Positions 1 through 64,000 of a stretch of 64,000 nt of DNA are shown piece after piece. A program made the position numbers and the translations under genes. Each line of letters begins with the position of its first letter. Positions within the stretch are counted from its first letter, which is position 1. The stretch is from Phaeovulum vinaykumarii (GTDB taxonomy: Bacteria > Pseudomonadota > Alphaproteobacteria > Rhodobacterales > Rhodobacteraceae): NCBI RefSeq assembly GCF_900156695.1, contig NZ_FTOM01000002.1, positions 682,001 to 746,000 on the forward strand, given 5' to 3'. The notes beneath the pieces are model-generated. The model saw only the letters and a program-made list of their open reading frames with translations, searched no databases and was not told the origin of the DNA.

Positions 1-470
1 GCGGGCAGGATCTGACCGGGGCGTCGGACCGGCGCCGGACCGCGGCGCGGCGGATGGACCTGGGCTTTGTCTACCAGTTCCACCACCTGCTGCCGGAATT
101 CACCGCCGCCGAGAATATCGTCCTGCCGCAGCTGGCCAATGCCGTGCCCGCGGCCCAGGCCGAGGCCCGCGCGGCCGCACTTCTGGACCGTGTCGGCCTG
201 GCGGCGCGGGCGAATCATCGCCCCGCCGCGCTGTCGGGGGGCGAACAGCAGCGCGTGGCCTTCTGCCGGGCGCTGGCCAATGGCCCGCAGCTTCTGCTGG
301 CCGACGAGCCGACCGGCAATCTCGATCCCGCCACTTCGGATCAGGTCTTCGGCGTGCTGATGGAGCTGGTGCGCGAGACCGGCCTGTCGGCGCTGATCGC
401 CACGCATAACCTCGATCTGGCGCGGCGCATGGACCGGGTGCTGCGCCTTGATGCCGGGCGGCTGGCCTGA
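1..470 (+). CDS. lolD: Lipoprotein-releasing system ATP-binding protein LolD (5' end cut off by window)
   Basis: This is the ATPase of the LolCDE complex, which powers release of outer-membrane lipoproteins from the inner membrane to LolA. The window edge removes the start and the Walker A motif; the frame is open from base 3. Visible are the Q-loop in [11 protein letters not shown], the signature LSGGEQQR, Walker B with [12 protein letters not shown] and the switch histidine in ATHN. The FHHLLPEF string is typical of LolD and separates it from related MacB and FtsE ATPases. The membrane partner genes would lie to the left and cannot be seen. Confidence 0.93.
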
Positions 471-612
471 GACCGGCCGCGGCCGGGCCGTTCGCACGGG
501 GGGCAGGTGGGGGCGTTAAGGTGGGGCGGGCATTCCGGGTTCCCCTTGCCGGCCCGCGCGGCAGGTGGCACCTTGGGGCGGCGCAATCGGCGCCTTTGGG
601 GGAAGACAGATC

Positions 613-1050
613 ATGACCCGCGCGATCCCGCTTTCGCATCTGGTGCTTTCGGTCGTGCCGCTGGCCGTCGCGGCCGGGCTGGCCGGCTGTGCCGCGCTGG
701 CGCCGGTGCCCAGCGGGCGGGCGGATTTCCAGAGCTTCTGCGTCTCGTGCCACGGGGCCTCGGGGCAGGGCGACGGGGCGGCCGGCGCGCTTCTCGATAC
801 CCGTCCGGCCGATCTGACCCGCATCGCGGCGCGCCGCGGCGGCGCCTTCCCCCGCGCCGAGGTGATGAGCAAGATCTGGGGCTATGCCCGCGGCTCGGCA
901 ACGCATCCCGGCATGCCCGCCTTTGGGGCGCTGCTCGAGGGGCGCACGGTGCTTTACGATTCGGGGGACGGCATCGAAACGCCCACCCCCCTGCGTCTGG
1001 TGCAATTGGCCGAATATCTCGAGACGATCCAGACGCCTGCGCAACCCTGA
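613..1050 (+). CDS. Class I c-type cytochrome, predicted lipoprotein
   Basis: This is a 145-residue mono-haem cytochrome, probably an electron carrier anchored on the periplasmic side of a membrane. The N-terminus is a hydrophobic signal ending in the lipobox LAGC, so Cys is probably lipidated. One haem site, CVSCH, follows about 25 residues later, and the methionine in HPGMPAFG is a plausible second axial ligand. I chose the ATG at 613, which has the purine-rich GGGGGAAGA upstream; an in-frame ATG at 565 would add a non-signal extension before the hydrophobic segment. No oxidoreductase partner is adjacent, so the redox partner is unknown. Confidence 0.8.
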   Translation: MTRAIPLSHLVLSVVPLAVAAGLAGCAALAPVPSGRADFQSFCVSCHGASGQGDGAAGALLDTRPADLTRIAARRGGAFPRAEVMSKIWGYARGSATHPGMPAFGALLEGRTVLYDSGDGIETPTPLRLVQLAEYLETIQTPAQP

Positions 1051-1296
1051 GATGTGCGGACGCGGCCTGGGGGCGCGGCGCATCACGGCGTCTGATATTT
1101 CATGGCATTATTTCAGTGACTTGCGGGGTGTTTGAGCCCGCCTCCGACCGGCATTCGACTCGAATTCGATAGAAATGCCCTGCCGCTGCTAACCCCTCGT
1201 TAGGGGGCTGCGTGGCTTCATCCTTCGCAGGAACGGGTGGGGTGCCCGTCCGGGGGGCCGCCAGAAGGCGGCGGAGAAATCCAGGGGTGGGTTCTC

Positions 1297-1923
1297 ATGA
1301 AATTGAACGATTGTGGCGTGCCGGGGGCGCGCCGTGACCGTGCCATATCTGGCGCGGGGAAGGGGTCGCGTCTTGTCATGGCGGTCTCGGTGGCCGCCGC
1401 GTTGGAACTTGGCGGCCTTGGGGGGGATGCGCAGGCGCAAGCGGGGGATTATGCCAGCCCCTATGCGGTGGATGCGGTGGGCACCAACCTTGTCTTCGGC
1501 CGCGCCTCGCCGCCCGGCGGCAACCGTGTGGCCACCAATGCCGCCTCGGCGCGGCGCGTGGTGATCAGCAATGACCGCGGCGGCGTCATCGCCAACCGCG
1601 TCAAGCAGATCAACGACCTGGCCGCCAGCGGCGTGCCGGTCGAGGTGAAGGGACAGGTCTGCCTGTCCACCTGCACCATGTTCGTGGGCCTGCCCAATGC
1701 CTGCATTCACCGCTACACGACCTTCGGCTTCCACGGGCCCAGCTCCTATGGCCGCCCGCTGCCGCCCGAATCCTTCGAATACTGGTCGCAGGTGATCGCC
1801 AGCTATTATCCCGCGCCGCTGCGCGACTGGTATCTGCGCGAGGCTCGCTACGAGATCAACGATCTCTACCGCATCCGCGGCGCGGAACTGATCCGCATGG
1901 GCGTGCCCGAGTGCGGCAGCTGA
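1297..1923 (+). CDS. Secreted ClpP/crotonase-like protein (COG3904-type)
   Basis: This is a 208-residue predicted periplasmic protein of unknown function. The N-terminus has basic residues, a hydrophobic stretch and an AQAQA cleavage-like site. The core VISNDRGGVIANRVKQ, then VKGQVCLSTCTMFVG and later FGFHGP, resembles the periplasmic ClpP/crotonase-fold family with a C-S-x-C-T motif, in which the serine sits where a serine-protease nucleophile would be. Proteolytic activity is not established for that family as far as I know. Cysteines in CLSTC and PNAC could form disulphides. A further in-frame ATG at 1237 would lengthen the protein without adding a recognisable signal. Confidence 0.6.
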   Translation: MKLNDCGVPGARRDRAISGAGKGSRLVMAVSVAAALELGGLGGDAQAQAGDYASPYAVDAVGTNLVFGRASPPGGNRVATNAASARRVVISNDRGGVIANRVKQINDLAASGVPVEVKGQVCLSTCTMFVGLPNACIHRYTTFGFHGPSSYGRPLPPESFEYWSQVIASYYPAPLRDWYLREARYEINDLYRIRGAELIRMGVPECGS

Positions 1924-1958
1924 TCTGCGCCCAAGGGCCGGGTTTTCCCCAGCTTTCT

Positions 1959-1982
1959 GCCCCGCAGCCCCGGTTGCGGGGC
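1959..1982 (+). terminator. GC-rich hairpin after the ClpP-like gene
   Basis: An 8-bp perfect stem (GCCCCGCA with TGCGGGGC) and an 8-nt loop lie 36 bases past the stop codon. No T-run follows on the plus strand, so a role as an intrinsic terminator is uncertain. Confidence 0.35.
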
Positions 1983-2114
1983 GAAAACGGCTTGCGTTGA
2001 GGGCGCTTTCGCCCCACCATATCTTGTAAGCCCCCACGCAAGCTGCGGCGCGTGGGCGGGATGGGGCTAGGTCTGGTGGACGGGTCTGCGCCAAATGGCA
2101 GGTCAGGAGGCGGC

Positions 2115-2615
2115 ATGGCGCTCAGCGAAGATTATCTGCACGAGGACCGTCATCCGATCGACGTGGCCGAGAGCCTGGCCGAGCGGCATGACTGGGACTT
2201 CGATCGCGTCACCGACGATCAGATCGCGCTGGTGGTCGAAGGCCAATGGCGCGGCTATTCGATCAATCTGGCCTGGTCGGATGCCGACGAGACCTTGCGC
2301 GTGATCCTGACCTTCGAGATGGAACCGCCGGCCGATCGGCGCACGGAATTCCTGGATCTGCTCAACCGCGTCAATGACGAGATGTGGACCGGCGCCTTCA
2401 CCTATTGGCCCGAACAGCGGATGATGGTCTGGCGCTATGGGCTGGTGCTGGCGGGTGGCCAGCCGGCCGGGTTCGAGCAGATCGACCGCATGGTCGGTGC
2501 GGGCGTGGCCGCGGCCGAACGGTTCTATCCCGCGCTTCAGCTTTGTGCCTGGGGCGGGGAAACCCCCGAAGAGGCGCTGCGCGTCGCCATCCGCGACGCC
2601 TACGGACGCGCCTGA
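2115..2615 (+). CDS. YbjN domain-containing protein
   Basis: This 166-residue cytoplasmic protein has the YbjN/type III secretion chaperone-like fold. It starts with a conserved MALSEDYL...HPIDVAESLAERHDWDFDR segment, followed by WRGYSINLAWSD and a Trp-rich central part. The family has no defined biochemical function. The start at 2115 is supported by the strong ribosome site CAGGAGG; an in-frame ATG at 2052 lies in low-quality coding sequence. It ends 22 bases before proC and is probably co-transcribed with it, an arrangement I believe is common in this bacterial order. Confidence 0.82.
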   Translation: MALSEDYLHEDRHPIDVAESLAERHDWDFDRVTDDQIALVVEGQWRGYSINLAWSDADETLRVILTFEMEPPADRRTEFLDLLNRVNDEMWTGAFTYWPEQRMMVWRYGLVLAGGQPAGFEQIDRMVGAGVAAAERFYPALQLCAWGGETPEEALRVAIRDAYGRA

Positions 2616-2637
2616 GCATCTGCGCAAGAGGCAATTC

Positions 2638-3456
2638 ATGACGGATCTGGCGGTTCTGGAGCAAGGCGGGCTGGTGCTCGTCGGCTGCGGAAAGATGGGC
2701 TCGGCACTGCTGGCGGGCTGGCTCAAGGGCGGCGTGCGGCCCGCCGATGTCTGGGTGATCGAGCCCAACCCCTCGGACTGGCTGCGTGCGCAGGGCGTGC
2801 ATCTGAACGCGGGTCTGCCCGACGCGCCGAAGGTCGTGGTGCTGGCGGTCAAGCCGCAGATGATGGGCGCGGCGCTGCCCGATCTGGCTGCGCGCGGCAT
2901 GGGGGGCGCGCTGGTCGTGTCGATCGCGGCGGGAACGACGCTCGCCACCTTCGAGGCGGCGCTGGGCGCAGGCACGCGGCTGGTGCGCGCCATGCCCAAC
3001 ACGCCCGCCGCCATCGGCCGGGGCATCACCGCGATCTGTGCCAACGCGCAGGCCACACCCGCCGATCTGGACCTGGCCGAGGCGTTGCTTTGCGCCGTGG
3101 GGCAGGTGGTGCGTCTTGAGGGCGAGCATCAGATGGATGCGGTCACCGCCGTTTCGGGCTCGGGGCCGGCCTATGTCTTTCACCTGATCGAGACGCTGGC
3201 CGCCGCTGCCGAGGCCGAGGGCCTGCCCCCCGATCTGGCCGCGCAACTGGCGCAGGCCACCGTGGCCGGCGCCGGCGCGCTGGCCGAGACGGCGCAGGAA
3301 AGCCCCGCGCAGCTGCGCGTCAATGTCACCTCGCCGGGGGGGACCACCGCGGCGGGGCTGGCGGTGCTGATGGACCCTGACACGGGCTTTCCCGCGCTTG
3401 TGCGCCGTGCGGTCCATGCCGCCGCCGAACGCGGGCGCGAACTGGGCCGCGGCTAG
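2638..3456 (+). CDS. proC: Pyrroline-5-carboxylate reductase
   Basis: This enzyme makes the last step of proline synthesis, reducing 1-pyrroline-5-carboxylate with NAD(P)H. The 272-residue length fits the family. The N-terminal Rossmann motif is VLVGCGKMGSALL, followed by the family strings VLAVKPQ and VRAMPNTPA; the C-terminal dimer domain carries AVSGSGPAYVF and the diagnostic TSPGGTTAAGL. The ATG at 2638 places the Rossmann strand at the usual distance from the N-terminus. It is cytoplasmic and has the YbjN-like gene just upstream. Confidence 0.95.
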   Translation: MTDLAVLEQGGLVLVGCGKMGSALLAGWLKGGVRPADVWVIEPNPSDWLRAQGVHLNAGLPDAPKVVVLAVKPQMMGAALPDLAARGMGGALVVSIAAGTTLATFEAALGAGTRLVRAMPNTPAAIGRGITAICANAQATPADLDLAEALLCAVGQVVRLEGEHQMDAVTAVSGSGPAYVFHLIETLAAAAEAEGLPPDLAAQLAQATVAGAGALAETAQESPAQLRVNVTSPGGTTAAGLAVLMDPDTGFPALVRRAVHAAAERGRELGRG

Positions 3457-3494
3457 GCCCGCGCGCGCCCCGATCCCCCTTCAGAGAGGCCGCC

Positions 3495-3830
3495 ATGACC
3501 CTCAGCTTCGACGAATTCCTCAAGGTTGACATCCGCGCCGGTCGCGTGACCCGCGCCGAACCCTTCCCCGAGGCGCGCAAGCCCGCGATCAAGCTGTGGA
3601 TCGATTTCGGGCCCGAGATCGGCGAGAAACGCTCCTCGGCGCAGATCACCGCGCATTACACCCCCGAGGATCTGGTCGGGCGCATGGTCATGGCGGTGGT
3701 GAACTTTCCGCCGCGCCAGATCGGCCCGATGATGTCCGAGGTGCTGACGCTGGGCGTGCCCGATGCGCAGGGCGAGGTGGTTTTGCTGCGCCCCGATCAG
3801 GACGTGGCCCCCGGCGCGCGGATGTTCTGA
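3495..3830 (+). CDS. tRNA-binding domain protein (CsaA-like)
   Basis: This is a 111-residue stand-alone OB-fold tRNA-binding protein of the CsaA/YgjH type, related to the EMAPII-like domain of methionyl-tRNA synthetase. The family strings FLKVDIRAGRV, KPAIKLWIDFG, SSAQITAHY, VMAVVNFPPRQIG and SEVLTLG are all present across the full length. CsaA proteins bind tRNA and have been described as export-related chaperones; the role here is not known. A ribosome site AGAGAGG precedes the ATG, and the stop overlaps the start of the next gene (TGATG), so the two are probably translationally coupled. Confidence 0.88.
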   Translation: MTLSFDEFLKVDIRAGRVTRAEPFPEARKPAIKLWIDFGPEIGEKRSSAQITAHYTPEDLVGRMVMAVVNFPPRQIGPMMSEVLTLGVPDAQGEVVLLRPDQDVAPGARMF

Positions 3831-4768
3831 TGCGCCTGCTGGTCACCCGCGCGCTGCCCCCTCGGGTCGAGACCGCGCTGGCCGCCCGGTTCGAGACCAC
3901 CTTCCGCCACGCCGAGGCTCCGCTGACCCCAGATGGGGCGCGCGCTGCGCTGGCCGAATATGACGTGATCCTGCCCACGCTGGGCGACGCCTTTCGCGCC
4001 GCGGCCTTTGTTGGCCCGGTCCGGGCGCGGCTTCTGGCCAATTTCGGCGTCGGCACCGACCATATCGACGTGGCCGCGGCCCGTGCGGCCGGCGTGGCGG
4101 TCACCAACACCCCCGGCGCCGTGACCGATGCCACCGCCGATATCGCGTTGACGCTTCTGCTGATGAGCGCGCGCCGCGCCGCCGAGGGCGAACGTCTGGT
4201 CCGCCGCGGTGCCTGGGCCGGCTGGCAGCCCACGCAGATGCTGGGCGCGCATGTGACCGGCAAGCACCTGGGCGTGATCGGCATGGGCCGGATCGGGCAG
4301 GCCATCGCCCGGCGCGCGCATTTCGGCTTTGGCATGCGGGTGTCCTATTTCAACCGCTCGGAAAAGACGCTGGATTTCCCCGCTGTGCGCGTCGATCTGC
4401 CGAGCGCGATGGGCGCCGATTTCGTGGTGATCGCCGTGCCCGGTGGTCCGGCCACGCGCGGGCTGATCGGCGCGGCCGAGCTGGCCGCGATGGCGCCGCA
4501 TGGGCATCTGATCAACATCGCCCGCGGGGATGTGCTGGACGAGGCGGCATTGATCGCCGCCCTCGAGGCGCGCCGGATCGGGGGCGCGGGGCTTGATGTC
4601 TATGCCCGCGAGCCCGAGGTTCCCGCAGCCCTGCGCGCGCTCGACAATGTGACGCTGCTGCCGCATCTGGGCACGGCCGCGCTCGAGGTGCGCGAGGCCA
4701 TGGGCATGATGGCCCATGACAACCTGATCGCCCATCTCGAGGGCCGCCCGCTTCCCAATCCCGTCTGA
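3830..4768 (+). CDS. D-2-hydroxyacid dehydrogenase (glyoxylate/hydroxypyruvate reductase type)
   Basis: This 312-residue NAD(P)H-dependent reductase interconverts 2-oxoacids and D-2-hydroxyacids. The sequence shows FGVGTDHID, the NTPGAVTDATADIA segment that leads into the cofactor domain, the Rossmann motif GVIGMGRIGQAIA, the catalytic arginine in INIARG, a Glu in the AREPEV loop and the catalytic histidine in LLPHLGTA. Glyoxylate or hydroxypyruvate is the most likely substrate by family resemblance (GyaR/GhrB), but the sequence alone does not fix it. The start overlaps the preceding stop codon by one base. Confidence 0.87.
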   Translation: MRLLVTRALPPRVETALAARFETTFRHAEAPLTPDGARAALAEYDVILPTLGDAFRAAAFVGPVRARLLANFGVGTDHIDVAAARAAGVAVTNTPGAVTDATADIALTLLLMSARRAAEGERLVRRGAWAGWQPTQMLGAHVTGKHLGVIGMGRIGQAIARRAHFGFGMRVSYFNRSEKTLDFPAVRVDLPSAMGADFVVIAVPGGPATRGLIGAAELAAMAPHGHLINIARGDVLDEAALIAALEARRIGGAGLDVYAREPEVPAALRALDNVTLLPHLGTAALEVREAMGMMAHDNLIAHLEGRPLPNPV

Positions 4769-4787
4769 CCCGCCCCCCTCCGTCTGA

Positions 4788-4804
4788 CGTGCCGTTTCGG
4801 CACG
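4788..4804 (+). terminator. Short perfect hairpin downstream of the hydroxyacid dehydrogenase
   Basis: CGTGCCG and CGGCACG form a 7-bp perfect stem with a TTT loop, 20 bases after the stop codon and just before the promoter of the leucine operon. There is no T-tract, so this is a possible rather than clear terminator. Confidence 0.4.
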
Positions 4805-4810
4805 CGGGGC

Positions 4811-4852
4811 TTGACGGGTGCCGTTTTGTCGAATTAAATGAACGCATGTTCA
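4811..4852 (+). promoter_or_regulatory. Promoter with overlapping palindromic operator for the leucine-degradation operon
   Basis: A -35-like TTGACG (4811-4816) is followed, with an exact 17-bp spacer, by a -10-like TTAAAT (4834-4839). Immediately downstream lies the inverted repeat TGAAC-GCAT-GTTCA (4839-4852), whose flanks TTAAA and AATAA extend the symmetry. A repressor there would block RNA polymerase. TetR-type and other acyl-CoA-responsive regulators use this sort of site; the actual regulator is not in the window. Confidence 0.6.
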
Positions 4853-4885
4853 AATAACGTCAACCGCCAGGGAGGAGGGCGCGCG

Positions 4886-6049
4886 ATGTTCACGGCTTCG
4901 ATGCAGTTCGATCTTGACGAGGATACCGCGGCGCTGCGCGACATGGTGCACCGCTGGGCGCAGGAGCGGGTCAAGCCGCTGGCCGCGCAGACCGACCGCG
5001 ACAACAGCTTTCCCAACGAACTGTGGCCCGAGATGGGCGAGCTGGGTCTTCTGGGGATCACCGTGCCCGAGGAATTCGGCGGCGCGGGAATGGGCTATGC
5101 CGCCCATGTCGTGGCGACCGAGGAAATCAGCCGCGCCTCGGCCTCGATCGGGCTGTCCTATGGCGCGCATTCCAATCTTTGCGTCAACCAGATCAAGCTC
5201 AACGGCAGCGACGATCAGAAGCGCCGCTATCTGCCCGACCTGATCGCGGGCCGCAAGATCGGCGCCCTGGCGATGAGCGAATCCGGCGCCGGTTCGGATG
5301 TGGTGGGCATGAAGCTGCGCGCCGAGAAGAAGGGCGATCGCTACATCCTGAACGGGCACAAATACTGGATCACCAACGCGCCCGATGCCGACACGCTGGT
5401 CGTCTATGCCAAGACCGACCCCGAAGCCGGCCCCAAGGGGATCACCGCCTTCATCGTGGAACGCGGCTTTCCCGGCTTTTCGTCGGGGCCGCATTTCGAC
5501 AAGCTGGGGATGCGCGGCTCGAACACGGGCGAGCTGATCTTCGACAATTGCGAAGTGCCCGCCGAGAACGTGCTGGGCGCCGAGGGGCGGGGCGTTGCCG
5601 TGCTGATGTCGGGGCTGGATTACGAACGTGTGGTCCTGTCGGGCATCGGCACCGGCATCATGGCCGCCTGTCTCGACGAGATCATGCCCTATCTGCGCGA
5701 CCGCCAGCAATTCGGCCAGCCGATCGGCAGCTTCCAGTTGATGCAGGCCAAGATCGCCGACATGTATACCGCGCTGAATTCCGCGCGCGCCTATACCTAT
5801 GCCGTCGCACGCGCTTGTGAGCGCGGCGCGGTGACGCGGGCGGATGCGGCGGCCTGCGTTCTCTATGCTTCGGAACAGGCGATGGTTCAGGCGCATCAGG
5901 CCGTGCAAGCCATGGGCGGCGCAGGATTTTTGAACGACAGCGTGGTCAGCCGGCTGTTCCGCGACGCCAAGCTGATGGAGATCGGCGCGGGCACCTCCGA
6001 GATCCGGCGCATGCTGGTGGGACGTGAACTCATGAAGGCGATGTCCTAA
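4886..6049 (+). CDS. ivd: Isovaleryl-CoA dehydrogenase
   Basis: This FAD flavoprotein oxidises isovaleryl-CoA to 3-methylcrotonyl-CoA in leucine breakdown and passes electrons to ETF. At 387 residues it has the acyl-CoA dehydrogenase signature AMSESGAGSDVVGM, the FAD-loop KYWITNA, and the C-terminal QAMGGAGFLNDSVVSRLFRD. The LDYERVVLSG segment carries the catalytic glutamate at the position used by isovaleryl-CoA dehydrogenases, and the methylcrotonyl-CoA carboxylase genes downstream fix the substrate. The ATG at 4886 follows the very strong ribosome site GGAGGAGG; the in-frame ATG at 4838 lies within the operator and promoter. Confidence 0.93.
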   Translation: MFTASMQFDLDEDTAALRDMVHRWAQERVKPLAAQTDRDNSFPNELWPEMGELGLLGITVPEEFGGAGMGYAAHVVATEEISRASASIGLSYGAHSNLCVNQIKLNGSDDQKRRYLPDLIAGRKIGALAMSESGAGSDVVGMKLRAEKKGDRYILNGHKYWITNAPDADTLVVYAKTDPEAGPKGITAFIVERGFPGFSSGPHFDKLGMRGSNTGELIFDNCEVPAENVLGAEGRGVAVLMSGLDYERVVLSGIGTGIMAACLDEIMPYLRDRQQFGQPIGSFQLMQAKIADMYTALNSARAYTYAVARACERGAVTRADAAACVLYASEQAMVQAHQAVQAMGGAGFLNDSVVSRLFRDAKLMEIGAGTSEIRRMLVGRELMKAMS

Positions 6050-6083
6050 ATGTGCATCAGAAAATCATCAAATAGGTGCACTC

Positions 6084-6596
6084 ATGAGACTGACACTCGC
6101 TCTCGTTGCCACCCTGTTCGCGGCGCCGGCTCTGGCCCAGGGCTATGATTTCTCGCCCGATGCGACGCTCGAATGCATGGAAAAGCAAACCATGTATGGC
6201 GCCGACATCGCCTGCGTGGGGGAATCGGCGCGGGCCTGCTTTGGCAAGATCAAGGGCCGCACGGTGACCGATATCGCCGCCTGCCAGCAGGCCGAGGCCG
6301 AATATTGGAAGACGCGGATGGATGCGGCTTTCGAGAAGCTGGTCGAGATGGCGAAGGTGGCCGACGAGAAATTCGCCGGCAATCCCGACGAGCCGCCGCG
6401 CGCGAAGATGGCCGACGATCTGGCGCATGAACAGGACAATTGGAACAAGTGGCGCGAGACGCGCTGCTGGGTCGAGGCGATGATGCGCCGGGGCACGCCC
6501 TATCGCATGACCGCCGCCGCGAACTGCACGATGAAACATACCGCCGAGCGGGCGATGTTCCTCGAAAGCGCGGTCAAATACATGGAAAAGCACTGA
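6084..6596 (+). CDS. Periplasmic LprI-like protein (DUF1311 family)
   Basis: This 170-residue exported protein has a clear signal peptide (MRLTLALVATLFAAPALAQ) and a mature part rich in Cys, Trp and Glu. The AEAEYWKTRMDAAFEKL and WRETRCW patterns match the DUF1311 family that includes the mycobacterial lysozyme inhibitor LprI. Whether this member inhibits lysozyme is not known. It lies 34 bases after ivd and 119 bases before mccB on the same strand, so it probably shares the leucine operon's transcript although its product is in the periplasm. Confidence 0.7.
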   Translation: MRLTLALVATLFAAPALAQGYDFSPDATLECMEKQTMYGADIACVGESARACFGKIKGRTVTDIAACQQAEAEYWKTRMDAAFEKLVEMAKVADEKFAGNPDEPPRAKMADDLAHEQDNWNKWRETRCWVEAMMRRGTPYRMTAAANCTMKHTAERAMFLESAVKYMEKH

Positions 6597-6601
6597 ACTT
6601 T

Positions 6602-6639
6602 CCCGTCGCAGCGCGTCTGGGGAGGGGGGCTGCGACGGG
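6602..6639 (+). other. Long hairpin between the LprI-like gene and mccB
   Basis: CCCGTCGCAGC (6602-6612) pairs perfectly with GCTGCGACGGG (6629-6639) around a 16-nt purine-rich loop containing GGGGAGGGGG. No T-run follows, so mRNA stabilisation, processing or partial attenuation inside the operon is more likely than full termination. Confidence 0.55.
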
Positions 6640-6715
6640 TTGAGCCGACAGGGAGGGGCGTGACGATGTGCGGGAGGGGAGAGGCGGTCCTGGGGCCGCG
6701 CGCGGGGGTGTGGGC

Positions 6716-8320
6716 ATGCGCCTGACCTCGGGGGTTCTGGTCAATTCGGACGCGGGCCGCGCCAATCGCGCCGCCCATCTCGAGGCCCTGCGCGTGGTCG
6801 AGGAGGCCGCCGCCCTGGCTGCGGCGGGCGGCGGTGCGGCCGCGCTCGAGCGCCATCTGGCGCGCGGCAAGCTGGCGCCGCGGGCGCGGGTGGCGGGCCT
6901 TCTCGATCCCGGCGCGCCCTTCCTCGAGATCGGGGCCACCGCCGCGCATGGTCTTTATGACGGCGCGGCCCCCTGTGCCGGGGTGATTGCCGGCATCGGC
7001 CGCGTCGCCGGCACCGAGGTCATGGTGGTGGCCAACGACGCCACCGTGAAGGGCGGCAGCTATTACCCGATGACGGTCAAGAAGCATCTGCGCGCGCAGG
7101 AAATCGCCGCGGAATGCCGTCTGCCCTGCATCTATCTGGTGGATTCGGGCGGCGCCAACCTGCCCAGCCAGGACGAGGTCTTTCCCGACCGCGACCATTT
7201 CGGGCGTATCTTCTACAACCAGGCGCGCATGTCGGCCGCGGGCATTCCCCAGATTGCCGTGGTCATGGGCAGCTGCACCGCGGGCGGCGCCTATGTGCCC
7301 GCCATGTCGGATGTGACGATCATCGTGCGCGACCAGGGCACGATCTTCCTGGCCGGCCCGCCGCTGGTCAAGGCCGCCACCGGCGAGGTGGTCAGCGCCG
7401 AGGATCTGGGCGGGGGCGACGTGCACACCCGCCTTTCGGGCGTCGCCGATTACCTGGCCGAGGACGACACCCACGCCCTGGCGCTGGCGCGGCGCGCGGT
7501 CGGGGCGCTCAACTGGCGCAAGCCCCAGACCGTGGTCTGGCAAAGCCCCGAGGAGCCCGCCTATGACCCCGAGGAGATCCTATCGGTTGTGCCGGCCGAT
7601 CTGCGCACGCCCTATGACATCCGCGAGCTGATCGCGCGGGTCGTGGATGGCTCGCGCTTCGACGAGTTCAAGCCCCGCTTCGGCGAGACGCTGGTGACCG
7701 GATTTGCCCATGTGATGGGCTGTCCGGTGGGGATCGTGGCCAACAACGGCGTGCTGTTCTCGGAGGCGGCGGTCAAGGGCGCCCATTTCGTCGAATTGTG
7801 CAGTCAGCGGTCCATCCCACTGATCTTCTTGCAAAATGTCACCGGCTTCATGGTCGGACGCAAATATGAAAACGAGGGTATCGCCCGGCATGGCGCCAAG
7901 ATGGTGACCGCCGTCGCCACGACCGCGGTGCCCAAGATCACGATGATCGTGGGCGGCAGTTTCGGCGCGGGCAATTACGGCATGTCCGGGCGCGCCTATT
8001 CGCCCCGTTTCCTGTGGAGCTGGCCCAATTCGCGCATCTCGGTGATGGGGGGCGAACAGGCCGCGGGCGTTCTGGCCACCGTCCGGCGCGACGCGATCGA
8101 GCGCAAGGGCGGGGAATGGTCGGCCGAGGACGAGGCCGCCTTCAAGCGCCCCACCATCGAGATGTTCGAGCGTCAGAGCCACCCGCTCTATGCCTCGGCG
8201 CGGCTCTGGGATGATGGCATCGTCGATCCCCGCCGCGCGCGCCAGGTGCTGGCGCTGTCGCTTTCGGCGGCGCTGTCGGCACCCATCGACGCCACGCGCT
8301 TTGGCGTCTTTCGGATGTAA
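6716..8320 (+). CDS. mccB: 3-methylcrotonyl-CoA carboxylase, carboxyltransferase (beta) subunit
   Basis: This subunit transfers CO2 from carboxybiotin to 3-methylcrotonyl-CoA, giving 3-methylglutaconyl-CoA in leucine degradation. The 534 residues form the N- and C-terminal carboxyltransferase halves: [14 protein letters not shown] and [18 protein letters not shown] in the first, and [19 protein letters not shown] with [21 protein letters not shown] in the second. These strings are typical of methylcrotonyl-CoA rather than propionyl-CoA carboxylases. The start at 6716 aligns with the family N-terminus; an in-frame ATG at 6668 would add an arginine- and glycine-rich extension. mccA follows 10 bases later. 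Confidence 0.95.
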
Positions 8321-8330
8321 GGGGGCGGAG

Positions 8331-10268
8331 ATGTTCAGAAAGATCCTGATCGCCAACCGCGGCGAGATCGCCTGCCGGATCATCGACACCGCCCGCCGCA
8401 TGGGGGTGGCGACGGTCGCGGTCTATTCGGATGCCGATGCGGGCGCCGCGCATGTCGCCGCCGCCGATGTGGCCGTGCCGATTGGCGGGCCGGCGCCTGC
8501 CGACAGTTATCTGCGCGGCGATGTCATCATCCGCGCGGCGCTGGAGACCGGCGCCGAGGCGATCCATCCGGGCTATGGCTTTTTGTCCGAGAACCCCGAT
8601 TTCGTGGATGCGGTGCGCGCGGCGGGGCTGGTGTTCATCGGTCCCTCGGCCGATGCGATCCGCGCGATGGGCCTCAAGGACGCGGCCAAGCGGCTGATGC
8701 AGGAAGCGGGCGTGCCGGTGGTGCCGGGCTATCACGGCACCGACCAGAGCCCCGCGCGCCTGGCCGCCGAGGCTGCCGCGATCGGCTATCCGGTGCTGAT
8801 CAAGGCGGTGGCGGGCGGCGGCGGCAAGGGCATGCGCCGGGTCGAACGCGCCGAGGATTTCGCCGACAGCCTGCGCGCCGCCCAGGCCGAGGCCCGCAAC
8901 GCCTTCGGCAATGCCGACGTGCTGATCGAGAAATACGTCGAAAAGCCCCGCCACATCGAGGTGCAGGTCTTCGGCGACGGTCAGGACGCGGTGCATCTGT
9001 TCGAACGCGACTGCTCGCTCCAGCGCCGCCACCAGAAGGTGATCGAGGAAGCCCCGGCCCCCGGCATGACCGCCGAGATGCGCGCCGCGATGGGGGCGGC
9101 GGCCGTGCGCGCGGCCCGCGCCATCGGCTATTCCGGCGCCGGCACGATCGAATTCATCGTCGACGCCAGCGCCGGGCTGCGCCCCGACCGGTTCTGGTTC
9201 ATGGAGATGAACACCCGGCTTCAGGTCGAGCATCCCGTGACCGAGGCCGTGACCGGCGTGGACCTGGTGGAATGGCAGCTGCGCGTGGCCTCGGGCGAGG
9301 GGCTTCCTTGCGCGCAGGAGGCCATCGCGCTTCAGGGCCACGCCTTCGAGGCGCGCCTTTATGCCGAGGACGTGCCCGCGGGCTTCCTGCCGGCCACGGG
9401 CCAGCTGGGGCATCTGGTCTTCCCGCCCGAGGCGCGCGCCGATACCGGCGTGCGGGCCGGCGACACGATCAGCCCCTGGTATGATCCGATGATCGCCAAG
9501 ATCATCGTGCACGGGCCCACGCGGGCGGTGGCGCTGGCGCGGCTGCGCCGGGCGCTGGCGCAGACCCAGGTGGCGGGCACGGTGACCAACCTCGCGTTCC
9601 TGTCGGCGCTGGCGGGGCACGCGGGCTTTGCCGCGGGCGACGTGGACACCGGGCTGATCGCGCGCGATCTTGATGCGCTGGCGCATCCGCCTGCGCCCGA
9701 ACCGATGGATATCGCGCTGGCGCTGATCGCCGCCGCCGGGCTTTGGGAAGGGGCGGGCCCCTTGGGCGGGTTTGCGCTCTGGGCGCCGCTGCGCCGTCCC
9801 GTGGCGATCGCCGAGACGCGCGCCGATCTCGAGGTGCTGGCCCCCGATCATCTGCGCCTGACCCTTGCGCAGGGGGCGCATGAGTGCCGCCTGCGCCCCG
9901 ATGGCTGGTGGATCGACGGCCGGCCCACGCGGGCGCGGATGCGCGTTCTGGGTGACAGCGTGACCATCTTCCGCGACGGCGCGCAGGTCTTCGCGCTTGA
10001 GGATCCGTTGGCGCGCGCGGCGGGCGGCGGGGTGGCCGAAGGGGTGACGCTTGCCCCCATGCCGGGGCTGGTGCGCGCGGTCTTCGTGGCGCCGGGCGAC
10101 ATGGTGGCGTCGGGCGACCGGCTGGCCCTGCTCGAGGCGATGAAGATGGAACACACGCTGGGCGCGGCGCGCGCGGGCCGCGTGGCCGAGGTGCTGGTGG
10201 CCGCCGGCGATCAGGTCGAGGCGGGCGCGGCGCTGATCCGGCTCGAGGACGAGGAGGCCCCGGCATGA
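8331..10268 (+). CDS. mccA: 3-methylcrotonyl-CoA carboxylase, biotin-containing (alpha) subunit
   Basis: This 645-residue subunit carboxylates its own biotin using ATP and bicarbonate. It opens with the biotin carboxylase string MFRKILIANRGEIACRI, has the ATP-grasp glycine loop VAGGGGKGMR, the MNTRLQVEHPVTE catalytic block, a linker of about 120 residues, and a C-terminal biotinyl domain with EAMKMEH, whose lysine carries the biotin. The ribosome site GGGGGCGGAG lies directly before the ATG. The stop overlaps the next gene's start (ATGA), which implies translational coupling. Confidence 0.95.
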   Translation: MFRKILIANRGEIACRIIDTARRMGVATVAVYSDADAGAAHVAAADVAVPIGGPAPADSYLRGDVIIRAALETGAEAIHPGYGFLSENPDFVDAVRAAGLVFIGPSADAIRAMGLKDAAKRLMQEAGVPVVPGYHGTDQSPARLAAEAAAIGYPVLIKAVAGGGGKGMRRVERAEDFADSLRAAQAEARNAFGNADVLIEKYVEKPRHIEVQVFGDGQDAVHLFERDCSLQRRHQKVIEEAPAPGMTAEMRAAMGAAAVRAARAIGYSGAGTIEFIVDASAGLRPDRFWFMEMNTRLQVEHPVTEAVTGVDLVEWQLRVASGEGLPCAQEAIALQGHAFEARLYAEDVPAGFLPATGQLGHLVFPPEARADTGVRAGDTISPWYDPMIAKIIVHGPTRAVALARLRRALAQTQVAGTVTNLAFLSALAGHAGFAAGDVDTGLIARDLDALAHPPAPEPMDIALALIAAAGLWEGAGPLGGFALWAPLRRPVAIAETRADLEVLAPDHLRLTLAQGAHECRLRPDGWWIDGRPTRARMRVLGDSVTIFRDGAQVFALEDPLARAAGGGVAEGVTLAPMPGLVRAVFVAPGDMVASGDRLALLEAMKMEHTLGAARAGRVAEVLVAAGDQVEAGAALIRLEDEEAPA

Positions 10269-11131
10269 GCGGTCCGGTCGAGATCGTCGAGATGGGCCCG
10301 CGCGACGGGCTCCAGAACGAGGCCCGCCTGATCCCCGCCGCCGAGAAGATCGCGCTGGTCGATGCGCTGTCCGGGGTGGGGTTCCGGCGGATCGAGGTGA
10401 CCAGCTTCGTCAGCCCGCGCTGGGTGCCGCAGATGGGCGATGCGGCCGAGGTCATGGCCGGGATCACCCGGCGGGCGGGCGTGGGCTACATGGCGCTGAC
10501 CCCCAATCTCAAGGGCTACGAGGCCGCGCGCGCGGCCGGCGCCGATTGGATTGCGGTCTTTGCCTCGGCCTCCGAAGGGTTTTCGCGCGCCAACCTCAAT
10601 TGTTCGATTTCGGAAAGTCTTGAGCGGTTTGCCCCGATCATGGCGGCTGCGCATGCAGACGGAGTGCAAGTCCGTGGCTATGTCTCGGTGGTCACCGATT
10701 GCCCGTTCGAGGGCCATGTTTCCCCGCGGCAGGTCACGCGCGTGGCCCAGGCGCTGCATGAGATGGGCTGCGCCGAGATCGCGCTGGGGGAAACGCTGGG
10801 CCGCGGTCGGCCCGAGGCAATCGCGGCGATGCTGGACGCGGTGGGGCAGGCGGTGCCGGTCGCGGCGCTGGCGGCGCATTTCCACGACACCTCGGGCCGC
10901 GCGCTCGAGAATGTGGATGTGGCGCTCGAGGCCGGGGTGCGGGTCTTCGATGCGGCCGTGGGGGGGCTGGGTGGCTGCCCCTATGCGCCGGGCGCGGCCG
11001 GCAACCTTGCCACCGAGCGGCTGGCGGCGCATCTGCGCGGGCGCGGCTTCGACACCGGGCTTGATGAGGCGCGTCTGGCCGAGGTTGCGGAGATGGCCGC
11101 GGGCCTGAAACAGGGAGAGGTGAGGGCATGA
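10265..11131 (+). CDS. Hydroxymethylglutaryl-CoA lyase
   Basis: This enzyme splits 3-hydroxy-3-methylglutaryl-CoA into acetoacetate and acetyl-CoA, the last step of leucine degradation. The 288 residues form an HMGL-like TIM barrel: EMGPRDGLQNE near the N-terminus supplies the metal-binding Asp, the HFHDTSG motif supplies metal-binding histidines, and the diagnostic GLGGCPYAPGA contains the catalytic cysteine. It overlaps mccA upstream and the hydratase gene downstream, each by an ATGA, so the three are tightly coupled. Names used for this gene include mvaB and liuE. Confidence 0.95.
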   Translation: MSGPVEIVEMGPRDGLQNEARLIPAAEKIALVDALSGVGFRRIEVTSFVSPRWVPQMGDAAEVMAGITRRAGVGYMALTPNLKGYEAARAAGADWIAVFASASEGFSRANLNCSISESLERFAPIMAAAHADGVQVRGYVSVVTDCPFEGHVSPRQVTRVAQALHEMGCAEIALGETLGRGRPEAIAAMLDAVGQAVPVAALAAHFHDTSGRALENVDVALEAGVRVFDAAVGGLGGCPYAPGAAGNLATERLAAHLRGRGFDTGLDEARLAEVAEMAAGLKQGEVRA

Positions 11132-11898
11132 TCGAGACCGGGATCGACGCGCGCGGCGTGGCGCGGCTGACGCTGGCGCGCCCCGAAAAGCACAACGCGC
11201 TCAACGCCGAGATGATCGCGGGGCTGAGCGCGGCCATCGCGCGGCTGGGCGCCGATCAGGGCGTGCGTGTCGTGGTGCTGGCGGCCGAGGGGCGCAGTTT
11301 CTGCGCGGGGGGCGATCTCGACTGGATGCGCCAGCAGATCGCCGCCACGCCCGAGGTTCGGGCCGCGGGCGCGCGGGCGCTGGCGCAGATGCTGGGCGCG
11401 GTCAATGCCTGCCCCAAACCCGTGATCGGACGCGTGCAGGGCAATGCCTTCGGCGGCGGCGTCGGCATGATGTCGGTGTGCGACGTGGCCGTGGGCGTCA
11501 CGGGCGCACGCTTCGGGCTGACCGAAACGCGGCTGGGGTTGATCCCGGCGACGATCGGCCCCTATGTCGTGGCGCGGATGGGGGCGGCGCGGGCGCGGCG
11601 GGTCTTCATGTCCTCGCGTCTGTTCGAGGCCGAGGAGGCGCGCGATCTGGGTCTTCTGGCGCGGGTGGTCGCGCCCGCGGATCTGGATGCCGCGGTCGAA
11701 GCCGAGATCGCGCCCTATCTGGCCTGCGCGCCGGGCGCTGTGGCGGCGGCCAAGGCCCAGGCGCTGCGGCTGGGCCCGGTGATCGACGCGGCGGCCATCG
11801 AGGAAAGCGTCGCCGATCTGGTCGCACGCTGGGAAAGCCCGGAGGCGGCCGAGGGGATCGCGGCGTTTTTCGAGAAGCGCGCGCCGTCCTGGGCGTGA
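11128..11898 (+). CDS. Methylglutaconyl-CoA hydratase (enoyl-CoA hydratase family)
   Basis: By position this crotonase-fold enzyme hydrates 3-methylglutaconyl-CoA to HMG-CoA, linking the carboxylase to the lyase. The 256-residue protein has RPEKHNALN, the oxyanion-hole region RSFCAGGDLDWM, GNAFGGGVGMM and FGLTETRLGLIPATIGPYV. The Glu in TETRLG is the expected general acid/base. The GGDLDWM string is frequent in LiuC/AtuE-type enzymes. It overlaps the HMG-CoA lyase gene by four bases and is the last gene of the operon; about 240 bases without a gene follow before a convergent chemoreceptor gene. Confidence 0.88.
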   Translation: MIETGIDARGVARLTLARPEKHNALNAEMIAGLSAAIARLGADQGVRVVVLAAEGRSFCAGGDLDWMRQQIAATPEVRAAGARALAQMLGAVNACPKPVIGRVQGNAFGGGVGMMSVCDVAVGVTGARFGLTETRLGLIPATIGPYVVARMGAARARRVFMSSRLFEAEEARDLGLLARVVAPADLDAAVEAEIAPYLACAPGAVAAAKAQALRLGPVIDAAAIEESVADLVARWESPEAAEGIAAFFEKRAPSWA

Positions 11899-12137
11899 CT
11901 GGATCGTCCCGGACGTGACAGGAGGGGGCTGACCGCTGGACCGGGTGCCTTGCTCGGGGCGCGCGCGCGGGGCGTTCGCCCAGATGCGAGAGCGATGCGG
12001 AATGACATGCTGCCACTAGCCGTCTTTTCCCCGCTGCTGCGCGCAGGGGACAGCGTCGCGCGCCGCGGGGGCATGCCCCCCACTTGAGGCAGGACACCGC
12101 GCAGGCAGGGCCATCGCCGCCCCGCCTGCGCGTTTCT

Positions 12138-14405
12138 TCATTCGGCCGCGATCGCCCGTGCACCTGCCGCCTGGAGGCGGGTGAAATGGGCCACGGCCGC
12201 GTTGAGGCGCCGCGCTTCATCGAAGAGCGACGAGCTGGCCGCCGTGGTCTCCTCGAGGATGGCCACGTTTTCCTGCGTCGTGCGGTCGAGGCTGTGCATG
12301 GCCGAGGTCAGCTCGGTGATCGACACCGATTGCTCGGAACTGGTGTCCGCGATTTGCGAGATCCGGCTCACGATGGCACGGATGCCCTCGAGCACCGAGG
12401 TCAGCGCTTCGGCATTGGCGTCGACCAGGCCGACGCCCCGCTGCACCTCGTTCACGCTTTCCTCGATCAGGCCGTTGATCTCGCGTGCGGCTTCCGAGGA
12501 ACGCTGCGCCAGCGCCCGCACCTCGGAGGCCACGACCGAGAAGCCCGCCCCGGCCGGCCCGGCCCGTGCCGCCTCGACCCCGGCGTTGAGCGCCAGGAGG
12601 TTGGTCTGGAAGGCGATATCCTCGATGATGGAGGTGGCCTTCGAGATCTTGTCCGAGGAGGCGGCGATCCGCTGGATGGCTTCGGCCGTTCGGGTGCCGA
12701 TCTCCTGGCTGCTGTTGGCGCGTTCCTGCGCGTCCGACGCCAGGGTGCGGGCCTCGCCTGCGGTGCCGGCCGATGCCTTGACCGAGGCCGAGAGCTCCTC
12801 GAGCGCGGCGGCGGTTTCCTCGAGCGTCGCGGCCGAACGTTCCGAGCGCTGCGAGATGTCCGCGGCCGCGCTGGCGACCTCGCTCGAGCTTGAATCGATC
12901 GCGGCGGCGCCCTCGAGGATCTCGCCTACGATCCGGTCGAGCGCGCCGACCGTATCGTTCACCGCATCGGCGATCTGGCGGAAGATGCCGGGATGATCGG
13001 TGGCCATGCGCTGGGTCAGGTCGCCCCTGGCCAGGGCGCGCATCACCTGCATGGCATCGGTCAGACCGGTCTCGGCCGCATCGCCGATGCAGTTGATCCC
13101 CTGGGAGATCTTCACGAAGACGCCGGTCTTGTCCTCGATGCTGAGGCGGTGCGAGAAATCCCCCGCCGCGCAGGCGGCCACGACCTCGGCGATCTCGGCG
13201 GCCGCGCGGGCCTCCTGCTCGGCGCGTTCACTCAGCATCTGGCGTTCGCGTTCGGCGGCGGCGCTGCGCTCCTCGGCATGCGCGATCTGGAGCCGCTCCT
13301 GTTCGAGACGCTGCGCCTCGCTCTCGGCCTTCAGCCGTTCGCGTTCGGCCAGCCCGTCGCGGAAGGTGCCGATCGCCGCGCAGATCTCGGTGATCTCGCC
13401 CAGGTCGCTTTCGGGAACCGTGATGTTTTCTTTGCCGGCAGCCAGATCGGTGAGCGCATGGGTCACGGCTTCCATCGGTGCGCCGATCCGGCGGCAGAGG
13501 CGCCGGGCCGATATCACGAAGGCCACGACACTGCACAGCATGGCCACGGCCGAGATCGCCATCAGCAGGCCCTGCACCAGCATGGTGCGGGCCTCGATAC
13601 GCGCGACATCGGCCTGGACGGCGGCGACGGTCTCGCGCAGCGGGGCTTCGGTCGCGGCGACGGTGGCGTTCATGTCCTCGACCAGAAGGGGCAGGGCCAT
13701 CCGCTCGCCGACGATGGTGAAGAACGATCCCTGATAGGCCATCAGCGAATCCTCGATGGCGATCATCGTATCTTCGTCGATGCCGAGGCCGGCCAGGATA
13801 TCGAGGAATTCGCCGGCCTGGGTGTCGATGTCGCCCAGAAGCGAATCATCCCCGCGAACCAGGAAGTCCTTTTCGTAGCGGCGCATCATCAGCACGCGCA
13901 CCAGCATTTCGGGGTCGTCGATCGCCCGCACGCGCTGCTCGAGATCGCGTGCGGCGACGCGCATCTCGGCCTTCAGCCCGTCATCATCGGTGTGGCCCAG
14001 CCGGTTGTGGGTCTCGGCCATTTCCATGAAGGCGGCCTGATAGGTCGTGAGATGTTCGCGCAGATCGGCGATGCGGGCCTGATGTTCGGTCTCGAGCCCC
14101 AGCGCGGTCAGCTGTTCCTCGGTCCGGTCCAGCGTCTGCGCCACCTCGGCCACGATGCGGCGATGTTCCTCGATCCGGCTGCCGCGCAGCTCGATCATGA
14201 AGCTCTTCTCGGCCTCGCGCGCGGCCACGAAACCGGCCTCCACCTCGTCGATGTCTTCGACAAGGCGGCGCAATTCGGCCTTTTGCTGCTCGGCGTAGAC
14301 GCCGTAGCCGGCGAATATGCCGAACGTCAGCGCCCCGACGATGATCGCCGCCATGGCGATCCAGACGATGAGGTCCAGTGCGCCGGATATTGTTCTTTGT
14401 TTCAT
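12138..14405 (-). CDS. Methyl-accepting chemotaxis protein with helical-bimodular (HBM) sensor
   Basis: This 755-residue transmembrane chemoreceptor has TM1 at about residues 12-37 and TM2 at about 275-300. The all-helical periplasmic part carries two EK-x-F motifs, AREAEKSFM near 63-71 and [12 protein letters not shown] near 175-186, which mark the two modules of an HBM sensor. HAMP-like segments and a long charged coiled coil (about 350-405) lead to the signalling hairpin with [17 protein letters not shown]. The ligand cannot be read from sequence; characterised HBM receptors bind organic acids or purines. The tip reads [11 protein letters not shown] rather than the usual GEQGRGFAVVA. It is a single-gene unit. 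Confidence 0.92.
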
Positions 14406-14575
14406 CGCGCGTCCCCGAAACTTGTGATTCGTTCGCTTTGGACGATGTTGGCGCGTGAAGGTTTATGCGTGGGTAACCGTCTGACTATTTTCGCATCAGT
14501 TTGTCATGAAAACGGCATCTGGAGTGTGCACCGCGATGGGGGCCTGGCGCCGGCACCCCACCGCGGTGCGGGCGC

Positions 14576-15121
14576 TCAGGACGGCGGAAATCGCATGTGG
14601 CTGCGGGCGTCGCGGTTTTCGCGCGCGGCCTTGTCGCGGGCGTCGGGCGGCACGCAGGTGCGGTCGAAAAGCGTGGCCAGGCGGTTCGTAAATCCCTGTT
14701 TACACGTTGGGAATTCGCCCGAACGGTCGGTCCGGCTGTCGGCCAGGCGGTTCTCCTCCATCACCGCGCGGCGCCGGTCCCGCGTGACACAGACCCAATC
14801 GTTGTCGGTGGCCAGCCGCGCGGTATAGCCGTCCTTGCAGGCGTTGGGGCCGCGCACTTCGGAGGACAGGCGGTGTTCCCAGGAACTCGCATCCTCTCTG
14901 CGCGCCTTGGTCGCGGCCGAAGCCGGCACGCAGGTGCGATCATCGGCGCGCGGGTTGCGCGGATAGAAGCCGCCCTTGCAGCTGCCGTCGGCGTTGGTGC
15001 GCCCCGCGGCCAGGTCGTCTTCCTCGGCCACTTCGGCGCGCCGGGCCGGGGTGACGCAGATCCGGTCGGTGTCGCGCGCGCGCATCGCGCCACACATATC
15101 CGGCCACGCAGCGCTGGGCAT
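14576..15121 (-). pseudogene. Out-of-frame C-terminal repeat region of the metzincin gene
   Basis: This 181-codon stretch is the natural continuation of the metalloprotease gene in another frame. It contains most of four repeats of about 45 residues with a shared pattern, C-x2-G-(Y/F) ... D-x2-C-V-x-P/R-x2-R ... E-x3-A, for example CKDGYTARLATDNDWVCV and CKQGFTNRLATLFDRTCV. The first repeat starts in the upstream frame (CVAGYVWR) and finishes in this one (DTDRICVTPARR). The switch falls at an 11-base CG tract at 15073-15083, consistent with a two-base slip or a sequencing error. It is not a separate gene. Confidence 0.75.
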
Positions 15122-16361
15122 AGCTGCTGCGCACGCGGATCACGGCCTGGTCGCCGTCGATCATCACAAGGTCGATCCTGACCCCGTCGTGGTTGTAGGA
15201 CTGGATCGGAGTGACGAACGACCGCAGCCCGGTCCGGGTCTGGAACAGCAGCATGCTGCGCATGTTGCTGCGCGGGACGGGATCGTTGCTCCAGTCCGAG
15301 ATCACCTGGTCGGGGTGGCCGATCTCGTAGATGTAGAGCCGCGGCGCCTCGATATCGGTGCGCGCGACATTGCGATATTTCGAGGCATATTCGACCAGCA
15401 AATAGCGGCTGGTGTCATGCGGGTCGATGGGAATGCGCAAGGCGTGCAGGCCATTGGCCGCGGTGGTCGGATCGGCCAGCCGGTAGACCATGTTTTCCGA
15501 GCCATAAAGCGTGCGCACCCGCTGATAGGGCATCAGCCCCAGCCGGTCCTTGTGATAGGCGCTCAGATCCACCCGGTTGCGGCCCATCACGTCATAGGCG
15601 TCGCCGTATTCATAGGGATAGGTATTCGCGGGCGGGTTGGCCATGAAGGCCGAGGAATGGCCCAGAAGCAGCGTATGCCCGATTTCATGCGCCACGGTGC
15701 CGGTTTGCAGGTTGATGCCGGCGGCGCCGGGGCCCAGCGTCTCGGCGCCGTTGTTGGTGGTGCCGAAGACCGCGATGCCGTTGCCGGCGCCATAGGTGTC
15801 ATGCCAGGGGTGAAACAGCAGCAGCTTGATGCCGCCGCGCTTCAGGTCTCCGGCCTCGGTATGGGCTTGCAGGCAGGCATTGGCCTCGATGCTGCGATCG
15901 TTGGGAAAGGGGGGATTGGCCGCGGCGTCCCAGGTGATCGGGATCGGCGCCCAGTCGGTCCAGCGCAGATCCATTTCGAAAAGACGCGCATCCGACCGGC
16001 CGTTCATGTTCCAGAAGGTGATGGCCCTCTCGATGCGATCCCGATAGACGGCCTCGTCCGCCGGGGGGACATCGGGATAGCTGATGACCCCCGGCGCGGG
16101 ATCGGCCGCGCTGCCGAAGGGCGGCGGACCCAGCCCCGGCCCGGCGGGTGGATCCCCCAGCCCGATGCCCGGAATGCCCGTGCCGCCCTGGGTGTCGCCC
16201 GACGATCCGGGCAGGACGGCCTTGGCGAAAAGGCACGGATAGACCGACACCTCGATGGTCCCGCGCGGCGGGAAATGCGTGTCGGCCGCGGCCGTTCCGG
16301 CCAGCGCCCCCATGAAAAGCGCCCCCATGAAAAGCGAAAGGCCCAGGCCTTGCCACCGCAT
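14940..16361 (-). CDS. Secreted zinc metalloprotease (metzincin-like), frameshifted near its end
   Basis: This is an exported zincin-fold protein, read as 473 residues up to the frameshift product. A signal peptide (about 1-26) precedes a proline- and glycine-rich linker. The zinc site is HEIGHTLLLGH at residues 225-235, giving three histidines and the catalytic glutamate, and YDVMG near 259 is a plausible metzincin Met-turn. The frame is good to about SSYAQRCVAGYVWR and then degenerates into Arg-rich sequence, because the cysteine-repeat tail continues in another frame (14576-15121). Restored, the protein would have about 595 residues. Substrate unknown. Confidence 0.72.
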   Translation of the reverse strand: MRWQGLGLSLFMGALFMGALAGTAAADTHFPPRGTIEVSVYPCLFAKAVLPGSSGDTQGGTGIPGIGLGDPPAGPGLGPPPFGSAADPAPGVISYPDVPPADEAVYRDRIERAITFWNMNGRSDARLFEMDLRWTDWAPIPITWDAAANPPFPNDRSIEANACLQAHTEAGDLKRGGIKLLLFHPWHDTYGAGNGIAVFGTTNNGAETLGPGAAGINLQTGTVAHEIGHTLLLGHSSAFMANPPANTYPYEYGDAYDVMGRNRVDLSAYHKDRLGLMPYQRVRTLYGSENMVYRLADPTTAANGLHALRIPIDPHDTSRYLLVEYASKYRNVARTDIEAPRLYIYEIGHPDQVISDWSNDPVPRSNMRSMLLFQTRTGLRSFVTPIQSYNHDGVRIDLVMIDGDQAVIRVRSSYAQRCVAGYVWRDARARHRPDLRHPGPARRSGRGRRPGRGAHQRRRQLQGRLLSAQPARR

Positions 16362-16556
16362 CGCTGCCCCCTCCTGCCAAGCTGTCGGTGGGACGAGTGA
16401 ACCGCGAAGAAAGAAAGGCGCATATGAGCCATATCATTGAATGACGCGAAAGATCGTGCTTGCGCATTCGTCAGGGTTGCGCGGCGCGAAGGGCGTGCCG
16501 GCGAAGCCACGGAAAACAGGCGTAAACCCTGCAATATAGTTGCCAAGCGGGAGAAA

Positions 16557-16631
16557 TGGCTGGGGCGGTAGGATTCGAACCTACGGTGCGCGGTACCAAA
16601 AACCGGTGCCTTACCACTTGGCTACGCCCCA
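16557..16631 (-). tRNA. tRNA-Gln (anticodon TTG), CCA encoded
   Basis: The minus strand folds as a 75-nt glutamine tRNA. The acceptor stem is TGGGGCG with CGCCCCA, the discriminator is G and the 3' CCA is encoded. The D-arm AGCCAAGTGGTAAGGC and T-arm GTAGGTTCGAATCCTAC are canonical. The anticodon loop TTTTGGT gives TTG at positions 34-36. The outermost anticodon-stem pair (27-43) is C against C, a mismatch; the other four pairs are intact. Confidence 0.96.
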
Positions 16632-16848
16632 ACGTGGGGCGCTGTTTAGCCAAGGGGCGGGGGCTCTGCAAGGGGAAATTTCGCCCTTTTTCGGTTTCCT
16701 GCGCAAGCGCTTGTCCCGGCGGGGGAGATGGCGCGCGGCAACGCAGGCGGCAACGCATGCGGCAACGAATTGTAAACCCTGTTCTGTCATGCCTTGGGCA
16801 GTTGCAGACGAGCAGGAAGCCATCTCCGTCAGGGGGGCGGGCAAGGGA

Positions 16849-18048
16849 ATGACCGAGGAAATCGAGAAGAACATCCTGCGCCGCAAGGTGGGCGCCGTGC
16901 GCCCGGTCCGAGAAGGGGCGCCGATCACGCCGATGCGCACATTGGGCCAGGCGTTGGCCCATGCCGGGCAGGAACTCATGGGGTTGCCCATCCGCGCCGC
17001 CGAGGCGCGCGAGAAACGCATGAGCCTGGCAGACCTGCCCGAGGCGCTGCCCGAAAAGGCGCTTCTTGCGGTGCTTGAGGGGCCGGGCGAATCGCTGGGG
17101 CTGATCGCCTTGTCGCCGACCCTGCTGGCCACGCTGATCGAGATGCAGACCACCGGCCGCATCTCGTCGGGTGAGCCAGCCCCGCGCAAACCCACGCGCA
17201 CGGATGCCACGATGTCGGCGGATTTCATCGACGAGACGCTGGGCAAGGTCGAGGAAATCATGGCGGCCCATGCCGATATCACCTGGATGGGGGGGTATCG
17301 CTACGCCTCGTTCCTGGATGATCCGCGTCCCCTGGGGCTCTTGCTCGAGGATGTGGGCTATCGCGTCTTCGATTGCCGTCTCGAACTGGGGGCGGCGGCC
17401 AACCGGCAGGGCAATTTCATCATCGCCTTGCCGGCCATCGGCCGCGGTGCCGGGCCGCGCGTCACCGCCGAGGGCGAGCAGACCACACCGCGCGATGCCG
17501 CGCAGATCCAGGCCGAATGGCAAGATCAGATGGAACGCACGCTGCTGACCACGCAGGTCGCGCTGGGGGCCACGCTGCATCGCGTGTCGCTGCCGCTGTC
17601 GGCGGTTCTGGGCTTCAAGGCGGGCACGGTGCTGCCCGTGCCGATGGCCGCGCTCGAGAATCTCACGCTCGAAGGGGCGGGCGGGCGCGTCGTGGCGCAT
17701 GGGCGGCTGGGCCAGCATCGCGGGTTCTGTGCCGTGCGCCTGACGCGTCTGGGCAACGAGGAGGCCGCGCCGGACCTTCAGGCCGACGACAGCGGTGCTG
17801 CCGCTGCCATGGGGCTTGGCCCTTCCGGCGCGGCCCCCGCCGACGACATTCCGCTGACTTCGGACGCGATGGGGCTTGTCGGGCTTGGCGACGCGGGTGC
17901 GGAGGATGGCGCCCTGCCGATGGCCGATTTCGGGCAACCCATGGACGAGACCGGCGAACTTGGCGGTCTGGGCGAACTGGGGGGCCTTGGCGGTCTGGGC
18001 GAGGAAGAGGGCGAGCTGCCGCCGCTCGACATCGGCTCGGTGGCCTGA
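16849..18048 (+). CDS. Flagellar motor switch FliM/FliN C-terminal domain protein
   Basis: This is a 399-residue cytoplasmic protein. The N-terminal two thirds resemble FliM-type sequence (MTEEIEKNILRRKVG, ALPEKALLAVLEGPGESLGLIALSP). The SpoA/FliN-like domain spans about residues 225-300 (VALGATLHRVSLPLSAVLGFKAGTVLPV). A low-complexity acidic and Gly-Leu tail follows (GELGGLGELGGLGGLGEEE). I infer a switch-complex or torque-related role, but no flagellar genes flank it. The ATG at 16849 has a purine-rich ribosome site, GGGCAAGGG; an in-frame ATG at 16789 has none. The Gly-Leu tail looks expanded by short repeats. Confidence 0.75.
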   Translation: MTEEIEKNILRRKVGAVRPVREGAPITPMRTLGQALAHAGQELMGLPIRAAEAREKRMSLADLPEALPEKALLAVLEGPGESLGLIALSPTLLATLIEMQTTGRISSGEPAPRKPTRTDATMSADFIDETLGKVEEIMAAHADITWMGGYRYASFLDDPRPLGLLLEDVGYRVFDCRLELGAAANRQGNFIIALPAIGRGAGPRVTAEGEQTTPRDAAQIQAEWQDQMERTLLTTQVALGATLHRVSLPLSAVLGFKAGTVLPVPMAALENLTLEGAGGRVVAHGRLGQHRGFCAVRLTRLGNEEAAPDLQADDSGAAAAMGLGPSGAAPADDIPLTSDAMGLVGLGDAGAEDGALPMADFGQPMDETGELGGLGELGGLGGLGEEEGELPPLDIGSVA

Positions 18049-18155
18049 TCGGCGCATGCGGTTCCCGCGCTGCCGCGCGGGGCGCGATTGACCTGTGTCA
18101 TGGCCGGTTCCGTCCGATGCGCCATCCTCTGGAAAAGGTCCAAGGAGGAGCGGCC

Positions 18156-18488
18156 ATGAAAACGCTGTCCCAGCGCAAGGCGCAGATCGAGGCGCGGCTG
18201 AACGACCTCGAATGCCGTCTCGATCATATCGCGGACGAGCTGAACGCGCATGAAACCCACGACTGGGAAGATCGCGCGACCGAGCGCGAGGATGACGAGA
18301 TGCTCGAGGATCTGGGCCTGTCGGCGCAGGACGAACAGCGCATGCTGGCCGCGGCCCTCGACCGGATTGCCGATGGCAGCTATGGCGATTGTGTCTTCTG
18401 CGGCGAGAAGATCTCCGAGGAACGGCTGGATCTTCTGCCCGGAACGCCCTTTTGCCGGGCCCATGCGCGGGCTGCCGACCGGCGGTAG
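18156..18488 (+). CDS. DksA/TraR-family zinc-finger protein
   Basis: This 110-residue DksA-like protein probably binds the RNA polymerase secondary channel and modulates transcription. A long helical N-terminal half contains DWEDRA (residues 36-41), matching the DxxDxA tip motif of functional DksA proteins. The zinc site is C79, C82, C100 and H103, so the last Cys of the usual four is His (FCRAH). The ribosome site AAGGAGGAG precedes the ATG. It is shorter than full DksA (about 150 residues), nearer the small DksA/TraR paralogs. The neighbours do not suggest a specific target. Confidence 0.88.
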   Translation: MKTLSQRKAQIEARLNDLECRLDHIADELNAHETHDWEDRATEREDDEMLEDLGLSAQDEQRMLAAALDRIADGSYGDCVFCGEKISEERLDLLPGTPFCRAHARAADRR

Positions 18489-18577
18489 GCGGTGCGCCGG
18501 CCTCGCGGAATTCACGTTGCGCCTGTCTGCCCGGCCGGTAGACTCGCCCGCAGGTGGGATGCGGATGAGAAGGGCCG

Positions 18578-20707
18578 ATGACGGCAGCGCAGAGCCTGAC
18601 CAGGCTGGATCTGCACGAGGGCGTGGGCGTGCTGGATATCGGTGCGGGCCGGCAGACGGCTGCGCCGGTGGTTTCGCAATGGATTGAAGAGCTTGGCGCG
18701 GCGCTTGACCGGCTTGAGGCAGCGCCCCCCGGTGCGCTGGTCCTGCGGGCCGGGGCGGGGGGATGGCCTGCGGTGGGCGATCCGCTCGCGCTGGGCGGAC
18801 CCTTGGCGCCGGGAACGGACGGGGGCGCGCTGGCCGCCCTGGCTGCGCGTCTGGCGGTGGCGCCCTTTCCGGTGGTGGCCGCGCTTTCGGGCGTGGTGAC
18901 GGGCGCGGCGCTGGCACTGGCGCTGGCGGCGGATCTGCGGCTTGCGGCCTCGGGCACGCGCCTGCACCTGCCCGAATCGCGTCTGGCGGCCTTTCCCGCG
19001 GGCGGCGCCTTCGTGCGGCTGATCGGCTATTGCGGCGCGGCGCGGGTGCTGGGGTGGCTTGACGACGGCGGGCAGGTCGAGGCCGCGGCCGCCCGTGACA
19101 GCGGTCTGTTCGATGCCGAGATCCCCCCCGGTGCGGTCGACGGGGCTGCGCTGGCCCTGGCGCGGCGGTTGCTGCGGCCGCAGACGCAGACGGGCGGCGA
19201 CGGGATCGGCCGTGCGATCCGGCCGCGCGACGCGGGGCTGGCCGATCCTGCCCGCGATCTGGCCGCGATCACCGCCTTTGCCGGGCGCGGGCCGGCGGGT
19301 CTGCGCCGCGCGCGCGCCCGGATCGCCGAGGTGGCCGAGGCCGCCCATCTTCTGCCCGAGCCCGCCGCGCAGGCCTTTGCCGCGGTGGCGCTGGCCGATC
19401 TGCTGGCGGCGCCCGAATGCCGGGCGGCGCGGCACCGGGCGCGGGCTGCGGCACGCATCCGGCTGGCACAGGGCGCGGCAGGGCGTCCGGCGCGTCTGGG
19501 CCTGTGGCAGCTTGGGACTGATTCGGTGCCGCTGGCGTTGGCCGCGCTTGATGCCGGGATCGCGGTCGTTCTGGGCGGTGCGGACCCCGGCCCCGTTGCC
19601 GAGGCCCTGACCGCCATCGCCCGGCGGCACGAGGCACGGGTCGCCGGCGGGACGCTCAGCCCGCAGACGCGCGAGAGGCTCTGGGCCAATGTGGATGCCG
19701 GCGGCACCCCCGAGATCCTGTCGGATTGCGACCTGGTCCTGGCGCGCTGTGCGCTGAGCGGGCCGGCTCCGCAGACCCTCGTGCATGCGCTGGGCTCGCA
19801 GACGGTTCTGGCGCTCGAGGCCGGGACCGGCCGCCCCGCCTTTCCGCCGGCCTGCCATGAGAGGCCTGAGCAGGGCTGCGGGGGCTGTGCCGCCTTTGCG
19901 CTGTCGGCGCCCGGCCTGGCCGAGGTCATGGCCCTGCCCGAGGACGACCGCCCCGCCGCGCGCATGTGTCAGCGGCTGAGCCGGGGCGCGCAGACCCGCG
20001 CGCTGCGGGCCTTTGATGCGCTGGGGCATTGTGCGGTTCCGGTCGGTCTGGCCGAACGCCCGCTGGCCGAAGGCGTGCTCTTTGCCGCCATTGCCGCGGC
20101 CGAGCGCTGCGTGATGGCCGGCGCCAGCCCTGCGGCGGTCGATGCCGCAGTTTGTGGCTGGGGCCTGGCCGAGGGCCCCCTGGCCACGGCGGACCGGCTA
20201 GGGTTGGCGCCGCTCAGTGCCGGGTTGCGCGCGCATGGTCTGGCGCCGGGGCCGCTTTTGCTGATGCTGGTGGCCGATGGCGCCCTTGGCCGCGACGCCG
20301 GGCGCGGGTTTCACGACTGGCGGGACGGGACCGCGCGCCCCTCTGAGGGGACCGCGGATCTGATTGCGGCCCTGCGCGCCGAACTGCCCCCGCGCCGGAC
20401 GCCCGATGCCGCGGGCATTGTCGCGCGGGTTCTGGCCGAATGCGTGGATCTGGGGATGCGGGCGCTGCAATCGGGGCGGGTGGACCGTCCGGGCGATCTG
20501 GATCTGATCTCGGTCGCGGCGCTGGGGTTGGGCCCGGCGCATCCGGGCATCATGCGCGCCGCCGAGACGGCGGGGCTTGCGCATCTGCATGCGCTCCTGG
20601 CCGAACTGGCGCAGGAAGGGGCGCGCCCCGCGACCGAACTCTGGTCGGTGCTGCTCCGCAAGGAATTGCAGTTTTCCGACATTGACGCGGCTTCGGCAGA
20701 CGTCTGA
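18578..20707 (+). CDS. Degenerate FadB-like protein (crotonase plus 3-hydroxyacyl-CoA dehydrogenase layout)
   Basis: The 709 residues follow the FadB domain order: crotonase-like part (about 1-190), NAD-domain-like part (about 300-470) and C-terminal dehydrogenase-like part. Key motifs are eroded. The crotonase GGGLE motif reads GAALA, so the first catalytic Glu is replaced by Ala113, while Glu133 in LPESRLAAFP remains. The dinucleotide motif GxGxxG reads QLGTDS at 311-316. The usual HFFSP motif is absent, and a Cys-rich stretch (ACHERPEQGCGGC) occurs instead. I infer lost or changed chemistry. The reading frame is intact and Ala/Arg-rich like its neighbours. Confidence 0.7.
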   Translation: MTAAQSLTRLDLHEGVGVLDIGAGRQTAAPVVSQWIEELGAALDRLEAAPPGALVLRAGAGGWPAVGDPLALGGPLAPGTDGGALAALAARLAVAPFPVVAALSGVVTGAALALALAADLRLAASGTRLHLPESRLAAFPAGGAFVRLIGYCGAARVLGWLDDGGQVEAAAARDSGLFDAEIPPGAVDGAALALARRLLRPQTQTGGDGIGRAIRPRDAGLADPARDLAAITAFAGRGPAGLRRARARIAEVAEAAHLLPEPAAQAFAAVALADLLAAPECRAARHRARAAARIRLAQGAAGRPARLGLWQLGTDSVPLALAALDAGIAVVLGGADPGPVAEALTAIARRHEARVAGGTLSPQTRERLWANVDAGGTPEILSDCDLVLARCALSGPAPQTLVHALGSQTVLALEAGTGRPAFPPACHERPEQGCGGCAAFALSAPGLAEVMALPEDDRPAARMCQRLSRGAQTRALRAFDALGHCAVPVGLAERPLAEGVLFAAIAAAERCVMAGASPAAVDAAVCGWGLAEGPLATADRLGLAPLSAGLRAHGLAPGPLLLMLVADGALGRDAGRGFHDWRDGTARPSEGTADLIAALRAELPPRRTPDAAGIVARVLAECVDLGMRALQSGRVDRPGDLDLISVAALGLGPAHPGIMRAAETAGLAHLHALLAELAQEGARPATELWSVLLRKELQFSDIDAASADV

Positions 20708-20712
20708 CGGGG

Positions 20713-20928
20713 TTATCCCAGCAGAATTCCGACAACCACGCCCATCAGCCCCAGCACCGAGACGAACATCGCCCCGATGTTCAGCGCCACCAGACGCCCC
20801 ATCGCGGCGCGCATCTCGGCGTCGGGCAGTGCCTTGCGGCGCAGCCGCAGAACCGCCACCACCGAGATCAGGATCCCCAAAAGCCCCAGCCCCGAGACCG
20901 CCGTCCCGACCCAGATCAGCATGTCCAT
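20713..20928 (-). CDS. Small two-helix membrane protein
   Basis: This 71-residue protein has two hydrophobic helices, about residues 3-24 and 49-70, joined by a basic loop (LRLRRKALPDAEMRAAMGR). The start at 20928 follows the ribosome site AAGGAG with normal spacing; a longer in-frame reading from 21057 has no such site and would run over the upstream region of gapR. I do not recognise a characterised family. It converges on the FadB-like gene and faces away from gapR, so it is probably transcribed alone. Confidence 0.7.
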   Translation of the reverse strand: MDMLIWVGTAVSGLGLLGILISVVAVLRLRRKALPDAEMRAAMGRLVALNIGAMFVSVLGLMGVVVGILLG

Positions 20929-21055
20929 GCCTTGCTCCTTCTTGGTTCGCCCCGCCCTAGCCCGAGAACCGCGCGCTCGCAAGTCCGGCGCTTGAAGCGC
21001 GGGCGTCAAGCCGCTAGCTAGGTCCGAACCGTTCCCGACATGCCGAGGAAGACCC

Positions 21056-21304
21056 ATGTCCGACGCCAGCTATGCCATCGCCGCCGACGAACTGCGCCAG
21101 TTCATCGAGCAATACGAGCATCTCGAAGCCGAGAAGAAGGACATCACCGAACAGCAGAAGGAGGTCATGTCCGAGGCCAAGGCCCGCGGCTATGACACCA
21201 AGGTGATGAAGAAGCTGATCGCCATGCGTAAGCGCGACAAGGATGACATCGCCGAGGAGGAAGCCATCCTCGAGATGTACAAGGCCGCACTGGGCATGGG
21301 CTGA
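21056..21304 (+). CDS. gapR: GapR-type nucleoid-associated protein (DUF2312)
   Basis: This 82-residue all-helical DNA-binding protein matches GapR over its whole length: AADELRQFIEQYEHLEAEKKDI, then EVMSEAKARGYDTKVMKKLIAMRKRDKD. In Caulobacter, GapR binds AT-rich, overtwisted DNA ahead of replication and transcription forks. The N-terminal coiled coil drives dimerisation and the basic K-V-M-K-K region contacts DNA. The stop overlaps the photolyase start codon (TGATG), so the two genes may be coupled. Confidence 0.93.
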   Translation: MSDASYAIAADELRQFIEQYEHLEAEKKDITEQQKEVMSEAKARGYDTKVMKKLIAMRKRDKDDIAEEEAILEMYKAALGMG

Positions 21305-22719
21305 TGACGGCGCCGGCGCTCTGGTGGCTGCGGCGCGACCTGCGGCTGGCCGAGAACCCGGCCCTGGCCGCGGCGCGGGCCTCGGGGCGGCCGGTGATCG
21401 CGGTCTTTGTCCATGACGAAAGCGTCGCGGCGCTGGGCGCGGCGGCGAAATGGCGGCTGGGGCAGGGGCTTGAGGTCCTTGCCCAGGCGCTGGCGGCGCG
21501 TGGCGGGCGGCTGATCCTGCGCCGCGGCCCGGCCGGGGCGGCGCTGGCGGCGCTGGCGGCCGAGACCGGCGCTGCGGAACTGCACTGGAACCGGCTCTAT
21601 GATCGGGCGTCGCGGGCGCGTGACAGCGCCGTCAAGGCCGAGCTGCGCGCCGCCGGGCTGCGGGTCGAGAGCCACGCCGGCCATGTGATCTTCGAGCCGA
21701 TGTCGGTCGAGACCGGGCAGGGCGGGCCCTACCGGGTCTATTCGCCCTTCTGGCGCGCGGTGAAGGATCGCCCCGTGGCCGCGCCCGAACCCGCGCCCGC
21801 CCACTGGCCCGCGCCCGAGGCCTGGCCGGTCTCGGACCGGCTTGCGGATTGGGCGATGGGGGCGGCGATGCGGCGCGGTGCCGAGGTGCTGGCCCGCCAT
21901 GCCGTGGTGGGCGAAGCAGCCGCCCGAGACCGCCTGGCCGCCTTCATCACGCATCGTATCGACGGCTACCGCGCGCTGCGCGACTTTCCCGCCGAGCCCG
22001 CGACCTCGGGTCTGTCCGAGAACCTGGCCTGGGGCGAGATCGGCCCGCGCACGATCTGGCACGCCGGTCAGGCGGCGCTGGCGCAAGGCGCGCGCGGGGC
22101 CGAGCATTTCCTGAAGGAGCTGGTCTGGCGCGAATTCGCCTGGCACCTGCTTTATCACTTTCCCGACATGGACCACCAGAATTGGCGGCCGGAATGGGAT
22201 GAATTCGACTGGAAACCCGATAATGACGCCGCCGAGGCCTGGCGGCGCGGGCTGACCGGCGAGCCCTTTGTCGATGCCGCCATGCGCCAGATGTATGTCA
22301 CCGGCACGATGCATAATCGCGCGCGGATGATCGCGGCTTCGTATCTGACCAAACATCTGTTGACCGACTGGCGCGTGGGGCTGGCCTGGTTTGCCGATTG
22401 CCTGACCGACTGGGACCCGGCCGCGAATGCGATGGGCTGGCAATGGGTGGCCGGCTGCGGCCCCGATGCTGCGCCCTATTTCCGCATCTTCAACCCCGCC
22501 ACCCAGGCCACGAAATTCGACCCCCACGGCCGCTATCGCCGTGCCTGGATCGCCGAGGGTCAGCCCGCTCCGCCCGACACCGCGCGCGCCTATTTCGACG
22601 CCGTGCCGCGGGCCTGGAACCTGTCGCCCGACCGACCCTATCCGCGCCCGCTTGTGGCGCTGGACGAGGGGCGGCGCCGCGCGCTTGCGGCTTATGAGCA
22701 CTTGCCGCGCAAAAAGTGA
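21304..22719 (+). CDS. phrB: Deoxyribodipyrimidine photolyase (class I CPD type)
   Basis: This light-driven FAD enzyme splits pyrimidine dimers. The 471 residues begin with the photolyase domain (LWWLRRDLRLAENPAL) and continue into the FAD-binding domain with GLSENLAWGEIGPR, FLKELVWREFAWHLLYHFP, the FVDAAMRQMYVTGTMHNRARMI block and DCLTDWDPAANAMGWQWVAG. The Trp residues in the WREF, WDP and WQW strings fit the electron-transfer chain of the family. The EFAWHLLYHFPD form is typical of proteobacterial class I CPD enzymes. It overlaps gapR by one base. Confidence 0.95.
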   Translation: MTAPALWWLRRDLRLAENPALAAARASGRPVIAVFVHDESVAALGAAAKWRLGQGLEVLAQALAARGGRLILRRGPAGAALAALAAETGAAELHWNRLYDRASRARDSAVKAELRAAGLRVESHAGHVIFEPMSVETGQGGPYRVYSPFWRAVKDRPVAAPEPAPAHWPAPEAWPVSDRLADWAMGAAMRRGAEVLARHAVVGEAAARDRLAAFITHRIDGYRALRDFPAEPATSGLSENLAWGEIGPRTIWHAGQAALAQGARGAEHFLKELVWREFAWHLLYHFPDMDHQNWRPEWDEFDWKPDNDAAEAWRRGLTGEPFVDAAMRQMYVTGTMHNRARMIAASYLTKHLLTDWRVGLAWFADCLTDWDPAANAMGWQWVAGCGPDAAPYFRIFNPATQATKFDPHGRYRRAWIAEGQPAPPDTARAYFDAVPRAWNLSPDRPYPRPLVALDEGRRRALAAYEHLPRKK

Positions 22720-22772
22720 TCCGACCTCGGCGGGCCCCCGTAACCAAAGAATTAACCCTTCGGAGGCCCGCG

Positions 22773-23990
22773 ATGCTCGACATGGAAACCCGCAAGGCGC
22801 TGTCTGACGCCGACACCCTTCCGCGCTATTTTCCCCAGGTGTTCCGGGCGGCGCAGAAGATGTCGCGCGGGCGGCTGACCTTCGTGCTGCCCGACAACGG
22901 CCGTTTCGTGGCCGCCGGTGCCGCGCCGGGCCCCGAGGCCGAGCTGATCGTGAACGACCCCGACATTTTCGCCCGTCTGGTGCGCGAGGGCGATCTGGGC
23001 TTCTGCGAGGCCTATATGGACGGCGCCTGGGACAGCCCCGACCTGATGGCGTTCATGCTGCTGGTCCATTCCGGCAACGAGGAGCTTTATGACGGCTTTC
23101 CGGGGCAAGGCCTGGTGCGCGCCTACGAACGCTTCCGCCACTGGTTGCGCGACAATTCCCGCGCTCAGGCCCGGCGCAACATCGCCCACCATTACGATCT
23201 GGGCAACGATTTCTACGCGCTCTGGCTCGACGAGACGATGAGCTATTCCTCGGCGCGTTTCACCGCACCCGATCAGCCGCTGGCCGAGGCGCAGCGCGCC
23301 AAATATGCCGCGCTGGTCGACGGGCTGGGGGTGAAGCCGGGCGATCATGTCCTCGAGATCGGCTGCGGCTGGGGCGGTTTTGCCGAATATGCCGCCGCCG
23401 AACGGGGCCTGCGCGTGACCGGCATCACCATCAGCCGCGCGCAGCTGGACTATGCCCAGGCGCGCATCCAGGCGGCGGGGCTGGCCGACCGGGTCGATCT
23501 GCGTCTTCAGGACTACCGCGACGTGCAGGGCCGCTTTGACGCCATCGCCTCGATCGAGATGTTCGAGGCCGTGGGCGAAGCCTATTGGCCGTCCTATTTC
23601 GACACGCTTTCGCGCTGTCTGGCGCCGGGCGCGCGGGCGGGGCTCCAGGTCATCACCGTGGATGATGCGCGCTTTGAAAGCTACCGCAAGAATGTTGATT
23701 TCATTCGGAAATACATCTTCCCCGGTGGCATGCTGGCGGCGCCGGGCGTGCTGGCCACGCGGGCAGGCGCGGCCGGTCTGCACACGGTCGAGACGCAGCA
23801 TTTCGGCCGCGACTACGCCCGCACGCTGGTCCATTGGCACGACAATTTCCGCGCCGCCTGGCCGCAGATCGAGGCGCTGGGCTTCGATGCGCGGTTCCGG
23901 CGCATGTGGAATTTGTATCTCGCCTCTTGCTTCGGCGCCTTCGAGAGCGGACATTGTGACGTGATCCAGACCTTCCTCGAGAGACGCTGA
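22773..23990 (+). CDS. Cyclopropane-fatty-acyl-phospholipid synthase family methyltransferase
   Basis: This 405-residue SAM-dependent enzyme of the Cfa family probably modifies unsaturated acyl chains of membrane phospholipids. The N-terminal lipid-binding part ends in FCEAYMDGAWDSPDL. The catalytic domain has HYDLGNDFYALWLDETMSYSSA, the SAM motif VLEIGCGWGGFAEYAA, GITISRAQLDYA and the IFPGGML region. The start at 22773 follows CGGAGG; the in-frame ATG at 22716, overlapping the photolyase stop, is possible but lacks a good site. Cfa paralogs can instead make methylated or furan lipids, so the exact product is open. Confidence 0.88.
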   Translation: MLDMETRKALSDADTLPRYFPQVFRAAQKMSRGRLTFVLPDNGRFVAAGAAPGPEAELIVNDPDIFARLVREGDLGFCEAYMDGAWDSPDLMAFMLLVHSGNEELYDGFPGQGLVRAYERFRHWLRDNSRAQARRNIAHHYDLGNDFYALWLDETMSYSSARFTAPDQPLAEAQRAKYAALVDGLGVKPGDHVLEIGCGWGGFAEYAAAERGLRVTGITISRAQLDYAQARIQAAGLADRVDLRLQDYRDVQGRFDAIASIEMFEAVGEAYWPSYFDTLSRCLAPGARAGLQVITVDDARFESYRKNVDFIRKYIFPGGMLAAPGVLATRAGAAGLHTVETQHFGRDYARTLVHWHDNFRAAWPQIEALGFDARFRRMWNLYLASCFGAFESGHCDVIQTFLERR

Positions 23991-23994
23991 CCCC

Positions 23995-24435
23995 ATGCCA
24001 ACGGCCGCCAAACTCGTCGCAGCGCTTCTCATGGCCGCGACGGGGGCGAGCGCGGCCGAGATCGTCGTCCTGGCCATGGCCGAGGTGCGCAATGTCTCCT
24101 GGTTGCCGGGCTTCGTGGCGTTGGTCGGCCTGTTCATGGGATGGACGCTGACCGGCGACCGCGTCGGGCGCGGCTATCTGGGGGCGGTGTCGATGGGGCT
24201 TCAGGGCATGGTGATGACGGTGCTCGGCGCGCTTCTCGGCGTGTCCTTCGCCGAGATGATCGCGCTGGCGCTGCGGCGCCGCTATGACGCGCCGATGGAG
24301 GCGCTCGTGGATGTGGTGGGGCTTGCCTTGCGGTTTTCCGAATATCTGCGCGACCCGCGCGTGCTGGCCATGCTGCTGGCCGGCGGGATCGTGACGGGTG
24401 TCGCGGCTGAATGGGCGGCACGGCGGTGGCGCTGA
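23995..24435 (+). CDS. trgA: Tellurite-resistance-associated membrane protein TrgA
   Basis: This 146-residue protein has about four hydrophobic helices, including an N-terminal one, GFVALVGLFMGWTL, and a C-terminal one ending at MLLAGGIVTGVAAEW. It precedes trgB and cysK, the order described for the R. sphaeroides 2.4.1 high-level tellurite resistance locus, which supports the name. The molecular role of TrgA is not established. It starts four bases after the Cfa-family gene and overlaps trgB by one base. Confidence 0.85.
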   Translation: MPTAAKLVAALLMAATGASAAEIVVLAMAEVRNVSWLPGFVALVGLFMGWTLTGDRVGRGYLGAVSMGLQGMVMTVLGALLGVSFAEMIALALRRRYDAPMEALVDVVGLALRFSEYLRDPRVLAMLLAGGIVTGVAAEWAARRWR

Positions 24436-25592
24436 TGGGAGGGGCGGTCTTCGTTCATGGCACCTTGCGCCATGCGCCCTTGCGCGCCGCCGTTCTGGGC
24501 CATGCGCGCGCCGTGGGTCAGCCGGCGTTCCTGCCGGGGCACAGGCTGGTCGTCGAGATGGTCGATGGCGTCGAAGCCAGCTGGCCGCGCCTTGTCCCCG
24601 ACCCCACGCCCGGCGCGGGGGTCGAAGGGCTGTTCATTCCCCCCCTGACGGCCGAGGATTTCGAACGGCTGACCTATTACGAGGCCGGGCACCGGGCCGA
24701 AACCGTCCGGGTCGACACGCCCGCCGGCCCTCAAGAGGCGCGTCTGTGGCGCGCCGAAGGCCCCCCGCCGCCGGATGTGCGCCCGTGGGATTTCGCGCGC
24801 TGGCAGGCCGAATGGGGCGAAACCGTCACCATCGCCGCGGCCGAATTCATGGATGGGTTCGGTCATGTGCCCGCCGCGCGGCGCATGGGGTTCTATGGGG
24901 CAATGCTGGGGCGGGCGGCTTCGGAACTGCGCGCGCGGGCGCCGCGTCCGGCCCGCCATGTTCACCGCCCCGCGCCCGATGATGTGCAGATCCGCGCGGT
25001 GACCCCCGCCTATGCGCGCTTCTTCCGGCTGGACGAGATCGACCTCTGCCATCGCCGCTTCGATGGCGGCACCGAAGGGCCGCTCGACCGGGCGTGTTTC
25101 GTGTCGGGCGACGCGGTGGTGGTGCTGCCCTATGATCCGGTGACTGACCGGGTGCTTGTGGTCGAACAGATCCGTCTGGGGCCGGTGGCGCGGCGCGACC
25201 CGGCGCCCTGGCTGCTGGAACCCATCGCCGGGCGGATGGAGGCGCGCGAGAGCCCCGAGACGACCGCGCGGCGCGAGACCGCCGAGGAAGCGGGCCTGCA
25301 TCTGTCGCGCCTGATCGCGGCGCCGAACTATTACCCGACCCCCGGCGCGATGAGCGAATTCGTCTATTCCTTTGTCGGGATTGCGGATCTGTCGACGCAG
25401 GCGCCGGGGCTTGGCGGGCTGGACCACGAGGCCGAGGACATCCGCAGCCATGTGCTGAGCTTCGACGAACTGATGGCCGCCGTTACCTCGGGCGAGGTGG
25501 CGACCGGCACGCTGCTGGTGCTGGCGCTCTGGCTTGCGCGCGAACGTGCCGCCTTGCGGGCTGCGGCGGGCGGGGCGGCGGGTTTGGCTTGA
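24435..25592 (+). CDS. trgB: TrgB: gamma-glutamylcyclotransferase-like plus Nudix hydrolase protein
   Basis: This 385-residue two-domain protein is linked to tellurite resistance in R. sphaeroides. The N-terminal part (AVFVHGTLRHAPL, LTYYEAGH) is a gamma-glutamylcyclotransferase-like fold. The C-terminal part is a Nudix hydrolase with an exact Nudix box, G-x5-E-x7-RE-x2-EE-x-GL, starting at GRMEARESPETTARRE, and resembles ADP-ribose pyrophosphatases. The ATG at 24435 overlaps the trgA stop (TGATG) and sits just before the first domain; an ATG at 24411 is also in frame. cysK follows 79 bases later. Confidence 0.88.
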   Translation: MGGAVFVHGTLRHAPLRAAVLGHARAVGQPAFLPGHRLVVEMVDGVEASWPRLVPDPTPGAGVEGLFIPPLTAEDFERLTYYEAGHRAETVRVDTPAGPQEARLWRAEGPPPPDVRPWDFARWQAEWGETVTIAAAEFMDGFGHVPAARRMGFYGAMLGRAASELRARAPRPARHVHRPAPDDVQIRAVTPAYARFFRLDEIDLCHRRFDGGTEGPLDRACFVSGDAVVVLPYDPVTDRVLVVEQIRLGPVARRDPAPWLLEPIAGRMEARESPETTARRETAEEAGLHLSRLIAAPNYYPTPGAMSEFVYSFVGIADLSTQAPGLGGLDHEAEDIRSHVLSFDELMAAVTSGEVATGTLLVLALWLARERAALRAAAGGAAGLA

Positions 25593-25671
25593 GGCTTTGC
25601 GGGCATGGCCCTAAGTCTGTGAGGGGCCGAGACGATCGGTCGCGCCCTGCCAGCAATTGAGGAGCCGTCCC

Positions 25672-26700
25672 ATGCCCCACGCCCAAGACCTTGCCGCGCT
25701 GATCGGCAACACGCCGCTGATTCGCCTGCGCGGCCCTTCCGAGGCCACGGGCTGCACCATTCTGGGCAAGGCGGAATTCATGAACCCCGGCCAGTCGGTC
25801 AAGGACCGCGCCGCGCTCTACATTATCCGCGATGCGGTGGCGCGCGGAGCCCTGCGGCCGGGCGGCACCATCGTCGAGGGCACCGCCGGCAATACCGGGA
25901 TCGGGCTGGCGCTGGTGGGGGCCTCGATGGGGTTCCGCTCGGTGATCGTGATCCCCGAGACCCAGAGCCAGGAAAAGAAGGACATGCTGCGCCTGGCCGG
26001 CGCCGAACTGGTGCAGGTGCCCGCCGCGCCCTATTCGAATCCCAACAATTACGTGCGCTATTCCGGCCGTCTGGCCGAGAAACTTGCACAAACCGAACCA
26101 AACGGCGCAATCTGGGCCAATCAGTTCGACAACACCGCCAACCGCCGCGCGCATGCGGAAACGACCGGCCCCGAGATCTGGGACCAGACCGGCGGCAAGG
26201 TCGACGGCTTCATCTGCGCGGTGGGCTCGGGGGGCACGCTGGCGGGCGTGGCCGCGGCGCTGGCCCCGCGCGGGGTCAAGATCGGGCTGGCCGATCCCGA
26301 TGGCGCGGCGCTCCATGCCTTCTACACCGAAGGGGAGCTGCGCTCCGAGGGCAGTTCGGTGACCGAAGGTATCGGGCAGGGGCGCATCACCGCCAATCTG
26401 GAAGGCTTCCGCCCCGATTTCTCGTGCCGCATTCCCGATGCCGAGGCGCTGCCGGTCCTGTTCGACCTGCTGGCCCACGAGGGGCTGTGCCTGGGCGGGT
26501 CGTCCGGGGTCAATGTCGCCGGGGCCATGCGCATGGCCCGCGAGATGGGTCCGGGCCACACCATTGTCACCGTGCTTTGCGACAGCGGCACGCGGTATCA
26601 GTCCAAATTGTTCAATCCGGCGTTCCTGAAGGCCCGCGACCTGCCGGTTCCGGCCTGGATGGACGGGGACGCGTCGCGCCTGCCCGAAGTGTTCCTCTGA
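25672..26700 (+). CDS. cysK: Cysteine synthase A (O-acetylserine sulfhydrylase)
   Basis: This 342-residue PLP enzyme makes cysteine from O-acetylserine and sulfide. The PLP lysine is K44 in NPGQSVKDRAA; the phosphate loop is GTAGNTGIGLAL, and the substrate loop region EGIGQGRITANLEGF is intact. The GGSSGVN string near the C-terminus is typical of CysK. The ribosome site GAGGAG precedes the ATG. Thiol supply and tellurite reduction are chemically linked, and cysK has been reported alongside trgAB as a tellurite-resistance locus in R. sphaeroides, so the linkage is probably functional. Confidence 0.93.
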   Translation: MPHAQDLAALIGNTPLIRLRGPSEATGCTILGKAEFMNPGQSVKDRAALYIIRDAVARGALRPGGTIVEGTAGNTGIGLALVGASMGFRSVIVIPETQSQEKKDMLRLAGAELVQVPAAPYSNPNNYVRYSGRLAEKLAQTEPNGAIWANQFDNTANRRAHAETTGPEIWDQTGGKVDGFICAVGSGGTLAGVAAALAPRGVKIGLADPDGAALHAFYTEGELRSEGSSVTEGIGQGRITANLEGFRPDFSCRIPDAEALPVLFDLLAHEGLCLGGSSGVNVAGAMRMAREMGPGHTIVTVLCDSGTRYQSKLFNPAFLKARDLPVPAWMDGDASRLPEVFL

Positions 26701-26771
26701 CGGCAAGAGCGCAGAAAAAGACAAATGCCGGGCGGCGAAGCGGCGTGCGGCGGAGCAGAGGTGTTCGATAG

Positions 26772-29288
26772 ATGCAAATTCTGGCGCGAATCCTGGTTCG
26801 TGTTTTCCTGGCCCTGACGCTTGCGGCGGGGCTCTCCGCGCCGATGGCATTGCCGCTTGCGGCCGCCACCGAAAACGCCGGCCCCGACTACAGGGCCTGG
26901 GAAACCGTGGCCAAGCGCGCCGAAAGCGCCGTGGCCGATGCCCGCGCCTCGGATGCCGCCTTCAAGGAATTGCGCGACGAGATCGTCAACTGGCGGACCC
27001 AGTTCACCGCCGCGCAGGACGCCAACAAGGAGCGGATCCAGACGCTGCGCGGCCAGATCGCGGCGCTGGGCGACCCGCCCGAGGAAGGCCAGACCGAAGC
27101 CCGCGAAATCGCCCAGCGCCGCACCGCGCTGACCAAGCAATTGGCCCAGCTCGAGGCGCCGGGCCTGGCCGCGGTCGAGGCGTTCTCGCGCGCTGACGGC
27201 ATCATCCGCGAGATCGACCGGATCTTGCGCGAACGTCAGGCGGATCAGCTTCTGCGCCTGTCGCCCACGCCGGCCAATCCGGCCAACTGGCCCGGCGCGC
27301 TCAAGCGGGTGAACGCGGCCGGCCAGCAGATCATGGACGAGATCCTGCGCAACGCCGCGCGGGACACCGCGCGGTCCGATCTCAAGACCAATGCGCCGGC
27401 GATCGTGGGTTTTCTGGCGCTGGCGCTGGTTCTCATGGCGCGCGGGCGGCGCTGGATCGAACGGCTGTCGTCGCGGCTGTCGCGTCTCTTTGCCCTGCGC
27501 GGGCAACGGGCGGTGGGCACGCTGGTGTCGCTGGGCCAGATCGCGCTGCCGCTGGCGGGGCTGACGCTGCTGGTGTCGGCGTTGCGCGAGACGGGGCTGT
27601 TTGGCACGCAAGGCGAGGCGCTTCTCGGGCATCTGCCGCTGGCGGGGCTGTTCCTCTTTGCCGCGATCTGGCTGGGCGGGCGGGTCTTCCCCCGCGCCGA
27701 AATGGACGAACCGCCTCTGGGGCTGTGGCCCGATCGGCGGGCCGAGGGGCGGTTCCTCGTGTCGATGATGGGCCTCGTGCTGGCGCTCCTGACGCTGGTC
27801 CAGACGGCAATCGTGCCGCTTCCCGGGGTCAGCCGCGGGGTCGCCAACCTGTGGGGCGAGGCGCGCCAGGTCGTCATGGATCAGGCCACCGAAGCCGCCG
27901 CCGCGGTCATCGAGCTGCCGCTGGTGGTGGTCGGCGGGCTGCTCCTGTTCCGCTTCGGTCTGCTGCTGCGCCGCCGCCCGCGCGGCCCCGAGGGCGAGGA
28001 ACAGCCCTTCCGCGACCGGCTTGCGGGCCTGGTCGGCACCGGCACGCTGATCGTGGCCATCCTGGGCCCGCTGCTGGCCGTGATCGGCTATGTCGCGGCG
28101 GCCAATGCGCTGATCTGGCCGACCATGCTGTCGCTGGGGGTGATCGGCCTGGTCTTCGTCGTTCTGAATTTCGTCAACAATCTCTATGCCTTCGTCATGC
28201 GCCTTGAGGGCGACGAGGATTCGCTGGCCCCGGTTCTGATCGGCTTTGCGCTGTCGCTGGCCGCGGTGCCGGTGCTGGCGCTGATCTGGGGCGCGCGGCC
28301 CGACGATCTGGCCGAGGTCTGGACGCGGTTCCAGAACGGGTTTGACCTGGGTGGGGTGCGGCTGTCGCCGACGGCGCTGCTGACCTTCGGGGTCGTCTTC
28401 ACGCTGGGCTACGGGCTGACGCGGCTGATGCAGGGGGCGCTGAAATCCTCGGTGCTGCCGCGCACCAAGCTCGACACCGGCGGGCGCAATGCGGTCGTGT
28501 CGGGGGTCGGCTATGTGGGGATTTTCGCCGCCGCGCTGTTGGCGATCACCTCCGCGGGGATCGACCTGTCGTCGCTGGCCATCGTCGCCGGGGCGCTGTC
28601 GGTCGGCATCGGTTTCGGCCTTCAGAACATCGTGTCGAACTTCGTCTCGGGGATCATCCTGCTGATCGAGCGTCCGATCTCGCAGGGTGACTGGATCGAG
28701 GTCGGCGGCCAGATGGGCATCGTCAAGGATATCTCGGTGCGCTCGACCCGGATCGAGACCTTCGACCGCACCGACGTGATCGTGCCCAACGCCGATCTGG
28801 TGGCGGGCCAGGTCACCAACTGGACGCGCGGCAATGTCACGGGGCGTCTGATCGTCAAGGTGGGCGTGGCCTATGGCACCGACACCCGCAAGGTCGAACG
28901 CATCCTGACCGAGATCGCCGAGGCGCATCCGCTGGTCATGGTCGACCCGCCGCCGCGCGTCTATTTCATGGGCTTCGGGGCCGACAGCCTGGACTTCGAG
29001 ATCCGCGTCATGCTGTCGGACGTGAACTTCAAGCTGTCGGTCAATTCCGAGATGCACCACCAGATCGCCGAGCGGTTCAAGGCCGAGGGCATCGAGATCC
29101 CCTATGCCCAGCGCGATGTCTGGCTGCGCAATCCCGAGGCTTTGGTGTCTGCCCCGCAGGCGGTCGCGCCCGCGTCCCCCGCGCCGTCGGGGAAACCCGC
29201 GCTGCCCGACCGCGCCAGCATCGCCTTCAACAACGACCCCGATGCGGACGGCGACGGGGACGGCGACGGGGACGGCGACGGGCGCTAG
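26772..29288 (+). CDS. Large MscS-family mechanosensitive channel (DUF3772 type)
   Basis: This 838-residue inner-membrane channel has a signal peptide (about 1-33), a periplasmic coiled-coil DUF3772-like domain (about 34-205), multiple TM helices, and the MscS core from about 570 on. The pore helix includes SLAIVAGALSVGIGFGLQNIVSNFVSG, followed by the beta domain RPISQGDWIEVGGQMGIVKDIS and VPNADLV. The cytoplasmic tail ends in an Asp-Gly run encoded by three exact 12-bp repeats at 29247-29282. Channels of this size resemble MscK/YbiO-type gates that relieve osmotic shock. Confidence 0.9.
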   Translation: MQILARILVRVFLALTLAAGLSAPMALPLAAATENAGPDYRAWETVAKRAESAVADARASDAAFKELRDEIVNWRTQFTAAQDANKERIQTLRGQIAALGDPPEEGQTEAREIAQRRTALTKQLAQLEAPGLAAVEAFSRADGIIREIDRILRERQADQLLRLSPTPANPANWPGALKRVNAAGQQIMDEILRNAARDTARSDLKTNAPAIVGFLALALVLMARGRRWIERLSSRLSRLFALRGQRAVGTLVSLGQIALPLAGLTLLVSALRETGLFGTQGEALLGHLPLAGLFLFAAIWLGGRVFPRAEMDEPPLGLWPDRRAEGRFLVSMMGLVLALLTLVQTAIVPLPGVSRGVANLWGEARQVVMDQATEAAAAVIELPLVVVGGLLLFRFGLLLRRRPRGPEGEEQPFRDRLAGLVGTGTLIVAILGPLLAVIGYVAAANALIWPTMLSLGVIGLVFVVLNFVNNLYAFVMRLEGDEDSLAPVLIGFALSLAAVPVLALIWGARPDDLAEVWTRFQNGFDLGGVRLSPTALLTFGVVFTLGYGLTRLMQGALKSSVLPRTKLDTGGRNAVVSGVGYVGIFAAALLAITSAGIDLSSLAIVAGALSVGIGFGLQNIVSNFVSGIILLIERPISQGDWIEVGGQMGIVKDISVRSTRIETFDRTDVIVPNADLVAGQVTNWTRGNVTGRLIVKVGVAYGTDTRKVERILTEIAEAHPLVMVDPPPRVYFMGFGADSLDFEIRVMLSDVNFKLSVNSEMHHQIAERFKAEGIEIPYAQRDVWLRNPEALVSAPQAVAPASPAPSGKPALPDRASIAFNNDPDADGDGDGDGDGDGR
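29247..29282 (+). repeat. Three exact 12-bp tandem repeats at the 3' end of the MscS gene
   Basis: The unit GACGGCGACGGG occurs three times without change and encodes the DGDG tail just before the stop codon. Confidence 0.9.
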
Positions 29289-29317
29289 GCGCGCAGCGGT
29301 GCATCAGCGCTGTCTGC

Positions 29318-30649
29318 TCAGCGCGGCTCGGGGGACGGGGTCTTGGGGGACGGAGCCTCGGGGGACGGAGCCTCGGGGGACGGGGCGTCGATATCGGGCG
29401 TCGCCTCGACCAGCCCCTCGCGCGACAGCGCCACGGCCAGCGGATGCAGCGCCGGGCTTTGCGTGGCCACGATCATCAGCGCGACCATGATCGGCACCGC
29501 CAGGAACATGCCCGGCAAGCCCCAGATCGCGCCCCAGAAGGCCAGCGAGATGATGATGCCGAAGCTTGAAAGCCGCAGCGCGCGGCCCATCAGCATCGGG
29601 TCGATGATGTTGCCGATCACGAATTGCACCAGCCCCAGACCGCCCAGCACCGCGATCGAGGTGCCTGGATCGCCGGTTTGCACCTGCACCACCAGCGCCG
29701 CCGCGGCGGTGGCGATGATCGAGCCCAGCGACGGGATGAAGTTCAGCGCGAAGGTCAGCACCGCCACCGGCATGGCCAGGTCGAACCCGGCGGCGCGGAA
29801 GACGGCATAGACGATGGCGCCGGTCACCGCGCTGACGCCCGTCTTGACCAGCAGATAGCGGTTGACGCGATGCATGATCGTGGCCACCACCTGCGCGGTG
29901 TGGCGCGCCTGACCCTGGTCGCCGGCCAGCCGCAGGAGCTTGGTCTCGAACCACATCCGCTCGGCGAACAGGAAGCCCACGAACAGGATCACCAGCACGC
30001 TGGCCGACAGCAGGCTCGAGGCCTGGCCGGCAAGGGTGCGCAGATAGCTGGGCAGGCCGATGGTGCGCATCGTGTCCAGCATGGCGGCTTCGACATCGGC
30101 CCCCATCCAGCCGAACATCTCGGCGATGGTCTTCTGCATCGGCTCGGCATAGCTCAGCGCCAGTGTCAGCACTTCGTTGACCTGGGCGACAACGACCGCC
30201 GCCGCGGTCAGCAGCGCCGTCGAGATCAGCAGCAGCGCCGCGATCGAGGCCAGCCAGACCGGCACATGCACCGGCCCCAGCCGCAGCCGCGCAATGATGC
30301 GGATCGCCTCCGAGGTCAGCGAGAAGATGATGATCGCCACCACCAGCGAGATCAGGATGAATCGCGCCTCGGACAGCAGGAACAGCCCCAGGATGAAGGC
30401 GATGATGCCCAGAAACAGCGTTTGCAGTTGTGCCAGCCGCGGCAGCGACGACGACGGGGCAAGAAGCCCGGCCATGCGGCCGCCGACGGGGCCGGCGCCC
30501 GTCATGCCGCCCGTGACGCTGCCTGCGCCGGCCGTTGCGTCGGTTTCGGGTGCGGTCGTCGCGGTGTCGGCGGTCCTGCCGCCCCGGTCCTGCCCGTCGC
30601 TTTGTTTCTGCCCGTCGCCGCGTGGCGTTTCGGGATGTTCGACCGTCAC
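29318..30649 (-). CDS. AI-2E family transporter (UPF0118/PerM-like exporter)
   Basis: This 443-residue membrane protein of the AI-2 exporter family has about eight TM helices, beginning at LQTLFLGIIAFILGLFLL, and the family strings LNFIPSLGSIIA and GNIIDPMLMGRALRLSSFGIIISLAFWGAIWG split by short loops. Substrates vary in this family and none can be assigned. The first 65 residues are a Gly/Thr-rich cytoplasmic extension. The start is GTG at 30649, preceded by GGGAGGATCCAG. The C-terminus is built from pentad repeats APSPE encoded by 15-bp tandem repeats. It converges with the MscS gene, leaving 29 bases between stops. Confidence 0.88.
   Translation of the reverse strand: MTVEHPETPRGDGQKQSDGQDRGGRTADTATTAPETDATAGAGSVTGGMTGAGPVGGRMAGLLAPSSSLPRLAQLQTLFLGIIAFILGLFLLSEARFILISLVVAIIIFSLTSEAIRIIARLRLGPVHVPVWLASIAALLLISTALLTAAAVVVAQVNEVLTLALSYAEPMQKTIAEMFGWMGADVEAAMLDTMRTIGLPSYLRTLAGQASSLLSASVLVILFVGFLFAERMWFETKLLRLAGDQGQARHTAQVVATIMHRVNRYLLVKTGVSAVTGAIVYAVFRAAGFDLAMPVAVLTFALNFIPSLGSIIATAAAALVVQVQTGDPGTSIAVLGGLGLVQFVIGNIIDPMLMGRALRLSSFGIIISLAFWGAIWGLPGMFLAVPIMVALMIVATQSPALHPLAVALSREGLVEATPDIDAPSPEAPSPEAPSPKTPSPEPR
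29327..29386 (-). repeat. Four 15-bp tandem repeats at the 3' end of the AI-2E exporter gene
   Basis: Units beginning at 29327, 29342, 29357 and 29372 differ at only a few positions (plus-strand core CTCGGGGGACGGAGC). They encode the C-terminal APSPE/KTPSP pentads. Confidence 0.85.
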
Positions 30650-30833
30650 CTGGATCCTCCCGGATGGTCTTGCGCGCTGCGTGCCGCACGTGCCCCGCGC
30701 GGCCTTGCGCCCAAGCTAGTGAGCGCGCCGGGCGCTGACAAGCGCACGGTCTGCCGCGGCGGCGGCAGGGGCGCAGGGTCTGCCGCGGCGGCAGATGGGC
30801 GCGCAGGCGGGCACAAGGGGGGGCGGCGCATGC

Positions 30834-30860
30834 AAAAGGCCGCGGCACGGGCCGCGGCCT
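30834..30860 (-). terminator. Rho-independent terminator of infC
   Basis: On the minus strand AGGCCGCGGC pairs with GCCGCGGCCT around a CCGT loop, and the stem runs into TTTT. It starts 23 bases after the infC stop codon. Confidence 0.9.
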
Positions 30861-30882
30861 GGAAGACGCAGTGCGCGCGCGC

Positions 30883-31422
30883 TTAGCGGGGGGCGATCAT
30901 CATCACCATCTGCCGCCCTTCCAGCTTGGGCATGCTCTCGACCTTGCCGGCCTCGCCCACGTCATCCTTGACGCGGTTGAGAAGCTCGAGCCCCAGCTGC
31001 TGGTGGGCCATCTCGCGGCCGCGGAAGCGCAGCGTGATCTTGACCTTGTCGCCCTCGGACAGGAATTTCATCACCGACCGCATCTTGACGTCATAATCAT
31101 GCGTGTCGGTGCCGGGGCGGAACTTGATCTCCTTGATCTCGATGACCTTCTGCTTCTTGCGGGCTTCGGCTTCGCGTTTTTGCTGTTCATACTTGAACTT
31201 GCCGAAATCCATGATCTTGCAGACCGGCGGCTTGGCCGTGGGCGAGATCTCCACCAGATCGAGGCCCGCTTCCTGAGCCATGGCAAGCGCCTTGGCGGGG
31301 GTCACGACCCCGACGTTCTCGCCTTCCGCTCCGATCAGACGGATCTCCGGGGCGCGGATGCGGTCGTTGACGCGGGGACCGGTATCGCGCTGGGGCGGGG
31401 CGTTGTGTGGGCGACGAGCTAT
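30883..31422 (-). CDS. infC: Translation initiation factor IF-3, apparent AUA start codon
   Basis: IF-3 binds the 30S subunit and checks the start codon. The conserved core ([22 protein letters not shown], then [12 protein letters not shown] and [11 protein letters not shown]) is complete. An ATG at 31305 would cut off about 39 conserved N-terminal residues, including [20 protein letters not shown]. Extending the frame reaches [11 protein letters not shown], whose first codon ATA (31422-31420) lies seven bases after AAGGAG. No ATG, GTG or TTG fits. A rare AUU start is how E. coli infC autoregulates; AUA would work the same way. Length becomes 179 residues, normal for the family. Confidence 0.9.
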
Positions 31423-31598
31423 GGCGGCACTCCTTCTATGGCCGAAATGGATTGCCGCGGAAAATAGCTTTCGCCGTTCCGGGATTCAACCGCCTTTGAC
31501 GGTGCATCCTGATGCTGACGCGCGGCATTTCGGCGGCCGGGCCGGCACGCGGTGCAGCTTCGGGTTGAGGAAACCGGAAAGTTCGAATCGCTCGACAG

Positions 31599-31620
31599 TT
31601 GGCATACTGTCGTATACCAA
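31599..31620. promoter_or_regulatory. Inverted repeat upstream of fumC, candidate operator
   Basis: TTGGCATAC (31599-31607) and GTATACCAA (31612-31620) match in 8 of 9 positions as an inverted repeat around TGTC. TTGGTATAC-type half sites with outer TTGG/CCAA resemble GntR-family operators. It lies 58 bases before the fumC start, in the 255-bp region between infC and fumC. Confidence 0.5.
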
Positions 31621-31677
31621 TTGCAAAGACCGGCCCGCGGGACTAAAGACGCCGCGAAGGATTTCAGGAGGTTTCCC

Positions 31678-33084
31678 ATGACCCAGACGGCGCAATCCAC
31701 CCGGACCGAAACCGACAGCTTCGGCCCGCTCGAGGTTCCCGCGGACAAGTATTGGGGCGCACAGACCCAGCGCTCGATCATGAATTTCCCGATCGGCTGG
31801 GAACGCCAGCCGGTGCCGGTCATCCGCGCGCTGGGGGTGATCAAGAAGGCCTGCGCGCTGTCGAACATGGCGCTGGGCACCATGACGCCCGAGATCGGCA
31901 ACGCCATCGTGGCCGCCGCCACCGAGGTGATCGAAGGCAAGTTCGACGACAACTTCCCGCTGGTGGTCTGGCAGACCGGTTCGGGCACGCAATCGAACAT
32001 GAACGCCAATGAGGTGATCTCGAACCGCGCGATCGAGATCCTGGGCGGCGTGATGGGCTCGAAGACCCCGGTTCACCCCAACGATCATTGCAACATGGGG
32101 CAAAGCTCGAACGACACCTTCCCGACCGCGATGCATGTCGCCATCGGCATGCATGCGCGTGACGTGCTTCTGCCGGGGCTGCGCAAGCTGCATGCCGCGC
32201 TGGAGGCCAAGTCCGAAGAATTCAAGGATATCATCAAGATCGGCCGCACCCATACGCAGGATGCCACGCCGCTGACGCTGGGCCAGGAATTCTCGGGCTA
32301 TGCGCATCAGGTCGCCATGGGCATCAAGCGCATCGAGATGTGCCTGCCGCAGATCTATGAGCTGGCGCAGGGCGGCACCGCGGTCGGCACCGGGCTGAAC
32401 ACCCGCAAGGGCTGGGCCGAGATGGTCGCCGCGCGCATCGCCGAGATCACCGATCTGCCCTTCGTCACCGCGCCCAACAAGTTCGAGGCGCTGGCCGCGC
32501 ATGACGCGATGGTGATGTTCTCGGGCGCGCTCAAGACGGTGGCGGCCTCGCTCTTCAAGATCGCCAACGACATGCGCCTTCTGGGCTCGGGGCCGCGCTC
32601 GGGTCTGGGCGAATTGATCCTGCCGGAAAACGAACCCGGCTCGTCGATCATGCCCGGCAAGGTCAACCCGACCCAGGCCGAGGCGCTGACCATGGTCTGC
32701 GCCCATGTCATGGGCAACGATGCGGCGGTGGGCTTTGCCGGCAGCCAGGGCCATTTCGAGCTGAACGTCTACAACCCGATGATGTCCTATAACGTCCTGC
32801 AAAGCATGCAGCTTCTGGGCGATGCGGCCAGCTCGTTCACCGACAACATGGTGGTGGGCACCAAGGCCAACACCGCCCGCATCGAGAAGCTGATGAAGGA
32901 AAGCTTGATGCTGGTCACGGCGCTTGCGCCCACGATCGGCTATGATAATGCGACCAAGGTGGCCAAGACCGCGCACAAGAATGGCACCACGCTGCGCGAG
33001 GAGGCGATCAATCTGGGCTTCGTCGATGGCGAGACGTTCGATCGCATCGTGCGTCCCGAGGACATGATCGGCCCGAAGGACTGA
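31678..33084 (+). CDS. fumC: Fumarate hydratase, class II
   Basis: This oxygen-stable, iron-free TCA-cycle enzyme interconverts fumarate and malate. The 468 residues include the early [21 protein letters not shown], the [13 protein letters not shown] and [11 protein letters not shown] blocks, [17 protein letters not shown], and the superfamily signature [13 protein letters not shown] with its catalytic serine. The ribosome site CAGGAGG precedes the ATG at 31678; sequence before it shows no fumarase homology. A candidate operator lies upstream and two small genes follow with short gaps. Confidence 0.96.
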
Positions 33085-33088
33085 CCTC

Positions 33089-33310
33089 ATGGCCGAGGTC
33101 GTCAACCTTCGGCAAGCACGCAAGAACCGCGCGCGCGCAGAGAAACGCGCGCGCGGGGACGAAAACGCGGCCCGCTTCGGGCGCGACAAGGCCGAGCGTC
33201 GTCTGAGCGAGGCGCAGACGGCCATGGAGAAGGCCCGGCTCGAGGCGCATCAACGCGAGCCGGCCCGTTCTGACGATGGACAGAGCGCGGAGAACCCGCG
33301 CGAGGATTGA
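33089..33310 (+). CDS. DUF4169 family protein
   Basis: This is a 73-residue, highly charged, probably helical protein. The pattern AEVVNLRQARKNRARAEKR followed by ENAARFGRDKAER is the DUF4169 family, small proteins of alphaproteobacteria without assigned function. It starts four bases after fumC and is very likely co-transcribed with it. The disordered C-terminus (REPARSDDGQSAENPRED) is typical. Confidence 0.8.
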   Translation: MAEVVNLRQARKNRARAEKRARGDENAARFGRDKAERRLSEAQTAMEKARLEAHQREPARSDDGQSAENPRED

Positions 33311-33379
33311 CCGAGGATCTGCGGACGGCGTCGAGGCGGCGGCATCCGCTCCAAGGACGGGCTTTGCCTCGAACGGAAG

Positions 33380-33610
33380 ATGAATCGACCACAAAAACAC
33401 TCGCTGACACTTGCGGGACACCGCACATCGGTCACGCTGGAACCCGAGTTCTGGGACGCGTTCCGGGAAATCGCTCAGGAGAATGGCAAGGGGATCAATG
33501 CCCTGGCGGCAGAGATCGACGCGGCCCGCGGCGCCCGCTGCGGATTGGCCACGGCGATCCGGCTGCATGTCCTGGCCCATTACCGCGCCCTGGTGCGCGG
33601 GGCGGCCTGA
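33380..33610 (+). CDS. Ribbon-helix-helix domain protein
   Basis: This 76-residue protein resembles the RHH_4 family: HSLTLAGHRTSVTLEPEFWDAFREIA, then GINALAAEIDA and ATAIRLHVLAHYR. The first segment would be the beta ribbon and the next two the helices of a DNA-binding dimer. The target is unknown. It follows fumC and the DUF4169 gene, an arrangement I recognise from other Rhodobacterales. Some members are labelled as aryl-sulfate sulfotransferase by transferred annotation, which the fold does not support. Confidence 0.8.
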   Translation: MNRPQKHSLTLAGHRTSVTLEPEFWDAFREIAQENGKGINALAAEIDAARGARCGLATAIRLHVLAHYRALVRGAA

Positions 33611-33642
33611 GGGCAGGGGGCCGGTTTCGCGCTGTCCCCGGC

Positions 33643-33661
33643 CCGGTTCGGCCTGAACCGG
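33643..33661 (+). terminator. Hairpin after the ribbon-helix-helix gene
   Basis: CCGGTTC and GAACCGG form a 7-bp perfect stem with a GGCCT loop, 32 bases past the stop codon. There is no T-run. Confidence 0.4.
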
Positions 33662-33772
33662 CGCGCCGATGGGGGCGCCGGGCAGGGGGAGTTGTGCCCA
33701 TCAGATCGCGCCCGCCTTCCGCGGGGCGCGCAGGGTTATTCTTGCCGTGCGCGCGGGCTTCGTCGTGCGCGC

Positions 33773-33802
33773 CCCTCTCTGGCCGCGCGCGGCCAGAGAG
33801 GG
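33773..33802. other. 30-bp perfect palindrome in a 443-base gene-free stretch
   Basis: CCCTCTCT, GGCCGCGCGCGGCC and AGAGAGGG together read the same on both strands. It is the main feature of the gap between the ribbon-helix-helix gene and the DUF502 gene (33611-34053). I see no convincing coding sequence in that gap. A weak promoter-like TTGCGG-17-TACATA (33984-34012) lies before the DUF502 gene. Confidence 0.7.
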
Positions 33803-34053
33803 CGATTCCGTGCCGCGCCCTTGTTCAGCACTGCCCCTGCAAAGGACCGTGCTTGCTCAGTCGCCCGTTTCGGCGGCAAAGCGCCCGCGCCATGCGGCAC
33901 CGGCGGGCGTCGGGCCGTTCGGTGCGCGCGGCAGGCGCAGGCGTGCGACTTTGGGTTGTTTTCACCATGGCCCGGCATCAGCATTGCGGCAGGGCCGGCT
34001 GCGCCCTACATAGGATTTGCGTCACTTCGTCGCCATTCAACCGGAAATCTGAC

Positions 34054-34917
34054 ATGACCAAGCCTGTCCGACCCGCCTCTCGTCGCCGGCCGCTGTTCGC
34101 GGGTGTCCGGTCCTCGTTCTTCACGGGGCTTGTCGTGATCCTGCCCATCGGCCTGACCGGCTGGGTGATCTGGTCGCTGACCGGCTTCATCGACGGGGTG
34201 GTCCTGCCCGTCATCCCCGCCGCCTGGCAGCCCGAGCAATATATCGGTATCAACCTGCGCGGCGTGGGCGTGATCTTCTTTCTGGTCTTCACGGCCACGG
34301 TGGGCTGGCTGGCCAAGGGCTACATGGGCCGGTCGCTGATCCGCTGGGGCGAGGGGATCGTGGCGCAGATGCCGGTGGTGCGGTCGATCTACAACGGCCT
34401 CAAGCAGATCGCCGAGACCGTCCTGTCGCAGGGCGAGGAAAAATTCGACCGCGCCTGCATGATCGAATATCCGCGCAAGGGCATGTGGGCGGTGGCCTTC
34501 GTGTCCTCGTCGGCCAAGGGCGAGGTCGCCGAGGCCGGCACCCCCGAAGATCCGTTGATCTCGGTCTTCCTGCCGACGACGCCCAACCCGACCTCGGGGT
34601 TCCTGCTGTTCCTGCCGCGCTCGCAGGTGCGCTATCTGGACATGAGCGTCGAGGATGCCGCCAAGCTCATCATCTCGGCGGGGCTTGTCTATCCCAACGC
34701 CAAACCTGCCGCGCCGCCCCCGCGCCGTGGCGGGGCACCGCGTCCGGGCCGCCGTCCCGCCGCGGCCAAGCTGCCGGCGGCGCGCCCGGAAAAGGCGGCC
34801 TCGGTCGCGCCGGAACTGCCGCCGATGATCCGCGCCGATCTGCCGGTGCGCACCCCCTCCGAGACCTTTGCCGATCTGGTGGCGCGTTTCGGCCCGGTCG
34901 AACCGGCCAAGCCCTGA
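34054..34917 (+). CDS. DUF502 family membrane protein
   Basis: This 287-residue inner-membrane protein has two TM helices, SSFFTGLVVILPIGLTGWVIW and VGVIFFLVFTATVGWLAKGY, each split by the family's short loops. A conserved cytoplasmic domain follows (PVVRSIYNGLKQIAETVLSQ, then FLPTTPNPTSGFLLFLPRS), with a Pro/Arg-rich variable tail. DUF502 has no proven function. I place the start at 34054, where homology begins; the longer open frame upstream to 33307 is Arg-rich and crosses the previous gene. A clear terminator follows. Confidence 0.87.
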   Translation: MTKPVRPASRRRPLFAGVRSSFFTGLVVILPIGLTGWVIWSLTGFIDGVVLPVIPAAWQPEQYIGINLRGVGVIFFLVFTATVGWLAKGYMGRSLIRWGEGIVAQMPVVRSIYNGLKQIAETVLSQGEEKFDRACMIEYPRKGMWAVAFVSSSAKGEVAEAGTPEDPLISVFLPTTPNPTSGFLLFLPRSQVRYLDMSVEDAAKLIISAGLVYPNAKPAAPPPRRGGAPRPGRRPAAAKLPAARPEKAASVAPELPPMIRADLPVRTPSETFADLVARFGPVEPAKP

Positions 34918-34943
34918 TCCCGATCTTGCCGCCGGACATGCAC

Positions 34944-34967
34944 AAGGCGCCCGGTCGGGGCGCCTTT
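34944..34967 (+). terminator. Rho-independent terminator after the DUF502 gene
   Basis: AAGGCGCCC and GGGCGCCTT form a 9-bp perfect stem with a GGTCG loop, followed by TGTCC. It lies between two convergent genes and may work in both directions. Confidence 0.85.
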
Positions 34968-34995
34968 GTCCTGGGGATGTCGGAGGGGGGCGGCC

Positions 34996-35310
34996 TCAGC
35001 CGTCGCCGAAGCGGGCATCGTCGTCGTATTCGTCCTCGCCCTCGGGGATGTATTTCGACGACAGCGCGATCGACTGGTTGTCATGGCGCGGGTCCATGAC
35101 CACGTCCGAGGGCAGTTCGCCGGTCAGCCAGTCGCGGATTTCCTCGCGCGCGTCGGCGACCGACTGGCCGGTCATCTCGGCCACATAGGCGATGAAGCTG
35201 CGCTGGTCGCCGTCGATTTCCTCAAGCTCGGCCTCATCGGCATCGGGCCAGCGGTCCATGATGGCGTCGAGAAACGCCGACCAATTGTCCTGAACGTGGT
35301 GCCATTTCAT
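34996..35310 (-). CDS. Small acidic protein, CsbD-like pattern
   Basis: This 104-residue acidic cytoplasmic protein begins MKWHHVQDNWSAFLDAIMDRWP and continues ELEEIDGDQRSFIAYVAEMTG and AREEIRDWLTGELP. The spacing of Trp, the acidic pair and the ARE-x-I-x2-W end resembles the CsbD fold of stress proteins, but similarity is distant and no function follows. The start at 35310 is preceded by GGGGAGGC. The last 20 residues are an acidic tail (EGEDEYDDDARFGDG). Confidence 0.72.
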   Translation of the reverse strand: MKWHHVQDNWSAFLDAIMDRWPDADEAELEEIDGDQRSFIAYVAEMTGQSVADAREEIRDWLTGELPSDVVMDPRHDNQSIALSSKYIPEGEDEYDDDARFGDG

Positions 35311-35436
35311 CGCGCGGCCTCCCCTGCCTTGCGTCGTGAGGGGCGCCGCATGCGGGCCGCCCTGCATCCAAGGTTCGGATGCAAGGCCCCGTGGGTCAAG
35401 CACAAAACGCCGCCACGCCGCGGCGGAAAGCGCCGC

Positions 35437-35547
35437 TCAGAACCAGCTTTGCACGCGCCGCGCCCCGCCCGAGATGTCATCGCCCACACCGGCCACGGTG
35501 TTGCAGCCGGCCAGCGCGATCAGGGTCACCAGAAGAAGTTTCTTCAT
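35437..35547 (-). CDS. Entericidin EcnA/B-like small lipoprotein
   Basis: This 36-residue lipoprotein is MKKLLLVTLIALAGCN followed by TVAGVGDDISGGARRVQSWF. It has a lipoprotein signal with lipobox LAGC and the short entericidin core (NTVAGVGDDIS). Entericidins are envelope lipoproteins studied in E. coli as an antidote/toxin pair linked to stationary-phase lysis; only one member is present here. Its ATG overlaps the stop codon of the upstream solute-binding protein gene (ATGA), so translation is probably coupled to it. Confidence 0.85.
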   Translation of the reverse strand: MKKLLLVTLIALAGCNTVAGVGDDISGGARRVQSWF

Positions 35548-37394
35548 TGCTCTGCCTCATGCCACCAGACATCGGGCACGACGCCCGGCCAGTCGCCATA
35601 TAGCGGAATTCGGGTCGGAAAGTGAAGATCGCGCTTGTAGGCCAGCCGCGAGACCGGCGCATACCAGATGGGGATGACATAGCGTCCCGCGGTCAGCACC
35701 CGGTCAAGCGCGCGCACCGCGGCGGTGTAATCTTCGGGGTCGGTGGCTTCGAGCATGGCCGCGATCATCGCCTCGGCGGCGGGGTCGTTCATGCCCATCA
35801 GGTTGCGGCTGCCGGGCCGGGTCACGCCTTCGGCGCCCCAATAGAGGGTCTGCTCGTTGCCCGGCGACAGCGACAGCGCGCGCGTGAACCAGGTCATGTC
35901 GAAATCATACGCATTGGTCCGGGCCACGAACTGCGCGTCGTCGATCGCGGTGATGCGCGGCGTGATCCCCAGCCGGCGCAGGCTTTCGACATAGATATCC
36001 ACGATGGCGGCCTTTTCGGCGGCGCCCTGGGGCAGCAGGATCTCGAAATCGAAGGGCCGGCCGTTGGCATCGCGCAGAACGCCGTCCTCGACACGCCAGC
36101 CCGCCTGCGCCAGAAGCGCCACCGCGCGGCGCAGATTGGCCCGGTTGCGCCCGTTGCCGGCGCCTGTCGGGTAGGCATAGCCCTCCAGCGTGCCGGGCAG
36201 CAGCTGCGCGGCAAAGGGCGCCAGCAATGCGGCCACGCGCCCCGTGGCCGGGCCGGGACGCATCGCCAGGGTAGAGTTGCAGAAATACGAACAGATGCGC
36301 GGCTCGGCGCCCCCGGTCAGCGTCTTCGAGATGAATTCGAAGTCGAAGGCCAGGATCAGCGCCTCGCGGACGCGCCAGTCGGCAAACAGGGCGCGGCGGG
36401 TGTTGAAGACCAGCCCGTTCATCCCCGAGGGCCGCTCATGCGGGATCTCGGCGCGCAGCACGCGGCCGTCGCGCAGGGCGGGAAAGTCATAGGCGCGGGC
36501 CCATTGCGCGGCGTTGCCCTCGCGCCAGAGGTCGATCTCGCCGGCCTTGAAGGCCTCGAACATCACGCCGGGGTCGCCGAAATAGTCGAAGCGGATGCGG
36601 TCGAAATTGTGCCGGCCGCGGTTGAAGGGCAGATCGCGCCCCCACCAGTCGGGGTTGCGCCGCAAGGTGATCTGGCGCCCCGGCTCGACGCTTTCGACGA
36701 CATAGGGCCCCGAGCCCACCGGCGCCTCCTGAAGCGTGGCCTCGAAGTCGCGCCCCTCCCAGAAGGCGCGCTCAAGCACCGGGCGCATCCCCATCAACAG
36801 CGCCAGTTCGCGGTCGGGCTCGGAAAAGGTGAAGCGGATCGTGCGCGGGCCGGTGGCCTCCATCCGCGCCACCTTGGCCCAGGCGGTGCGGTAGCGCGGG
36901 TGCCCGCGGGTGCCCAGCGTCTCATAGGACCACATCACGTCCTCGATCGTGACCGGCGCGCCGTTGGAAAAATGTGCCCCCTCGCGCAGGGTGAATTCGA
37001 CATAGGAGCGCGTTTCATCCGTGGTCACTTTTTCGGCAAGCAGGCCGTAAAGCGTGAAGGGTTCGTCCAGTGAACGCCCCATCAGGGTTTCAACGGTGAA
37101 TTGGGCGATGCCCGTGGCGGCGCGGCCTTTAAGAATCCAGGGATTGAGCGAATCGAATCCCCCCGTCTCGCCCAGGCGGATTTCGCCCCCTTTGGGCGCG
37201 TCCGGATTGGCATAAGGCAGGGAATCGAAGCCCGACGGCAGTGCCGGCGCGCCTTGCATTGCGATGGCAGCGCCATTCGCCGGTTGAACGGCAGGGATTG
37301 TGTTCGCCACTACTGGTTGCGTCTGGAGGGCCGTCAGCACCCAATAGAAAGTTGCTAATATCAGGAATTGCTGGAAAAACACCGATCTCCGCAT
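35544..37394 (-). CDS. Periplasmic oligopeptide-type solute-binding protein (YejA-like)
   Basis: This 616-residue SBP_bac_5 family protein is the ligand-binding part of a peptide ABC importer. A signal anchor (FFQQFLILATFYWVLTAL) precedes GFDSLPYANPDAPKGGEIRLG, GFDSLNPW, VEFTLREGAHFSNGAPVTIEDVMWSYE, GSGPYVVES and the late VWWHE end. The DSLNPW and long insert patterns resemble YejA/microcin C-type binding proteins. No permease or ATPase genes are adjacent, so it is either an orphan or its partners lie elsewhere. The start at 37394 gives a compact signal; an in-frame ATG at 37460 would add 22 residues. Confidence 0.87.
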   Translation of the reverse strand: MRRSVFFQQFLILATFYWVLTALQTQPVVANTIPAVQPANGAAIAMQGAPALPSGFDSLPYANPDAPKGGEIRLGETGGFDSLNPWILKGRAATGIAQFTVETLMGRSLDEPFTLYGLLAEKVTTDETRSYVEFTLREGAHFSNGAPVTIEDVMWSYETLGTRGHPRYRTAWAKVARMEATGPRTIRFTFSEPDRELALLMGMRPVLERAFWEGRDFEATLQEAPVGSGPYVVESVEPGRQITLRRNPDWWGRDLPFNRGRHNFDRIRFDYFGDPGVMFEAFKAGEIDLWREGNAAQWARAYDFPALRDGRVLRAEIPHERPSGMNGLVFNTRRALFADWRVREALILAFDFEFISKTLTGGAEPRICSYFCNSTLAMRPGPATGRVAALLAPFAAQLLPGTLEGYAYPTGAGNGRNRANLRRAVALLAQAGWRVEDGVLRDANGRPFDFEILLPQGAAEKAAIVDIYVESLRRLGITPRITAIDDAQFVARTNAYDFDMTWFTRALSLSPGNEQTLYWGAEGVTRPGSRNLMGMNDPAAEAMIAAMLEATDPEDYTAAVRALDRVLTAGRYVIPIWYAPVSRLAYKRDLHFPTRIPLYGDWPGVVPDVWWHEAEQ

Positions 37395-37469
37395 CGCAAC
37401 AATCCTCGCTTTCCCATAAATTTCAGGGCGGAAGCTAGCCCTCGACGCCGCTCCGCGCAAACTTTTAGC

Positions 37470-37498
37470 TTGGAGTGCAAGGCAGTTAGGGCTATACA
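37470..37498 (+). promoter_or_regulatory. Candidate sigma70-type promoter of a small RNA
   Basis: TTGGAG (37470-37475) and TATACA (37493-37498) are separated by exactly 17 bp on the plus strand, in a 300-base region with no plus-strand gene before the terminator. The -35 match is weak (3 of 6) and the -10 match is 4 of 6. Confidence 0.5.
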
Positions 37499-37500
37499 GG

Positions 37501-37578
37501 AGTCACTGCTCGATAGGTTTCTTGCCTGTATGAAACCTGCCTCATGACTTGGCGCCCGCTTTGTGCGGGCGCTTTTTT
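37501..37578 (+). ncRNA. Candidate small RNA with nested hairpin and strong terminator
   Basis: A transcript starting near 37501-37505 would fold as an outer stem AGTCA/TGACT (37501-37505 with 37545-37549) enclosing AGGTTTC/GAAACCT (37515-37521 with 37532-37538), followed directly by a terminator hairpin. No open reading frame with a ribosome site fits between promoter and terminator. It lies between the divergent SBP and bdhA genes. I do not recognise the family; the stems are seen directly, the transcript is inferred. Confidence 0.55.
37552..37578 (+). terminator. Rho-independent terminator with six-T tract
   Basis: GCGCCCGC and GCGGGCGC form an 8-bp perfect stem with a TTTGT loop, then TTTTTT. 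It is the best intrinsic terminator in the window, yet no annotated plus-strand gene precedes it for more than 2 kb. Confidence 0.93.
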
Positions 37579-37695
37579 CATGTATTCCTGAAGTTTAGCG
37601 GTGCCCTGCACCATGGTCTTTGGCGCCGGGCGCGCTAGGATCAGGGTCGAATCGTCGCGGTTTGCTGCGCGGCGGCACGGCCAGAAGGGGGTTTC

Positions 37696-38499
37696 ATGGA
37701 TATTGCGGACAAGGATGGCGCGCGCGGGGCTCTGGGCGGCAAGCGCGCGGTGGTCACGGGGTCGAATTCGGGGATCGGGCTCGGGGTCGCGCGCGAGCTG
37801 GCGCGCGCGGGCGCCGATGTCGTGCTCAACTCCTTCACCGACCGCGACGAGGATCACCAGCTGGCCGCGGACATGGCCGCCGAATTCGGCGTCACCGTGC
37901 GCTACATCAAGGCCGACATGAGCAAGGGCGACGAATGCCGCGCCCTGATCGAACAGGCGGGGGGCTGCGATATCCTGGTCAACAATGCCGGCATCCAGCA
38001 TGTCGCCGCGATCGAGGATTTCCCGGTCGAGAAATGGGATGCGATCATCGCCATCAACCTGTCCTCGGCCTTCCACACCATTGCCGCCGCCCTGCCGGGG
38101 ATGCGCGCATCGGGCTGGGGGCGTGTGGTCAACATCGCCTCGGCGCATGGGCTGACGGCCAGCCCGTTCAAATCGGCCTATGTCGCGGCCAAGCACGGCA
38201 TCGTCGGGCTGACCAAGACCGTCGCGCTGGAAACCGCCGAGGCGCCGATCACCTGCAACGCCATCTGTCCGGGCTATGTGCTGACGCCGCTGGTCGAGGC
38301 GCAGATCCCCGACCAGATGAAGACCCACGGCATGGGCCGCGACGAGGTGATCCGCAAGGTGATGCTGGAACGCCAGCCCTCGCGCGAATTCGCCACCGTC
38401 GAGCAACTGGGTGGCACGGTGGTCTTCCTGTGCTCGGCCGCGGCCGAACAGATCACCGGCACGACGATCTCGGTCGACGGCGGCTGGACCGCGCTGTGA
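37696..38499 (+). CDS. bdhA: 3-hydroxybutyrate dehydrogenase (SDR family)
   Basis: This 267-residue NAD-dependent short-chain dehydrogenase oxidises D-3-hydroxybutyrate to acetoacetate, as in polyhydroxybutyrate and ketone-body use. The cofactor motif is TGSNSGIGLGVA, NNAG is at about 97, and the catalytic triad is S149, Y162 and K166 (IAS...SAYVAAKHG). The strings AICPGYVLTPLVEAQIPDQ and RQPSREFATVEQLGG are typical of BdhA. The ribosome site AGAAGGGGG precedes the ATG. The stop codon lies inside the first unit of a 17-bp tandem repeat. Confidence 0.92.
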   Translation: MDIADKDGARGALGGKRAVVTGSNSGIGLGVARELARAGADVVLNSFTDRDEDHQLAADMAAEFGVTVRYIKADMSKGDECRALIEQAGGCDILVNNAGIQHVAAIEDFPVEKWDAIIAINLSSAFHTIAAALPGMRASGWGRVVNIASAHGLTASPFKSAYVAAKHGIVGLTKTVALETAEAPITCNAICPGYVLTPLVEAQIPDQMKTHGMGRDEVIRKVMLERQPSREFATVEQLGGTVVFLCSAAAEQITGTTISVDGGWTAL

Positions 38500-38606
38500 C
38501 AGGGCCGTGGCTGTGACAGGGCCGTGGCTGTGACAGGGCCGTGGCTGTGACAGGGCCGTGGCTGTGACAGGGCCGTGGCTGTGACGGGGCCGTGGCTGTG
38601 ACGGGG
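38493..38606 (+). repeat. 17-bp tandem repeat array spanning the bdhA stop codon
   Basis: The unit GCTGTGACAGGGCCGTG starts at 38493 and recurs at 38510, 38527, 38544 and 38561 without change; the sixth copy (38578) has one A-to-G change and a partial seventh starts at 38595. The bdhA stop TGA lies in the first unit. No spacers separate the copies, so it is not a CRISPR array. Confidence 0.95.
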
Positions 38607-38626
38607 CCCATGGGCCGCCACCCGTC

Positions 38627-39610
38627 TCAGGCGGGGGCGGCCTCCAGCGCCTCGATCCGGGTCACGATCGCGTCGTGATCCGACAGCGGCGTGCCGTCGG
38701 GGCCACAGGCGGGGCGGATCTCGACCGGGCCCAGCCGCATGCCGCGCGCCAGGAACCAGTCGAGCTTCATCACCCGGTCGGGAAAGCGCGTGAGCAGCCA
38801 GGCGCGCGTGGTGGGTTGGTTCTCGGGGCCGCCATGCACCGAAAAGCCCGCCGCGCGGGCGATGTCGAACAGCGGCTCGGCGCGCCAGTCACCGCCCGCA
38901 TGGTTGCCGGTGTTGAGATCGCCCCCGATCAGCACCGGCATATGCGGAAATTCGTGGTCAAGCGCTGCGATCAGCCCCTCGATCTGGGCGGCGCGATGGG
39001 CCGGGCTGGCCGCGCTTTCGAGATGGGTCGAGACCGCCAGGAACGGCCCGGCCTCGGTCTCGATCCGCGCGCCAAGGGCCACGCGCTCGCCCAGGCGGGG
39101 TTGCTCGGGGTCGGCAAACCACTGCCGATGCCCGAAGAGCCGCAGCGCGAAGGGGGCATGCAGAGCCCCGCGCGCGATCAGCGCATTGCCGTGAAAGCCG
39201 CGGGCGTTGTGGTCATCGGTGCAGAAATCCCGCTCGATCGGTGCGCCCAGACCCAGTTCGAGATATTCGACCACATAGGCATGCTGCCCGCCCAGCGCCG
39301 CGGCCATTTCGGCGGTGGTGTGGCGCTGGGCGGTGCGGGCCATGCCATTGTCCATCTCGGACAGAAGCCACAGGTCGCAATCGGCCACATGCGCGGCCGA
39401 GGCCTCGGGGAAGAGACAGCGTTCGAGGTTCCAGGCCGCCACCCCAAGCGGCAGGGCCAGCGGCGCGGCCGGGGCCAGCCCGCCGGTCTCGATCAGCCCC
39501 AGCGCGGGGATGTCGGCGGCCAGACGGTCGTGGGTTTGGCTGTCGCGGGGCCGGCCGTTCAGATCGGGCGGCACGGGAACGGGCAGGGCATCACAGGTCG
39601 CGCGGATCAT
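38627..39610 (-). CDS. Endonuclease/exonuclease/phosphatase family protein
   Basis: This 327-residue protein has the EEP fold of metal-dependent phosphodiesterases: [12 protein letters not shown] with the early Asn, [11 protein letters not shown] with the metal-binding Glu, [17 protein letters not shown] and the C-terminal SDHDAIV with the catalytic Asp-His. No signal peptide is visible. It overlaps ugpC by four bases (ATGA) and is the last gene of the ugp cluster. I infer it hydrolyses a phosphodiester or phosphate linked to glycerophosphodiester use, in the position where other bacteria carry ugpQ; the substrate is not proven. Confidence 0.82.
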
Positions 39611-40683
39611 GCCGGCACCCCGGTGCGGGCCGGGCGGGGCAGGGCGTCGGGCAGCCGCTTGCCGCTGGTCGTGTCGAAGAGATGCAGCGCCTCGGGGGCG
39701 ATGTGCAGCGCCAGATGCGCCGGCAGCGCCGCCCCCGGCGCCAGTGCCAGCGCCACGGGCTGGCCGTCGATGGCGCCATGCACGATCCGCCCCGAGCCCA
39801 GCTCCTCGACGTAATCGACCGCCATCGGCAGCCCGGTCTCGGCCGGGTGCATGTCCTCGGCGCGAATGCCCAGCGTCACCGCCCCCTCAGGCCCGCGCGC
39901 CGGCCCCAGATCGTGGCCTGCAAGCATGACCCGCCCGCCCTCGATCCTTGCATCGAGAAGGTTCATCGCCGGGGCGCCGATGAAACCCGCGACGAAGGTC
40001 GTCGCCGGGTGGTGATAAAGCTCGAGCGGGGCGCCGATCTGTTCGACCCGGCCGCCGTTCAGCACCACCAGCCGGTCGGCCAGCGTCATCGCCTCGAGCT
40101 GGTCATGCGTGACATAGAGCGCCGTCGTCCCCAGCCGCCGTTGAAGACGCCGGATCTCGCCGCGCATGGCCACCCGCAGCTTGGCGTCCAGGTTCGAGAG
40201 CGGCTCGTCGAACAGGAACGCCGCCGGCTGGCGCACGATCGCGCGGCCCATCGCCACGCGCTGGCGCTGCCCGCCCGAAAGCGCGCGGGGCTTGCGGTCG
40301 AGATAGGGGCCCAGTTCCAGCATCCGTGCGGCGTCGTCCACGCGGCGGGCGATCTCGTCGCGCGGGGTGCGGCGGTTGCGCAGGCCATAGGCCATGTTCT
40401 CGCGCACGCTCATATGCGGGTAGAGCGCGTAATTCTGGAACACCATGGCGATGTCGCGGTCGGCCGGGTCCAGCCGGTTGACCACCCGCCCGTCGATCGA
40501 GATCTGGCCCGTGGTGATCTCCTCGAGGCCCGCAACCATGCGCAAAAGCGTGGATTTCCCGCAGCCCGACGGCCCGACCAGCACGATGAATTCGCCGTCC
40601 GCGACCTCAAGCGTGACCTCGCGCACCGCGTTGACATTGCCCGCATAGGTCTTGCCCACGCCCTGAAAGGTAATTCCGGCCAT
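39607..40683 (-). CDS. ugpC: Glycerol-3-phosphate ABC transporter ATPase UgpC
   Basis: This 358-residue ATPase of the MalK/UgpC class drives import of sn-glycerol-3-phosphate. It shows Walker [11 protein letters not shown]-loop [16 protein letters not shown], signature LSGGQRQR, Walker [17 protein letters not shown] and the switch His in [15 protein letters not shown], then a C-terminal regulatory OB domain with [11 protein letters not shown]. The start at 40683 gives the normal [14 protein letters not shown]-terminus; the longer open frame upstream overlaps ugpE. It shares one base with the ugpE stop codon. Confidence 0.93.
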
Positions 40684-41525
40684 CACTTGTCGCTTTCCGT
40701 CAGGCCCTTGATGAACATGCGCTGGAACACCAGCACCACCAGAAGCGGCGGCAGCATGGCCAGCACGGCAAGGGCAAAGGCTTCGTTGTAATCGGGGATC
40801 TGGCTGCCGACCCAGACCTGCAGGATCGTCTTGATCCCGCGCATCAGGGTGAAGAACCCTTCGTCGGTGGTCATCAGCATGGGCCACAGATACTGGTTCC
40901 AGCCATAGACGAACATGATGATGAAGATCGCCGCCATCATCGTGCGCGACAGCGGCACCAGGATGTCGATGAAGAAGCGCACGGGCCCGGCGCCGTCGAT
41001 GCGCGCGGCCTCGAGCAATTCATCGGGCACCGACTTGAAGAACTGCCGAAAGTAGAAGGTGCCCGTGGCCGAGGCCAGAAGCGGCACGATCAGCCCGGTG
41101 TAAGTGTTGAGCAGATGCAGCTGCGACATGACCTGATACGAGGGCATGATCCGCACCTCGAGCGGCAGCAGCAGCGTGGTGAAGATCGCCCAGAAGATCG
41201 GCGTGGCCAGGCGGAAGCGGAAATAGACCAGCGCATAGGCCGCCATCATCGACAGCACGATCTTGCCGACCGCAAAGCCCACGCCCAGGATCAGCGAATT
41301 GAGCAGCATCCGCGCCCCCGTCACCTCGCCGGTGAAGCCGCCGCGCTGGGTCAGCACCTTGTGATAGGTGGCCACGCCTTCGGAGCCCGGCGCCAGATAG
41401 AGGCCGTTCATGTGGATCTCGGCCGCGGAATGGGTCGAGGAGGCAAAGGCCATCAGCACCGGCACGATCAGGATGGCCGCGCCCAGGATCAGGATCAGAT
41501 GGTCGAGAGGTTTGATCTTCTGCAT
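40683..41525 (-). CDS. ugpE: Glycerol-3-phosphate ABC transporter permease UgpE
   Basis: This 280-residue inner-membrane permease of the MalG type has six TM helices. The first is [21 protein letters not shown] and a large periplasmic loop carries [11 protein letters not shown]. The ATPase-coupling EAA loop reads [24 protein letters not shown], and [13 protein letters not shown] is a UgpE-like string. It is translationally coupled to ugpC and lies four bases downstream of ugpA. Confidence 0.93.
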
Positions 41526-41529
41526 GGCC

Positions 41530-42495
41530 TCACCCGTAATGCACGCGGCGTTCGATCAGGCGGAACTGCACGATCGTCAGCGCCGCCACGACCAGCATCA
41601 AGATCACCGATTGCGCCGAGGATCCGCCGATGTCGTTGCCCTTGAAGCCGTCCAGATAGACCTTGTAGACCAGCGTCATCGGGTTGTTCGCGGGCTTGTC
41701 CTTCACCATCACGTCGATGATGGCGAAGGTGTCGAACAGCGAATAGGTGATGTTGATGACCAGCAGGAAGAAGGCGGTCGGCGCCAGAAGCGGCAGCGTG
41801 ATGTCCCGAAACCGTCGCCAGCCCGAGCGCGCATCCAGAAGGGCGGCCTCGCGCACCGCCACCGGCACCGATTGCAGCCCCGACAGGAAGAAGATGAAGT
41901 TGTAGGGGATCTGCTTCCACACCGCGACCGTCACCAGCGCCAGCGCGGTGTCGTCATAGTCGATGCCCACCCGCAGATCGTGTCCGAACAGCGCAGCCAG
42001 ATCCTTGAACGGGCCGATATGCATGTCAAAGAACATCATCCCGATCAGCCCGGTGACCGGCGGCGCGATGGCATAGACCGCGATCAGCGCGGTCTTGTAG
42101 GCGCTGGCCCCGCGGATGACCTTGTCGGCCTTGACCGCAAGAAGCAGCCCGATCCCCAGCGCCAGCCCCGTGACCAGCGCACAGAACCCCGCAGTGAAGG
42201 CCGCGATCGTGCGATATTCGCGCGAGGACAGCGCCTCGCGGTAATTGTCGATCCCCACGAAGCTGGCGCCGAAGCCGAAGGGGTCTTCGAGGTAGAAGGA
42301 CGAATTCACCGCCTGCACCGAGGGCCAGTAGAAGAAGATCGCCACCACCAGAAGCTGCGGCAGCACGAAGAGCCAGGGCGTGAGCGGGCGGTCGAACTGC
42401 ACCCGCTTGGCTGGCGCGGCGGGTGGGTGCGGCTTGCGCGGCCGGCGGACGGCCTGCGGCGCGGGGCCGGGGGGAAGGGCGGCGGTGTCGGTCAT
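41530..42495 (-). CDS. ugpA: Glycerol-3-phosphate ABC transporter permease UgpA
   Basis: This 321-residue permease of the MalF type has a Pro-rich cytoplasmic N-terminus before TM1 (PWLFVLPQLLVVAIFFYWP). Family strings are SSFYLEDPFGFGASFVGIDNY, the EAA loop EAALLDARSGWRRFRDITLPLL, and FFLLVINITYSLFDTFAIIDVM. The ATG at 42495 is used; an in-frame ATG further upstream would run through the terminator-like hairpin behind ugpB. It pairs with UgpE to form the channel. Confidence 0.93.
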   Translation of the reverse strand: MTDTAALPPGPAPQAVRRPRKPHPPAAPAKRVQFDRPLTPWLFVLPQLLVVAIFFYWPSVQAVNSSFYLEDPFGFGASFVGIDNYREALSSREYRTIAAFTAGFCALVTGLALGIGLLLAVKADKVIRGASAYKTALIAVYAIAPPVTGLIGMMFFDMHIGPFKDLAALFGHDLRVGIDYDDTALALVTVAVWKQIPYNFIFFLSGLQSVPVAVREAALLDARSGWRRFRDITLPLLAPTAFFLLVINITYSLFDTFAIIDVMVKDKPANNPMTLVYKVYLDGFKGNDIGGSSAQSVILMLVVAALTIVQFRLIERRVHYG

Positions 42496-42560
42496 GGGCG
42501 CGGAAAACCTGTCGGAAGGGGGCGCGGGCGGGCCGAGGGGGCGGTCCCGGAACGGGAAAG

Positions 42561-42586
42561 GGGCCCCGGAGATGTCTCCGGAGCCC
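42561..42586 (-). terminator. Hairpin between ugpB and ugpA (attenuator or processing site)
   Basis: On the minus strand GGGCTCCGGAG pairs with CTCCGGGGCCC over 11 positions with one G-T wobble, around an ACAT loop, then CTTTCC. Such hairpins after the binding-protein gene often reduce downstream expression relative to it. Confidence 0.7.
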
Positions 42587-42607
42587 GCGAGAACGGATCG
42601 GTCCCGA

Positions 42608-43906
42608 TCAGCCGGCGGTCTTGGCAAAGCGCGCCAGCAGCGCGTTGCCTTCTTCCTCGATCACGTCGAAGGCCGCCTTCGGGGTGACTTCGCCCGAGAA
42701 GATGCGGTTGAATTCGCGTTCCATGATCGAGCGGATCTGCGGATAGAAGCCCATCCGATAGCCCTTGGTCCATTCGCCGCCCGGCAGCATCAGCTGCTGG
42801 ATGCCGACCTCGGCGACCGGCTGCTCGTCATACCAGCCCTGCGCCTTGGCCAGCTCATAGGCGGCTTCGGTCACCGGGACATAGCCGGTGTTCTGGTGCC
42901 AGTAGACCTGGATCTCGGGCGAGGTCAGGAACGAGAAGAACTCGGCCGTGCAGGCGTTCTCGGCCTCGGGCTTGCCGGCCATGGCAAAGAGCGCCGCGCC
43001 GCCGATGAAGCTTTGCGTGCCCGCGCCCTCGATGGCGTCCCAATAGGGCATGAACACCGCCGAGAAGGGCATGACGGCGGTCTTCTGGAGGCCGCCGAAG
43101 CTGCCCGACGAGCCGATCCACATCGCCACCTTGCCTTCCTCGAAGGGCTTTTGGTTGTCCGACCAGCCCGCGCCGTAGAAGCCGTAAAGCCCCGCGTCGG
43201 CCCATTCCTTGAGCTTGTCGAACATCATCACCTGATTGTCGTCGTTGACGATCAGCTCGGTGCCCTTGATCGCGTCATAGCCGTTGTTGTTGGTGGCAAA
43301 GGGCTGGTTGTTGCGCGACTTGAAGTTCTCGACCATCATCCAGGTCAGCTGCGAGGCCGACAGCGGGATATAGCCGGCGTCCTTGAGCTTGGGCGCCACC
43401 GCCTCGAACTCCTCCCAGGTCTTGGGCGGTTCGACCCCGGCCTTCTCGAAGGCCGCGAGGTTGACATACATGATCGGCGCCGACGAGTTGAACGGCATGC
43501 CGATGAACTTGCCTTCGGAATCGGCGTAGAAATGGCGCACGCCGGCGATGAAGTCGCTGCGCTCGAAGGGTTTGCCCGCGCCCTTGATCAGATCCTCGGC
43601 GGGGATGGTCGCGCCCTTGGCGCTGATGATCGTGGCCGCGCCCGCGTCGAAGACCTGAAGGATGTTGGGATGCTCGCCCGAACGGAAGGCGGCGATGCCC
43701 GAGGCCAGCGCCTCCTCGTAGGTGCCCTTGGACAGCGGCGTCAGGTGGCAGGCCGACTGGGCTTCGTTGAATTTCTGCGAAATCTCGTTGATGACTTCGC
43801 CGTTGCGGCCACCCATCCCGTGCCACCAGGTGATGTCGGTCTGCGCGAGCGCCGCACCCGCGCTCAGGGCGAACGCCAGCGTCGAACAGGTCAGGGATTT
43901 GAGCAT
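42608..43906 (-). CDS. ugpB: Glycerol-3-phosphate-binding periplasmic protein UgpB
   Basis: This 432-residue periplasmic receptor for sn-glycerol-3-phosphate or glycerophosphodiesters has a signal peptide MLKSLTCSTLAFALSAGAALA. The mature start ITWWHGMGGRNGEVINE, then KGTYEEALASGIAAFRSGEHPNILQVFDAGAATI, follows E. coli UgpB closely, and NSSAPIMYVNLAAFEKAG and GFYPQIRSIMEREF fit the family. The ribosome site TGGAGG precedes the ATG at 43906. It leads ugpA, ugpE and ugpC. An AT-rich patch with ATTGCAAT (44060-44067) and a PHO-box-like array lie upstream. Confidence 0.94.
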   Translation of the reverse strand: MLKSLTCSTLAFALSAGAALAQTDITWWHGMGGRNGEVINEISQKFNEAQSACHLTPLSKGTYEEALASGIAAFRSGEHPNILQVFDAGAATIISAKGATIPAEDLIKGAGKPFERSDFIAGVRHFYADSEGKFIGMPFNSSAPIMYVNLAAFEKAGVEPPKTWEEFEAVAPKLKDAGYIPLSASQLTWMMVENFKSRNNQPFATNNNGYDAIKGTELIVNDDNQVMMFDKLKEWADAGLYGFYGAGWSDNQKPFEEGKVAMWIGSSGSFGGLQKTAVMPFSAVFMPYWDAIEGAGTQSFIGGAALFAMAGKPEAENACTAEFFSFLTSPEIQVYWHQNTGYVPVTEAAYELAKAQGWYDEQPVAEVGIQQLMLPGGEWTKGYRMGFYPQIRSIMEREFNRIFSGEVTPKAAFDVIEEEGNALLARFAKTAG

Positions 43907-43950
43907 GAGAGCCTCCAGCTTCGGTTTGCCGGGAAACTGGGAGGGCTTTG

Positions 43951-43977
43951 TAACGCCGCGCTGACCGTCGTGTGAAA
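43951..43977 (-). promoter_or_regulatory. Candidate PHO box upstream of ugpB
   Basis: Reading the minus strand, TTTCA, GGTCA and CGTTA recur at exact 11-base steps (43977, 43966 and 43955 downward), matching the TGTCA-N6-TGTCA design of alphaproteobacterial PhoB sites with one, one and two mismatches. A weaker TGTTG sits one step further upstream. ugp genes belong to the Pho regulon in several bacteria. Confidence 0.5.
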
Positions 43978-44123
43978 CTCTTGCAACAGCGCCTGCGGCA
44001 GGCGGACACGGGCGCGCTCGGCCCGGCTCGAGAGGGCCGGCGTCACGAAATTCTTTTGTATTGCAATGATTAAATTCTGGGCTGCGCCGGTGGCGTTGTG
44101 CCGGGCCCGGCCGGTCCGCGGCC

Positions 44124-46979
44124 TCAGCCGCCGCTGGCGGCGGCGCGCGGCGGCGTGGCCAGATTGTCCGCCGCCGGGCCGGCGAAACGCGCCAGCTTCG
44201 CCAGCGCCTCGGCCGCGCTGTCTTGCAGGACATGCGCCATGCGTTCCGAGGTTTCGGCGGCGCGCAGATTGCCCAGCGCCGAGCTCTCGATCGAATTCAG
44301 ATCGGCGGCGATCTTGTTCATGACCCGGATCACCTCGGCGTCGACGGCGCTGATCTCGTCCATCAGCTCGGCGGTATGCACGGCGCTGTCGAGGATGGTG
44401 TCGAGCGCCGAATCGGTCTTGCCGATTCCCTGCGAGGTATCCAGAACCTTGGTCTCGACCGCCTCGACATGGCGTTCGATCTCGCGCGAGGTGTCGGCCG
44501 ACCGCGCCGCAAGGCCGCGCACCTCGCCGGCGACGACGGCAAAGCCCGCGCCGTGATCGCCCGCCCGCGCGGCCTCGACCGAGGCGTTGATGCTCAGGAG
44601 GTGGGTCTGTGCGGCCAGGTCGCCGATCTCGTCGAGCGAGGAATTGATCTCGCGCACGGCCTGCGCCGCCTCGGACATCCGCGCCACGGTCTCGCGCGAG
44701 ATGGCGCGGGTTTCCTCGGCCGCCTGGCGCACGGAGGTCGCGCGGCTCTGCGCGTCGCGCACGCGGCTGCCGTTGCCCGAGGTCTTCTCGACCAGCGCCC
44801 GCACGCGCGCGGACAGGTCGGTGACCATCGATTGGTTGGCGCGCGCCGCGGCCGTGACGGCATCGTTCTGGTTGAGGATGGTGTCGGCGGTTTCGCCGAC
44901 GATGCGGGTCGAGGCGGAAAGATCCGCGACAATGCCGGAGAGTTCGTCCACCATGTCGTTGACATCGCCCGCGATCTTGCGGAAGGCGCCGACATGGTCG
45001 GCCCGCATCCGCGCGTCCAGATCGCCTTGCGCGACGCGGCCCACCACCTGCGAGATATCCGACAGCCCGAAGGTGGCGATCCGGTTGATGCGATTGACGC
45101 CGTTGCACAGCTGGAACAGGAAGCCCGCGCGCCCCTCCTCGGGGAGCTGGGTGTCGAAATCGCCCGCGCTGGCCTGGCGGACGGCCTGTTCGATCTCCTC
45201 GATCACCTGGGCAATATCGGCCAGGCTGGTGTTGATCTGGGTCTGGATCGCGGCGAAGACCCCGCTTTCGGCGCCGTTGATCCGCACCGACAGGTCGCCC
45301 TGTGCCATCGCGCCGACCGAGGTCTCGATCTCGCTCAGCATGTGCTGCACCTTCTCGGCCATGTCGTCGATCGCGCGGGCCAGATCGGCGAATTCCGGGG
45401 GGATGTCCTCGGACCCGATCCGCGCGGCGAAATCGCCCTGGGCATAGCAGCCCATCACCCGTGACAGACATTCCACGAAGCTGCCGATCTGCGAGACATT
45501 CACGCTCTGGGCGCGCTCGGAGGCGTTGCGGTCGCGGATCGTGGCCATGATCTGGTTGAAGAGCGCGCCCACCTCATAGGATTCGTCGCCCGGATCGAGC
45601 GGGATATCGGCCACCTCGGCGCGCGGGTCTTCCACGATCTTGCGCATGGCGCGGACCACGTTGTCGAGCCCCAGCGGCGCGTGATGTTCGGCGATGTTGA
45701 GCCCTTCGATCTCGTCCTCGAGCGGCACCCGCAGGCCCGGCCGCCCGTCGGGGCCGCGCATCAGGACGCTGACGGTCTTGAGCACCGCGAAGGCCAGGCC
45801 AAAGGACCACAGGAACACGATCGCCACGCCCAGCGCCTGGACCCCCACCTGGGTCAGCCGGTCGGCGGCCAGAAGGGCGTCGTCGCGGGCGAAGACCCCG
45901 GTCAGGATGGTGCCCAGCGCGCCGGCAACCCCATGCACGGCCACCGCGCCCAGCGGATCGTCAAGCCGCGCGCGCCGTTCCAGCGCATTGCGCGCCAGAT
46001 AGGCCACGGTGCCCCCCGCGGCCCCGATCAGCGCCGCGGAATGAGGGCCGACCGCATCGCAGCCTGCGGTGATGGCCACCAGCCCGCCCAGCATGCCGTT
46101 GATCATGAATTCGGGCTTGTGATAGCCCTCGGTCAGGCGCCCCAGCGCGAATTGCGCCAGCCCGCCGAAGGCGCCCGCCACCATGGTGTTGGCGATGATA
46201 TGGGCGAAGGCGGGCGTGCCGGCGGTGGTTGAGCCGCCGTTGAAGCCGATCCAGCCCACCCACAGGATCATCGCGCCGAAGGTTGCCAGGATCGGGGAAT
46301 GGCCGTGCAGCTCGACCGGGCGCCCGTTCTCGTCGAACTTGCCGTGACGCGCGCCGATCACCATGATCGCGGCCAGACCGACCCAGCCGCCGACCGAATG
46401 CACCACGGTCGAGCCGGCAAAGTCGATGAAGCCCATCTGCGCCAGGAACCCGGCATCGGCGCCGTTCAGCAGCCCGCCCCAGGCCCAATGGCCCGCGACC
46501 GGATAGATCAGACAGCCGATCAGCAGCGTGCACAGGACATAGCCCAGGATCGACATCCGCTCGGCGATGGCGCCCGACACGATGGTGGCGGCGGTGCCGC
46601 AGAAGACCAGTTGGAAGACGAAGAAGGTCAGGTTCCATTCGCCTTCGGTGTTCAGGAAGGCAAGCCGGCTGTCCCAGCCGACAAAGCCGCCCAGGCTGTC
46701 GCCGAACATCATTGCAAAGCCCACGCAGCCGAAGGCCAGCGTGGACAGGATGAAGTCCAGCATGTTCTTCTGGGCGACGTTGATGCTGTTCTTGGCGCGC
46801 ACGGACCCGGCCTCGAGCAGCAGGAACCCGGCCTGCATGAAGAAGACCAGCCCCGCCGCAACCGTGGTCCACACATGGTCCAGATTGTTTTGCAGCGTGA
46901 ATCGGTCGGCTTCGGCCAGGGCCGGGACGGGCAGGGCGATCAGGCCGGCCAGCAAGATCGGTAGGGTTCGGTTTCGCAT
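44124..46979 (-). CDS. Ammonium transporter (Amt) fused to poly-HAMP and methyl-accepting chemotaxis signalling domains
   Basis: This 951-residue membrane protein is probably an ammonium chemoreceptor. After a signal peptide (about 1-22), residues 25-430 are a complete Amt: FFMQAGFLLLEAGSVRAKN, the D186 site in FIDFAGSTVVH, twin pore histidines H194 and H349 (AVHGVAG), the gate Phe in IGFNGGS (F246) and the C-terminal EIEGLNIAEH. Four HAMP-like units follow with GDFAAR, GDLSVR, GDFDTQ and GDLDAR at about 515, 561, 606 and 652. Residues 740-930 form the chemotaxis hairpin with QTHLLSINASVEAARAG. The ATG at 46979 has GGAGG upstream; longer readings overlap the ABC gene. Confidence 0.93.
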   Translation of the reverse strand: MRNRTLPILLAGLIALPVPALAEADRFTLQNNLDHVWTTVAAGLVFFMQAGFLLLEAGSVRAKNSINVAQKNMLDFILSTLAFGCVGFAMMFGDSLGGFVGWDSRLAFLNTEGEWNLTFFVFQLVFCGTAATIVSGAIAERMSILGYVLCTLLIGCLIYPVAGHWAWGGLLNGADAGFLAQMGFIDFAGSTVVHSVGGWVGLAAIMVIGARHGKFDENGRPVELHGHSPILATFGAMILWVGWIGFNGGSTTAGTPAFAHIIANTMVAGAFGGLAQFALGRLTEGYHKPEFMINGMLGGLVAITAGCDAVGPHSAALIGAAGGTVAYLARNALERRARLDDPLGAVAVHGVAGALGTILTGVFARDDALLAADRLTQVGVQALGVAIVFLWSFGLAFAVLKTVSVLMRGPDGRPGLRVPLEDEIEGLNIAEHHAPLGLDNVVRAMRKIVEDPRAEVADIPLDPGDESYEVGALFNQIMATIRDRNASERAQSVNVSQIGSFVECLSRVMGCYAQGDFAARIGSEDIPPEFADLARAIDDMAEKVQHMLSEIETSVGAMAQGDLSVRINGAESGVFAAIQTQINTSLADIAQVIEEIEQAVRQASAGDFDTQLPEEGRAGFLFQLCNGVNRINRIATFGLSDISQVVGRVAQGDLDARMRADHVGAFRKIAGDVNDMVDELSGIVADLSASTRIVGETADTILNQNDAVTAAARANQSMVTDLSARVRALVEKTSGNGSRVRDAQSRATSVRQAAEETRAISRETVARMSEAAQAVREINSSLDEIGDLAAQTHLLSINASVEAARAGDHGAGFAVVAGEVRGLAARSADTSREIERHVEAVETKVLDTSQGIGKTDSALDTILDSAVHTAELMDEISAVDAEVIRVMNKIAADLNSIESSALGNLRAAETSERMAHVLQDSAAEALAKLARFAGPAADNLATPPRAAASGG

Positions 46980-47029
46980 GGAGCCTCCGCAATTGCAGCC
47001 ACCAACGCATCGCAACCCCAAAGACGAGG

Positions 47030-47791
47030 TTAACGCCGCTCGTCGTTCAGGACGTTGGGCGCACCATTTTGCGGCTCTGCATAATTCGTGTGCAGGTTGC
47101 AAAGATAATATGCGCTTCCCGCGGCAGGCTGCGGGCGCCTGGCCTGCCTCAGCGTGCCGATGGCCGCGGCGTTCAACTGGCCGTGGTTCAGATGAACCTG
47201 ACGGTCGGCCAGGGCGGCGGCTTCCTCGGGGTCGTGGGTGACGATCAGCGCCGACATGCCCAGCCCGCGCCGCAGCCGGTCCAGCTCGTGCCAGAGGCCG
47301 CGCTTGGTGGCGCCATCCAGCGTGGCGAAGGGCTCGTCGAGCAGGATCAGCCGCGGGCGCATCGCCAGCGTGCGCGCCAGCGCCGCGCGTTGCCGCTCGC
47401 CCCCCGACAGCGTCGCAGGCCGCCGCCCCGCCCGATGCGCGATCGCGCACAGATCCAGCGTCCGGTGGATGCGCGCGGTCTGCTCGCGTCGGCTCAGCCC
47501 CGAAAAGAGAAGCGGAAGCCGCAGGTTGGCGGCCACGCTCAGATGCGGGAACAGATGCAGATCCTGGCTCATGTAGCCGATCCGGCGGGCATGGGGCGGC
47601 ACGCCGGTCAGGTCGCGCCCGGCGAAGATCACCCGCCCGCGATGCGGCAGAAGGCCGGCGATGATCTTCAGCAGCGTGCTCTTGCCCGCGCCAGAGGGGC
47701 CAAGGATCGCCAGCGCCTCGCCCGGCGCCAGGCTCAGGTCCAGCGGCGCCAGAACCGCGTTGGACACGGCCTCAAGCTGCAATCCGTGCAT
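47030..47791 (-). CDS. Molybdate/tungstate-type ABC transporter ATPase
   Basis: This 253-residue ATPase completes the second oxyanion transporter. Walker A is GPSGAGKST, then SQDLHLFPHLSVAANLRLPL, signature LSGGERQR, Walker B RLILLDEPFATLDGAT and switch His IVTHDPEEAA. It lacks the C-terminal molybdate-binding TOBE domain found in ModC; the tail is short and irregular. It overlaps the permease gene by 20 bases and ends 50 bases before the Amt chemoreceptor gene on the same strand. Confidence 0.82.
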   Translation of the reverse strand: MHGLQLEAVSNAVLAPLDLSLAPGEALAILGPSGAGKSTLLKIIAGLLPHRGRVIFAGRDLTGVPPHARRIGYMSQDLHLFPHLSVAANLRLPLLFSGLSRREQTARIHRTLDLCAIAHRAGRRPATLSGGERQRAALARTLAMRPRLILLDEPFATLDGATKRGLWHELDRLRRGLGMSALIVTHDPEEAAALADRQVHLNHGQLNAAAIGTLRQARRPQPAAGSAYYLCNLHTNYAEPQNGAPNVLNDERR

Positions 47792-48593
47792 GGGGATCCT
47801 CGTCGTGCAGGGGGTCGGGTTTCTCGGCGCTGAGCAGGCGCAGCGCCAGCAACAGCGCAAAGGCCAGCGCCAGCAGCACCAGCGCACAGGCAATGGCGAT
47901 GTCGATGCGCCCGCTGGCCATGTTCAGATAGACCGCCATCGGCAGGGTCTCGGTGTGCAGCCTTGTCGCCCCGGCGACCATGAGCGTCGCGCCGAACTCG
48001 CCCAATGCGCGCGCCCAGCCCAGCACCGCCGCCGCCATCAGCGCGCGCCCCGCGATCGGGATCTCGACCAGAAGGAACCGCCAGAAGGGCGGCACGCCCA
48101 GGGTGGCGGCGCTGTCGCCATAGCCGCGGTCGACCGCGCCGAAGGCCGCGCGCGCGGCCCGCACGATCACCGAGGTGGCGATATAGGTCTGGGCCAGGAT
48201 CACGCCCGCGGGCGAGAACAGGATCTCGACCCCCAGCCCCGACAGCGCGCGGCCTGCCGGGGCCTCGTGGCCCAGCAGAAGCATCAGCCCGATGCCCGCG
48301 ACCAGGGGCGGCGTGACCATCGGCAGGTCCAGCACCGTCTCGACCAGCGCCTTGCCGCGAAACCGCCGGCGCGCGATCAGCCAGGCCGTGGGCACCCCCA
48401 GCAGCAGCGCAAGCCCCAGCGCCGTCAGCGAGGCCCGCAGCGACAAGCCGACCGCAAAGCGCGTCTCGGGGGCGGCCAGCGCCTCGATCAGGCTGGCGGG
48501 TGGCAGCTCGGCGATCAGGGCGCCCAGCGCGCCCAGGATCGTGGCCACCACCGCCACCAGCGGCACCCAGACCAGAAGGGCCAGCCCTGGCAT
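47772..48593 (-). CDS. Molybdate/tungstate-type ABC transporter permease
   Basis: This 273-residue inner-membrane permease of the ModB/CysT group has six TM helices. Visible strings are LSLRASLTALGLALLLGVPTAW, VLDLPMVTPPLVAGIGLMLLLG, the coupling EAA-like loop in GDSAATLGVPPFWRFLLVEIPI and ARALGEFGATLMVAG, the GEFG motif being typical of molybdate/sulfate permeases. It starts four bases after the binding-protein stop. Substrate is inferred from the partner binding protein and the neighbouring mod operon. Confidence 0.85.
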   Translation of the reverse strand: MPGLALLVWVPLVAVVATILGALGALIAELPPASLIEALAAPETRFAVGLSLRASLTALGLALLLGVPTAWLIARRRFRGKALVETVLDLPMVTPPLVAGIGLMLLLGHEAPAGRALSGLGVEILFSPAGVILAQTYIATSVIVRAARAAFGAVDRGYGDSAATLGVPPFWRFLLVEIPIAGRALMAAAVLGWARALGEFGATLMVAGATRLHTETLPMAVYLNMASGRIDIAIACALVLLALAFALLLALRLLSAEKPDPLHDEDPHARIAA

Positions 48594-48597
48594 CGGC

Positions 48598-49431
48598 CTA
48601 GTCCGCCGGCGCCGCAAAGCCTGCCGCGGCAAAGGCGGCCTGCCCGCGCGGCGAGGCCAGGAAGGCCACGAATTCCGCCGCCCGCGCGGGGTCGGTCGCG
48701 CTGGACAGGACGCCCGCGGTGATCTCCTCGGGGGTGTAGCAGGCCAGCGGGATGGCCACGATCCGGATCTTGTCGCCATGCGGGCGCGCGGCCGAAACCG
48801 ACAGGATCGCGGCATCCACATTGCCTTGCGCCACATGCAGCGCCAGCTGTTGCAGCGTGGTGGTGCGCACCACCGTATTGGCGCGGATCGCGGCCGCGTC
48901 ACCGCAGCGGTCCATGATCTCGTCGGCGGTGCGGCCCAGCGCCATCGCCTGCGGATCGCCCAGCGCCAGCCGCAGCCCCGGCTGCGCCAGATCGGCCACG
49001 CCGGTGATGGCACCGGCGCGTGCGGGCGTCACCCCGATCGCGGCGGCATGGATGCCCAGCGCGACCACCCCCGAGATCCGCCCCTCGGCCGCCAGCTTGT
49101 CCGAGAAGAACCGCGTTCCGGCCAGGAAGACATCGCCCCGTCCGGTGGTGCGCGCGCGCGCCAGGATCTGGCCGGTGCCGCCGTATTCCAGCGCGATCCG
49201 GGTGCCGGTCTCGGCCTCGAAGGCCTGGGCCAGGGGCTCGACCGCGGGGCGCAGACCGGCGCCGGAATAGACGTGGAGCACCGGGCTTTCGGCCCATGCG
49301 CCCGCGGGCAAAGCCAGCGCCAGCGCGACCGAGAAGAGGGCGGCCAGCCGCAGGACCGCGCGGCGGGATGTGGCGCGCGGGCGGGGGGTCTTCAGGCGGG
49401 GGGAACCGGGGGCGGGGGGCGTGGTTTGCAT
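48598..49431 (-). CDS. Molybdate/tungstate-type substrate-binding protein of a second ABC transporter
   Basis: This 277-residue exported protein has a twin-Arg-like basic start (TSRRAVLRLAALFSVALALALPAGAWA) and a ModA/WtpA-like mature part: LHVYSGAGLRPAVEPLAQAFEAETG, EYGGTGQILAR and GDVFLAGTRFFSDKL. The oxyanion could be molybdate, tungstate or a related ion; WtpA, TupA and R. capsulatus Mor proteins are the alternatives I considered. It is 162 bases downstream of modC on the same strand and is followed by its own permease and ATPase. No Mo-box-like site is evident in that gap. Confidence 0.75.
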   Translation of the reverse strand: MQTTPPAPGSPRLKTPRPRATSRRAVLRLAALFSVALALALPAGAWAESPVLHVYSGAGLRPAVEPLAQAFEAETGTRIALEYGGTGQILARARTTGRGDVFLAGTRFFSDKLAAEGRISGVVALGIHAAAIGVTPARAGAITGVADLAQPGLRLALGDPQAMALGRTADEIMDRCGDAAAIRANTVVRTTTLQQLALHVAQGNVDAAILSVSAARPHGDKIRIVAIPLACYTPEEITAGVLSSATDPARAAEFVAFLASPRGQAAFAAAGFAAPAD

Positions 49432-49593
49432 CGGGAGCGGTCCTTCGGGTTGGGGCGGCGCATGTCAGGCGGGCACAGCTTGCGCGTGCATGCCCAGGCC
49501 GCAACAGCCCTGCGGCGGGGCCTTGGGCCATCACCGGGGCGGGAGGGGTCGGGAGATCGGGGAGCGCCCGGAGCGGGGCGCGCGCAGAGTGCC

Positions 49594-50709
49594 TCAGGGC
49601 GGCGGCACAGGCTCCGAAGGCGCGATGTCGCGCGCGGGATCGGCCAGAGACACCGCCTTGAGCCGGGCCACGACCGTCTCGCCCGCGCGCAGCGCCAGCC
49701 GGTCCCAGGACTTGCGCGACACCCGCGCCAGAAGGGCGGCACCGTGGCCGTCCTCGCCCAGCCGCAGGCGCACCGTGACCTGATGATCCGAGGTCTGTTC
49801 GGCCCCCTCGATGCGGGCGGGCAGCGCGTTCAGGATGGTGGTGTCGGCCGGCGCATGGCGGCCGAGGCTGACGTCGCTGGCCGGCACCCGCACCCGCCGG
49901 CGCATCCCCAGCGGCCCGAGATTTCCGGGAACGACCAGGCTGCCGCCCGGCACCGAAATTTCCGAAAGGCCATAGTCGGGGTCGGTCCCGATCACCGCGC
50001 CCTCCAGCACCGCGGCCGGCTCGGGCATGTGGATCAGCGGCAACGCCGGGTCGGCCAGAAGCTCGGCCAGCGGGCCTTGCGCGCGCACGCGCCCGGCCTC
50101 CATCAGCACCAGCGTATCGGCCAGCCGCTCGACCTCGGCGATGTCGTGGCTGATGTAGATGACCGGGATCGACAGGCTGGCATGCAGCCGTTCGAGATAG
50201 GGCAGGATCTCGTCCTTGGACATGCGGTCGAGCGCCGAGAGCGGCTCGTCCATCAGCAGGAGACGCGGCTGGGACAGGAGCGCGCGCCCGATCGCCACGC
50301 GCTGACGCTCGCCGCCCGACAAAAGCGGCACCGGCCGGTCAAAGAGCGGCGCGATCCCCAGCAGATCGACCACCTCCTCAAGCCCGATCTGCGCCGGGCC
50401 GCGATGGCGGCGCAGCCCGAAGGTCAGGTTGGACTGGACCGACAGATGGGGAAAGAGGCTGGCCTCCTGAAAGACATAGCCAATGGCGCGCCGATGCGGC
50501 GGCACGAAGCGGCGGCCGTCCTGCCAGACCTCTTCGTTGACGCGCAGCCGGCCCCCCGGCAGCCGCATCAGCCCGGCGATGCCGCGCAGGACGGTGGTCT
50601 TGCCGCAGCCCGACGGCCCGAAGAGCGCAGTGATCCCGCGCGCCGGGACGCGGAAGGCGGCGTCCAGCGCGAAGCTGCCCAGACGGCCCGAGAAGGCGGC
50701 CTCGATCAT
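49594..50709 (-). CDS. modC: Molybdate ABC transporter ATPase ModC
   Basis: This 371-residue molybdate importer ATPase has Walker [11 protein letters not shown]-loop [20 protein letters not shown], signature LSGGERQR, Walker [14 protein letters not shown], switch His [13 protein letters not shown] and a C-terminal TOBE/Mop domain ([21 protein letters not shown] and [14 protein letters not shown]), which is specific to ModC and may sense molybdate. The ATG at 50709 overlaps the modB stop (ATGA). modD, present in the R. capsulatus operon, is not found here. Confidence 0.93.
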
Positions 50710-51389
50710 CGCTTGCCCCCGTTCAGCCGCCGCTCGATCAGCATCATCGCCAGGATGACCACGAAGGACAGCCCCAGCATGCCGCCGGCCAGCACATGCG
50801 CCTTGCCCCATTGCAGCGTCTCGACATAATCGAAGATGGTCACCGACAGCACCTTGGTTTCACCGGGGATGCCGCCCCCGATCATCAGCACCACGCCGAA
50901 TTCGCCGACCGTATGGGCAAAGCCCAGGATCGCGCCGGTGAAGATGCCGGGCGCCGCCAGCGGCAGCGCCACGGTGAAGAACGCGTCCCAGGGCGAGGCC
51001 CGCAGCGTCGCGGCCACCTCCATCGGGCGCGGGCCCATCGCCTCGAAGGCGTTGCGGATCGGGTTGACCACGAAGGGCAGCGAATAGACCACCGAGCCCA
51101 CCACCAGCCCCTCGAAGGTGAAGGACAGCTTGCGCCCCAGGATCGCCGTCAGCGGCGAATGCGGGCCCATGGCGATCAGCAGATAGAAGCCCAGCACCGT
51201 GGGCGGCAGCACGATCGGCAGCGACACGAGCGTGGCGACGACCTCCTTCCAGAGGCCGCCCGCCCGTGACAGCCACCACGCCAGAGGGGTTCCCACCAGC
51301 AGCAGGACCAGCGTCGTGACCGTTGCCAGCTTCAGCGTCAGCAACAGCGTCTCGATCATGGCCGCGTCGAAGAGAACCCCTTCTGTCAT
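50706..51389 (-). CDS. modB: Molybdate ABC transporter permease ModB
   Basis: This 227-residue inner-membrane permease has about five TM helices, normal for ModB. Strings include [42 protein letters not shown], the coupling loop [21 protein letters not shown] and [16 protein letters not shown]. It lies seven bases after modA and is coupled to modC by an ATGA overlap. Confidence 0.94.
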
Positions 51390-51396
51390 CCGTCTC

Positions 51397-52167
51397 TCAC
51401 TCGCCCGTGCCGTAGCCGTATTTCTCGATGATGGCCCGCGCTTGCGGCCCCTTCAGGAAGTCGACGAAGGCCAGCGCGGCCTCGCTGTCGGCGCCCTTGT
51501 TCAACAGGACCGCATCCTGACGGATCGGGCTGTAGAGATCTTGCGGAATCGTCCAGCGCGAACCGGTTTCATCGCCGACCACCTGCGAAAGCGCCACGAA
51601 ACCCATCGTCGCATTGCCGGTCGCCACGAATTGATGCGTCTGGCTGATGCTCTTGCCCTGCACGAGACGCGGCGCCAGCGTCTGGGCCACGCCCAGCGCC
51701 TCCATCACCTCGACGGCGGCCGCGCCATAGGGGGCGGTGACCGGATCGGCCAGGGCGATGTGATCGGTCCCTTCGGCCTTCAGCGCGGCCTCGGTGCCGT
51801 CGATCAGGGTGGGGTCGGCGCTCCACAGCACCAGCTTGCCCACCGCATAGGTGAAGCGCGAGCCGGGCACGGCCAGCCCGTCGGCCTCGGCCTTTTCGGG
51901 GCGGGCCTGGTCGGCGGCCAGGAACACCTCGAAGGGCGCGTCCTGGGTGATCTGGGCATAAAGCTGGCCGGTCGAGCCGAAGCTGAAGGTGACCGCGTGG
52001 CCCGTCGCGGCGGTGAAGGCGGCGCCGATCTCGGTCGCGGCATCGGTGAAATTGGCGGCCACGGCGGCGATGGTTTCGGCCGCGCGCGCCGGCGCACCCA
52101 GGACGAGGAGGGCGGCCAGCGCGGCGGAACCGGCCCGCAGGGAGAGCTTGGCGAAGGTCATGAACAT
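51397..52167 (-). CDS. modA: Periplasmic molybdate-binding protein ModA
   Basis: This 256-residue protein has a signal peptide ending in APARA and binds molybdate or tungstate. The mature start [21 protein letters not shown], then [27 protein letters not shown], follows ModA, with serine and backbone groups at the FGSTGQ loop expected to hold the oxyanion. [19 protein letters not shown] is also typical. I use the ATG at 52167, preceded by GAAAGGAC; a second ATG two codons later is equally readable. It is preceded by mopA on the same strand. Confidence 0.93.
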
Positions 52168-52235
52168 TGTCCTTTCTGTCGGGGGAAGGAGGGGGGCGAT
52201 TTCGGAGAACGGCTTCAGCGTTCGGCGTTCGGCGT

Positions 52236-53057
52236 TCAGGGCATGGCCAGGATGACGTGGCTGGCCTTGAAGAGCGCGGTGGCCGCGGTTCCTTCGGTCA
52301 GGCCCATCGTCTCGGCGCTGTGGCGGGTGACGATGGCGGTCAGGGTCTTGCCCGCGCCCAGATCCAGCGTGATCTCGCTGTTGATGGGGCCGTCGGTGCG
52401 CCCCGCGACGGTGCCCGCCAGCCGGTTGCAGGCCGACACGCGCCCGCCATCGCCCGTGGCCAGCATCACGAAGCTGGCCTTGATCAGGGCAAAGACCTCG
52501 GTTCCGGGCGCCAGGCCCATGTCCTCGGCGCTGCGCTCGGTGATGACGGCGCGCAGCTCCTGGCCGTCGCTGAAGGCCAGGTCGATCTCGGCGTTGACGG
52601 TGCCCTGGCGGACCCCGGTCACGGTGCAGCGGAAGGTGTTGCGGGTGCTGGTCTGCATCATCAAGCTCCACAAGGTGTCGATCGTGCCGCCCGGCTGGCG
52701 CGTCAGCCCCCTGTCAAAGGCGGCAAGGCTTTTCGACAGCGACGCCTCGAGCAGCACGAAGCCCTCGATCAGGGCGCGGCCGGCGCCGGTGACGCGCGTG
52801 CCGCCGCCTGCGCGCCCGCCGGGGGCGGCCTCGACCAGCGGTTCGGCAAAGAGGTTGTTGAGCGTGCCCACCGCGTCCCAGGCGGCCTTGTAGGACAGGC
52901 CCAGCTCGCGCGCGGCGCCCGCGATCGAGCCGTGGGTCTCGATGGCGCGCAACAGCCGGATGCGCTCGCTGCCGACCTTGCCGGCGCCTTCGCGCTGGAG
53001 CGACAGCCCCGCGCGCAGACGGCTTTCGGGCAGGGAAACGGGGGTGGGGCGGTTCAT
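52236..53057 (-). CDS. mopA: Molybdenum-dependent transcriptional regulator MopA (ModE type)
   Basis: This 273-residue ModE-like regulator has an N-terminal winged helix (about 25-100; GSIAGAARELGLSYKAAWDAV is the recognition region) and two Mop domains (about 130-270; TSTRNTFRCTVTGV and SACNRLAGTVAGR) that bind molybdate. It heads the modABC genes, as R. capsulatus mopA does. In that species MopA and MopB repress the alternative-nitrogenase gene anfA when Mo is present and MopA activates mop. I assign mopA by position; mopA and mopB could be swapped by sequence alone. Confidence 0.88.
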   Translation of the reverse strand: MNRPTPVSLPESRLRAGLSLQREGAGKVGSERIRLLRAIETHGSIAGAARELGLSYKAAWDAVGTLNNLFAEPLVEAAPGGRAGGGTRVTGAGRALIEGFVLLEASLSKSLAAFDRGLTRQPGGTIDTLWSLMMQTSTRNTFRCTVTGVRQGTVNAEIDLAFSDGQELRAVITERSAEDMGLAPGTEVFALIKASFVMLATGDGGRVSACNRLAGTVAGRTDGPINSEITLDLGAGKTLTAIVTRHSAETMGLTEGTAATALFKASHVILAMP

Positions 53058-53074
53058 GTGCGGTGTCACGGTGT

Positions 53075-53099
53075 CGTTGTATGGTTCGCCTATATCGCG
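53075..53099. promoter_or_regulatory. Candidate Mo-box 1 (mopA side)
   Basis: CGTTGTATG - 7 bases - TATATCGCG, a 9-7-9 imperfect inverted repeat like the ModE consensus CGTTATAT/ATATAACG. It lies 18 bases upstream of the mopA start codon. Confidence 0.6.
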
Positions 53100-53127
53100 G
53101 TGGCTGCGGCGGTGAATGCAAGCCATC

Positions 53128-53152
53128 CGCTGTGAGTTTGGACTATATAGCG
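53128..53152. promoter_or_regulatory. Candidate Mo-box 2 (mopA-mop intergenic)
   Basis: CGCTGTGAG - 7 bases - TATATAGCG, with the same 25-bp design as box 1. It lies 70 bases upstream of mopA and about 290 bases upstream of mop. Confidence 0.55.
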
Positions 53153-53324
53153 TTTCGAGGTGACGTTCCGACGCAGCAAACCGGGGGCGCGGGGGCAAGA
53201 ATTGGGCGCGTTCCCGAAACGTGCCCAATTCCTGGGCGGCACCGGAATGGCCCGTGCGATTCCCCCGCCCCGCGTGCACCGATCACGACAGCCGCCGCAG
53301 GCCCCGCGCCGCGCCGCCGCCGGG

Positions 53325-53349
53325 CGTTATGTAAGTTTTTCTCATATTG
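53325..53349 (+). promoter_or_regulatory. Candidate Mo-box 3 (mop side)
   Basis: CGTTATGTA - 7 bases - CTCATATTG, about 95 bases upstream of the mop start. The left half is close to the ModE consensus and the right half is weak. In R. capsulatus, mop is activated by MopA through such a site. Confidence 0.45.
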
Positions 53350-53444
53350 CAAAGCAGGTTGCGGGGCAGAAGATGTCCGCAGGCCGCCCTGTCGCGGCCC
53401 GGTCTGCCGGTTGGGCCGGCAGGCCCGATGAAAGGAGAATTCCC

Positions 53445-53648
53445 ATGAAACTCAGCGCACGCAACACCCTGGCCGGCAAGGTCGTGGCCATCGAGAAGGG
53501 CGCGGTGACCTCGCATGTGCAGATCGACCTGGGCGGGTCGATCCTGACCGCGGCCATCACCAACGAAGCCGTGGCCGATCTGGATCTGAAGGTCGGCGAT
53601 GCGGCCAGCGCGATCGTCAAGGCCTCGGATGTGATCATCGGCAAGTGA
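53445..53648 (+). CDS. mop: Molbindin (molybdate-binding Mop protein)
   Basis: This 67-residue single Mop/TOBE domain runs KLSARNTLAGKVVAIEKGAV, then HVQIDLGGSILTAAITNEAV and GDAASAIVKASDVIIGK. Proteins of this size assemble as hexamers that store about eight molybdate ions and buffer cytoplasmic Mo. The ribosome site AAAGGAG precedes the ATG; the open frame continues upstream but only from the ATG at 53445 is the family N-terminus matched. It sits between divergent mopA and co-directional mopB. Confidence 0.94.
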   Translation: MKLSARNTLAGKVVAIEKGAVTSHVQIDLGGSILTAAITNEAVADLDLKVGDAASAIVKASDVIIGK

Positions 53649-53654
53649 GGGCGC

Positions 53655-53680
53655 GGGCGGCGGGCCCGCCGCCCCCCTTT
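53655..53680 (+). terminator. Palindromic terminator after mop
   Basis: A 20-bp perfect palindrome (53655-53674, core GGCGGCGGGCCCGCCGCC) starts seven bases past the mop stop and runs into CCCTTT. Confidence 0.65.
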
Positions 53681-53780
53681 CGCCCCCATCCGGGCGCGCG
53701 TGTTCCGTCTGCGCCGATCCTTCTGCGCCCGCTGGCCCCCGCGCGGCCGGTGGGCGTTTTCATGTCGGCCGCCGCGCGCC

Positions 53781-53829
53781 TTGTCCTTGGGGCCTTGTCC
53801 TTGGGGCTTTGTCCTTGGGGCCTTGTCTT
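53781..53829 (+). repeat. 14-bp tandem repeat in the mop-mopB gap
   Basis: TTGTCCTTGGGGCC occurs at 53781, 53795 (last base T) and 53809, with a partial fourth copy at 53823. The 301-base gap between mop and mopB holds this and the next repeat but no gene. Confidence 0.9.
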
Positions 53830-53887
53830 CGCGGGGGGCTTGTCTCCGCGCTGGCGATGCCGGCCGCTTCGCGCTAAGACGGGACGC

Positions 53888-53929
53888 GCCAGACGAGAGT
53901 TGTGCCAGACGAGGGGCGTGCCAGACGAG
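53888..53929 (+). repeat. Three GCCAGACGAG copies at 16-bp spacing before mopB
   Basis: GCCAGACGAG occurs at 53888, 53904 and 53920, ending 20 bases before the mopB start. A spacing of 16 bases does not match one helical turn, so it may be a simple duplication or a binding array. Confidence 0.85.
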
Positions 53930-53949
53930 GGGGCGACCGGAGAAGGCCC

Positions 53950-54747
53950 ATGACCACAAGCGCGACCCCGCCGGGGCTGAGAAGCTCGCTGATGATCGAA
54001 CGTTCCGGCGCGCGCATGGGCGGCGACCGTGTGGCGCTTCTGGCGGCGGTCGGGCGCACCGGCTCGATCTCGGCGGCCGCGCGCGAGGTGGGCCTGTCCT
54101 ACAAGGCCGCCTGGGATGGCGTGCATGCGATGAACAACCTCTTTGCCACGCCGCTGGTGACCGCGGCGCCGGGCGGGCGGTCGGGCGGGGGCGCGGCGCT
54201 GACCCCGGCCGGCGAGAAGGTGATCGCGGCCTATGGCGCGCTTCAGGAGGGGCTGGAACGCGCGGTCTCGGCGCTCGAGACCCAGATCGACTTCGACCCC
54301 AATGACCTGCTGTGGAGCCTGATGATGAAGACCTCGGCGCGCAATTGCTACCGCTGCACGGTCACCGCCGTCACCGAAAGCACCGTCAGCGCCGAGATCG
54401 AGATGTCGATCGGCGACGGTCAGAGCATTGCCGCCGTCATCACCGGGCGCAGCGCCGCCGAGATGGGGCTGGCGCCGGGGGTCGAGGTCTTTGCCCTGAT
54501 CAAGTCGAGCTTCGTCATCCTGGCCACGGGCGATCCGGGGCCGATGTCGGTGCGCAACCGGCTGACCGGCATCGTGGCCGGGCGCACCGACGGTCCCGTC
54601 ACCAGCGAGATCCTGCTCGATCTGGGCGGCGACAAGACGCTTGCGGCCACCATCACCCGCGAAAGCGCCGAGACCCTGGCGCTCTGTCCGGGCGACACCG
54701 CTACCGCGCTGGTCAAGTCAAGCCACGTCATTCTGGCGCTGCCCTGA
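53950..54747 (+). CDS. mopB: Molybdenum-dependent transcriptional regulator MopB (ModE type)
   Basis: This is the 265-residue second ModE-like regulator, with the same layout as MopA: winged helix (GSISAAAREVGLSYKAAWDGVHAMNN in two pieces) and two Mop domains (TSARNCYRCTVTAV and SVRNRLTGIVAGR). It keeps all the landmarks of MopA. It has its own short upstream region carrying two sets of tandem repeats but no clear Mo-box. The ATG at 53950 has GAGAAGG upstream; earlier in-frame starts fall inside the repeats. Confidence 0.88.
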   Translation: MTTSATPPGLRSSLMIERSGARMGGDRVALLAAVGRTGSISAAAREVGLSYKAAWDGVHAMNNLFATPLVTAAPGGRSGGGAALTPAGEKVIAAYGALQEGLERAVSALETQIDFDPNDLLWSLMMKTSARNCYRCTVTAVTESTVSAEIEMSIGDGQSIAAVITGRSAAEMGLAPGVEVFALIKSSFVILATGDPGPMSVRNRLTGIVAGRTDGPVTSEILLDLGGDKTLAATITRESAETLALCPGDTATALVKSSHVILALP

Positions 54748-54991
54748 TCTGCGGCCCTGACCGGCTGCCATCTGCGGCCCCTGCCGCGTCGGGCTGTGTC
54801 GGCATGTCGCAGCCCGCGCGGGCGGGCAAGGCCCGCGCCGCCACGCCCGCCCGCCGGGTGGCATTGCCGGTGAAATTCCATTGCCCGCCATGATGTTGCC
54901 CCTGCGCCTTGGGTGGTTCTTCGGGGCGGCGGGCCGCGTCCTTCCGGGCGGGGCGGGGCCGGGCTGCGGCCCGCGGCGCTGGCCGTTCGCC

Positions 54992-55020
54992 TTGACAATC
55001 CGGGCCCCGTGACAAAAATT
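54992..55020 (+). promoter_or_regulatory. Candidate promoter of the cobalamin operon
   Basis: A perfect -35 TTGACA (54992-54997) is followed after 17 bases by AAAATT (55015-55020). The riboswitch sequence begins directly after it. Confidence 0.5.
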
Positions 55021-55021
55021 C

Positions 55022-55198
55022 CGCGGGTTCAAGTTCCGGCCCGCAAGCCGGATGAAAAGGGAACACGGAACGGCCCCCTTGGGCCTAAGCCGTGGCTGCC
55101 CCCGCAACTGTGAGCGGCGAGCGACGTCATCCATGCCACTGGGCCGAATGGTCCGGGAAGGCCGACCGAGCAACGACCCGCGAGCCAGGAGACCTGCT
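55022..55198 (+). ncRNA. Cobalamin riboswitch
   Basis: All conserved blocks of an adenosylcobalamin aptamer are present in order: AAAAGGGAACACGG, GCTGCCCCCGCAACTGTGAG, ATGCCACTGGG, GGGAAGGCCGACCGAG and the B12 box AGCCAGGAGACCTGC ending at 55198. It lies 141 bases upstream of btuB. Hairpins such as GCGGG/CCCGC just before the btuB ribosome site could act as the expression platform, so B12 would shut the operon off. Confidence 0.96.
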
Positions 55199-55339
55199 TG
55201 AACCATCACCCTTTCCGGGCGCGGGGCGCGCCATGGAAGCGGAGTTCCGCAGTGGTGAGCGTCGCTGTCCGGGAGGGTCTGCCTTCCCGGGCGAGAAACA
55301 CTCTTGCGGGCCTTCGACCCGCCACAGGGAATGGAAACC

Positions 55340-57169
55340 ATGGGTTCCAATCGCGTCTTTCGTCATGGGCTGCTGGCATCGGCGGCCGTGCTCACCCTGC
55401 CTGTTGCCGCCGGCGCGCAGGACACCGGCTTCGATCTGGGCGAGATCGTCGTTTCGGCCGGTCTCGAGGCGACCGAGGCCGACCGCACCGGCAGCACCGT
55501 CGATGTGATCGACGCCGAGGCGCTGTCCGGCGCGGCCGTGCGTGTCAGCGATATCCTGACCGCGGTGCCGGGCGTCACGGTGCGCGGCAACGGCCCGATG
55601 GGCACCACCACCGCGGTCGTGTTGCGTGGCGCGCCCGCGGCCTATGTGCCGGTGCTGATCGACGGCATCGAGGTGGGCGACCCGACCGCGATCAGCGGCG
55701 ACTTCGACTTCGGCGGCATGATCGGCGCCGACCTGAGCCGCATCGAGGTTCTCAAGGGCAGCCAGTCGGCGATTTACGGGGCCAATGCCGTGGGCGGCGT
55801 CATCGACATCACCTCGTTCCGGCCGACCGAGATGGGCACCAGCCAGCAGATCCGCCTGGAATTCGGCTCGAACGAGACCGCGCTGGCCAGCTATAGCCTG
55901 GGCCACAAGACCGAACGGGCCGAGCTGGCCTTCACCCTGTCGCGGGTGACGAGCGACGGCTTCTCGGCGCTGGACGAGAACGACGGCAACTTCGAGGCCG
56001 ACGGCTATCGCGCCACCCGCGCCAGCCTGCATGCGCGCTATACGCTCGACAATGGCACGCTGATCGGCCTCAATGCCTTCCGCGAGGTCAGCCGCGGCGA
56101 ATTCGACGATTGGGTCGGCGACGTTCTGGGCACGCCGGGCGACGATTACACCGACCGCAAGGCGACCGGGGTGCGCGCCTTCACCGAATTCTCGACCGGG
56201 CGGATCGACCACACGCTGTCGCTGACGCATTACCGCTCGGACCGCCAGAGCACGTCGAACGGCGCGGTCAGCGATTTCGACGGCCAGCGCAGCAAGGCCG
56301 CCTACAAGGGCGCGATGGATCTGGGCGCACGGACGCGGCTGGTCTTCGGCGCCGATTCCATGCGCGAATCCGCCGCCGGGTTCCGGTCGACCACGATCTC
56401 GGGGGTCTTTGCCGACCTGGCTTTCGCCGCGACGCCGGATCTCGATCTGGACCTGACCTACCGCCATGACGACCATTCGCGTTTCGGTGGCTTCGACACC
56501 GCGCGCCTGACCGCCGTCTACCGCCCGCGCGAGGATCTTCTGTTCCGCGCCGCCATCGGCAACGGCTTCCGCGCGCCCAGCATCTATCAGCTGTTCAGCA
56601 TCTACGGCGACGCGGGCCTTCAGCCCGAGGAAAGCCTGACCGCCGAACTGGGGGTCGAGAAACGCTGGGGCACGCGCGCGTCGCTCAAGGCCACGGCCTT
56701 CTATCTCGAGGCCGACAACCTGATCGGCTTCGACCCGCTGGCGGTGGCCTGCGGCCAGCCCTGGGGCTGCTATGCGCAGGTGCCGGGTGTTTCGCGGCGT
56801 TCGGGGGTCGAGATCGAGGGCCGTCTGGCCCTGCGCGAGGGCCTCGATCTGAGCCTGGCCTACACCTATACCGACAGCGCGCGCTCGGGGCCGGACTGGG
56901 CGCAGGTGGCGCTGCATGACCTGCGCGTGACCGCCGAGGCGCAGTTGACCCCGCTTCTCAGCGGCTCGCTGGCGGTCCAGCATGTGGCGGGCCGTCCCAC
57001 GGGCCTTGAAGACTATACCGTGGTCGATGCCGGGATGGCGTATGATCTGGGCACGGGCCGGTCGGCCTATCTGCGGGTCGAGAACGTCTTTGACACCGAA
57101 TACCAGACCGTCCGCACCTATGGCACGGCAGACAGGACGGTTCATGTCGGTCTTTCGGCAACATTCTGA
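55340..57169 (+). CDS. btuB: TonB-dependent cobalamin outer-membrane receptor
   Basis: This 609-residue outer-membrane beta-barrel imports B12. The signal peptide ends in AGAQ; the TonB-box region EIVVSAGLEATEADRTGSTV leads into the plug (ILTAVPGVTVRGNGPMGT, IEVLKGSQSAIYGANAVGGVIDI), followed by about 450 residues of barrel with RAAIGNGFRAPSIYQLFS and a C-terminal aromatic residue (LSATF). I use the ATG at 55340, nine bases after AGGGA; an ATG at 55331 lacks spacing. Regulation by the upstream riboswitch and the downstream btuFCD genes fix the substrate as a corrinoid. Confidence 0.93.
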   Translation: MGSNRVFRHGLLASAAVLTLPVAAGAQDTGFDLGEIVVSAGLEATEADRTGSTVDVIDAEALSGAAVRVSDILTAVPGVTVRGNGPMGTTTAVVLRGAPAAYVPVLIDGIEVGDPTAISGDFDFGGMIGADLSRIEVLKGSQSAIYGANAVGGVIDITSFRPTEMGTSQQIRLEFGSNETALASYSLGHKTERAELAFTLSRVTSDGFSALDENDGNFEADGYRATRASLHARYTLDNGTLIGLNAFREVSRGEFDDWVGDVLGTPGDDYTDRKATGVRAFTEFSTGRIDHTLSLTHYRSDRQSTSNGAVSDFDGQRSKAAYKGAMDLGARTRLVFGADSMRESAAGFRSTTISGVFADLAFAATPDLDLDLTYRHDDHSRFGGFDTARLTAVYRPREDLLFRAAIGNGFRAPSIYQLFSIYGDAGLQPEESLTAELGVEKRWGTRASLKATAFYLEADNLIGFDPLAVACGQPWGCYAQVPGVSRRSGVEIEGRLALREGLDLSLAYTYTDSARSGPDWAQVALHDLRVTAEAQLTPLLSGSLAVQHVAGRPTGLEDYTVVDAGMAYDLGTGRSAYLRVENVFDTEYQTVRTYGTADRTVHVGLSATF

Positions 57170-57176
57170 GCGGGGC

Positions 57177-58241
57177 ATGGGCCCGTCCGCGCATCTGTCC
57201 GGGCGGGTCTTGCGCGCCGGCATCGGGGGGGCTGCATCCGCGGCCCCCCTTGCGCGCTTTGCGGGCGGGGGGGCGCTTTCGTGCCGCCGCCACCGGGGCG
57301 GGCGGTTTCGCGCCGCCGCCGCGGGCTTTCTGGCGTTGGGCCTTTCCATGGGGGCTGCGGGCGGCGCGGCCGCGCAGGCCGAACCGCCCCGGCGCGTCGT
57401 CTCGATCAATCTGTGCACCGACCAGCTGGCGCTGATCCTGGGCGCGCCGGGGCAGTTGCGCTCGGTCACGGCGCTGGCGCAGGATCCGCGCATGTCGGTC
57501 ATGGCGCGCCAGGCGCAGGCACTTCCCGCCAACCATGGCCGCGCCGAGGAGGTGTTTCTCCACGCCCCCGATCTGGTTCTGGCGGGCAGCTACACCAACC
57601 ATGCCACCGTCGACATGCTGGAGCGGCTGGGCGTGCCGGTCCTGCGGATGGCGCCCGCCACGACCCTTGCGCAGGTGCGCGAGCGGCTGCTGGAAGCGGG
57701 CAGGGCGCTCGGCCGCGAGGACCGCGCCGCCGAGGTCGTGGCCGCCTATGACCGCCGTCTGGCCGCGCTGAGCCCGCCCGCGGGCCCGCGCCCCACGGCG
57801 GCCAATTACGCTGCCAACGGTTATGCCGCGGGCCGCGACAGCCTGAGCGCCGAGTTGCTCGAGGCGGCGGGCTTCGATCATCTGGCCGACGATCTGGGGC
57901 TGAGCTTCGGGGGCTTCCTGCCGCTCGAGCTGCTGGTGATGGCCGACCCCGACCTTCTGGTTCTGGCGCGCGCCAATCCCGGCGCCGCGCGGGCCGAAGA
58001 CATCCTGCGCCATCCCGCGCTGCACCATCTGGGCGGCCAGCAGGTCGCGCTCGAGGATCGCGACTGGATCTGCGGGCTTCCGGCGGTGCTGGACGGGGCC
58101 GAGCGCCTGGCGGCGCTGCGCCGCGAGATGGAGAAGAAACCGGCGCTGCGCCGCGAGATGGAGAAGAAACCGGCGCTGCGCCCCCATACGGACAAGGAAC
58201 CTGCGCTGCGCCGCAATAGGGACGAGGAGGCCGCGCGATGA
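57177..58241 (+). CDS. btuF: Periplasmic corrinoid-binding protein BtuF
   Basis: This 354-residue vitamin B12-binding protein has an exported N-terminus (FLALGLSMGAAGGAAAQA). The mature core RRVVSINLCTDQLALILGAPG, then EEVFLHAPDLVLAGSYTN and GVPVLRMAPATTL, is the BtuF fold of two lobes joined by a helix, and DWICGLPAVLDGAERL ends it. The tail consists of four 10-residue repeats (ALRREMEKKP type) unlike other BtuF proteins. The start is uncertain; 57177 is eight bases past the btuB stop and an ATG at 57144 is possible. It overlaps btuC by four bases. Confidence 0.87.
   Translation: MGPSAHLSGRVLRAGIGGAASAAPLARFAGGGALSCRRHRGGRFRAAAAGFLALGLSMGAAGGAAAQAEPPRRVVSINLCTDQLALILGAPGQLRSVTALAQDPRMSVMARQAQALPANHGRAEEVFLHAPDLVLAGSYTNHATVDMLERLGVPVLRMAPATTLAQVRERLLEAGRALGREDRAAEVVAAYDRRLAALSPPAGPRPTAANYAANGYAAGRDSLSAELLEAAGFDHLADDLGLSFGGFLPLELLVMADPDLLVLARANPGAARAEDILRHPALHHLGGQQVALEDRDWICGLPAVLDGAERLAALRREMEKKPALRREMEKKPALRPHTDKEPALRRNRDEEAAR
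58111..58230 (+). repeat. Four 30-bp tandem repeats at the 3' end of btuF
   Basis: Units start at 58111, 58141, 58171 and 58201. The first two are identical; the third and fourth are progressively degenerate. Each encodes a 10-residue charged unit. Confidence 0.95.
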
Positions 58242-59218
58242 AGGCACTTCATATCGGGCTGGGCCTGTCGGTCGCGGGCCTCTTCGTGCTGTCGCTTCTG
58301 GTGGGGCCGGCGGGCATTGCTGCGCCCGAGGCGCTGTCGGCGCTGGTCCGGGGCGACGGGCAGACCCCGGTCGAGCTGGTCATGCGCGAGATCCGCCTGC
58401 CGCGCGCGATCCTGGCGGTGCTGGTCGGCGCCAGCCTTGGCCTGTCGGGCGCGGCCATGCAGGGCGCGCTGCGCAACCCGCTGGCCGAGCCCGGCGTGAT
58501 CGGCGTCTCGGCCTCGGCGGCGCTGGGGGCGGTGCTGGCGCTTCAGACGGGGCTGGCGGCGCTGGTGCCGATGGCGCTGCCGGGGGCGGCGCTGCTGGGC
58601 GCGGCGGTCTCGGTGCTGATGTTGCATCTTCTGACCCGCGGGGCCGGCACGCTCGAACTGATCCTGGGCGGGGTTGCCATCTCGGCGCTGGCCTCGGCGC
58701 TGACGGCGCTGGTCCTCAACCTCTCGCCCAACCCCTTTGCCGTCCACGAGATCCTGTTCTGGATGCTGGGCTCGCTGGCGGATCGGTCCTTCGTCCATGT
58801 CTGGACCGCGGCGCCGGTCATGCTGGCGGGCTGGCTGGTGCTGCTGCGCCTGGGGCCGGGGCTTGACGCGCTGACGCTGGGCGAGGATGCGGCCGCCTCG
58901 ATGGGGGTCGATCTGCGCCGGCTGCGGCTGGGGCTGGTGCTGGGGGTGGCGGCCTCGGTCGGGGCGGCGACGGCGGTTGCGGGCGCGATCGGCTTTGTCG
59001 GGCTGGTGGTGCCGCATATGCTGCGCCGCGCGGTGGGGGCGCGGCCCTCGGCGCTGCTTCTCGCCTCGGCGCTGGGGGGGGCGGCGCTGGTGCTGGCCGC
59101 CGATCTGGCCGTGCGCGTGATCCTGCCCGAGCGCGACCTGAAGCTGGGCGTGGTCATGGCGCTTCTGGGCGCGCCGCTTTTCCTGCATCTGATCCGCAAG
59201 AACCGGAGCCTGTCATGA
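58238..59218 (+). CDS. btuC: Cobalamin ABC transporter permease BtuC
   Basis: This 326-residue permease of the FecCD/BtuC family has about ten TM helices. Characteristic strings are IRLPRAILAVLVGASLGLSGAAMQGALRNPLAEPGVIGVS split across the first helices, ILGGVAISALASALTAL, SLGEDAAASMGVDLRRLR-like TLGEDAAASMGV, and GFVGLVVPHMLRRAVG, the coupling helix that contacts the ATPase. It overlaps both btuF and btuD by ATGA. Confidence 0.93.
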   Translation: MKALHIGLGLSVAGLFVLSLLVGPAGIAAPEALSALVRGDGQTPVELVMREIRLPRAILAVLVGASLGLSGAAMQGALRNPLAEPGVIGVSASAALGAVLALQTGLAALVPMALPGAALLGAAVSVLMLHLLTRGAGTLELILGGVAISALASALTALVLNLSPNPFAVHEILFWMLGSLADRSFVHVWTAAPVMLAGWLVLLRLGPGLDALTLGEDAAASMGVDLRRLRLGLVLGVAASVGAATAVAGAIGFVGLVVPHMLRRAVGARPSALLLASALGGAALVLAADLAVRVILPERDLKLGVVMALLGAPLFLHLIRKNRSLS

Positions 59219-60000
59219 GCCGCGCCGCCCCGCATCCTCAAGGCTTGGCCCAGGGCCTGGCCCAGCGCCAGCCCGGCCTGCATTTCGAGGCGCTGACGCT
59301 CAAACGCGCTGGCCGTGCGGTGCTCGAGAACGTGTCCTTCGACCTGCGCGCGGGCGAATGCCTTGGCCTGATCGGGCCCAATGGCGCGGGCAAGTCCACC
59401 TTGATGCGCGCGGCGATGGGGCTTCTGCCCACGGCGGGCCATTCGGATCTGGCGCGCCTGCCGGTCGGTGCGCGCGCGCGCCACGCCGCCTTCCTGCCCC
59501 AGGGCCGCGAGATCGCCTGGCCGGTCGCGGTGGCGCATCTGGTCGAGCTGGGCGCGCGCGCCGCCGGCCGCGGCCCCGATCGCGCCGCGGCGGCGCTGGC
59601 GCGGCTCGATCTGGCCGCGCTGGCCGCCCGCCCGGCCACGGCGCTGTCGGGGGGCGAGCAGGCGCGCGTCCTTCTGGCCCGCGCGCTGGCGCAGGACGCG
59701 CCCTATCTTCTGGCCGACGAGCCCATCGCCGGGCTCGATCCCGCCCAGCAGATCCGCACCATGCGCCTTCTGTCCGATCTGGCGACCGAAGGCCGCGGGG
59801 TCATGGTCTCGATCCATGACATCGGCCTGGCGGCGCGCCATTGCGACCGGCTTCTGGTGATCGCGGCGGGCCGCATCGTGGCCGAAGGGCCCCCGCGCGC
59901 GGTGCTGACGGCCGATCTTCTGGCCCGCGTCTTCCGCATCGAGGCGCGGATATCCGAGACGCCCGAGGGCCTGGACATCCGCCCGACGAGGGCGCTGTGA
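59215..60000 (+). CDS. btuD: Cobalamin ABC transporter ATPase BtuD
   Basis: This 261-residue ATPase of the FepC/BtuD type shows Walker A GPNGAGKST, Q-loop FLPQGREIAWPV, signature LSGGEQAR, Walker B YLLADEPIAGLD and switch His SIHDIGLAAR. The LPQ-x-R-x-I-x-W-P string is shared by ATPases that pair with BtuC-like permeases. The stop overlaps the GTG start of cbiZ. Confidence 0.93.
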   Translation: MSRAAPHPQGLAQGLAQRQPGLHFEALTLKRAGRAVLENVSFDLRAGECLGLIGPNGAGKSTLMRAAMGLLPTAGHSDLARLPVGARARHAAFLPQGREIAWPVAVAHLVELGARAAGRGPDRAAAALARLDLAALAARPATALSGGEQARVLLARALAQDAPYLLADEPIAGLDPAQQIRTMRLLSDLATEGRGVMVSIHDIGLAARHCDRLLVIAAGRIVAEGPPRAVLTADLLARVFRIEARISETPEGLDIRPTRAL

Positions 60001-60740
60001 GCGCGCCGCCCGCCACCGGCGCGGGGCGCCGCGGGGCGCAAGCGTCTGATGCCCCGCCGCCCGAGGTCCAGCCCCCGGCCGCCGGGGCGCTGCGGCTTGA
60101 CCGGCCCTGGCTCGACTGGGATCTGGGGGGGGCGCATCGGGTGCTGAGCTTTGCCCCCCATCGCCCCGGCTTCGTGACCGCCACGCGCCTGATCTGGCGC
60201 GAGGTCCGCAATGCCGACCTGCCGCCGGGGCGCGATGTGGACGCCTGGCTGCGCGGGGCGTTGCAGGCGCGCGGCGCGCTCGATGCGGTGGTCATGCTGA
60301 CCGCGCGCGACATCGCCTGCCACGATCTTCTGCGCGTCGAGGTCGAGGGCATCGCCGTGACTTGCCTCGCCACGGTCGGTCTGACCAATGCCGAAAGCAT
60401 CGGCCGGCGCCGGGTCTTTGCGACCGATGCCTTCGGCACCATCAACATCGGCGTGCGGATCGAGGCCGACCTGACCGCGCCCGCCCAGATCGAGGCGCTG
60501 AGCATCGCCGCCGAGGCCCGCACCGCCGCGGTGATGGCGGCCGGGCTGCATCTGGAGACCGGGCTTGCCACCGGCACCGGCACCGATTGCATCGCTGTGG
60601 CGGCCCAACCCGGCGCCGCTGCTTCCGGCGGATTGGCGCATGCGGGGCTGCATACCGCGCTGGGCGAGGCGCTGGGCGCGGCCGTGCACGGCGCGGTGGC
60701 GCGCGGGGTTGCGGCCTGGCAGGTGGAGAATGCGTCATGA
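59997..60740 (+). CDS. cbiZ: Adenosylcobinamide amidohydrolase CbiZ, GTG start
   Basis: This 247-residue enzyme cleaves the aminopropanol tail from cobinamide or pseudocobalamin to cobyric acid, so imported corrinoids can be rebuilt; CbiZ of R. sphaeroides has been studied in this role. Family strings are WLDWDLGGAHRVLSFAPHRPG, LTARDIACHDLL, ATVGLTNAESIG and GLATGTGTDCIAVA. The start is GTG at 59997, overlapping the btuD stop (GTGA); the first 30 residues are Pro/Ala-rich. It is in the B12-riboswitch operon, which supports a salvage function. Confidence 0.92.
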   Translation: MSAPPATGAGRRGAQASDAPPPEVQPPAAGALRLDRPWLDWDLGGAHRVLSFAPHRPGFVTATRLIWREVRNADLPPGRDVDAWLRGALQARGALDAVVMLTARDIACHDLLRVEVEGIAVTCLATVGLTNAESIGRRRVFATDAFGTINIGVRIEADLTAPAQIEALSIAAEARTAAVMAAGLHLETGLATGTGTDCIAVAAQPGAAASGGLAHAGLHTALGEALGAAVHGAVARGVAAWQVENAS

Positions 60741-60800
60741 GGGGCGGCCTTCGGGGCGGGACCGGCCGCAGCCGGTTCGCGGATCAGGGAGGGGGGCGAA

Positions 60801-61517
60801 ATGGATGAGATTTCCGTGCCGCTGTCGGCATCGGCATCGACTTCTGCATCGGCGGACGCGGTGACGCCGGCGCTGGGGCGGTTGCTGGCGCTTCTGGATC
60901 TGGGCGGTCCGGTGATCTGGGCGATCGCGGCGCTGTCGGTGCTGACGCTGACGGTGGTGCTGTGGAAGCTGTGGCATCTGATGCGGCTCGGGGCGTGGTC
61001 GGGGGGGGCGGCCACGGCCCGGGCACTGGCGCTGTGGCAGAGCGGCGCGGCCGAGCCCGCGCTGGCGGCCCTTGAGGCGCGGCGCTCGCTGCGCGCGCGG
61101 GTGACGCGGGCCGCCATGTGCGCCTGCCGCGACCCCGATCTGGACGACGAGGCCGCGCGCGAGGAAACGACGCGCACCGCCCGCACGCTTCTGGCCGAGG
61201 CGGGCGCCGGGCTGCGGGTGCTGGAACTGGCCGCTACCATCGGCCCGCTTCTGGGGCTGTTTGGCACCGTCACCGGCATGATCGGCGCCTTTCAGGCCTT
61301 GCAGGAGGCGGGCGCGCAGGCCGACCCCGCAACGCTGGCCGGCGGCATCTGGCAGGCGCTCCTGACCACGGCGGCGGGCATGGCGGTGGCGATCCCGGCG
61401 CAGATCGCGCTGACCGGCTTCGAGGGTGTGCTCGACCGGCTGCGCCATGATCTCGAGGATCGGGCGACGGCGGTCTTCCTGGCGGCGCGGCGCGCGCAGG
61501 CTCGGGCGGCGGCGTGA
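60801..61517 (+). CDS. exbB: ExbB-type proton channel subunit
   Basis: This 238-residue MotA/TolQ/ExbB family protein has three TM helices: GGPVIWAIAALSVLTLTVVLW near residue 35, ELAATIGPLLGLFGTVTGMIG, and QALLTTAAGMAVAIPAQIAL, the last carrying the conserved channel residues. With ExbD it uses the proton gradient to energise TonB. It has a strong ribosome site (AGGGAGGGGGG) and follows cbiZ by 60 bases. Co-location with btuB suggests a dedicated energising complex. Confidence 0.92.
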   Translation: MDEISVPLSASASTSASADAVTPALGRLLALLDLGGPVIWAIAALSVLTLTVVLWKLWHLMRLGAWSGGAATARALALWQSGAAEPALAALEARRSLRARVTRAAMCACRDPDLDDEAAREETTRTARTLLAEAGAGLRVLELAATIGPLLGLFGTVTGMIGAFQALQEAGAQADPATLAGGIWQALLTTAAGMAVAIPAQIALTGFEGVLDRLRHDLEDRATAVFLAARRAQARAAA

Positions 61518-61897
61518 TGTTCCGCTTTGCCCCGCCCCGGACGCGCCGCCGCCCCGACCTGACGCCGATGATCGACGTGGTGTTCCTGCTGCTGGTCTTC
61601 TTCATGCTGGTGGCGCGTTTTGGCGTGGAACGGCACGTGCCGCTGGTCACGGGGGGCGCGGGGGCGGGCGAATGGACGGGGCCTGCGCGTCTGGTCGATG
61701 TCGCGCCGGGGGGGGCGCTGCGGCTCAACGGTGCGGCGGTGGCGCCTGCGGATCTGCCCGCGCGGCTGGGTGCGCTGATGGCCGCACCCTCCGACCCGGT
61801 GATCTTGCGCGCGCGGGAGGCCACGCTTCAGGATCTTGTCGCCGCGATGGATCTGCTGACGGCGGCGGGGTTCACGCAACTGGTGCTGATGGATTAG
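61517..61897 (+). CDS. exbD: ExbD-type biopolymer transport protein (first copy)
   Basis: This 126-residue ExbD/TolR family protein has one TM helix, DLTPMIDVVFLLLVFFMLVA, which contains the essential Asp of the proton path, and a periplasmic domain ending in LTAAGFTQLVLMD. The ATG at 61517 overlaps the exbB stop (TGATG); a GTG three bases earlier is also possible. A second, different exbD follows four bases later, so the stator may be a heteromer. Confidence 0.9.
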   Translation: MFRFAPPRTRRRPDLTPMIDVVFLLLVFFMLVARFGVERHVPLVTGGAGAGEWTGPARLVDVAPGGALRLNGAAVAPADLPARLGALMAAPSDPVILRAREATLQDLVAAMDLLTAAGFTQLVLMD

Positions 61898-61901
61898 GCC
61901 G

Positions 61902-62387
61902 ATGGATTTCGCCCCCTATCCCCGACGACCGCGCGGTGGGCTCACGCTCTTGCCCATGATCAACGTGGTCTTCCTGCTGCTGATCTTCTTCCTGCTGGCC
62001 GCGCAGATCCGCCCCGCGCCGCCCTTCACGACCGAGCTGCCGGAACTTTCCGACCCCGCGCGGCTGGCCGAGGAGGCGCGCGGGCGCTTCACGCTCTATC
62101 TGGGCGCTGACGGGCGTCTGGGGTTTCGGGATCGGGCCGGAGAGGCCGCGCGCGTGCTGGCCGATCTGGCCGCGGCGCGCAGGGCCCATTGCGCGGTGCA
62201 CGACTGCACGGCCGAGGCGCCCCAGCTGATCCTGCGCGCCGATCGGGCGGTGCCGGCCGCGCGCCTGGCCGGGCTTCTGCCCCGGATCGCGGGCGCGGGC
62301 TTCGGGCGCATCGCGCTGGTGGCGCAGGGGCGGGCCGCCGTGGATCGGACCTCGGGCGGGCAGGGGGGCGGGCAGGGGGGCGGCTGA
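61902..62387 (+). CDS. ExbD-type biopolymer transport protein (second copy)
   Basis: This 161-residue ExbD-like protein has the TM helix at LTLLPMINVVFLLLIFFLLA. The position of the essential Asp, present in the first copy (PMIDVVF), is Asn here (PMINVVF). I infer that this copy does not carry protons itself. The periplasmic part has a Cys pair (HCAVHDC) and a C-terminal Gly/Gln run (GGQGGGQGGG). Its stop overlaps the tonB start. Confidence 0.85.
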   Translation: MDFAPYPRRPRGGLTLLPMINVVFLLLIFFLLAAQIRPAPPFTTELPELSDPARLAEEARGRFTLYLGADGRLGFRDRAGEAARVLADLAAARRAHCAVHDCTAEAPQLILRADRAVPAARLAGLLPRIAGAGFGRIALVAQGRAAVDRTSGGQGGGQGGG

Positions 62388-63337
62388 TGGCGGGACGGCT
62401 GGTCGAGATGACGGGCTTTGCGCTGCTGGCGATCGGGGCCCATGTGGCGGTGATGGCCGCGCTGCCGCCGATGCCCGGTGGGGCCTCCGGCGGCGGTGCG
62501 CGCGGCGCCGGCGCGATCACGCTGGTGGCCGCCGATGCCGCGACGGCCGCGCAGGTCGCGCGCTGGGAACGGGTGCAACTGCCCGAACCCGAACTGGTCC
62601 TGCCCGACACCCCGCCGCCCGTGGCGGTCGAACCTGCCCCCCCGCCGCCTGTGGCGGCAGAGACTTCGACGCCGCCCGTCGCGGCCCTGCCTGTCGTGCC
62701 GGTTCCCCCGGCTTTCGAAGCCCCGGCGTCCGAAGCCGCATCTCTGGACGCCCCAGACCCCGAGACTGCGGCCCCCGAGATTGCGGCCCCCGAGACTGCG
62801 GCCCCCGAGACTGCGGTCCCTGAAGCCCCGGCCCCCGATCCGGGTCTTGCGACCGCCCGCCCGCGCCCCAAGCCCGCGCGGCAAACGGCACCGCAGCGTC
62901 CCCGCTCCGATCCCGCGGCGAAGGCCGCCCCTGGAAAGACGGAGCCGGCGAAGGCGCCCCCCAGCGTGGCCGAGATCGCCCGCGGGCAGGGCGGCGCCGG
63001 TGCGCGCGGCGCGCAGGCGGGGGCGGCGTCGGCCCTGTCCGAGGCGCGCCGGCAGAGCGATCTGGCTGCCTGGGGGGGCAAGATCCGCAGCCGGATCGAG
63101 CGCGCCAAGCGCTATCCCACCGGCGCGCGCGGGCTGCGCGGACAGGTGACGCTGGTGCTGACGGTCACGCCCGCGGGCCAGATCGCGGCGGTGCGTGTGG
63201 CGCGGTCATCGGGTCATGCGCTTCTGGATCAGGCCGCGTTGCACGCCGCGCGCCGCGCCGGGCAGCTGCCGCGCGCCCCGGCCTCGCTGCGCGCGGCCAG
63301 CTACACCTTCACCCTGAAGATGAGCTTTTCCGGCTGA
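62387..63337 (+). CDS. tonB: TonB energy-transducing protein
   Basis: This 316-residue inner-membrane protein spans the periplasm. An N-terminal TM helix (MTGFALLAIGAHVAVMAAL) precedes a long Pro/Ala/Glu-rich rod (about 60-200) with PEPELVLPDTPPPVAVEP and a set of PETAA-type pentads, then the C-terminal TonB fold: AWGGKIRSRIERAKRYPTGA, GQVTLVLTVTPAGQIAAVRV, SSGHALLDQAAL and FTLKMSF. The rod includes four 15-bp repeats at 62762-62821. It closes the btu/exb operon and would serve BtuB. Confidence 0.93.
   Translation: MAGRLVEMTGFALLAIGAHVAVMAALPPMPGGASGGGARGAGAITLVAADAATAAQVARWERVQLPEPELVLPDTPPPVAVEPAPPPPVAAETSTPPVAALPVVPVPPAFEAPASEAASLDAPDPETAAPEIAAPETAAPETAVPEAPAPDPGLATARPRPKPARQTAPQRPRSDPAAKAAPGKTEPAKAPPSVAEIARGQGGAGARGAQAGAASALSEARRQSDLAAWGGKIRSRIERAKRYPTGARGLRGQVTLVLTVTPAGQIAAVRVARSSGHALLDQAALHAARRAGQLPRAPASLRAASYTFTLKMSFSG
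62762..62821 (+). repeat. Four 15-bp tandem repeats in the tonB rod region
   Basis: Units of the type GAGACTGCGGCCCCC start at 62762, 62777, 62792 and 62807 and differ by one or two bases. They encode PETAA/PEIAA pentads of the periplasm-spanning rod. Confidence 0.88.
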
Positions 63338-63370
63338 CCGGCGCAGACACCGGCCCTTTTCCCCTCTGCG

Positions 63371-63413
63371 CATAAAAATTTGTAAACAATTTCAAGTTAT
63401 TGTGCAGCAATAA
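63371..63413 (+). promoter_or_regulatory. AT-rich upstream region with inverted repeat
   Basis: In strongly GC-rich surroundings this stretch is mostly A and T and holds TTATTG-TGCAG-CAATAA (63397-63413), a perfect 6-bp inverted repeat. It probably contains the promoter of the following gene; no clear -35/-10 pair could be chosen. Confidence 0.4.
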
Positions 63414-63435
63414 GAACTTTTGGCCGGTCCGCGTC

Positions 63436-64000
63436 TTGTCCAACGCCACGATCACGGGAAACAACGGAAGCAATGCCGCGACGGTGACGAACGCGACAGA
63501 CGGCGCCGGCGTGCCGTCTCAATCGGGGGCAAGCGTCACCGTCCAGACCACCAGCGCGACCGTTTCCGACACCGGCCATTTCTACGACGTCAACTTCGTG
63601 GACGGCGATGACACGCTGATCGGCGTGAACATGCCCTGGCCCAATCCGGCCAGCGGCGACACGCTGGGCTTTGACCATATCAACATGGGCTCGGGGCAGG
63701 ATTTCGCCTCGCTCAGCCGCAGCGGCTTTTACAGCACGCTTGACATGGGCGGCGGCGACGACCGGCTGATCCTCGACAATTCCGGCGGCCGCGACGTCCT
63801 TCTGGGCGACGGCAACGACTTCACCCGTCTCGACATGAGCGGCGCCGACCGTGCCTCGGAGGAAGAACTGGCCCAGAAGGTCGGGCATGCGCCGATGGAT
63901 CTGGACGGCGGCACCGGCAATGACACGCTGAACCTGGTGGGCGACTGGACGCTGACGCTTTCGGCGGGCAATTTCACGCTGGACACCGACGGCAACGGCT
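63436..64000 (+). CDS. Secreted calcium-binding-repeat (RTX-like) protein, cut by window end
   Basis: An open frame runs to the window edge without a stop. The translation starts near SNATITGNNGSNAATVTNATDG and then shows Asp/Gly-rich strings such as VDGDDTLIGVN, MGGGDDRLILDNSGGRD, LLGDGNDF and LDGGTGNDTLNLVG, which resemble degenerate haemolysin-type nonapeptides. RTX proteins are exported by type I systems and fold on Ca2+ binding. No ATG is available at the start; TTG at 63436 (or TTG at 63400) is my best guess, with no clear ribosome site. Function unknown. Confidence 0.6.
   Translation, partial: MSNATITGNNGSNAATVTNATDGAGVPSQSGASVTVQTTSATVSDTGHFYDVNFVDGDDTLIGVNMPWPNPASGDTLGFDHINMGSGQDFASLSRSGFYSTLDMGGGDDRLILDNSGGRDVLLGDGNDFTRLDMSGADRASEEELAQKVGHAPMDLDGGTGNDTLNLVGDWTLTLSAGNFTLDTDGNG

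Follow-up and report, generated by a model that had tools for sequence, protein, structure and literature searches.

An intrinsic terminator with no gene in front of it raises the question of which transcript it ends. Such a terminator lies on the plus strand of the 64,000-nucleotide stretch of the Phaeovulum vinaykumarii genome that we analyzed (hereafter the window), between a minus-strand SBP_bac_5 gene upstream and a plus-strand short-chain dehydrogenase gene downstream that we read as bdhA. A first-pass annotation had counted more than 2 kb without a plus-strand gene before the terminator and had proposed that the two flanking genes enclose a plus-strand RNA some 75 nt long. The nearest plus-strand gene upstream is indeed DUF502, whose open reading frame ends at 34917 (the plus-strand open reading frames that overlap the SBP_bac_5 gene are, in our judgement, not genes), and the proposed RNA is strongly supported by its conservation and by a covarying terminator stem. 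We therefore describe the locus as a predicted stand-alone small RNA (sRNA) gene of 74 nt at 37505-37578 (+), a prediction well supported by a sharp onset of conservation at +1, a terminator and family-wide relatives.

The conservation of this gene was established by computation at several depths. BLAST with positions 37440-37590 found the locus in 36 of 37 family genomes and in none of 24 genomes of other families. A 21-base pattern taken from the core of the RNA, with up to two mismatches allowed, occurred in 144 of 149 family genomes, while the reversed control gave no match; across the class it was found in 5 of 385 genomes, all five of them Rhodobacteraceae, and in none of the 380 from other families. 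BLAST with a 141-base homologue returned 384 of 394 family genomes, one match being weak (G785, E 9.6e-4), and, when only genomes with at least 90% completeness and no more than 5% contamination are counted, 345 of 347; the family samples of 37, 149 and 394 genomes overlap. Scanning the contigs of named genomes for a 22-base core yielded at least 118 loci, and positions +1 to +40 are identical in all 118 matches listed, 22 of these positions being fixed by the search pattern and 18 free to vary. The invariant core spans 39 nt at 37505-37543 (+), or 40 with the next A, and its first 39 nt are likewise identical in 30 of 30 alignment rows from pattern-selected loci. Variants do exist outside the 118-locus set, where 6 of 50 sRNAs carry between 1 and 6 edits within the 39-nt core. 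A covariance model of the sRNA has a single match in its own genome, at 113.3 bits, and the SBP gene is upstream and divergent in 93 of the 98 named loci with room for it, among the matches listed.

The 5' end of the RNA can be placed from the same comparison. The predicted promoter TTGGAG-17-TATACA is present as the first reading had it, with boxes at 37470-37475 and 37493-37498 (promoter 37470-37498, +), and is based on conservation in the named loci, where the consensus of the matches listed is TTGGAC-17-TATAAA; a consensus scan called no sigma-70 promoter at the locus. Its TTG and TAT also fit the RpoHI/RpoHII motif of R. sphaeroides given in the accessible part of PMC10673084. Among the 118 matches listed, the TAT of the -10 box before the core is kept at 95-99%, bases -1 to -6 vary (37-73% consensus) and the T run at +69 to +75 is kept at 91-100%. 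Since conservation begins sharply at A37505, the seventh base after the -10 box, this base is the likely start and 74 nt the likely length. Directly 5' of the -35 box lies a conserved element, CAAACTTTTAGC (37458-37469, +), whose consensus at -47 to -36 is kept in 68-95% of the 118 matches listed and which may serve as an UP element or as a site for an activator. Comparing the element by eye with the CenR motif TGA-N8-TGA, in the form given in the accessible text of PMC9275681, gave no result. Elsewhere in the window, a sigma-70-like promoter match at 54992-55019 accompanies a Cobalamin riboswitch at 55014-55215 (+, 133.6 bits), and a tRNA-Gln gene (anticodon ttg) lies at 16557-16631 (-).

The terminator at 37551-37578 (+) has a stem of nine pairs (37551-37573), eight of them G-C, and a T run that reaches 37578. 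Its description as the best of the window is borne out by the scan lists, which jointly span the window and contain six T in a row only here, while a longer stem of 13 pairs at 53725-53757 in the window terminator scans has only three T. The predicted fold of 37500-37578 outscores those of 200 shuffles (z -5.99). Covariation is seen in the terminator stem: among 40 aligned homologues, the pair 37557-37567 is C-G in 19, G-C in 11, A-T in 7, T-A in 2 and T-G in 1. Two nested stems had also been proposed upstream of the terminator, with covariation as the check. The inner one, a predicted hairpin of AGGTTTC, a 10-nt loop and GAAACCT at 37515-37538 (+), is present with 37515-37521 pairing with 37532-37538, and its pairs (37515-37538 to 37521-37532), judged from the homologue alignment, hardly vary and hence lend no covariation support of their own. 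The outer one, AGTCA/TGACT, is rejected as an RNA structure. It consists mostly of promoter DNA: of the five pairs, four involve bases that precede A37505, and these pre-start pairs are formed in only 25, 16, 25 and 22 of the 40 rows, the fifth pair being formed in 35 of 39. Loss of conservation at paired bases is thus found in the outer stem and in no other.

No Rfam family reaches its threshold at the sRNA locus. The highest of the weak matches, SorY (RF02651), covers the full length but scores 27.2 bits where the threshold is 111; it resembles the sRNA in size and terminator, but its core differs and it was rejected. A better SorY homologue, at 60.6 bits, lies elsewhere in the same genome (G000:C23:569464-569543, minus strand; L152). 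The SorY of R. sphaeroides itself scores 115, and the 111-bit threshold seems too strict for the wider family. The match to mmgR/suhB (RF00519; 23.1 bits against a threshold of 41) shares a general layout of hairpin, linker and terminator but leaves most of the CUCCCU segment of the model unmatched, and it was rejected along with the other weak matches, including Hrs13 and SpF41. A literature search whose reach did not extend to Berghoff 2009 and Gruetzner 2021 found no description of the sRNA in the accessible texts, and the letters of its sequence gave only unrelated matches among those listed. The same search gave no result for the RSP numbers next to 0827 or for the RSP number of R. sphaeroides bdhA. 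The accessible part of a paper on R. pomeroyi sRNAs (PMC4809877) has nothing on bdhA or mraZ, and the accessible part of PMC5107571 neither ties P. denitrificans 'intergenic 60' and 'intergenic 134' to the sRNA nor sets them apart from it. The sRNA may be among the numbered candidates of 2009 (Berghoff 2009).

A possible target emerged from the core itself. Its secondary near-matches in three genomes (G007, G160 and G158) lie upstream of mraZ on the opposite strand, which means that the mraZ leader, at the head of the dcw division genes, carries the complement. When pairing was computed, 36 of 39 mraZ leaders paired with the sRNA at -38 kcal/mol or better, a level reached by 12 of 400 upstream regions of other genes (those left after removing regions with the sRNA core or its complement) and in 20 of 780 trials with shuffled sRNAs. 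The leader of P. vinaykumarii pairs at -46.4 kcal/mol; the three remaining leaders (G033, G029 and G180) have energies above -34 kcal/mol, and in G130, which is counted among the 36, the calculated pairing is at another place in the leader. Seven of 46 leaders had been left out of this set for lack of a recognizable mraZ start motif. Subsequent inspection of the seven revealed arms or near-arms, as defined below, in G161, G179 and G061 and arm I only in G004, while G087 has none of the arms and G181 no true mraZ start; the leader of G017 is probably off its contig. In one further genome (G756), no mraZ was found in the 400 kb examined.

The complementarity is concentrated in two arms, found by computation and both conserved. 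Arm I of the leader (GCAGGTTTCATACAGGCA) is complementary to the segment TGCCTGTATGAAACCTGC of the sRNA (37523-37540, +), and arm II (CGAGCAG) to the segment CTGCTCG (37506-37512, +). The arm I sequence CATACAGGC is exact in 33 of 39 leaders and in none of the 400 controls, being absent in the other 6 leaders, whereas arm II is found in 31 of the 39 leaders and also in 19 of the 400 controls; both arms stand in order in 30 of 39 when C or A is allowed before GAGCAG. Mean conservation is 0.92 in arm I, compared with 0.58 in the 60 bases upstream and 0.68 between the arms, and 0.86 in arm II, compared with 0.75 in the part downstream of it. The conservation of arm II may instead serve the hairpin of the leader itself. 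Changes that keep the pairing are seen in two genomes only: G130 has UCCUA for UCAUA in the leader and UAGGA for UAUGA in the sRNA, and in G029, whose leader lacks a clear arm I, the sRNA has A in place of C2 and the leader has U in place of the matching G. Where the sRNA core differs in G087, the leader has no arms. One mismatched base (GGC for GGT) is present in arm I of both the P. vinaykumarii leader and that of R. sphaeroides. Against R. sphaeroides UpsM with intramolecular structure counted, the energy is a modest -12.6 kcal/mol and 3 of 100 shuffles are as good; when the terminator is included, the sRNA forms its best simple duplex with UpsM (-58.2) elsewhere, at 82-174. As far as sequence comparison goes, then, the case for leader pairing is one of conservation and not of energy. 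No report of such a pairing was found in the accessible parts of the literature examined.

UpsM provides a published context for the two arms. According to the accessible passages of PMC5089854 and PMC6238624, UpsM (RSs0682) is a 206-nt RNA that arises by early termination from the 268-nt dcw 5' UTR and is cut by RNase E into a 130-nt piece with its 5' end at 694,720. The former source adds that a long dcw leader with an internal terminator is found family-wide, and that the cleavage of UpsM is Hfq-dependent and very likely target-dependent as well (PMC5089854). We placed these coordinates in a genome that we take for R. sphaeroides 2.4.1, where mraZ is at 694,916 and SorY at 1,632,645, the published 5' end of R. 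sphaeroides SorY being 1,632,642 (PMC6238624). In this presumed 2.4.1 genome the published cut falls between arm I (about 46-62 of UpsM) and arm II (about 98-105). The predicted fold of UpsM has arm II in the 5' strand of a long hairpin and arm I among short helices.

We suggest that the locus encodes a trans-acting sRNA of about 74 nt, made from its own promoter and ended by its own intrinsic terminator, whose 5' 40 nt would pair with the dcw leader and UpsM. The loop of the sRNA would meet arm I (leader GCAGGTTTCATACAGGC), where only short helices are predicted, and the sRNA would also bind arm II (GCGAGCAG), the 5' strand of the long leader hairpin. With both arms bound, the long hairpin would open and expose the inter-arm stretch with its RNase E site, and this exposure would change the level of UpsM and the read-through into the division genes. 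The sRNA gene, its conservation, the two conserved arms and the place of the published cut between them are computed results; expression, dependence on Hfq, pairing in the cell, opening of the hairpin and the direction of the effect are inferred. Pairing of a trans-acting sRNA with the dcw leader and UpsM at two arms is, in our assessment, quite probably the best explanation of the locus.

Other explanations must account for the same observations. A DNA element, or a chance combination of promoter and terminator with no RNA gene, would agree with the consensus scan, which calls no promoter here, but the terminator stem covaries, conservation begins at the predicted start, and the core is preceded by a -10 box and followed by a T run among the 118 matches listed, and we give this reading virtually no credence. 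The sRNA could instead be a cis-acting leader or attenuator of bdhA, which follows on the same strand, at a median distance of 122.5 nt, in 85 of the 102 named loci with room for it among the matches listed. We regard this as highly improbable: in the other 17 of these 102 listed loci the sRNA is kept with no bdhA found within 1.5 kb, the terminator between the sRNA and bdhA is strong, and the conserved bases match another operon. A free, conserved sRNA might also act mainly on other targets, be they many mRNAs or a protein, with the dcw leader only one of several. The invariance of all 40 nt exceeds what one target strictly needs, and two further sites, assigned to genes by eye, would suit this reading: a 22-base exact complement to part of the sRNA just upstream of a motB-like gene in G032 (L198, around 1551-1572), and in P. 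vinaykumarii itself a 24-base near copy of the core with one mismatch before a gltX-like gene (G000:C10:92426-92449; L002, L204), where the complement could lie in a minus-strand transcript. Each of these sites is known from one genome, however, while the dcw leader site recurs family-wide, and we consider main targets elsewhere unlikely. The motB-like site in G032 is in its own right a possible flagellar target.

The remaining alternative, that the sRNA is an orthologue of StsR (RSs0827), is one we hold to be quite unlikely. In the accessible passages, RNase E cleavage is promoted when StsR binds to UpsM and the dcw 5' UTR, and the target and the type of mechanism would be the same (PMC8307010); the published length of 72 nt is close to the 74 nt predicted here, and the TTG/TAT promoter of the sRNA would fit RpoHI/RpoHII (PMC10673084). 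The positions, however, do not agree. Four RSs numbers with published positions (RSs0682 at 694.7 kb, RSs1543 at 1,632.6, RSs1624 at 1,724.5 and RSs2461 at 2,598.2; accessible parts of sources including PMC5089854 and PMC6238624) run in chromosome order, so RSs0827 is expected near 853 kb, and the sRNA lies at 1,444 kb in the genome taken for 2.4.1. On these coordinates we reject the identity, a distinction that rests on RSs numbering and not on the StsR sequence. A check on RSs0827 by way of a lactate dehydrogenase near the sRNA locus gave no result. About where the number predicts StsR, the presumed 2.4.1 genome has an RNA-like element at 858,068-858,139 (+; L305, about 13068-13139). Within the 60 kb examined, no other terminator is preceded by a TTG/TAC-type promoter match. 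The element was cut to the published StsR length of 72 nt, and its own length is therefore uninformative. This terminator-ended element pairs with UpsM at -21.9 kcal/mol, with none of 100 shuffles as good.

What is proposed here for the sRNA resembles what is reported for StsR, an orphan sRNA whose pairing with UpsM and the dcw 5' UTR opens the way for RNase E (PMC8307010 and PMC8625941, in the accessible parts). By coordinates the two loci are distinct, near 0.85 Mb for StsR and at 1.444 Mb for the sRNA; should the 858-kb element be StsR, its sequence is unrelated to that of the sRNA. The best simple duplex of that element without its terminator falls at UpsM 116-176, whereas the predicted pairing of the 5' part of the sRNA is near 46-62 and 98-105. 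The RNAs UpsM and dcw 5' UTR are themselves the proposed target and not the sRNA, and the accessible UpsM passages of PMC5089854 name no such sRNA. For the sRNA against rpoE, in the two genomes compared, 26 of 200 shuffles were as good in P. vinaykumarii and 53 of 200 in Albidovulum, and no rpoE was found in the readable part of the R. sphaeroides stretch examined; StsR itself reportedly base-pairs with the rpoE mRNA roughly 10 nt beyond its start.

Returning to the preferred reading, a trans-acting sRNA that acts on the dcw leader and UpsM, the comparison of sequences suggests that it is probably a second, widespread regulator of UpsM and the dcw genes besides StsR. We lean slightly toward the view that this undescribed sRNA is the ancestral dcw riboregulator, which would clamp the leader and UpsM around the RNase E cut, and that StsR is a later and more local one. 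Small RNAs that act in trans on an mRNA leader are a known class; what is new here is how widely this one occurs, its invariance and its proposed binding to the dcw leader at two arms. In our judgement, 40 identical nucleotides in 118 listed loci across a large family are unusual for a small RNA, and the invariant core predicts the dcw leader and UpsM as its partner. If correct, this would provide a two-arm mechanism around a mapped RNase E site and a family-wide partner for UpsM and the dcw leader, linking division-gene expression to an sRNA in many species.
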